DNA of 23,065 nt from a virus: positions 1 to 23,065 of IMG/VR virus record IMGVR_UViG_3300045996_000816, one strand, 5' to 3'. The notes under the pieces were generated by a model that worked only from the letters and a program-made list of their open reading frames with translations, did not search any database and was not told where the DNA came from. Positions 1 to 23,065 of the stretch are shown here, piece after piece. Position 1 is the first letter of the stretch, and every line of letters begins with the position of its first letter. The position numbers and the translations under genes were made by a program.

Positions 1-16
1 GCCGGTTGGGTGGTGA

Positions 17-61
17 GGCTCCGTGTGTGGCTGGTACCCACCGCGGAGCCGCTTTTTGTTT
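17..61 (+). terminator. Rho-independent terminator of an off-window gene
   Basis: A 7-bp GC-rich stem pairs GGCTCCG (17-23) with CGGAGCC (44-50). An inner GTGG/CCAC helix extends it, and GCTTTTTGTTT follows. This is a classic intrinsic terminator reading rightward. No rightward gene precedes it in the window, so it most likely ends an operon whose last gene lies left of position 1. Confidence 0.75.
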
Positions 62-77
62 GGTCTGCCTTCATCAG

Positions 78-116
78 TGCTGGGCGACCATCCCCAGCAG
101 ACGGCCCGGAGGCCGT
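78..116. other. Two adjacent hairpins downstream of the leftward gene
   Basis: TGCTGGG (78-84) pairs with CCCAGCA (93-99), and ACGGCC (101-106) pairs with GGCCGT (111-116) around a CGGA tetraloop. They lie just past the stop of the minus-strand gene at 123. They may slow or end leftward transcription, but neither has a T-tract on the minus strand, so a terminator role is only inferred. Confidence 0.35.
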
Positions 117-122
117 TTCGGC

Positions 123-569
123 TTAGGCGGCCCGCTTGATCGCTGTTCCCCAGCCAGCTAGGCGGTTGTCGTAGGCCCGGAGCCGGTCGCAGGCCATGCG
201 CCACTCGGCCGAAGAATCGTGGAAGGCCACGCGAGCCGCATGGGTGGCGTCGTTGTCCAGATCCTGGCGGTAGCGCATGTCGCCGGCTCGCTTCGCTCCA
301 TGCTGGGCAATCACCGCGGACTGAAAGAGATGGTCCTTCCAACCCATTTGCGCCTGGAGTTGCTGGACATCCCCGAGGAGCTGCTTACGTTCGGCGGCGT
401 GGGCATCCTTGAACGCCGCGCTAGTTCGGCATCGGTCGCAGGTGATCTCATCATCCGTTGTGGCGTAGGCGTTGAAGGTGCTGATCTCGCCGCAGCCAGC
501 ACGGAAGTACAGGTGCCTGGTGGCCAGGTTGCTGAAGTTGTCGAAGTGGAGCGTGGTGGCGGTAGGCAT
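123..569 (-). CDS. Small Cys-motif (zinc-ribbon-like) protein, divergent from the packaging operon
   Basis: This is a 148-aa protein of unknown function. The start is well fixed: AGGAGG (579-584) lies 9 nt before the ATG, and a promoter lies further upstream (636-664). Near the N-terminus are a CGE motif (Cys26) and a CDRC pair (Cys44, Cys47), with His19 nearby. Small phage proteins with a single Cys followed by a TCxxC motif are common and are usually read as zinc-ribbon-like. The rest is charged, Ala-rich and predicted mostly helical (residues 50-145). It is transcribed away from the terminase genes and carries its own repressible-looking promoter, so it is probably regulated separately from the virion genes. 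No helix-turn-helix is evident, so I do not call it the repressor itself. Confidence 0.75.
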   Translation of the reverse strand: MPTATTLHFDNFSNLATRHLYFRAGCGEISTFNAYATTDDEITCDRCRTSAAFKDAHAAERKQLLGDVQQLQAQMGWKDHLFQSAVIAQHGAKRAGDMRYRQDLDNDATHAARVAFHDSSAEWRMACDRLRAYDNRLAGWGTAIKRAA

Positions 570-635
570 GGTGGTGGACCTCCTATGTCCGTTCCTGTTG
601 GTTGTCGAGGCGGCTGGTACTCGCCTGACACCTTC

Positions 636-664
636 ATCCTAAGGTAACCAATGGATACCGTCAA
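636..664 (-). promoter_or_regulatory. Sigma70-type promoter for the leftward gene
   Basis: Reading leftward, TTGACG (664-659) is followed by exactly 17 nt and then TAGGAT (641-636). That is 5/6 and 4/6 matches to the -35 and -10 consensus at ideal spacing. Transcription would start near 629, giving a leader of about 60 nt before the ATG at 569. Confidence 0.7.
643..659. promoter_or_regulatory. 17-bp palindromic operator candidate inside the promoter spacer
   Basis: GGTAACCAATGGATACC is palindromic (GGTA-n-CCA-n-TGG-n-TACC). Only one symmetric pair mismatches, plus the unavoidable central base. It fills the -35/-10 spacer of the leftward promoter and touches the last base of the -35 box. A dimeric repressor bound here would block RNA polymerase. 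The cognate repressor is not identified in the window. Confidence 0.6.
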
Positions 665-718
665 GGGGGTATTACGGGGGAGCTGGTTTTTGTGACACCT
701 GAGATGCGGACCCCTCAG

Positions 719-742
719 AAAGTTTGTGCCGGTGCAAACTTT
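719..742. repeat. Inverted repeat, 8-bp arms
   Basis: AAAGTTTG (719-726) and CAAACTTT (735-742) are perfect inverted arms around TGCCGGTG, whose middle CCGG is itself symmetric. The arms are AT-rich in a GC-rich genome and no T-tract follows, so an operator fits better than a terminator. The right arm overlaps a TTGACC (741-746) that could be a rightward -35 box, but no good -10 follows at 16-18 nt. Confidence 0.5.
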
Positions 743-786
743 GACCCAATTTCGGGCACAGGGCTTGCGTCTCCCTTCTCAACCTG

Positions 787-804
787 CCACACTAAGGCCT
801 GTAC
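787..804 (+). repeat. 18-bp motif, copy 1 (upstream of the small terminase)
   Basis: CCACACTA-N5-TGTAC, sharing 15 of 18 bases with the copy at 1516-1533. Each copy contains ACA-N8-TGT, a weak dyad. This copy lies about 95 nt upstream of the ATG at 900. The remainder of 663-899 shows no gene. Confidence 0.35.
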
Positions 805-899
805 CCCCCTGCCTTAATTTCTTGGGGCGGTAGCCACAAGTGCGCCCAGCGGGCCTCCTCGTGAGAGCCCCGGCCACTAGGAACCCAGGAGGACACGGC

Positions 900-1430
900 A
901 TGACCGTCCTCACCCCCGAACGCGAGGCCGCGATCATCGATGCGGTCGAGAAGGGCACTCCCGCAAGCGTGGCCGCCAGAGCAGTCGGGATCGACGCTCG
1001 CACCGTCGCTCGCTGGAAGCTGATCGCCGAGGATGACTCCAACACTTGGCCAGGCACCTCCTCCCCGGTAGACCCTGACACAAAAGCCCGCATTGTCCGG
1101 TTTGCTCAGCGGCTCGCGGATGCAGAAGCGGCCTGCTTTCAGAAGCTGACGCACTCGCTCTACCACAACGCGACGACCGAGAACCCGAAGAGCGGTCACA
1201 CCGACACCCAGGCCGCGGACAAGCTGCTGAGCAAGCACCCCAAGTTCCGGCAGGACTGGTACGAGAACAAGCAGCTCCAGGTCACCAACAGCGGCACCGT
1301 CAACCATGAGCACCGGGCGGTTGAGGGCATGTCCCACTCGGAGCTTCTGGAGAGCGTGCCTGCCGAATTCCGGGAACTGGTGGACGACCTCCCCGCCCTG
1401 CCTCAACCAGACGAGCTGACCGCCGGTTAA
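900..1430 (+). CDS. terS: Terminase small subunit
   Basis: This 176-aa protein is the likely DNA-recognition subunit of the packaging motor. Residues 8-42 form a helix-turn-helix (short helices around PASVAARAVGID and TVARWK). A helical middle follows, and residues 111-128 have the SKHPKFRQDW...NKQLQV pattern often seen at the oligomerisation/C-terminal part of small terminases. AGGAGGA (887-893) precedes the ATG, so I use this start and not the in-frame ATG at 840, which has no such site. It heads the rightward operon and sits two small genes before TerL. The length is normal for the family. Confidence rests on the HTH, the C-terminal motif and position; no catalytic residues exist to check. 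Confidence 0.8.
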   Translation: MTVLTPEREAAIIDAVEKGTPASVAARAVGIDARTVARWKLIAEDDSNTWPGTSSPVDPDTKARIVRFAQRLADAEAACFQKLTHSLYHNATTENPKSGHTDTQAADKLLSKHPKFRQDWYENKQLQVTNSGTVNHEHRAVEGMSHSELLESVPAEFRELVDDLPALPQPDELTAG

Positions 1431-1544
1431 CAGACGCCTCCGCACACGCACGAGGGGGCGGGGGTAGGTCGAGACAGGCTCGGGTCGAGTCGATTTGCTG
1501 CTACGTCTCGGATAACCACACTAGCGCGTGTACGGGAGGCTCCG
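1431..1544. other. 114-nt intergenic gap
   Basis: No ORF fits here. It holds a GGTCGAG direct repeat (1467-1473 and 1483-1489), an AT-richer GGATAACC, copy 2 of the 18-bp motif, and the ribosome site of the next gene. No convincing -35/-10 pair is seen. Confidence 0.5.
1516..1533 (+). repeat. 18-bp motif, copy 2 (upstream of the Tat-signal gene)
   Basis: CCACACTAGCGCGTGTAC, 15 of 18 identical to 787-804. It ends just before GGGAGG (1534-1539), the ribosome site of the gene at 1545. It is a candidate binding site shared by two gene starts. Confidence 0.35.
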
Positions 1545-1820
1545 ATGGACCGAAGAACCTTCATGAGGCTTGCCCCTGCGGTGGTGAGTGCTCCCGTGGT
1601 GGCCCTCTCGCCGGTTGAGCCGAAACCTGCCTCAACGCCCCGCCCTGAGTGTGCGTGGTGCCGTCACCTGATTGCGGGAAAGCCAGCGGCCGTAGCGGTT
1701 GTTTCTCCTGACGGACACCTGTTTGCGTGCGACAACGACTGTGCGAGGGCTCTAGGCGGGCTCCTTCAAGAGACTAACCGGATGTACCCCGGTTGGGTCG
1801 CCCCGAGGCTCTTGGGATGA
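1545..1820 (+). CDS. Small protein with Tat-type signal and four-Cys zinc motif
   Basis: This 91-aa protein is not recognised by family. The N-terminus reads DRRTFMRLA, a twin-arginine motif (Arg3-Arg4) followed by a hydrophobic stretch to about residue 22 and a possible cleavage site after VVA (residue 20). The mature part has Cys36-x2-Cys39 and Cys62-x3-Cys66, a spacing suited to one zinc ion in a treble-clef or YHS/TRASH-like finger. If the signal works, the folded metalloprotein would be exported by the host Tat system, which carries prefolded cofactor proteins. That is odd for a gene between the two terminase subunits. GGGAGG lies 5 nt before the ATG. Its stop overlaps the next start (ATGA), so the two are probably co-translated. 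Membrane anchoring through an uncleaved signal is an alternative. Confidence 0.65.
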   Translation: MDRRTFMRLAPAVVSAPVVALSPVEPKPASTPRPECAWCRHLIAGKPAAVAVVSPDGHLFACDNDCARALGGLLQETNRMYPGWVAPRLLG

Positions 1821-2014
1821 CCGACGACCCGAAGGTGACCGACATCAGCACCCCGCACGTGGGCAATCCCGGTGAGGTGGTGGTGACCAGGATGACTTAC
1901 GGAACGCTGTTCTCTGAGGAGACGGCTGTCCGTGGGCCCAACGGGAAGATGGTCAAGGTGGTGAAGGGCTCTGCCGTGGTGCGGCATCGGGGTGGGGTCG
2001 ATTACGGCTCCTAG
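1817..2014 (+). CDS. Hypothetical 65-aa protein
   Basis: The ATG at 1817 overlaps the stop of the preceding gene (ATGA), which favours it over the in-frame upstream ATG at 1793. The protein is small, mixed beta/charged, without membrane segments or cysteines. The middle (GPNGKMVKVVKGSAVV) looks like a beta-hairpin. It overlaps the start of the large terminase by 23 nt in another frame, suggesting coupled translation of the packaging operon. Function unknown. Confidence 0.6.
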   Translation: MTDDPKVTDISTPHVGNPGEVVVTRMTYGTLFSEETAVRGPNGKMVKVVKGSAVVRHRGGVDYGS

Positions 2015-3572
2015 CGTTCAACTCGACCAGGCGAGGCTCCAGCAGGAAGCCACCAGACGACTGGCGCGTGAGTACTTCCTGCCGTTCGTCAAGTACACGA
2101 AGAAGGACTACCAGGCCGAGCGCGTCCACAAGTACGTCGCCAAGCGGCTTCAGCAGTTCGTGGAGGACTGCGAGCAGAAGCGGGCGCCGCGGCTGATCTT
2201 CAAGATGCCGCCCCAGCACGGGAAGAGTGAGCAGGGCTCGCGGCGGCTTCCTGGGTGGATCTTGGGCCGCAATCCTCGCTGGCGCATAGGGCTCATGTCC
2301 TACGGCGCCGACTGGGCCCGCAGGCTGGCAAGGGACGCGCGAGACGTGTTCACCAGCGAGGAGTACCAGGAGGTCTTCCCTGGGCTGGAGCTCGACCCCA
2401 GCAGCACGGCGGTAGATGATTGGGCGCTGACGCGGAAGTGCGGCGGTGGCGGGATGACCGCTGTCGGTCGAGACGGCGCGATTACGGGCCGGTCGCTGGA
2501 AGTCCTGATTGTGGACGACCCGGTCAAGAACCAGACGGACGCCGACAGCGATACGGAACGCGAGTTGACGTGGGCCAACTGGACGGGTTTCCGCAACCGG
2601 GTACAGCACGGCGGCGGGGTACTGATCGTGGCCACCCAGTGGCACCACGACGACCTGATTGGGCGACTGCTCCAGTGGGCGAAGGACCACCCGGACGCTG
2701 ACCAGTACGAAGTCATCAACCTCACGGCGCTGGCCGAGGAAGGCGATCCGCTGGAGCGAGCACTGGGCGAGGCCCTGGCCCCCAGCCGGTACGACGTAGC
2801 CGACCTCCTCAAACTCAAGGCCTCCATGCCTGACCGCGATTGGCAGGCGCTCTACTGTGGGCGCCCGAGCGCGGAAGAGGGCGCGATCTTCAACCGGGAG
2901 TGGTTCCAACTCGAAGACGACCCCCACGCACCGGGTTTCATCTTCCAAACCGCTGATACGGCCTACAGCCTCAAGACGACGGCTGACTACAGCGTGATCC
3001 AGACATGGCGGCGCGAGAAGAACGCCTACCGCCTGCTGGACGTCTACCGGGCCCGTTGTGAGTTGCCTGAGTTGAAGCGCCAGATGCAGCGCCTGGCGAG
3101 GGAATGGAAGCCCCTGGCGATCTGGGTTGAGGACATTGGCTCAGGCAAGAGCCTCATCCAGGAACTGCGCGAGCAGACCATGCTGCCCGTTCTGGCGTGG
3201 AAGCCCGACCGCGACAAGGTGAGTCGCGCACACGCCGTGACGCCCCTGTTTGCCGCTGGCAAGGTGCGGTTCCCGAAATGGGCCCCCTGGCTCAGCGCCT
3301 ACCTGACCGAACTCGAAAACTTCCCCCTGGCCGCCCATGACGACCAGGTAGACGCGACCACGATGGCGCTCACCCTCCACGCCGAGGAAGAGCAGCCGCT
3401 GACCCAGCCGGTGAAGCAGGACTTCACCTACGACGAACAGGCGGCCGAGGACGAAGCCACGGTGAGCCTGATGGACGAATTGACCGGGAAGCCCGCGATC
3501 CGCGTGGCCTTTACCGAGATGGTGGAACAGCGCCAGCGGAGGGAACAGCAATTTGCCGACGCCCTCCCTTGA
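1992..3572 (+). CDS. terL: Terminase large subunit (packaging ATPase and nuclease)
   Basis: A 526-aa motor protein that pumps DNA into the procapsid and cuts it. The N-terminal ATPase has a Walker A PPQHGKS (residues 73-79), Walker B LIVDDP (172-177, Asp175/Asp176) and a coupling-type motif ATQW (214-217). The C-terminal RNase-H-like nuclease shows TADTA (Asp322), WVEDIGSG (Glu380/Asp381) and HDDQVDA (Asp450, Asp451, Asp454), the expected acidic metal-binding set. Length is typical. The start is a GTG overlapping the upstream gene; the ribosome site is weak, so translation is probably coupled. The stop overlaps the portal start by 20 nt. All key residues are present, so the enzyme looks active. 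Confidence 0.96.
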   Translation: MGSITAPSVQLDQARLQQEATRRLAREYFLPFVKYTKKDYQAERVHKYVAKRLQQFVEDCEQKRAPRLIFKMPPQHGKSEQGSRRLPGWILGRNPRWRIGLMSYGADWARRLARDARDVFTSEEYQEVFPGLELDPSSTAVDDWALTRKCGGGGMTAVGRDGAITGRSLEVLIVDDPVKNQTDADSDTERELTWANWTGFRNRVQHGGGVLIVATQWHHDDLIGRLLQWAKDHPDADQYEVINLTALAEEGDPLERALGEALAPSRYDVADLLKLKASMPDRDWQALYCGRPSAEEGAIFNREWFQLEDDPHAPGFIFQTADTAYSLKTTADYSVIQTWRREKNAYRLLDVYRARCELPELKRQMQRLAREWKPLAIWVEDIGSGKSLIQELREQTMLPVLAWKPDRDKVSRAHAVTPLFAAGKVRFPKWAPWLSAYLTELENFPLAAHDDQVDATTMALTLHAEEEQPLTQPVKQDFTYDEQAAEDEATVSLMDELTGKPAIRVAFTEMVEQRQRREQQFADALP

Positions 3573-5595
3573 TCTCGATGAGCTGAGCGATTCCGAAGTC
3601 CTCGACCTCTTCCAGAGCATCAAAGACTCCTGGCGCCCGCGAAACGACAAGATCGAGGCAGCGAAAGAGCTGCGCGAGCTTCGGGATAAGGTGCCGATCC
3701 CGAAGGGGTGGAAGCGCGCCAACGTCAAGGACGTGCACTCCAACCTGGCCAAGGAGATCCCTGCCCGTGTTACGGGCACCTTGACCCTCAAGGAGCCCCA
3801 GTACAGCCGCCTGGCGCCTGATGACGACATCTCCATCAAGGAGAAGGCCACTCGGGTGGAGCGCCACCTGCAGGCCCGCTTCCAGTACGACCGTCGCACG
3901 GCGCTCCCTGGCAAGAACGCCTGGACCTTCACGGTCGATCAGATGATCAACAAGGGCGCCGCGGTGATGGGCAGCATCTTCGCTCCCCACGCCTGGGCGG
4001 GTGCCCCGGTGTTCCTCGAAGACGGGAAGATTCGGCGGGAGTTCTGGCGAGACGACAAGGGCCAGCCGGTTGAGGACGAAGAGGCCATCGATGAGGCGGC
4101 CACCGCTCGTGCTTACGAGCGCAAGGTGGACCTGCACCGTTCGCGCTCAAAGCCCCCCGTCAGTCGGCGCCTCATCGAGACCGAGTACACCTACCCGGTT
4201 TTCCTTGAGGATCGGATGCTCGGCATGTTCATCGAGCGCCCGGCCACGTTGCTTGAGGTGCGAGCGGGTGGCTTCAACCTCCCGCTGTCCGGTGGGGTAG
4301 AGAAGCTGAGCGGCAAGGCGGGAATCGTGGAGTTCCACACCCCCAATCGGTGCCGTTACTACTGGGAGAACACCCCGCTAGAGCACGAGGAGTACGGAAC
4401 GGAAGGCATCGTCACGAACTACGGGTTCGTGCCCTTCGCGTACCGCACGGGCCTTGAGGGCGGCTCCCTCGACTGGGGGAGCTACGGGCTGCCTCTGCTC
4501 GATCTGGTGGACGCCAATATCCGCCTGATCAACATGATGCTGACGTACCGGCTGCACGCCATGTACGCGGCGTCCTACCCCTCCTGGTTCATCAAGTACA
4601 TCCCCAATCCCAACGGCGGCCCGACCGTCGAAGTCCGCAACGGTAAGGACGGCAAAGTCCTCAACAAGTGGGACTTCGAGAGCGGCACCATCATGGATTT
4701 CGGCAAGGACAAAGAGGTAATGCCGTTCACCCATCCTGGGCTCGGCATCGACTTCGACAAGCTTCTGCAGTACCAGGTGGAAGAGGTACACCGGATCATT
4801 CCGCGCACCCTCCAGGGTGAAGCCACGAGCTCGGGCTACAACACGGCCCAGAGCACGGTCCAGGCGAAATCGATCTTCGGCCCCATCACCGATGGGCTGG
4901 AGCTGCTTCTGGAAGAGACGGCCAGCATGGATATGCGCCACATCGGCGAGCGTGTCCCTGGCCCGGTCTGGCTGGAGTACGAAGGCCGCCCAGACGGAGC
5001 CGCCCGTCGAGGTGTGAGCCTTGTGCGGGTCGAGAAGAGCGATATCGCCGAGTACTACGGCATTCGCGTCACCATCGACCGCGAGCTGGACGACATCACG
5101 CGCGGCACCTTCGCTTCGAACATGAAGGCCGCGGGCATCTTCGATGACGAAGAGGCCTACTACATGGCTAACCCCACGGGCGACTACGAAGCCCACAAGA
5201 TGCGCCAGATCCGCGATCGCGTCTGGAACAGTGAACAGGTGCAGCTGGCGCTCGAAACAAAGGCCATCAAGCGCTTCGGGCTGGCGGATGCCGTGGCTGA
5301 GGCCCAGGCGATGAGCCAGATCGTCATGGGGCCAGACGGCACGCCCCTGGTGAAGCAGCAGAGCGGTTCGCTCGCTGGCCCTGGTATCGGCAGTCTTCCC
5401 TCAGCGCAGGGGGCTCTAGGCGCGTCCAGTGGCCGCCAGGGCCAGGCCAACCTCGACAGCACCAACAACCCCACCATCGATCAGCCCGCACCGACCCCAA
5501 CCGGTCGAAGCCGTGGACGCCGTCGCGGTGGCGCCATCCCTGATGCCCCACAGCGGCAACCGGTCAGGCCGACGCCGAGCAATGCCGCAGCGTAA
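3553..5595 (+). CDS. Portal protein
   Basis: This 680-aa protein should form the dodecameric ring at the capsid vertex through which DNA enters and leaves. The start is a TTG at 3553, supported by GGAGGGA (3538-3544) 8 nt upstream; it overlaps the terL end. The sequence has the portal-type alternation of charged helices. A long helical stretch DLVDANIRLINMMLTYRL (about residues 317-334) is followed by a beta region, then RIIPRTLQGEATSSGYNTAQST (about 417-438), a portal-like loop. The last ~75 residues are Gly/Ser/Gln/Pro/Arg-rich and disordered. The size is on the large side, typical of podovirus portals with a C-terminal barrel. Position directly after TerL is the strongest support. Confidence 0.88.
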   Translation: MPTPSLDLDELSDSEVLDLFQSIKDSWRPRNDKIEAAKELRELRDKVPIPKGWKRANVKDVHSNLAKEIPARVTGTLTLKEPQYSRLAPDDDISIKEKATRVERHLQARFQYDRRTALPGKNAWTFTVDQMINKGAAVMGSIFAPHAWAGAPVFLEDGKIRREFWRDDKGQPVEDEEAIDEAATARAYERKVDLHRSRSKPPVSRRLIETEYTYPVFLEDRMLGMFIERPATLLEVRAGGFNLPLSGGVEKLSGKAGIVEFHTPNRCRYYWENTPLEHEEYGTEGIVTNYGFVPFAYRTGLEGGSLDWGSYGLPLLDLVDANIRLINMMLTYRLHAMYAASYPSWFIKYIPNPNGGPTVEVRNGKDGKVLNKWDFESGTIMDFGKDKEVMPFTHPGLGIDFDKLLQYQVEEVHRIIPRTLQGEATSSGYNTAQSTVQAKSIFGPITDGLELLLEETASMDMRHIGERVPGPVWLEYEGRPDGAARRGVSLVRVEKSDIAEYYGIRVTIDRELDDITRGTFASNMKAAGIFDDEEAYYMANPTGDYEAHKMRQIRDRVWNSEQVQLALETKAIKRFGLADAVAEAQAMSQIVMGPDGTPLVKQQSGSLAGPGIGSLPSAQGALGASSGRQGQANLDSTNNPTIDQPAPTPTGRSRGRRRGGAIPDAPQRQPVRPTPSNAAA

Positions 5596-5896
5596 CTGGC
5601 TTGACGGTGCCCTCGACATGGTGGTGGACGCGATGAACGACGGCGGCAACCGTATCGACAAGCTCTCTCAGGACCAAGCCCCTTTCGACAGCGTGAAGCT
5701 CACGCCCGACGAAGAGAACCTGATCTACGACAACCCTTCGGTGCTCTACCCCGACGAGACGGACCCCGAGACAGGCTTGCCGCTGACCAACGCGCAGGCC
5801 GCCCAGAAGCTGCTCCAGGAAAAGGGAGCCGTCGAGTACGTGCGCTTCGTGACCGAGATGGAGAAGCGCCGCGCAAAGGAGGCTGGCCTTGTCTGA
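5582..5896 (+). CDS. Hypothetical 104-aa acidic protein
   Basis: I chose the ATG at 5582, overlapping the portal stop by 14 nt. The in-frame ORF extends to 5429, but that part is Pro/Arg/Ser-rich in a way expected from the shadow of the portal frame. The protein is acidic (TPDEENLIYDNPSVLYPDE), with a helical C-terminus (QAAQKLLQEKGAVEYVRFVTEMEKRR) likely to form a coiled coil. It overlaps the next gene by 8 nt. It is probably a minor head protein or assembly factor, judged only from position. Confidence 0.65.
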   Translation: MPQRNWLDGALDMVVDAMNDGGNRIDKLSQDQAPFDSVKLTPDEENLIYDNPSVLYPDETDPETGLPLTNAQAAQKLLQEKGAVEYVRFVTEMEKRRAKEAGLV

Positions 5897-7325
5897 GTTC
5901 CCATGGGAAGACACGAAGAGCACTCTTGAAGCGCAGCACGGTGTGGCCACGGTCATCGGGAGGGACGCCGAGTACGGCGAGATCACCTACAAGTTCAACG
6001 ACGGGTCTGTTGCTGTCATTGACAGCCAGGGCAACGTGGATGTCCGCAACAGCCACTTCTCTGCTGTGCGGCCTCCGGCTAAGCCAGATGGCCCGTCCGA
6101 TACCCAGCGGGGCTCTGGTTCCACGACTGTCCCCCCTCGCCCGCCTACAGCGGACCGTGCCAGCCTTGAGCGGCACTACACCGCCGTTCAGGCCGTCTTC
6201 AACGACCCGAACACCAGCACCGAGGAGCGAGCGCAGGCCCGCACCGAGCTGAACTGGATCACGCAGCAGATCCAATCGGACGCCAACAAGCCCGCCCGCG
6301 GTGAGCCCGGTACGGAGTTCATGGGCCCAGGCGGTGTGCCTCTCGGCGTGTTCAAGCCTGACGGCACCCTCAAGGACTACGACCAGAAGGAACAGGCCGC
6401 GGCGATCGCGCGCATCAACAAGGAGCGCGCAGCTTCCGGGCAGGCACCGCTCCAGACTCCCGCTACCGGCGGCAGTGGTGGTTCAGGCGGTAGTTCTGGT
6501 GGTGGTGGTTCAGCCTCCGTCAACACGCAGATTGCGGCCAATGGTGGCAAGCAGATCAGTGTGGACAAGAACGAGTCCGTGCTGGTGTTCCAGATGCCAG
6601 ACGGCTCACTTCGCGTAGAGCCCAACCCGGCGTACGAGGGCCCCAAGCCCAAAGACCCGCAACTGTTCAACACCACGGAAGGCATCGTCTCTGTCGGCCC
6701 TGATGGTCAGGCCGCCATGGTCTGGCAGAAGCCCGACGACAAAGACCTGTTCGGTCAGGCTGTGCAGCGCTACCACGCCAAAGCCGCCGAGGTTGACCAG
6801 ATGGTGGCTGCTGGCCAGCTCAGCGGGGAAGAGGCCGAACGCATCAAGGCGAACCTGCGCGGCATCGTGGAGACGGCTTCCAGGGGCTTTACGCCAACCG
6901 AGGCCGCTAGCGCGAGTGTGGCGCAGGGCAATCTCGATGTGAACCGCCAGAACGCGGAGACATCTCGGCGCCGGGACGCGCAGGCCGCCCGCGAAGGTAA
7001 GGCCCGCCCCTTCTTCGATCAGGCCAACGCCAACCGCGACATGCTGACCAGAGCTGCCGACAAAGGCGTGTACGTGAAGGGCAGCGCGTCGCTGATCTTC
7101 GACCCGCTCCAGGTGGCGTACTCGGCTCTGACCGATGGCTTCAAGGACGGCACGCTTGATCCCCAGTTCGCACCTGCTGGCGTGGCATTGCCTCAGCCTG
7201 CTCCTGCTGGCCCTCCTGCTCCCACGCCTGCCGGCCCTCCAGCCCCTCCCCCGCTCGACCCCACCCTTGCGCTCCCCGTGTCCAGTGGATTCGGGATGCC
7301 GCCTGCTCCTTCACGGAGGTACTAG
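5889..7325 (+). CDS. Low-complexity, probable virion-associated protein
   Basis: A 478-aa protein of unknown family. The TTG start has an excellent ribosome site (AAAGGAGG, 5876-5883) and overlaps the previous stop. Residues 1-60 look like a small beta domain (ATVIGRDAEYGEITYKF, then VAVIDSQGNV). A Gly/Ser linker covers 193-209. A second beta segment, ISVDKNESVLVFQMPDGSL, lies at 223-241. Residues 285-400 are helical and charged. The C-terminus (about 430-465) is Pro/Ala-rich. Modular, linker-joined architecture between the portal and the large polyvalent-type protein suggests an internal or ejected virion protein. No catalytic motif is evident. Confidence 0.7.
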   Translation: MSEFPWEDTKSTLEAQHGVATVIGRDAEYGEITYKFNDGSVAVIDSQGNVDVRNSHFSAVRPPAKPDGPSDTQRGSGSTTVPPRPPTADRASLERHYTAVQAVFNDPNTSTEERAQARTELNWITQQIQSDANKPARGEPGTEFMGPGGVPLGVFKPDGTLKDYDQKEQAAAIARINKERAASGQAPLQTPATGGSGGSGGSSGGGGSASVNTQIAANGGKQISVDKNESVLVFQMPDGSLRVEPNPAYEGPKPKDPQLFNTTEGIVSVGPDGQAAMVWQKPDDKDLFGQAVQRYHAKAAEVDQMVAAGQLSGEEAERIKANLRGIVETASRGFTPTEAASASVAQGNLDVNRQNAETSRRRDAQAAREGKARPFFDQANANRDMLTRAADKGVYVKGSASLIFDPLQVAYSALTDGFKDGTLDPQFAPAGVALPQPAPAGPPAPTPAGPPAPPPLDPTLALPVSSGFGMPPAPSRRY

Positions 7326-7329
7326 CCTG

Positions 7330-8034
7330 ATGCCGTACGACGATCAGGGCAACTGGATCTATGAGCCTCCGGCTCCACCCGATTACCCCGGTCAGTACCA
7401 GGACGATGGGACGCTGGCCCCGCCGTGGAGCCCTTCGCCGGGCAACGTGGGGTCAGGTGCGGTATCCAACCCGCAGACACCCGGAACGTACCCAGGCCCT
7501 CCTCCCCCGATTCCAGGCTACGGCGAACCCGGCGGCCCTGGATACGACGGTGGTCATGATCCAGGCGGAGAAGGCGGCGGTGGCGGCGATGGTGGCGTGG
7601 AGCAACCTCCGCCGTCACCCACTGACCCTACGGTCTGGACGATTGGACTCGACGGCAAGCCAGTGCAAGTGCCGCAGTCCGTAGCCGACCAGCTGCGCGG
7701 GTTGAGGGAGACCCAGGAGTCCGTCCTGTCGGCGCAAGCAGAAACGACCCGCCAGCAGCAGCAGACCGAGAATGACCAGAAGCAACAGGCCCTCGACATC
7801 CAGAAGGCTAACCAGGCGGCGAGCGCGGCCTATCAACAGTCGATGCTTGTCTACAACAACCAGCAGTTGGCCCAAGCCGCTGCCAGAGACGCTGCCAACC
7901 AGGAACTGCAGCGCCAGCAACTGGAGTTCCAGAAGTCACAGGCGGCGGCGCAGATCGGCCTCCAGCGTGAGCAGGCCGACCAGCAGCGCCGCCAGATGCG
8001 GCCTCGCCGCGTAGCCGCGATCCGCTACCGCTAA
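7330..8034 (+). CDS. Pro/Gly-rich protein with Gln-rich coiled coil
   Basis: A 234-aa protein of unknown family. GGAGGT (7315-7320) lies 9 nt before the ATG, and the stop of the preceding gene is only 4 nt upstream. In-frame sequence extends left to 7135, but it is a shadow of the preceding gene. Residues 1-105 are Pro/Gly/Tyr-rich with a run of glycines near 82-86, presumably unfolded. Residues 115-225 are a Gln/Ala/Arg-rich helix with coiled-coil character. The last residues are basic (RPRRVAAIRYR) and could touch DNA. Disordered arm plus helix suits an internal core or ejection-associated protein. Adjacent to the 1463-aa gene (19-nt gap). Confidence 0.7.
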   Translation: MPYDDQGNWIYEPPAPPDYPGQYQDDGTLAPPWSPSPGNVGSGAVSNPQTPGTYPGPPPPIPGYGEPGGPGYDGGHDPGGEGGGGGDGGVEQPPPSPTDPTVWTIGLDGKPVQVPQSVADQLRGLRETQESVLSAQAETTRQQQQTENDQKQQALDIQKANQAASAAYQQSMLVYNNQQLAQAAARDAANQELQRQQLEFQKSQAAAQIGLQREQADQQRRQMRPRRVAAIRYR

Positions 8035-8053
8035 CCCCTCGGGAGGTATCGCT

Positions 8054-11000
8054 ATGTCGCTGTACCTCACGAAGGACAAGTACCAGCGCTTCAACGCGGA
8101 CACGATCAGCGCCAACCTCAGCGGTGAGCTTGAGGACGAACTGGCGCAGATCGCCCCGCCGACACCGGTTACGCCGCAGAACGTGGTTCTGCCCAGTGGC
8201 GATGAGTTGCTGGGCAGCTTCCAGAACGACGTGGACCACACGCCGTTCGTTCCTCCCAACATGGCGGGTGGTCCCCCAGCGTCCCCCCCCGCGCTTGAGC
8301 AGTCGGCCCCTCTCCCGATGGCTCCCCCCGCCAGCAGCCCTTCGCCCGACTACGGGCGCGACATCGTGAGCCAGTTCGCTGGCGACATCATGGATCTGGT
8401 GGCCGGCTACGGCGCCCAGCAGCGCGCACCGACAAGCCGTGCGCCGCTCAGCCCACTCACGGAGGCCCCAGTGGGCCCCGTGCAACAGGAGAGCACCCCC
8501 GATTGGCAGGCCCAGGAAGCCGCGAAATGGGGCGGCCAGGCGGCTGAGAGCCCCTACGTGGGCGTGACGCCAAACCGTGCGCCAGCGGAGCCGGCTGAAG
8601 TACTTGGCCGAGGCAACCAGCTCGTCAGCGATTTCTCTCGCGATCTCGCGGACCTCGTTATCCCCCGCCCCGTGGCCGACGCCGAGGTACCGGTTATTGG
8701 TGGCCGAGTCGGTGACCTAGCGGGCGACATCATCAACCCCGTCAATGCCGTAGCGGGCGAGGCTCTGGGGCGTGTGGCAGGCGCAGGCATCAAGGCCGCG
8801 GCTGGCTCCGCTCCGGTGCGCGCTGCCGCCGACACGATCCGCGAAGGTGCCGAGAAGCTACCCGCCACGCTGGCTGAGTACGCCGATAGTCTGAAGCTGC
8901 CTAGCCTGACCAGCGGCCAGCCTGCTGAAGCGAGCGCCGACTTCGCCAGTGGAGGGATGCGACGCTTCTTTCACGGCACCGGGGACGCATTCGATTCACC
9001 GAACCCGGCCAAGTTTGACGAGAACGGCTTGTTCGGGCCGGCCTACTACGTCACCGATGACCCGCGCGTGGCGGCCAGTTACGCAGACACGCGCAGTCCC
9101 ATCGTTGACGGTGCAGCGAGCCGCATAGAGGCTGCCCGATCCAACATTGCCTACGGCAAGGACGTGCTGGCAAGGGTCGCGGCCAAACCGTCCCCTGATG
9201 ACGCAGGCTACGTTGCTAAGACCCGCCAGATGATCGCTGAGTCCGAGTCTGAGCTTGCACGGCTGCTCGATGTGAATAGCGGCGGCAACGTTCGCCCGGT
9301 GGACGTGCCTCGCGGCCTGAACCTTCTCGATGTCGATACACCCGCTGGCAAGGCCATCTGGGATGAAGTCGCGGAGCCCCCCAGGATCACTGATCGAGGG
9401 GGCCGCTGGACTGGCGAATACGAAGTACCGGACAAGCGCTCAGCAGTTGCCGAACTCGCCCGTAGAGGGTATGACGGCATTCGGTACGCGGGCGGCAAGC
9501 GGGTACCCCTCAAGGCCGACGACGGCAGCGATATCGAGCACGTTGCCCTTGCCATCTTCCCTGAGTCTCTAGGCAAAATCCGCAACGCTCTCAGCGGGCG
9601 GGCCGGTGGTGCCGCCTCCGCTGAGTTCGGCTCAACCCTCGGCGGTGGTGCGACGGGCGGGCTTGGGGCGGCTGCGACCACCGACCCCGACGACCCGAAC
9701 CGTGGAGCCAAGATCGCTGCTGGCGCTGCCGCTGGGGCGCTGGCAGGCATGGGCGCCGCTCGGTTTGCGGGGCGGGGCGCTCCGCCCTCTGGCCCAACCA
9801 CCGCACTGGCAAGGGCGGCCGATGCAGGTACAGACCTCGCCAAGACCGGAGCCGCCAAGGGCGATGGGACGATGGGTGATCTGGACGACATCACCGCGAT
9901 GTGGCAGCGCAACCGAGACAGTCGGTCGCCGTTGAACCGCATCCGTGAAGCCGTCAGCACGATCCCTGAAGCCGTTGAGCGCCAGGTGGCCGACCGCTTC
10001 GCCGACATCAACCGGCTCGCTGGCAGCAACGCTGAGGAAGCCGTGGCGCTGTTCCAGGGCCGCGCCGGGGCTGCCATGCAGCGGATCAAGGACGAGTACA
10101 CGCCGCTCTACGAGACGTTGCGGGGCAAGGCGTCGAACGGTGCTACGCAGCTCGACAACTTCAACACCTACGTCAAGCTCAACCGCGATCTCGAAGTGGC
10201 GAACGCCAAGGGCACCGCGGGCGGCCTCCGCCGCTCATCCGCTGGCGGCACTGGCGCCGCACGGGCGCAGCAGTTGCTCGTGGAGATGCAGGAGCGGCTG
10301 AGCCCCGATGAGTGGGGCGCCATCGTCAACGCCGACAAGATCAGGCAGCAGGCGCTCGATTCCATGCTGGACGAGAAGGCCCGCTCCGGGCTGATCTCCA
10401 ACGAGATGCGCGAATGGCTGCTGCGCGAGTACCCGCACTACAACCCGACCGTGGCCATGCAGAACATCGAGAAGGCCGCCGGCCAGGTGATGGGCATCGG
10501 CAAGAAGCTGAACCAGCCGACGAACACGATGCGGCGCCTCATGGAAGACGGCGCCACGGCCGACACCGAAGAGCCGCTTCTCTCGGCCCTGCGCCACACG
10601 CTGCAGGGTGACGTGGCCACACGGCGCAACGACGCCATCAGGACCATCATCCACGGCCTGGAGAGCAACGGCATCGAAGGCGTGGAGCGCCTGAAGACCG
10701 CAGCCCCAGACGCCAAGGGTGCGCTCTCTTTCTGGGAGAACGGCCAGCGAGTCTCCTACAAGGTGCCTGAGACGGTGGAGCGCGCCGCGAAGGCGATGGA
10801 CGACACCTCGCTCTCCGCCGCAACACGGATCTTTATGGCCACTGGCCGCGGGATCAACGCCCCGCTGCGAGTCGGTGCTACCGCGCTGTCCCCTGCCTTC
10901 GTGGTCACGAACGCGCTGGCCGACGCCGTGACGACCTTCATCAAGGAAGGCGCGAAGACAACCGCGAAGATCCCGAAGATGTACGTAGAGGCCGCCCGCC

Positions 11001-12445
11001 AGGGCCCTCTCTACCAGAAGTACATGCGCGCTGGCGGGTCGATGGACGGCTACTTCGGCGGCGATGCGGACGACATCGAGAAGATGGTCCAGAACGCGGG
11101 TGGCCTCCTGGTCAAGGACACTGCGTTCTGGAAGCGGTTGCTCTACGCAACGCGCGACCTCGCCACACTGAAGCCCATCACCAAGGCCGGGCAGGTCATC
11201 GAGCTCGGGCCGAGGCTGGCCTCATTCGAACGGAACCTTGAGCGTGGCAAGACAGTAGGGCAGGCGGCACTCGACGGCCGTCGAGTGACGATCGATTTCG
11301 CCCGCGGCGGCGAAGCGGTGAAGCTCGCCAATAGCTGGGTGCTGTTCCTCAATGCCCGTGCCCAGGGCACGCTGAACATGGGCCGACTGATGCGCGACAA
11401 CCCGGCGGCTCGCTGGCGCCTGGCGAGCGTCGCTGGCACTGCGGCCGCAACCTACGCCTGGAACCGTCAGTTCCCCGAATACGCCGACGTGCCCGACTAC
11501 ATCAAGGACGGCAACATGGTCGTCATGCTGCCCGGTTCCGAGAAGGACCCGGACGGCCCTGGCTACAAGAAGCTCAACTACATCGCCATCCCGCTCCGTG
11601 AGTGGAGCGTTTTCGCTTCTCCGCTGATCAAGCAGATGGAGAACATGGACGGCACCGACCCGCGCGGGTGGGATGAGTTCGCAGGCTCGTTGGCCAGGAG
11701 CATGACCCCGATCTCCGGCGAGACGGCAACTTCGGCAGTGGGCGGGATGATCCCAGCGCTGGCCCGGACCCCGATTGAGGTAGACACAAACACCAAGTTC
11801 TTCACGAACTCCCCCATCGTGTCCAGGCGATTTGAGGGCTTGCCGCCTTCAGCTCAGCGCGATGACCGCAGCAGCGCAGTCTCGAAGTTGATCGCCGACA
11901 ACGTGGGGGGCTCCCCGAAGGGGATCGACTTCGCCATCAACGAAAACCTGGGCGGCCTCGGACGTGTGATCACGGGCGAGCCAAACCCATTCCGGGGCGT
12001 GGTGAAGAACTCAGGCGGGCAACTTGAAGAAGACGCCTATGCCGAATTGGATCGTCGCTTCAACGGTCAGCAGGAAGCACGCGCGAGGGAAGTACGGGCG
12101 ATGCCTGAGTACCAGCGCGCTACCCCTGACCGCCAGAACGGGATGCTCAAAATCGCCATGGATGACCTCCGTGAGGACATCAAGGCAGAACTCGGCATCC
12201 AGTCCAACCCTGCCGACAAGGGGTTGCCCGAGCGCTTCCGTGGCGTCACCGACAAGAAGGAAGAGGCCCGCATCGGCGCCGCGATCTCGAAGGTGAACGC
12301 CTACGAGCGTGACCCGCGCAACGCGCCGCGCCCATCAGCTGACGAACGGCGTCTAGCGAGCCGCTACGAGGGCCGCGTGAACCCTGCGTACACCAGGGCC
12401 CAGCGCGAGCAGGAGAGCGAGAACCGCGCTATTCGAGCCCGCTAG
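8054..12445 (+). CDS. Large polyvalent-type protein with ADP-ribosyltransferase-like domain
   Basis: A 1463-aa protein; GGGAGG (8041-8046) fixes the ATG. Residues 1-290 are Pro/Ala-rich with helices. Residues ~300-510 resemble the ART domains of phage polyvalent proteins: FHGTG (His307), GPAYYVTDDP (Tyr331/332), RGYDGIRYAGG and a closing EHVALAIFPE (Glu495), matching the H-Y-E class that transfers ADP-ribose from NAD. A Gly/Ala-rich stretch (551-573) could insert in membranes. Residues 600-890 are helical. From ~890 to 1200 comes an LPD38-like region (ENGQRVSYKVPE, SPAFVVTNALADA, VTIDFARGGEAVKLANS), and the tail is charged. Known polyvalent proteins are thought to enter the cell with the DNA. 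Position between portal and scaffold fits an ejected internal protein. The ART call is from motifs; the target is unknown. Confidence 0.72.
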   Translation: MSLYLTKDKYQRFNADTISANLSGELEDELAQIAPPTPVTPQNVVLPSGDELLGSFQNDVDHTPFVPPNMAGGPPASPPALEQSAPLPMAPPASSPSPDYGRDIVSQFAGDIMDLVAGYGAQQRAPTSRAPLSPLTEAPVGPVQQESTPDWQAQEAAKWGGQAAESPYVGVTPNRAPAEPAEVLGRGNQLVSDFSRDLADLVIPRPVADAEVPVIGGRVGDLAGDIINPVNAVAGEALGRVAGAGIKAAAGSAPVRAAADTIREGAEKLPATLAEYADSLKLPSLTSGQPAEASADFASGGMRRFFHGTGDAFDSPNPAKFDENGLFGPAYYVTDDPRVAASYADTRSPIVDGAASRIEAARSNIAYGKDVLARVAAKPSPDDAGYVAKTRQMIAESESELARLLDVNSGGNVRPVDVPRGLNLLDVDTPAGKAIWDEVAEPPRITDRGGRWTGEYEVPDKRSAVAELARRGYDGIRYAGGKRVPLKADDGSDIEHVALAIFPESLGKIRNALSGRAGGAASAEFGSTLGGGATGGLGAAATTDPDDPNRGAKIAAGAAAGALAGMGAARFAGRGAPPSGPTTALARAADAGTDLAKTGAAKGDGTMGDLDDITAMWQRNRDSRSPLNRIREAVSTIPEAVERQVADRFADINRLAGSNAEEAVALFQGRAGAAMQRIKDEYTPLYETLRGKASNGATQLDNFNTYVKLNRDLEVANAKGTAGGLRRSSAGGTGAARAQQLLVEMQERLSPDEWGAIVNADKIRQQALDSMLDEKARSGLISNEMREWLLREYPHYNPTVAMQNIEKAAGQVMGIGKKLNQPTNTMRRLMEDGATADTEEPLLSALRHTLQGDVATRRNDAIRTIIHGLESNGIEGVERLKTAAPDAKGALSFWENGQRVSYKVPETVERAAKAMDDTSLSAATRIFMATGRGINAPLRVGATALSPAFVVTNALADAVTTFIKEGAKTTAKIPKMYVEAARQGPLYQKYMRAGGSMDGYFGGDADDIEKMVQNAGGLLVKDTAFWKRLLYATRDLATLKPITKAGQVIELGPRLASFERNLERGKTVGQAALDGRRVTIDFARGGEAVKLANSWVLFLNARAQGTLNMGRLMRDNPAARWRLASVAGTAAATYAWNRQFPEYADVPDYIKDGNMVVMLPGSEKDPDGPGYKKLNYIAIPLREWSVFASPLIKQMENMDGTDPRGWDEFAGSLARSMTPISGETATSAVGGMIPALARTPIEVDTNTKFFTNSPIVSRRFEGLPPSAQRDDRSSAVSKLIADNVGGSPKGIDFAINENLGGLGRVITGEPNPFRGVVKNSGGQLEEDAYAELDRRFNGQQEARAREVRAMPEYQRATPDRQNGMLKIAMDDLREDIKAELGIQSNPADKGLPERFRGVTDKKEEARIGAAISKVNAYERDPRNAPRPSADERRLASRYEGRVNPAYTRAQREQESENRAIRAR

Positions 12446-12654
12446 GGGCTGTTATAGCCGCCGCCGAGTCCGAATAACCGAAGCATCACCCAGCCCATCG
12501 CCCCACCCGCGACAAGGCTGAGAAGCAGATTTCCCGACATCACGCCTAAGAGCGTGAGCAGTGCGAGCGCGACCAACGCGATCCAGCCCAGGGCAACCGG
12601 GCCAAGGACGCGCCCGACCTCGCGCAAGTACCGCACGCGCTCAGCGTAGCGCAC
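12442..12654 (-). CDS. Two-helix membrane protein on the antisense strand (holin-like?)
   Basis: A 70-aa ORF in the 230-nt gap before the scaffold gene. It has two hydrophobic helices, about 16-39 and 43-62, joined by a short MSGN turn, with an Arg-rich N-terminus (RYAERVRYLREVGR) that should stay in the cytoplasm. Third-codon GC bias is strong, and nothing else explains the gap. Size and topology fit a small holin or other phage membrane protein. Against it: the GTG start lacks a clear ribosome site, and it runs opposite to its neighbours. Its stop and that of the 1463-aa gene share one CTAG palindrome (12442-12445). Confidence 0.5.
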   Translation of the reverse strand: MRYAERVRYLREVGRVLGPVALGWIALVALALLTLLGVMSGNLLLSLVAGGAMGWVMLRLFGLGGGYNSP

Positions 12655-12675
12655 TTCAACCGCATAGGAGCACCC

Positions 12676-13473
12676 ATGCCCGACGAGACTGCGCCCGTCG
12701 TGAGCGGAGCCCCGGAGACGCCGGCTGATTCAGCCCCAGCGCCATCCAGCACCGACACTCAGACCAGCAGCACCGAGTCAACGGAAGCCACCACCTCCCA
12801 GCCCCCTGCCGACGCCACTCCCAAGGAGAAGGCAGACTGGAAAGCTAGGTACCGCGACGACCCCGACTTCCGGGCGTTCGTAGACGCGGAAAACCAGCGA
12901 TCCAACGCCAAGGCTCGCAAGCGCTGGGAACGCGAGAACACCAAGCTCACCGCCAAGGACATCGTGGAGAAAGAGGACGCCGAGGCTGCCCTCCAGTTCA
13001 CCAAGTCCGTGGCGGACTCATCGGATGACGATGACGACGATGAGCCAGGCGTCCCCTCCAAAGCGATCCGCGAGAAACACAACGCCCTGGTCAACGACGG
13101 GTTCCACGAGACCCCCGAGTACCGCGCGTTGTGGGAGTCCGACCGAGCCGGCCTGACCAAGGCGTTCAACAGCAAGACGCTTCCCCAGTTCAAGGCATGG
13201 GTCCGCGATCAGGGCATCGAAACCCTCGTCAGCAAGCGTGTGGCGGAAGAGCTGAAGAAGCAGCTTCCCGATCGAGCGAAGGCCGAAGCCACGCAGATGA
13301 CGAACGAGGCCCTGAAGAACGTCGCCGTTCCCCTCGGGGGCGGTGGCGCACCGAACGGCGCCCTCACTCTTGAGCGTTACAACAGCGATTCCGCACTGCG
13401 GGCAGAGCTGCGTAAGACGCCAGAGGGCCGCCGAAAGATCGATGAGATGATGGCCCGCGCAGCCGGAGGCTAA
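12676..13473 (+). CDS. Scaffolding protein
   Basis: A 265-aa protein directly before the capsid gene, the usual place for a scaffold. TAGGAG (12665-12670) precedes the ATG. The N-terminal 50 residues are Ser/Thr/Pro/Ala-rich and disordered. A charged helical middle follows (DWKARYRDDPDFRAFVDAENQ), then an acidic run with six Asp (117-122). The C-terminal half is helical and Lys/Arg/Glu-rich (SKRVAEELKKQLPDRAKAE) and ends in TPEGRRKIDEMMARAAGG. Acidic, helical, low-complexity proteins of this size are typical capsid scaffolds that bind coat protein through a basic C-terminal helix. No protease motif is seen. Confidence 0.82.
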   Translation: MPDETAPVVSGAPETPADSAPAPSSTDTQTSSTESTEATTSQPPADATPKEKADWKARYRDDPDFRAFVDAENQRSNAKARKRWERENTKLTAKDIVEKEDAEAALQFTKSVADSSDDDDDDEPGVPSKAIREKHNALVNDGFHETPEYRALWESDRAGLTKAFNSKTLPQFKAWVRDQGIETLVSKRVAEELKKQLPDRAKAEATQMTNEALKNVAVPLGGGGAPNGALTLERYNSDSALRAELRKTPEGRRKIDEMMARAAGG

Positions 13474-13508
13474 GCCCTCCGTCCTCGCCGGCCATTGGAG
13501 CCCACACC

Positions 13509-14408
13509 ATGGCCGTTAACACCTTCAACGTCACCTCCGGGGCCAACTTCATTCAGGAGACCTGGAGCAACGAAATCGAGGACGCCGTCGAGGCAAAGAC
13601 TGTCCTCCTGGACCTCGTGGACCGCCGCTACGAGAGCCAGATGAAGCACGGCGACATTCTCCGCATCAACGACGACGCCAACCTGGCGGTTCGGATGAAG
13701 GCCACCGACACCACGGCGACCCTCTCCAACGTCACGGAGACCCAGCAGTCCCTCACCATCAACCTGCACGCCTACTGCGCGTTCCTGGTTGAGGACATTC
13801 TGGAGCTCCAGGCGAAGTACGAGATTCGGTCCCACAAGACCGACAAGATCGCCTACGCGCTGACCTCGTTCATCGAGGGTGACGCCACCAGCGGTCTGGC
13901 TTCGCTGCCGTCCAGCTTCTCCCAGGTGGTGGGCACGCTCGGTGTCGATCCCACGGTGGACGACCTGATCCGCGCCAAGCAGTACCTGGACGATGCCGAC
14001 GTGCCCGAGGACGGGCGCTTCTTCTACGCCAGCCCCGCGATCCACGCGGCGCTGTTGAAGATGAGCGCGTTCACCTCTTCGGACTTCGTGGGCATGGAGT
14101 CCGCAGAGAAGGCCCAGAAGAAGGGCAAGGTGGGCATGGTGTACGGGGCCCCCGTGTACGTGTCCACGCTGGCGAACAACAACCCTGCCGCGGCGGCCCA
14201 GTCCTACGGCTGGTTCTGCCACAAGAAGGGTGTGATTCTGATCCAGCAGCAGAAGGTGAAGATCCACACCGACTACACCATCCTGGAGACAGGTTGGACC
14301 GTGCTCGGCAACACGATCTACAACTTCGCGGAGCGGCTGATTCTGCCCAAGACGGCAGCGTCCACCTCTCCGAACGACAACTTCAACGTGGCGGTGGCCG
14401 CGGCCTAA
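13509..14408 (+). CDS. Major capsid protein
   Basis: A 299-aa protein, the right length for an HK97-fold coat subunit. TTGGAG lies about 8 nt before the ATG. The N-terminus (TSGANFIQETWSNEIEDAVE) forms an N-arm-like helix. The middle alternates beta strands (HGDILRINDD, SLTINLHAYCAFLVED) with a long helix (KTDKIAYALTSFIEGD). The C-terminal part (GKVGMVYGAPVYVSTL, then HKKGVILIQQQKVKIH) has the pattern of the A-domain and closing strands in coat proteins. Placement after the scaffold and before a hairpin that could cap the transcript supports a highly expressed structural gene. The fold is inferred from pattern, not alignment. Confidence 0.87.
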   Translation: MAVNTFNVTSGANFIQETWSNEIEDAVEAKTVLLDLVDRRYESQMKHGDILRINDDANLAVRMKATDTTATLSNVTETQQSLTINLHAYCAFLVEDILELQAKYEIRSHKTDKIAYALTSFIEGDATSGLASLPSSFSQVVGTLGVDPTVDDLIRAKQYLDDADVPEDGRFFYASPAIHAALLKMSAFTSSDFVGMESAEKAQKKGKVGMVYGAPVYVSTLANNNPAAAAQSYGWFCHKKGVILIQQQKVKIHTDYTILETGWTVLGNTIYNFAERLILPKTAASTSPNDNFNVAVAAA

Positions 14409-14432
14409 CCGCCCGACCTCCGCGCAAGTGAC

Positions 14433-14460
14433 GAAGGGGCCTCAGCAATGGGGCCCCTTC
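14433..14460 (+). terminator. Hairpin after the capsid gene (partial terminator)
   Basis: GAAGGGGCC (14433-14441) and GGCCCCTTC (14452-14460) form a perfect 9-bp stem with a 10-nt loop, 24 nt past the capsid stop. The following sequence has only scattered T residues, so termination is probably partial, which would keep capsid mRNA above that of downstream genes. It could also act as a 3' mRNA stabiliser. Confidence 0.6.
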
Positions 14461-14478
14461 TGCATTCCTGGGGGTTCC

Positions 14479-14889
14479 GTGGTCGGACTCGTCTTTACGC
14501 CTGGCAAGGTTGCCGTTCCAGAGGACTTGAACGGGCGCTTCCCGATTGAGCGGGGAGCAGTGGAATCGAAGCTCGGAGAACAGCCACGCCAATGGCGCTG
14601 GCGCAAGATCAACAGCCTGCAGCTTGATCCTCGTGATGCAGAGCTGTTCCGCACGGCGGTGCACTTCGCCAAGAAGTTCCGGGCCGACATGGAGAAGCAG
14701 GGCTTCCTTCCCTACACGGACGAAGCCGACATGCTCATCCACGGCCCGCTGAAGCACCGTCGAAACGACACCGGCGGCAACGCCGTGGGTCATCGCGTGG
14801 GCGACACCGAAGAGGACCGCTACGCCGACTTCTACATCCGGGGCCGGTTCATCCGTACCCGTGCGCTCGCTTTCGAGCACCGCGACTGA
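14479..14889 (+). CDS. Hypothetical 136-aa protein after the capsid gene
   Basis: I start at the GTG at 14479, preceded by GGGGG (14470-14474). The in-frame GTG at 14428 would place the post-capsid hairpin inside the coding region. The protein has an N-terminal beta segment (VGLVFTPGKVAVPEDL), a Trp/Arg patch (PRQWRWRKIN) and a helix (DAELFRTAVHFAKKFRADMEKQG). It ends with a charged region rich in Asp, Arg and His (DRYADFYIRGRFIRTRALAFEHRD). Position suggests a head-completion or minor structural role. No family recognised. Confidence 0.65.
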   Translation: MVGLVFTPGKVAVPEDLNGRFPIERGAVESKLGEQPRQWRWRKINSLQLDPRDAELFRTAVHFAKKFRADMEKQGFLPYTDEADMLIHGPLKHRRNDTGGNAVGHRVGDTEEDRYADFYIRGRFIRTRALAFEHRD

Positions 14890-14898
14890 AAGGGCACC

Positions 14899-15720
14899 AT
14901 GTCTCCCTCGATCATTGACGAAGAACTGATCCCCCTGCGCCAGGCCGTGGCCCGTATCAACGGAGCCGACAAGCGCTACGAGAACGCCATGTACTACCGA
15001 CAGCCCGAGCGCTGGGAGGTGGGCTCGCCGCGAGAGCGCGAGAACAAGTACGCGGGGTGGATCGTCCGTGCGGGCAACAACCGCGACCGCATGACCGACC
15101 TGATGGAGCGCGGGTTTGTTCCCCTCCGTCAGTTCGGCGTCACCCTGAAGAATCCCGCCTGGACGCCAGAGGCCCAGGGCACGCCTGACCAGTACGGGGA
15201 GTGGGGCGCCATCCTGTGCCATCCTCAGGGCCCGGCGGCGTTTCCCGTGAGCCAGGTGATGGCCTTCCGCTGGTACGACCCGAAGCACTGCCCGGTCCCA
15301 GGCGTGGTGTTCCCGCAGCTCGCGGGTATGCCCATCACGGAGTACCGCTGCCCCGACTGCAATGACAAGACCTTCGGCGAAGCGCTCCACCTGAGCCGCC
15401 ATCTGCGGGTCACGCACGACTGGACTGTGGACGACGTGGTGAAGTTCGGGGAGGCGATGGGCCTGGACTTCCGCCGCGAGTTCGGCAATTCGGCCAAGAC
15501 CACGCGGACCTATAGCCCCAGCGGCGAAGCAGCTCCCCAGTTCGCCCAGCACGCCGTGGCGACTCCCCCGCCCGTCATCACCCAGGTCGTTCCGGTGCGC
15601 GAGAGCGCCCCTGAACCAGCGCCCGAAGCTCCCAAGAAGCCGCGGACGGAGAAGCAGCTCGCCAACGACGCGAAGCTGGCAGCGTCAGCCGCGGCACGGA
15701 AGGCCGCCAAGGCAGCGTGA
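14899..15720 (+). CDS. C2H2 zinc-finger-containing phage protein
   Basis: A 273-aa protein with a classical-looking finger at residues 151-173: CPDC (Cys151, Cys154), then His168 and His173, with Phe159 and Leu165 as core residues. The spacing C-x2-C-x13-H-x4-H is one residue longer than the commonest form. The N-terminal 145 residues are charged and Trp/Tyr-rich (RQPERWEVGSPRERENKYAGWIV). The last 70 residues are Pro/Ala/Lys-rich and unstructured (RTEKQLANDAKLAASAAARKAAKAA), possibly nucleic-acid binding. AAAGGG precedes the ATG. Its stop overlaps the glycosyltransferase start (GTGA), so the two are probably translated together. It may bind DNA or protein; the role in assembly is unknown. 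Confidence 0.7.
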   Translation: MSPSIIDEELIPLRQAVARINGADKRYENAMYYRQPERWEVGSPRERENKYAGWIVRAGNNRDRMTDLMERGFVPLRQFGVTLKNPAWTPEAQGTPDQYGEWGAILCHPQGPAAFPVSQVMAFRWYDPKHCPVPGVVFPQLAGMPITEYRCPDCNDKTFGEALHLSRHLRVTHDWTVDDVVKFGEAMGLDFRREFGNSAKTTRTYSPSGEAAPQFAQHAVATPPPVITQVVPVRESAPEPAPEAPKKPRTEKQLANDAKLAASAAARKAAKAA

Positions 15721-16508
15721 AGCTCTACTGGGGCTCATCGGTCGGGCGGAGCTACACGCCCGACCACGTCACCAGTTTGATCCAGTTCTTCACCAACAGC
15801 CCTCACCCGATGTATTGGAAGCCCATCCACGGGGACGCTCTGATTGAGCGGTCTCGTGGGCGGGCGGCCACGGGGTTCCTCCACTCCGACGCGGACGTGA
15901 TGCTCATGGTGGACACGGACATCGTGTTCGACTGGCGCGACCTGATCCAGATCGCCGAGCAAGCAGTCACTCACGACATCGTGGTTGGGGCCTACACCAC
16001 CCGCTCTCCCCGCAGGAACTTCATCACGAGCGTGGTCGAGAAGGGGCGCCCGATTGAGTTCTGGGCCGACCCCACGCCAGTGCCGATCGTGTGGGGCGCT
16101 ACAGGCTTCATGGCAGTCCATCGGCGGGTCTTCGAGAAGATGGCGAAGCGCGAGGACATGCCGCTCTGTCACGAGGACGAGTATTGGGAGCACTACCCCT
16201 TCTTTACCCCGTTCGTGGTGGACGCTCCGAACAACAAGAAGGTGCTCCTTTCGGAGGACTTCGCGTTCTGTGAGCGGGCGCGGCAAGAAGGGTTCACCGT
16301 CTACCTGAACCCAAAGGTGCGCCTCGGGCACTTCGGTGACTACCTCTTCCGCCTAGAGGACACAACGCTCGTTCGCCCCGACAACGAGACGTTCCCCATT
16401 GAGCTGACTCGGTTGAACGATGAGTCGCCCGCGAACTTCCGTGTGCGCCGCCCCACCGAGAAGGAACTCAAGCGCCTCTCGCGGCGCATGAAGGCGGCCA
16501 GCGCCTAA
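15717..16508 (+). CDS. Glycosyltransferase, GT-A fold (GT2-like)
   Basis: A 263-aa enzyme likely to transfer a sugar from a nucleotide donor. Residues 50-75 hold the GT-A signature: a helix, then VMLMVDTDIVF with a DTD metal/donor motif (66-68). VVGAYTTRS (89-97) follows. IVWGATGFMAVHRRVF (124-139) looks like the acceptor-side loop, and LSEDFAFCERARQEG (178-192) carries the ED pair often supplying the catalytic base. A late His (HFGDY, 205) fits a metal ligand. The GTG start overlaps the zinc-finger gene stop. No membrane segment, so it acts in the cytoplasm. The acceptor may be virion protein, DNA or host glycan; sitting among structural genes, a virion protein is a fair guess. Confidence 0.8.
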   Translation: MKLYWGSSVGRSYTPDHVTSLIQFFTNSPHPMYWKPIHGDALIERSRGRAATGFLHSDADVMLMVDTDIVFDWRDLIQIAEQAVTHDIVVGAYTTRSPRRNFITSVVEKGRPIEFWADPTPVPIVWGATGFMAVHRRVFEKMAKREDMPLCHEDEYWEHYPFFTPFVVDAPNNKKVLLSEDFAFCERARQEGFTVYLNPKVRLGHFGDYLFRLEDTTLVRPDNETFPIELTRLNDESPANFRVRRPTEKELKRLSRRMKAASA

Positions 16509-16541
16509 GCCTGGCGTTTCTCTCAACGAAGGAGAGCCCTC

Positions 16542-17336
16542 ATGGCTGAGCTTCTGTTTCCCCGTTCAGGCACGCTCCTGGAAGAGCGCACCCTGCGGCG
16601 CGTTGGTGCCGCCAACTCGCCCCTGAACCAGTACCTGCGGCGTTTTGCGTCCCATTCGAAGCGCTACTTCCGCGACGACTTCGAGGGCGACACCATCAAC
16701 CTCGACAACTACGCCCTGGGCAACGGGGGCGGCGCGTCATCGGTGGCCTTTGCGGCCAACGTGCAGGAAGGCGGCGCGATTCTGGCGACCACAGGCACGG
16801 CTAACGACGCGACCGCCAGTGAGTCGCTGATCATGCCGCTGACCTGGTACGGCGACCGCTTCGCGGGAATGGAGGTGCTGTTCAAGCCCTCCGCACTGAC
16901 CGAGATCAAGGTGGAGATTGGGTTCATCGACGGCGTTCCCGCGTCCAACACCTCCGGTGTGAACAACATCTCCACGCCAACCTTCTACTCGGCCGACGCG
17001 GCGTTGTTCCACTTCAACCACACGGGCTCCACGACCACCTGCGGCTTCTACACCGTGGGCTCAACGTCTAACCAGCCAGACGCCGTTACGGCCATCACTA
17101 GCACCGTGTCGTCCAGCGCCTGGAACCGCGTTCGGGTGCAGTTGTTCACCAACAACGCCGCCTGTTGGCTTAACGGCCAACTGGTGGCCAACCACCACAC
17201 CGACGCAAATGGGTACGTGGAGGGTGGGGTAGCCCTGGCCCCGTGGGTCTACGTCCGGGCCAACAGCGCCACCAGCAAGACCCTCTCCGTGGACCAGATC
17301 GAAGTCTGGGGTGACCGCCCCGCCCTCGCGGGCTAA
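16542..17336 (+). CDS. Lectin/ConA-like beta-sandwich virion protein
   Basis: A 264-aa protein with GAAGGAGAG upstream of the ATG. After a helical, basic 40-residue leader (TLLEERTLRRVGAANSPLNQYLRR), the rest is beta-rich with a jelly-roll-like order. DDFEGDTINLDNYALGN (45-61) opens it, as in many ConA-like/LamG-type domains. Later segments are FAGMEVLFKPSALTEIKVEIGF, WNRVRVQLFTNNAACWLNGQ and KTLSVDQIEVWGD. That pattern suggests a carbohydrate-binding or decoration protein on the head or tail. It follows the glycosyltransferase by 33 nt, so the two may be functionally linked. Fold is inferred from strand pattern only. Confidence 0.62.
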   Translation: MAELLFPRSGTLLEERTLRRVGAANSPLNQYLRRFASHSKRYFRDDFEGDTINLDNYALGNGGGASSVAFAANVQEGGAILATTGTANDATASESLIMPLTWYGDRFAGMEVLFKPSALTEIKVEIGFIDGVPASNTSGVNNISTPTFYSADAALFHFNHTGSTTTCGFYTVGSTSNQPDAVTAITSTVSSSAWNRVRVQLFTNNAACWLNGQLVANHHTDANGYVEGGVALAPWVYVRANSATSKTLSVDQIEVWGDRPALAG

Positions 17337-17347
17337 AGGAGAACACG

Positions 17348-17482
17348 ATGGCTGATCCCATCCGAGCCGAACTGGAAGCCCTCGCCGGGGGAAACGTGCT
17401 GGCCCGCCTCGCGGCCCTGGAGAAGCAGGCTAAACCGCCGAAGGCCGAGAAGCCCGAACCGCCCGCCAAAGCCGCCAAGTAG
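17348..17482 (+). CDS. 44-aa Lys/Pro-tailed small protein
   Basis: A short ORF with AAAGGAG (17335-17341) 6 nt before its ATG. It begins MADPIRAELEALAGGNVLARLAALEKQ, a compact amphipathic helix, and continues with a Lys/Pro/Ala tail. The stop sits in the loop and stem of the terminator at 17468-17493, so the last codons double as terminator stem. The good ribosome site and codon use suggest a true gene. Basic, helical and tiny, it could bind DNA, capsid or a partner protein. No family recognised. Confidence 0.6.
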   Translation: MADPIRAELEALAGGNVLARLAALEKQAKPPKAEKPEPPAKAAK

Positions 17483-17493
17483 GCGGCTTTTTT
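17468..17493 (+). terminator. Strong rho-independent terminator
   Basis: AAAGCCGCC (17468-17476) and GGCGGCTTT (17482-17490) form a 9-bp stem with a 5-nt loop, and the T-run reaches 17493. It separates the capsid/glycosyltransferase block from the tail block. No clear promoter is visible in 17494-17549, so the tail genes may depend on read-through or antitermination. Confidence 0.85.
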
Positions 17494-17549
17494 GATGCCC
17501 CTTACCCCGGAGAGCCGGACCGTAAGGCGGATAGCTCAAGGAGCATCAG

Positions 17550-18353
17550 ATGAGCACTGAAGTGATTGCGGGGCCGCTCGGCGAAGTTCGAGCGGCCTCC
17601 GCTTCCAAGGGACTCGCCCTCACCACCACCGCTGCCTTCGTCCAGATCCCGGATGGGGCGCGGCACCTGTTCCTCACCGCCTACAACTTTGCCACGGCGG
17701 TAGTGGCTCGCTTCGCCATCAACCCCTACCTGCAGGTGCTGTTCACCCAGAACGCGCTCAGCACATTTGTGGATGGCAGCCAGGCCCTGCAAGACGGGAC
17801 CACGGCTACGGCGCTCACCCTCAACTCGTGGGACACCGCGGCGAACCTCGACTTCGTCTACGTCGGGTCGCATCTGCCGTTCCGTGGGGTGAACGTCATC
17901 ATCGGCAACACCAACGGCACGGCCTCGGTCCTGACGGTGAAGTACCGAAAGTCGGACAACACATGGGCCGACATCACGGCCACGGATGGGACTGCTTCGG
18001 GTGGCGCAACCTTCGCTCAGACGGGAAACGTCACTTGGACCGTCCCCAGTGACTGGAAGATGGACACACTGGTGGGGACGGGGGACTCTCCGGGCAGCAA
18101 GCCGCCCACCGGGAGCCCGCTCTACTGGACCCGCTGGCAGGTGTCCGCGGCACTTGACAGTTCCGTGACTGCGACAGGCATGAACGCCCTGGCGCGCTCA
18201 ACGGCCTACGCCGAACTGGTCAATGGCCAGGCGTGGGAGCAGCGCATCACCAAGGGCCCCGGCGGGGTCGCCAACGTGGAAGGGCTGACAGACGCGGGCA
18301 CCGGCAACCTCATCGTGAATGCCGCAGCGCACATCGGCGGTGGGTTCGTCTGA
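17550..18353 (+). CDS. Beta-rich virion surface or tail-associated protein
   Basis: A 267-aa protein with AAGGAG (17538-17543) before the ATG. The first 120 residues are beta-rich (FVQIPDGARHLFLTAYNFA, ALTLNSWDTAANLDFVYV). The second half has VLTVKYRKSDNTWADITATDG, TWTVPSDWKMDTL and LYWTRWQVSAALDSSV. This strand order, with paired Trp and W-x-R, recurs in beta-sandwich domains of phage decoration, tail and fibre proteins. The stop overlaps the next start (TGATG), so translation is coupled. No enzymatic motif. Structural role inferred from fold pattern and position after the terminator. Confidence 0.62.
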   Translation: MSTEVIAGPLGEVRAASASKGLALTTTAAFVQIPDGARHLFLTAYNFATAVVARFAINPYLQVLFTQNALSTFVDGSQALQDGTTATALTLNSWDTAANLDFVYVGSHLPFRGVNVIIGNTNGTASVLTVKYRKSDNTWADITATDGTASGGATFAQTGNVTWTVPSDWKMDTLVGTGDSPGSKPPTGSPLYWTRWQVSAALDSSVTATGMNALARSTAYAELVNGQAWEQRITKGPGGVANVEGLTDAGTGNLIVNAAAHIGGGFV

Positions 18354-18721
18354 TGACTGTCACCATCTCGGGCGGGCAGCCCAACGTCTGGCCCAGCCCG
18401 ACGATCACGGGCAACCTCACTTTCGCCACGGCGAACGCCGCGATCATCCCTGGCTCGTCCACGTTCGTGATTCGGGACTCAACCAACGCGCAATCGAACC
18501 TTACGCTGGGTGACGGCGGGAACCTCACCATCATGGGGGGGATCACCTCCTCTGGCGGGAACCTCGTCACGAGCTTGGGCTTTCTTCGGATCGTGACCCC
18601 TTCGACCCCGGCCAGCGCCGCCGCGTCTGGCTCGATCGGAACGATCGTCTGGGACACCGGGTTCGTCTACGTTTGCACCGCCAGTAACACGTGGAAGCGT
18701 GTTGCGATCGCCACGTGGTAG
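18353..18721 (+). CDS. Fibre-tip-like small structural protein
   Basis: A 122-aa protein starting at the overlapping TGATG; the ORF extends left to 18233 but that part shadows the previous gene. It is Gly/Ser/Thr-rich with beta repeats (GNLTFATANAAIIPGSS, NLTLGDGGNLTIMGG, GGNLVTSLGFLRIV), as in beta-helical fibres. It ends with GSIGTIVWDTGFVYVCTASNTWKR, a C-terminal pattern known from many phage tail-fibre and capsid-fibre proteins. It is likely a short fibre or surface spike. The next gene begins 8 nt later. Confidence 0.6.
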   Translation: MTVTISGGQPNVWPSPTITGNLTFATANAAIIPGSSTFVIRDSTNAQSNLTLGDGGNLTIMGGITSSGGNLVTSLGFLRIVTPSTPASAAASGSIGTIVWDTGFVYVCTASNTWKRVAIATW

Positions 18722-18729
18722 CGCCCGTG

Positions 18730-18927
18730 ATGACGGAACACCGCGAGTTGCGGCTCAAAGATGCCGTGGCAGACGTTCTGGCCACGGCACTGACCAAGAT
18801 TCCTGAGACCCAGGCCCTGTTGCGTGGTATCGCGCTTCAGGCTGGCCTCCCAATGGGGGCGGACTTTGCGCTTGACCTCCGTGAAGTTGTGCTCCTGCTA
18901 CCTGACGGGGAGCCCGTCGAGGAATAG
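18730..18927 (+). CDS. Hypothetical 65-aa helical protein
   Basis: I start at the ATG at 18730, 8 nt after the preceding stop; a GTG directly before it (18727) would add one residue. The ORF upstream of 18727 is a shadow of the previous gene. It is mainly helical (LRLKDAVADVLATALTKIPETQALLRGIALQAG), then a beta segment (DLREVVLLLPDG). No membrane segment or cysteine. The ribosome site is weak. Position between structural genes and tight packing argue that it is real. Confidence 0.55.
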   Translation: MTEHRELRLKDAVADVLATALTKIPETQALLRGIALQAGLPMGADFALDLREVVLLLPDGEPVEE

Positions 18928-18929
18928 CC

Positions 18930-19778
18930 ATGGCCACGATTACCGCCCTTCAGCTGAAGTCCGACTTCTGGCGCCACCAGAACGAGCACTGGAGCGGCAC
19001 GCTCACCGGCGGGGCTACGGATCGGGCTACGGATACCGTCCTGGCCAACCTCTCCAGCGAGACGTGGCCCACGAACGTGGAAGGCACGCAGCTCCGGATG
19101 ACGAACGGGGCGTCTGACGGCGATCTGCGCCAGGTGGCGCGGTTCAACCGCTCAGACGGGGTGATGATCCCTGACCGGGACTTCTCCAGCACCGGGCCTG
19201 TCAGCACCAACACCTACGAGCTGTGGGGTAACGCCATCCATGGTGGCCAGCAGCTCACCAACCTGTTCAACGACGTGCTGCGCCGCCTGCGGCCAGTGAC
19301 CCACACCGCCGTCACCATCGTGACCAGCCAGGCGGTTTACGACATCACCACCCTGGTTCCTGTGGCTGACGATGTCAGGCGGGTCTACCTGCGGCTACTC
19401 GACGCCGCCAATCTCGTGCCCTACACGGAGCAGGAGTTGGCGGCCACCGTCTGGAACGACGGCGGGGCAGCCACCACCAGCGTCAAGATGCGCATCCCGC
19501 CCCAAACGCTCAACGCTGCAGCCAACACCCTGCACGTGGAGCACTTCACGAGCTTTACCGCGTTCTCGACGGACGCCAGCACGGTGGACGCGGTCTACCG
19601 CGATTGGTTGGCCTGGGAGTTCGTCTCCGAGTTCGCCGCGCGCATGATCGAGGGAACAACCCAGGACCAGGCGAAATGGCGCGTTCGCATGAGCCGAGCC
19701 GCCGAGCAGTTGGCCACGCTTCGACCTCGCTTCCTGCCTGCGCAAGAGCCTATCCGCGGCGAGTGGGTGCGCTTCTAA
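18930..19778 (+). CDS. Head-tail connector or neck protein candidate
   Basis: A 282-aa protein with GAGG before its ATG, 2 nt after the previous stop. The N-terminal half is mixed (TALQLKSDFWRHQNEHWSG, ARFNRSDGVMIPDRDFSS). A helical segment NLFNDVLRRLRPVTHT and a beta stretch VYDITTLVPVADDVRRVYLRLLD follow. The C-terminal 60 residues are a helical pair (AVYRDWLAWEFVSEFAARMIEGTT, then RMSRAAEQLATLRPRF) seen in neck or adaptor-like structural proteins of short-tailed phages. It lies directly before the propeller tail gene. The connector assignment rests on position and helical C-terminus, so it is tentative. Confidence 0.55.
   Translation: MATITALQLKSDFWRHQNEHWSGTLTGGATDRATDTVLANLSSETWPTNVEGTQLRMTNGASDGDLRQVARFNRSDGVMIPDRDFSSTGPVSTNTYELWGNAIHGGQQLTNLFNDVLRRLRPVTHTAVTIVTSQAVYDITTLVPVADDVRRVYLRLLDAANLVPYTEQELAATVWNDGGAATTSVKMRIPPQTLNAAANTLHVEHFTSFTAFSTDASTVDAVYRDWLAWEFVSEFAARMIEGTTQDQAKWRVRMSRAAEQLATLRPRFLPAQEPIRGEWVRF
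19012..19034 (+). repeat. Short tandem repeat in coding sequence
   Basis: GGGCTACGGAT occurs at 19012-19022 and again at 19024-19034 (period 12). It encodes ATDRATD in the connector-candidate gene. Period 12 keeps the frame, so it may be a recent in-frame duplication or slippage product. Confidence 0.7.
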
Positions 19779-22154
19779 ATGGGCGACGCGAGATACGAGC
19801 TAGAGATCAGCAATGGGAAGAACGGCTGGCAGCCATTCAAGCTCAGCCGCGACCTCCGCACGGGCGTGCCCCTCTTCAAGAGTGAGCTGCCTGAACTGCT
19901 GAGGCCAGCGGTTCAGGTTGGGGAAGCCACCTATGCCAACTTCCTCCCGAACATCACCGGCGTCTACGCCCAGCCAAAGCTCAGCGGCGGCATGGGCAAG
20001 AAGATCCAGGTTCCCTCGGGTGATGCCGAGTCGGACCGGTACTACTACGCCGAAGGGATTGACGCAGGGGTAGACGGGCAGATCGTCAAGGGCCCGAAGG
20101 TAACCACGGTGAGCGCTCCAGCCGATAGCGGCCCCCTCAGTGGCTACTTCGAGCTAGGCGGCACGCCGTACCTCTGCCTTGGGCGGAAGATTGCCAGCTA
20201 CAGCGGCGGGGTACTGACCGAGGTCGAGGACTTGGGGTCAGGCGCCGTGGCCTCTGGCCCGATCTCGTTCACCCGGTACGGCACGGAGGCCAGTATCGAG
20301 AGCGACACCAGCGATGCGGCGACTGACACACTGGTCAGCTCAGACAGCCGTATTGCTCAGCAGGTCGTCAACAACGAAACGACCCTTCGCTACCTGAGCC
20401 GCGTCGATGTCAAGCTGGTCCGGGTTGGCACGCTAGCGGGAGACGTTCGCCTGAGCATCATGGGCGACCTCGATGGGAAGCCCTCAAACCAAATCATCAC
20501 CAGCGCGTCGTTCCTTGGGGCGCAGGTGGACACCAGCGCGGCGGTGTACTCCTTCAGGTTCAACGATGATGATCAGTACCTGATCACCCCAGGAGAGCCG
20601 TTCTGGCTCGTGCTGGACTGCACGGGTGCCACGGCGGCTATCACGATGGGCTGGCGACGTGGGAGTTCCAACACCTACGCGGCGGGCCTTTCCGCCGTCA
20701 GCTCCAACCGCGGGGGCTCTTGGACCACCAGCAACAGCCAGGACTACTACTTCGATGTCTTCGCTCGCACTCCCGTCGAGACGGTGTTTGTCGGCGATGA
20801 CAGCACCACCAACAAGTTCCTGACCAGCACGGACGGCGCCACCTTTAGCCAGGACACCTACCGCTACAGCAGCTTGTTCGCAATCGTCGGGGAGCGCTTA
20901 GTCCGGGACATTCGTGCGGTGGGCAGCCGCGGCGCGATCGCCTACTCGACGGACGGACAGAACTGGTCTGAGGCGATCCCCGTTGGGGAGTTGACCACCA
21001 CGATCACCAACCTGATCCCGCTTGGCACCACGCTGCTGGTCTGCAAGACAGACAGCGTCTGGGCGGTGGACATCACGGACACCGAGATCACGGTCCAGGA
21101 GTTGGCCCACAGCTTCCCCGTGGCGAGCAATGGGGTGGGCTCCAACTTCTGGAAGGGCGCTGCGTACATTCCGTGGAACGGGATGCTCATGGGCATCCAG
21201 GGCAACTTCGACAGTGGCTTCGAGATCACGCAGAGCTGCGGCATCGAGAGCCTTCCCGAATGGGACTCCCCCTGGGGCGCTGGGCGCCATGTGGCGGTGG
21301 TGGGCACCAGGTACCACCTGTACTCCTGCGTCAGCGCAACAGACGGCTACCGGTTGCTCAAGGCGAGTGATCCATTGGGCGCACGAGATTGGCACGGCAG
21401 CCTCGCGACGATTGGCGACGGCACCCAGACCGTGAACCGCATGGCCTACTACGATCCGGGCAGCAGCAGCTCTCCCCACCTGTTCATCAGCACGACCGAC
21501 AACGACGTTGCCGACATCGTGCTGTCTCGCTTCGCCAACCCGGCCAGTGATGCCAACTACCTCTACGACATCAGCAACACGGGCTACCTGTACTTCCCTG
21601 ACGAGCACGGGAACTTCCAGGTCAACCCCAAAGCGTGGCTGACGGAGGCGATCACCTTCCGCGAGACAAGCCCCGGCGATTCGGTGCAGGCGTGGCTCAA
21701 CCTCTACGACGGTGAAGGCTGGCAGACCCTGGACGAGCCCGTCTACGACAGCGCGGTCAAGAAGTACCCGCGTGGCACCTCCTCTCGGGTGCTGGGGCGA
21801 CGGATCTCTCTGGTGACCACCAGTGCAAGCAGCAGCCCTGCCATCCTGGCCGTGGGCAACAGCTACGCGGTCCGGCCGCTGAGCGACGCGCCTCTACGGA
21901 GGTTCGAGTTCGTCATTGCCGCCGAGAACAACCTAAGCGCGCTGGATCTCGGTGATCTGCTGGGTATCTCCGTGGACTCGATCCGAGACTTCTTGACGGG
22001 TGCGGCATTCGGCTCCGGCACTCGCGCCATGAAGTACCAGGGCCGCCTCATTGACGGCGTGCTCTTCCTCAACGCGGCTGACACTGCCCGCGCCCTCGAC
22101 TCCGTTGGCGGAGCGATGGGCGACGTGGTCGTGACCGCCGTGCAAGTCGCCTAG
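19779..22154 (+). CDS. Large beta-propeller tail protein (nozzle/hub-like)
   Basis: A 791-aa beta protein whose ATG directly follows the previous stop (TAAATG). Residues ~200-290 resemble a choice-of-anchor or jelly-roll module (DVRLSIMGDLDGKPSNQI, then PGEPFWLVLDCTG). Three Asp-box/BNR-like motifs lie at 308-315 (SSNRGGSW), 350-356 (STDGATF) and 390-396 (STDGQNW). Repeating strand blocks follow to about 560 (GTTLLVCKTDSVWAVDI, GTRYHLYSCVSATDG). BNR repeats mark sialidase-type propellers, though catalytic Arg triads are not obvious. Short-tailed phages use a large propeller protein as tail nozzle; this fits its size and place before fibre genes. It may also bind or cut host glycans. Confidence 0.68.
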   Translation: MGDARYELEISNGKNGWQPFKLSRDLRTGVPLFKSELPELLRPAVQVGEATYANFLPNITGVYAQPKLSGGMGKKIQVPSGDAESDRYYYAEGIDAGVDGQIVKGPKVTTVSAPADSGPLSGYFELGGTPYLCLGRKIASYSGGVLTEVEDLGSGAVASGPISFTRYGTEASIESDTSDAATDTLVSSDSRIAQQVVNNETTLRYLSRVDVKLVRVGTLAGDVRLSIMGDLDGKPSNQIITSASFLGAQVDTSAAVYSFRFNDDDQYLITPGEPFWLVLDCTGATAAITMGWRRGSSNTYAAGLSAVSSNRGGSWTTSNSQDYYFDVFARTPVETVFVGDDSTTNKFLTSTDGATFSQDTYRYSSLFAIVGERLVRDIRAVGSRGAIAYSTDGQNWSEAIPVGELTTTITNLIPLGTTLLVCKTDSVWAVDITDTEITVQELAHSFPVASNGVGSNFWKGAAYIPWNGMLMGIQGNFDSGFEITQSCGIESLPEWDSPWGAGRHVAVVGTRYHLYSCVSATDGYRLLKASDPLGARDWHGSLATIGDGTQTVNRMAYYDPGSSSSPHLFISTTDNDVADIVLSRFANPASDANYLYDISNTGYLYFPDEHGNFQVNPKAWLTEAITFRETSPGDSVQAWLNLYDGEGWQTLDEPVYDSAVKKYPRGTSSRVLGRRISLVTTSASSSPAILAVGNSYAVRPLSDAPLRRFEFVIAAENNLSALDLGDLLGISVDSIRDFLTGAAFGSGTRAMKYQGRLIDGVLFLNAADTARALDSVGGAMGDVVVTAVQVA

Positions 22155-22177
22155 CTCACCCTCGGGAGGGTTCGCCT

Positions 22178-22504
22178 GTGCCTCTAGGGCCCATCGTGGC
22201 AGGTTCAACGCGCCCAGCGTGGGTGATCACCGTCAAGCAGCCAGACGGCTCGCCTGTGGACATCACGGGCGCCACCTTCACGGGCGTACTCCATGACGTC
22301 CGCTCCAACGCCCCGAAGAAGACTTTGACCTCTGGCAACTTCGCCATCACGGACGCGGGCAATGGGAAATTCACTTACACCCCGGTCGCCGATGACGTGA
22401 ACACTCCTGGCACCTGGCTCTTGGAGACCGTGATCACCATCTCCAGCCAGCCGCGGAAGGTGCAGACCAAGCCGTTCGAGATTCTTCCGGCGTTTGGCTC
22501 CTAG
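22178..22504 (+). CDS. Ig-like, BppU_N-type fibre/baseplate adaptor domain
   Basis: A 108-aa protein starting with GTG; GGGAGGG (22164-22170) lies 7 nt upstream. The pattern WVITVKQPDGSPVDITGATF, a middle beta segment GNFAITDAGNGKFTYTPVADD and GTWLLETVITISSQPRKV matches the Ig-like N-terminal domains (BppU_N type) that attach receptor-binding proteins to phage baseplates or fibres. Here it forms the whole protein. It probably links the propeller protein to the fibre genes that follow. The next ATG begins right after its stop. Confidence 0.65.
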   Translation: MPLGPIVAGSTRPAWVITVKQPDGSPVDITGATFTGVLHDVRSNAPKKTLTSGNFAITDAGNGKFTYTPVADDVNTPGTWLLETVITISSQPRKVQTKPFEILPAFGS

Positions 22505-22711
22505 ATGGCCGGGTCCGAGATTGTTCTGCTGGCCAGCAATACCGAGACGGTCGTCCTAGGTGGTTCGACGGAGACGGTGTTCCTGGCCGACAACGAGGAA
22601 ACGGTGACGGTTGGGCCAGTGACGGCAAGCACCTACGGGTACCTCGAATCCCTGGGCAGTTATGCGGCCCTCGAAGCCTTTACATACGGCCAACTGGAGC
22701 AGATCCTGTGA
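22505..22711 (+). CDS. Small protein with 9-residue ETV repeats
   Basis: A 68-aa protein whose ATG abuts the previous stop. Residues 9-35 are three copies of a nine-residue unit, L-[AG]-x-[NS]-x-E-T-V-x, with a degenerate partial copy before them (SEIVL). This looks like a short stacked beta structure. The C-terminal part (STYGYLESLGSYAALEAFTYGQLEQIL) is aromatic and helical. The stop overlaps the fibre start (GTGA). It is likely a small tail or fibre accessory protein; no family recognised. Confidence 0.6.
   Translation: MAGSEIVLLASNTETVVLGGSTETVFLADNEETVTVGPVTASTYGYLESLGSYAALEAFTYGQLEQIL
22529..22609 (+). repeat. 27-nt coding tandem repeat, three diverged copies
   Basis: Copies at 22529-22555, 22556-22582 and 22583-22609 encode the ETV unit. 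Nucleotide identity is moderate, while the GAGACGGT-like core is kept, so the repeat is preserved at protein level. Confidence 0.7.
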
Positions 22712-23065
22712 CGAGAACAGCCAACAGCAACTATGGCGGCGACTGGTCGTACGCCACGGCAGATGGCGATGCCTTCGACCGGACGGACATAGCGAAGCTC
22801 GGCCAGGACTTCGATGAGCACACCCACGCCTCAGGCAAGGGCCTGCAGATTCCCACGGGCGGCATTGCCGATGCGGCGGTGACCTCGGACAAGGTGAGCC
22901 TGACTTCGGCTTTTGCCCAGTTATCCGGCGACGTGACGATGGTCAACGCCAACACGTTTTACGGCGGCCCCGAAGTCTCGCTTACCGCGGGCACTTGGCT
23001 CGTGTGGGCGTCGCTCTTCCTTCTTGAGACGAACACCGCCACAGCCGTGTTCTCCGCTCGCATCG
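22708..23065 (+). CDS. Tail fibre protein, N-terminal part (runs off window)
   Basis: A GTG start overlaps the previous stop (GTGA). The frame is open to the right edge (119 codons seen). The N-terminus (RTANSNYGGDWSYATADGDAF) leads into FDEHTHASGKGLQIPTGG and IADAAVTSDKV, a motif found in many phage fibres: a His-containing turn, an I-P-x-G-G loop, then a helical IADAAVTSxK segment. Next comes a beta region, WLVWASLFLLETNTATAVFSARI. It probably binds the host receptor. C-terminus not seen. Confidence 0.75.
   Translation, partial: MTRTANSNYGGDWSYATADGDAFDRTDIAKLGQDFDEHTHASGKGLQIPTGGIADAAVTSDKVSLTSAFAQLSGDVTMVNANTFYGGPEVSLTAGTWLVWASLFLLETNTATAVFSARI

What the first reader, a model, noticed from the sequence alone, without database searches (positions are those of the whole stretch)
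8950..9600. ADP-ribosyltransferase-like domain inside a giant, probably ejected phage protein
Residues ~300-510 of the 1463-aa protein show, in order, FHGTG (His307), GPAYYVTDDP (Tyr331/332), RGYDGI and EHVALAIF (Glu495): the H-Y-E layout of ART domains found in phage polyvalent proteins. The gene sits between portal and scaffold, where short-tailed phages often encode internal proteins ejected with DNA. An ART delivered this way could reprogram the host or disarm defence before any phage gene is expressed. The family resemblance is from known motifs; delivery is inference.
Basis: partly seen in the sequence, partly recalled or inferred. Interest (0 to 1): 0.75.

Follow-up and report, generated by a model that had tools for sequence, protein, structure and literature searches.

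The report
ADP-ribosyltransferase inside phage ejection protein
A probable short-tailed virus of bacteria encodes a giant protein, likely packed in its capsid and pushed into the host with the DNA, that carries a divergent NAD-using (ADP-ribosyltransferase-fold) domain as an exchangeable cargo, which would be a way to act on the cell before any viral gene is read.

Summary
Residues 300-515 of the 1463-aa protein carry the four motifs at the stated positions. AlphaFold2 gives an ART fold (pLDDT 80): every full-domain PDB match is an ART-superfamily protein, led by MbcT (Z 9.7), ParT and diphtheria toxin. Some 25 viral relatives share the whole domain (about 31-37% identity). His307 and Tyr332 are essentially invariant.

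Two corrections. (1) The domain falls below Pfam's ART-PolyVal cut-off (18.9 against 31.2 bits) and is a separate clade. (2) Glu495 is not invariant (14 E, 3 Q, 1 L in 18 curated homologues) and is out of register with the canonical strand-5 acid. His496 is invariant (18/18). So 'H-Y-E' is doubtful.

Delivery is supported indirectly. The C-terminal 850 aa are an LPD38 chassis (E 3e-19). Its homologues fill the internal-virion-protein slot of podoviruses, and a published LPD38 protein (phage JC1 gp69) was found in virions. The same ART sits on a second chassis matching 'internal virion protein' PHROG 6651, usually after SLT and C39-like wall-enzyme modules. Gene order is TerL-portal-giant-scaffold-capsid.

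Catalysis, target, packaging and ejection of this protein are untested. Verdict: a new variant of the known polyvalent-ART theme.

The parts
8054..12445 (+). giant protein, 1463 aa (ART + LPD38 chassis)
   Evidence: single ORF; LPD38 PF18857 E 2.9e-19; PHROG 9854 E 2.3e-24 over residues 620-1304; relatives L008-L087
8054..8923 (+). residues 1-290: Pro/Ala-rich N-terminal region, no recognised domain; the SLT and C39-like modules that siblings carry upstream of the ART are absent
8951..9598 (+). ART-fold domain, residues 300-515
8969..8983 (+). strand 1 motif FHGTG; His307 (8972-8974), near-invariant
9035..9064 (+). strand 2 motif GPAYYVTDDP; Tyr332 (9047-9049), invariant
9101..9280 (+). helical-hairpin insert in the ART (about residues 350-409); length varies among homologues
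   Evidence: AF2 secondary structure; matches coiled coils only; alignment
9467..9496 (+). GYDGIRYAGG, clade-defining motif (G472, D474, G475, G480, G481), followed by R483
9536..9541 (+). Glu495-His496 at the start of the last strand; His496 invariant in the clade, Glu495 variable
9635..9778 (+). Gly/Ala-rich hydrophobic stretch after the ART (about residues 528-575), possible membrane-active linker
   Evidence: hydropathy
9899..12442 (+). C-terminal chassis (residues 616-1463), mostly helical, includes LPD38
11477..11974 (+). LPD38 domain, residues 1142-1307
   Evidence: PF18857, 70.3 bits against cut-off 27
1992..3572 (+). terminase large subunit
   Evidence: Terminase_6C E 3.7e-18; phrog_38 E 5.8e-99
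3553..5595 (+). portal protein
   Evidence: profile match E 5e-50 to L179 protein, which matches portal phrog_156 at E 3.2e-4
5889..7325 (+). low-complexity head-region protein conserved next to the giant gene in relatives
   Evidence: alignment with L176 and L172 neighbours
7330..8034 (+). Gln/Ala-rich coil-like protein (the ORF opens at 7135; a start near 7330 is likelier)
   Evidence: sequence; L172 and L176 have a comparable gene
12676..13473 (+). probable scaffold protein (by position and composition)
   Evidence: gene order in L172 and L176
13509..14408 (+). major capsid protein
   Evidence: phrog_267 E 5.7e-32

Best explanation
The gene encodes an internal virion (ejection) protein of a probably short-tailed phage, built as N-terminal tether, ART domain, Gly/Ala linker and an 850-aa helical LPD38 chassis. 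The chassis is most likely assembled in the head near the portal and expelled through the tail at infection. The ART rides along, reaches the NAD-containing cytoplasm and mono-ADP-ribosylates (or otherwise uses NAD on) a host target before phage transcription. Shown here: the ART fold, its conserved His/Tyr, its wide occurrence in phage giants, the chassis homology and the gene order. Shown elsewhere for a relative: an LPD38 giant in podovirus virions. Inferred: packaging and ejection of this protein, entry to the cytoplasm, catalysis and target.
For: ART fold: AF2 pLDDT 80, pTM 0.69. Full-domain PDB matches are all ARTs: MbcT Z 9.7/134 residues, ParT 9.2, diphtheria toxin 8.8, SAIP 8.7, RES-Xre 8.0. 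BFVD matches, several named ART-PolyVal-like, E 1e-6 to 1e-2. Profile comparison with canonical ART-PolyVal sequences: probability 97% over the first half. Conservation: H307 in 29 of 30 filled rows, Y332 31 of 31, GYDG/GG/R483/H496 near-invariant. Delivery: LPD38 chassis. Homologue HTVC034P gp44 lies two genes after an 'internal virion protein B-like' gene, and ct8d5349 has the same order. Giants with the same ART carry a chassis matching internal virion protein phrog_6651 (E 2.9e-12) and an SLT module matching phrog_342 'internal virion protein with endolysin domain'. Siblings with the window's chassis carry SLT and C39-like modules, as T7 gp16 carries a transglycosylase (PMC8954989). JC1 gp69, with an LT-like and an LPD38 domain, is virion-associated by mass spectrometry (PMC9144972). 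The best PDB match of the chassis model is the T7 core protein (9jyy_I, Z 6.3).
Against: No sequence similarity to T7 gp16, and Z 6.3 lies within the noise for helical proteins. No acidic residue is conserved at the strand-5 register, so the domain could be a pseudoenzyme. Tail type is not determined. No virion data exist for this phage or its close relatives. The ART could remain in the periplasm, where there is little NAD. Foldseek alone gave no significant PDB match.
Confidence: 0.6

Rival explanations
1. Pseudo-ART: the fold is kept for binding or structure (for example to NAD-related ligands or a virion partner), without catalysis.
For: The strand-5 acid is not conserved: E, Q or L at 495, and A, V or T at the canonical register. 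PARP9 and PARP13 are inactive ARTs with substitutions (PMC4695847).
Against: His307, Tyr332, Arg483 and His496 are conserved across divergent phages, which suggests selection for an active site. H-Y-E variants without Glu are active mono-ARTs by substrate-assisted catalysis (PMC4695847).
Confidence: 0.2
2. NAD-consuming enzyme (NADase or NAD phosphorylase, as in RES toxins) that depletes or edits NAD signals rather than modifying a macromolecule.
For: The best structural match is the RES toxin MbcT, with RES-Xre also listed.
Against: ParT and diphtheria toxin (true transferases) are within 1 Z, so they are tied. The sequence resembles ART-PolyVal, not RES, families.
Confidence: 0.15
3. The giant is a late-expressed head protein that is not ejected; the ART acts during assembly or lysis.
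For: The gene lies in the late structural block. No virion data exist for this phage.
Against: The chassis is homologous to proteins in the ejected-protein slot, the second chassis matches internal virion proteins, and wall-degrading modules occur in the same polypeptides.
Confidence: 0.12
4. Chance resemblance of short motifs; no ART domain.
For: Full-length Pfam E-values are only 0.08-0.09, and PDB Foldseek E is above 0.2.
Against: Whole-domain homologues, conserved motifs, and ART fold matches in the PDB second look and BFVD.
Confidence: 0.02

Closest known systems
ART-PolyVal (PF18760), Tox-ART-HYD2 clade, Iyer et al. 2017 (PMC5512222)
   Same: First-half motifs YHGT...GxGxYxTDDP..A, ART fold, location in large phage polyvalent proteins
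   Different: Below the family cut-off (18.9 against 31.2 bits); long helical insert; clade motif GYDGIxYxGGxR...EH; no conserved strand-5 Asp
LPD38 phage polyvalent proteins, e.g. Burkholderia phage JC1 gp69 (PMC9144972)
   Same: LPD38 near the C-terminus of a giant protein; JC1 gp69 is virion-associated
   Different: JC1 gp69 is over 4,400 aa with LT-like and DarB-like helicase/methylase modules; the window protein has an ART and no recognised wall enzyme
T7 gp16 / podovirus ejection proteins (PMC8954989)
   Same: Large helical protein, comparable gene slot in homologues (HTVC034P), wall-degrading domain in siblings, weak best structural match
   Different: No sequence similarity; the window protein has no transglycosylase; T7 gp16 has no ART
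Internal virion protein PHROG 6651 giants (L171/L186, L182 here)
   Same: Same ART clade immediately before the chassis
   Different: Different C-terminal chassis; usually also SLT and C39-like modules
T4 Alt
   Same: Virion-packaged ART that acts at the start of infection
   Different: R-S-E active site, contractile-tailed phage, not fused to an LPD38 chassis
MbcT, ParT, diphtheria toxin catalytic domain
   Same: Fold (Z 8.1-9.7)
   Different: 12-17% identity; different biological settings

Membership tests
ART superfamily | ART fold | tested here: met
   AF2 model, full-domain PDB matches all ART; BFVD
ART superfamily (H-Y-x branch) | His in strand 1 and Tyr in strand 2 | tested here: met
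   H307 and Y332 in predicted strands, near-invariant
ART superfamily (H-Y-[EDQ]) | acidic or Gln residue in strand 5 | tested here: inconclusive
   E495 is E/Q in 17 of 18 but Leu in one, variable in the wider set and two residues before the predicted strand; His496 is invariant
ART superfamily | NAD-dependent activity | not testable with these tools
   -
ART-PolyVal (PF18760) | score above curated cut-off 31.2 bits | tested here: not met
   18.9 bits for the segment alone, 14.0 in the whole protein
ART-PolyVal / Tox-ART-HYD2 | H-Y-D active site, Asp in strand 5 | tested here: not met
   no Asp in strand EHVALAIF or conserved there in homologues; definition from PMC5512222
LPD38 phage polyvalent protein | LPD38 domain above cut-off | tested here: met
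   70.3 bits against 27
LPD38 phage polyvalent protein | fusion to at least one other effector domain | tested here: met
   ART domain in the same ORF
Podovirus ejection (internal virion) protein | homology to internal virion proteins | tested here: met
   chassis homologous to HTVC034P gp44 and a ct8d5349 protein, which lie in the internal-virion gene cluster; those genes are named by annotation and position, not by experiment
Podovirus ejection protein (T7 gp16 fold) | gp16-like structure | tested here: inconclusive
   best match 9jyy_I Z 6.3, 172 residues, within helical noise
Podovirus ejection protein | present in virions and expelled at infection | not testable with these tools
   only for a distant LPD38 relative by published mass spectrometry (PMC9144972)
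Podovirus | short tail | tested here: inconclusive
   no tape-measure match in the structural genes scanned of the window or of a 44-kb sibling; window is a partial contig

The most novel reading that the evidence does not exclude
A previously undescribed ART clade with an H-Y-...-H active site (invariant His496, no required strand-5 acid) serves as exchangeable cargo of ejection proteins in phages with two different ejection chassis, next to wall-degrading modules, so one polypeptide opens the wall, helps build the DNA channel and reprograms the host by NAD chemistry before transcription.
Probability: 0.3. Interest if true: 0.75.

Novelty: new variant of a known kind. Interest (0 to 1): 0.55.

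Why it matters
Virion-delivered effectors act before host defences that sense phage expression can respond, yet few are known outside T4 Alt and the N4 RNA polymerase. A recurrent ART on ejection-protein chassis gives a tractable test of whether short-tailed phages inject NAD-using enzymes, and which host molecule they target. The clade also offers a test of catalysis without the classical glutamate.

Tried and rejected
Single-protein searches of viral contigs with the ART alone or the whole protein found nothing; degenerate motif patterns and alignments were needed. Genome contigs gave no confirmed relative for the ART or the chassis, so the host is unknown. Plasmids: no match. PDB by sequence: nothing for the ART or chassis. 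Foldseek on PDB was dominated by the helical insert and, for the chassis, by unrelated helical proteins. NCBIfam: nothing relevant. PADLOC: only weak matches to candidate systems, none for the window. A tree of 18 ART domains did not settle whether the ART moved between chassis: the least number of changes forced for the LPD38 group is 1, so a single origin is not excluded. An ROQ_II Pfam match (E 0.0066, below cut-off) was dismissed as a chance match.

Full report
Observation. The window is a 23,065-base IMG/VR virus record. ORF 8054-12445 encodes 1463 aa. In the whole protein Pfam gives a strong LPD38 match (residues 1142-1307, E 2.9e-19) and only sub-threshold hints of an ART: DUF3990 E 0.078 and ART-PolyVal E 0.088 at the same place. 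With the segment alone these are the only two families, ART-PolyVal at E 0.0028 and DUF3990 at 0.0081.

Is it an ART? A DNA pattern for YxTDDP and one for GYDGxx[YH][AV]GG in viral contigs brought in homologues, first L142, L146, L147 and L152. An alignment search then gave 40 viral loci, about 25 of them aligned over most of the domain. AlphaFold2 on residues 289-529 with 23 sequences gave pLDDT 80 and pTM 0.69. In the structural second look every match that spans the domain is an ART-superfamily protein: MbcT (6fkg, Z 9.7, 134 residues), ParT (9.2), diphtheria toxin (8.8), SAIP (8.7), RES-Xre (8.0). Nearly all other rows match only the helical insert, about residues 350-409. Viral predicted structures, several annotated ART-PolyVal-like, match at E 1e-6 to 1e-2. 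Foldseek against PDB alone was not significant, so the fold call rests on these converging lines. I put it at about 0.95.

Which ART? It is a sister of ART-PolyVal rather than a member. The published definition is H-Y-D with Asp in strand 5 (PMC5512222), and the Pfam score is below cut-off. Profile comparison with canonical members is 97% probable but covers only the first half. In 32 aligned rows His307 and Tyr332 are essentially invariant, as are G472, D474, G475, G480 and G481; R483 occurs in 29 and His496 in 30. Position 495 is E in 22, Q in 4, and R, L, T, G or P in the rest (a few of these rows, such as L208, L210 and L212, are poorly aligned). In 18 curated homologues 495 is E in 14, Q in 3 and L in 1, while 496 is H in all 18. 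In canonical ART-PolyVal sequences the acid, where present, sits four residues before the strand-ending Phe (EVVVF, EIVVF). In the window that position is Ala498. Hence Glu495 is a weak candidate for the catalytic residue and His496 a better target. H-Y-E variants lacking Glu are known to work as mono-transferases by substrate-assisted catalysis, and some are inactive (PMC4695847).

The chassis and delivery. Residues 616-1463 are homologous to giants of Pagevirus (Bacillus phages), Pelagibacter phage HTVC034P and podovirus ct8d5349. In the last two the gene lies in the internal-virion cluster, two genes after 'internal virion protein B'. Closest chassis relatives (37-47% identity) carry SLT, C39-like or NlpC/P60-like modules instead of an ART (the NlpC/P60 and GNAT readings are from sequence only). 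The same ART clade also sits before a second chassis that matches PHROG 6651 'internal virion protein' (E 2.9e-12), often with SLT and C39-like modules upstream. Of 50 LPD38-chassis records scanned, 2 (L026, L054) carry a canonical ART-PolyVal, in the same ORF as the chassis, so ART-LPD38 fusion recurs. A published LPD38 giant, JC1 gp69, is virion-associated by mass spectrometry in a podovirus (PMC9144972). The chassis model (pLDDT 72) has the T7 core protein as its best PDB match, but Z 6.3 is within helical noise and no sequence similarity was found.

Context. Gene order in the window is TerS (weak), TerL, portal (profile E 5e-50 to a protein that matches portal phrog_156), two low-complexity proteins, the giant, probable scaffold, major capsid protein. 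L176 and L172 keep TerL-portal-giant-two proteins-scaffold, and L172 also the capsid gene, so the two small genes lie after the giant there. No wall-degrading module was found elsewhere in the window, but the contig is partial. Two siblings encode serine integrases and are probably temperate. Short-tail morphology is inferred only.

Mechanism. Most likely the chassis places the protein inside the head and carries it out at infection, and the ART acts on a host target with NAD from the cytoplasm. The steps shown are the domain identity, conservation, architecture and gene order. Packaging, ejection, cytoplasmic entry, catalysis, target and timing are inferred. The main rivals are a pseudoenzyme, an NAD-consuming enzyme, and a late-acting non-ejected protein.

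Novelty. Polyvalent proteins, LPD38 and packaged ARTs are known (PMC5512222, PMC9503650). New here are a distinct ART clade with an unusual conserved EH/H signature, its recurrence on two ejection-protein chassis beside wall-enzyme modules, and the correction of the catalytic residue. Whether the ART moved between chassis could not be settled by a tree.

Noticed in passing
L010 7121-12703, L012 6761-12703, L008 8360-12736: Sibling giants with the window's chassis carry C39-like, NlpC/P60-like plus GNAT-like (L012), or SLT plus C39-like modules at the N-terminus instead of an ART: a modular cargo slot.
   Followed up: partly
L203 7945-12342: A giant with what look like two copies of the window-type ART (matches at residues 344-681 and 697-1027).
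   Followed up: no
L215 720-2117; L218 12438-13976: Serine integrases (phrog_95) in sibling phages, suggesting that the group is temperate.
   Followed up: partly
window 16542-17336: 264-aa protein with a weak 3-keto-disaccharide hydrolase match (E 0.0013, below cut-off), possibly a receptor-binding or tail component.
   Followed up: no
window 9635-9778 (residues 528-575): Gly/Ala-rich hydrophobic stretch right after the ART; L186 and L196 homologues have a similar one, possibly a membrane-active segment.
   Followed up: partly
L103 ORF of 1052 aa: Two consecutive ART-PolyVal-like domains in one open frame.
   Followed up: no
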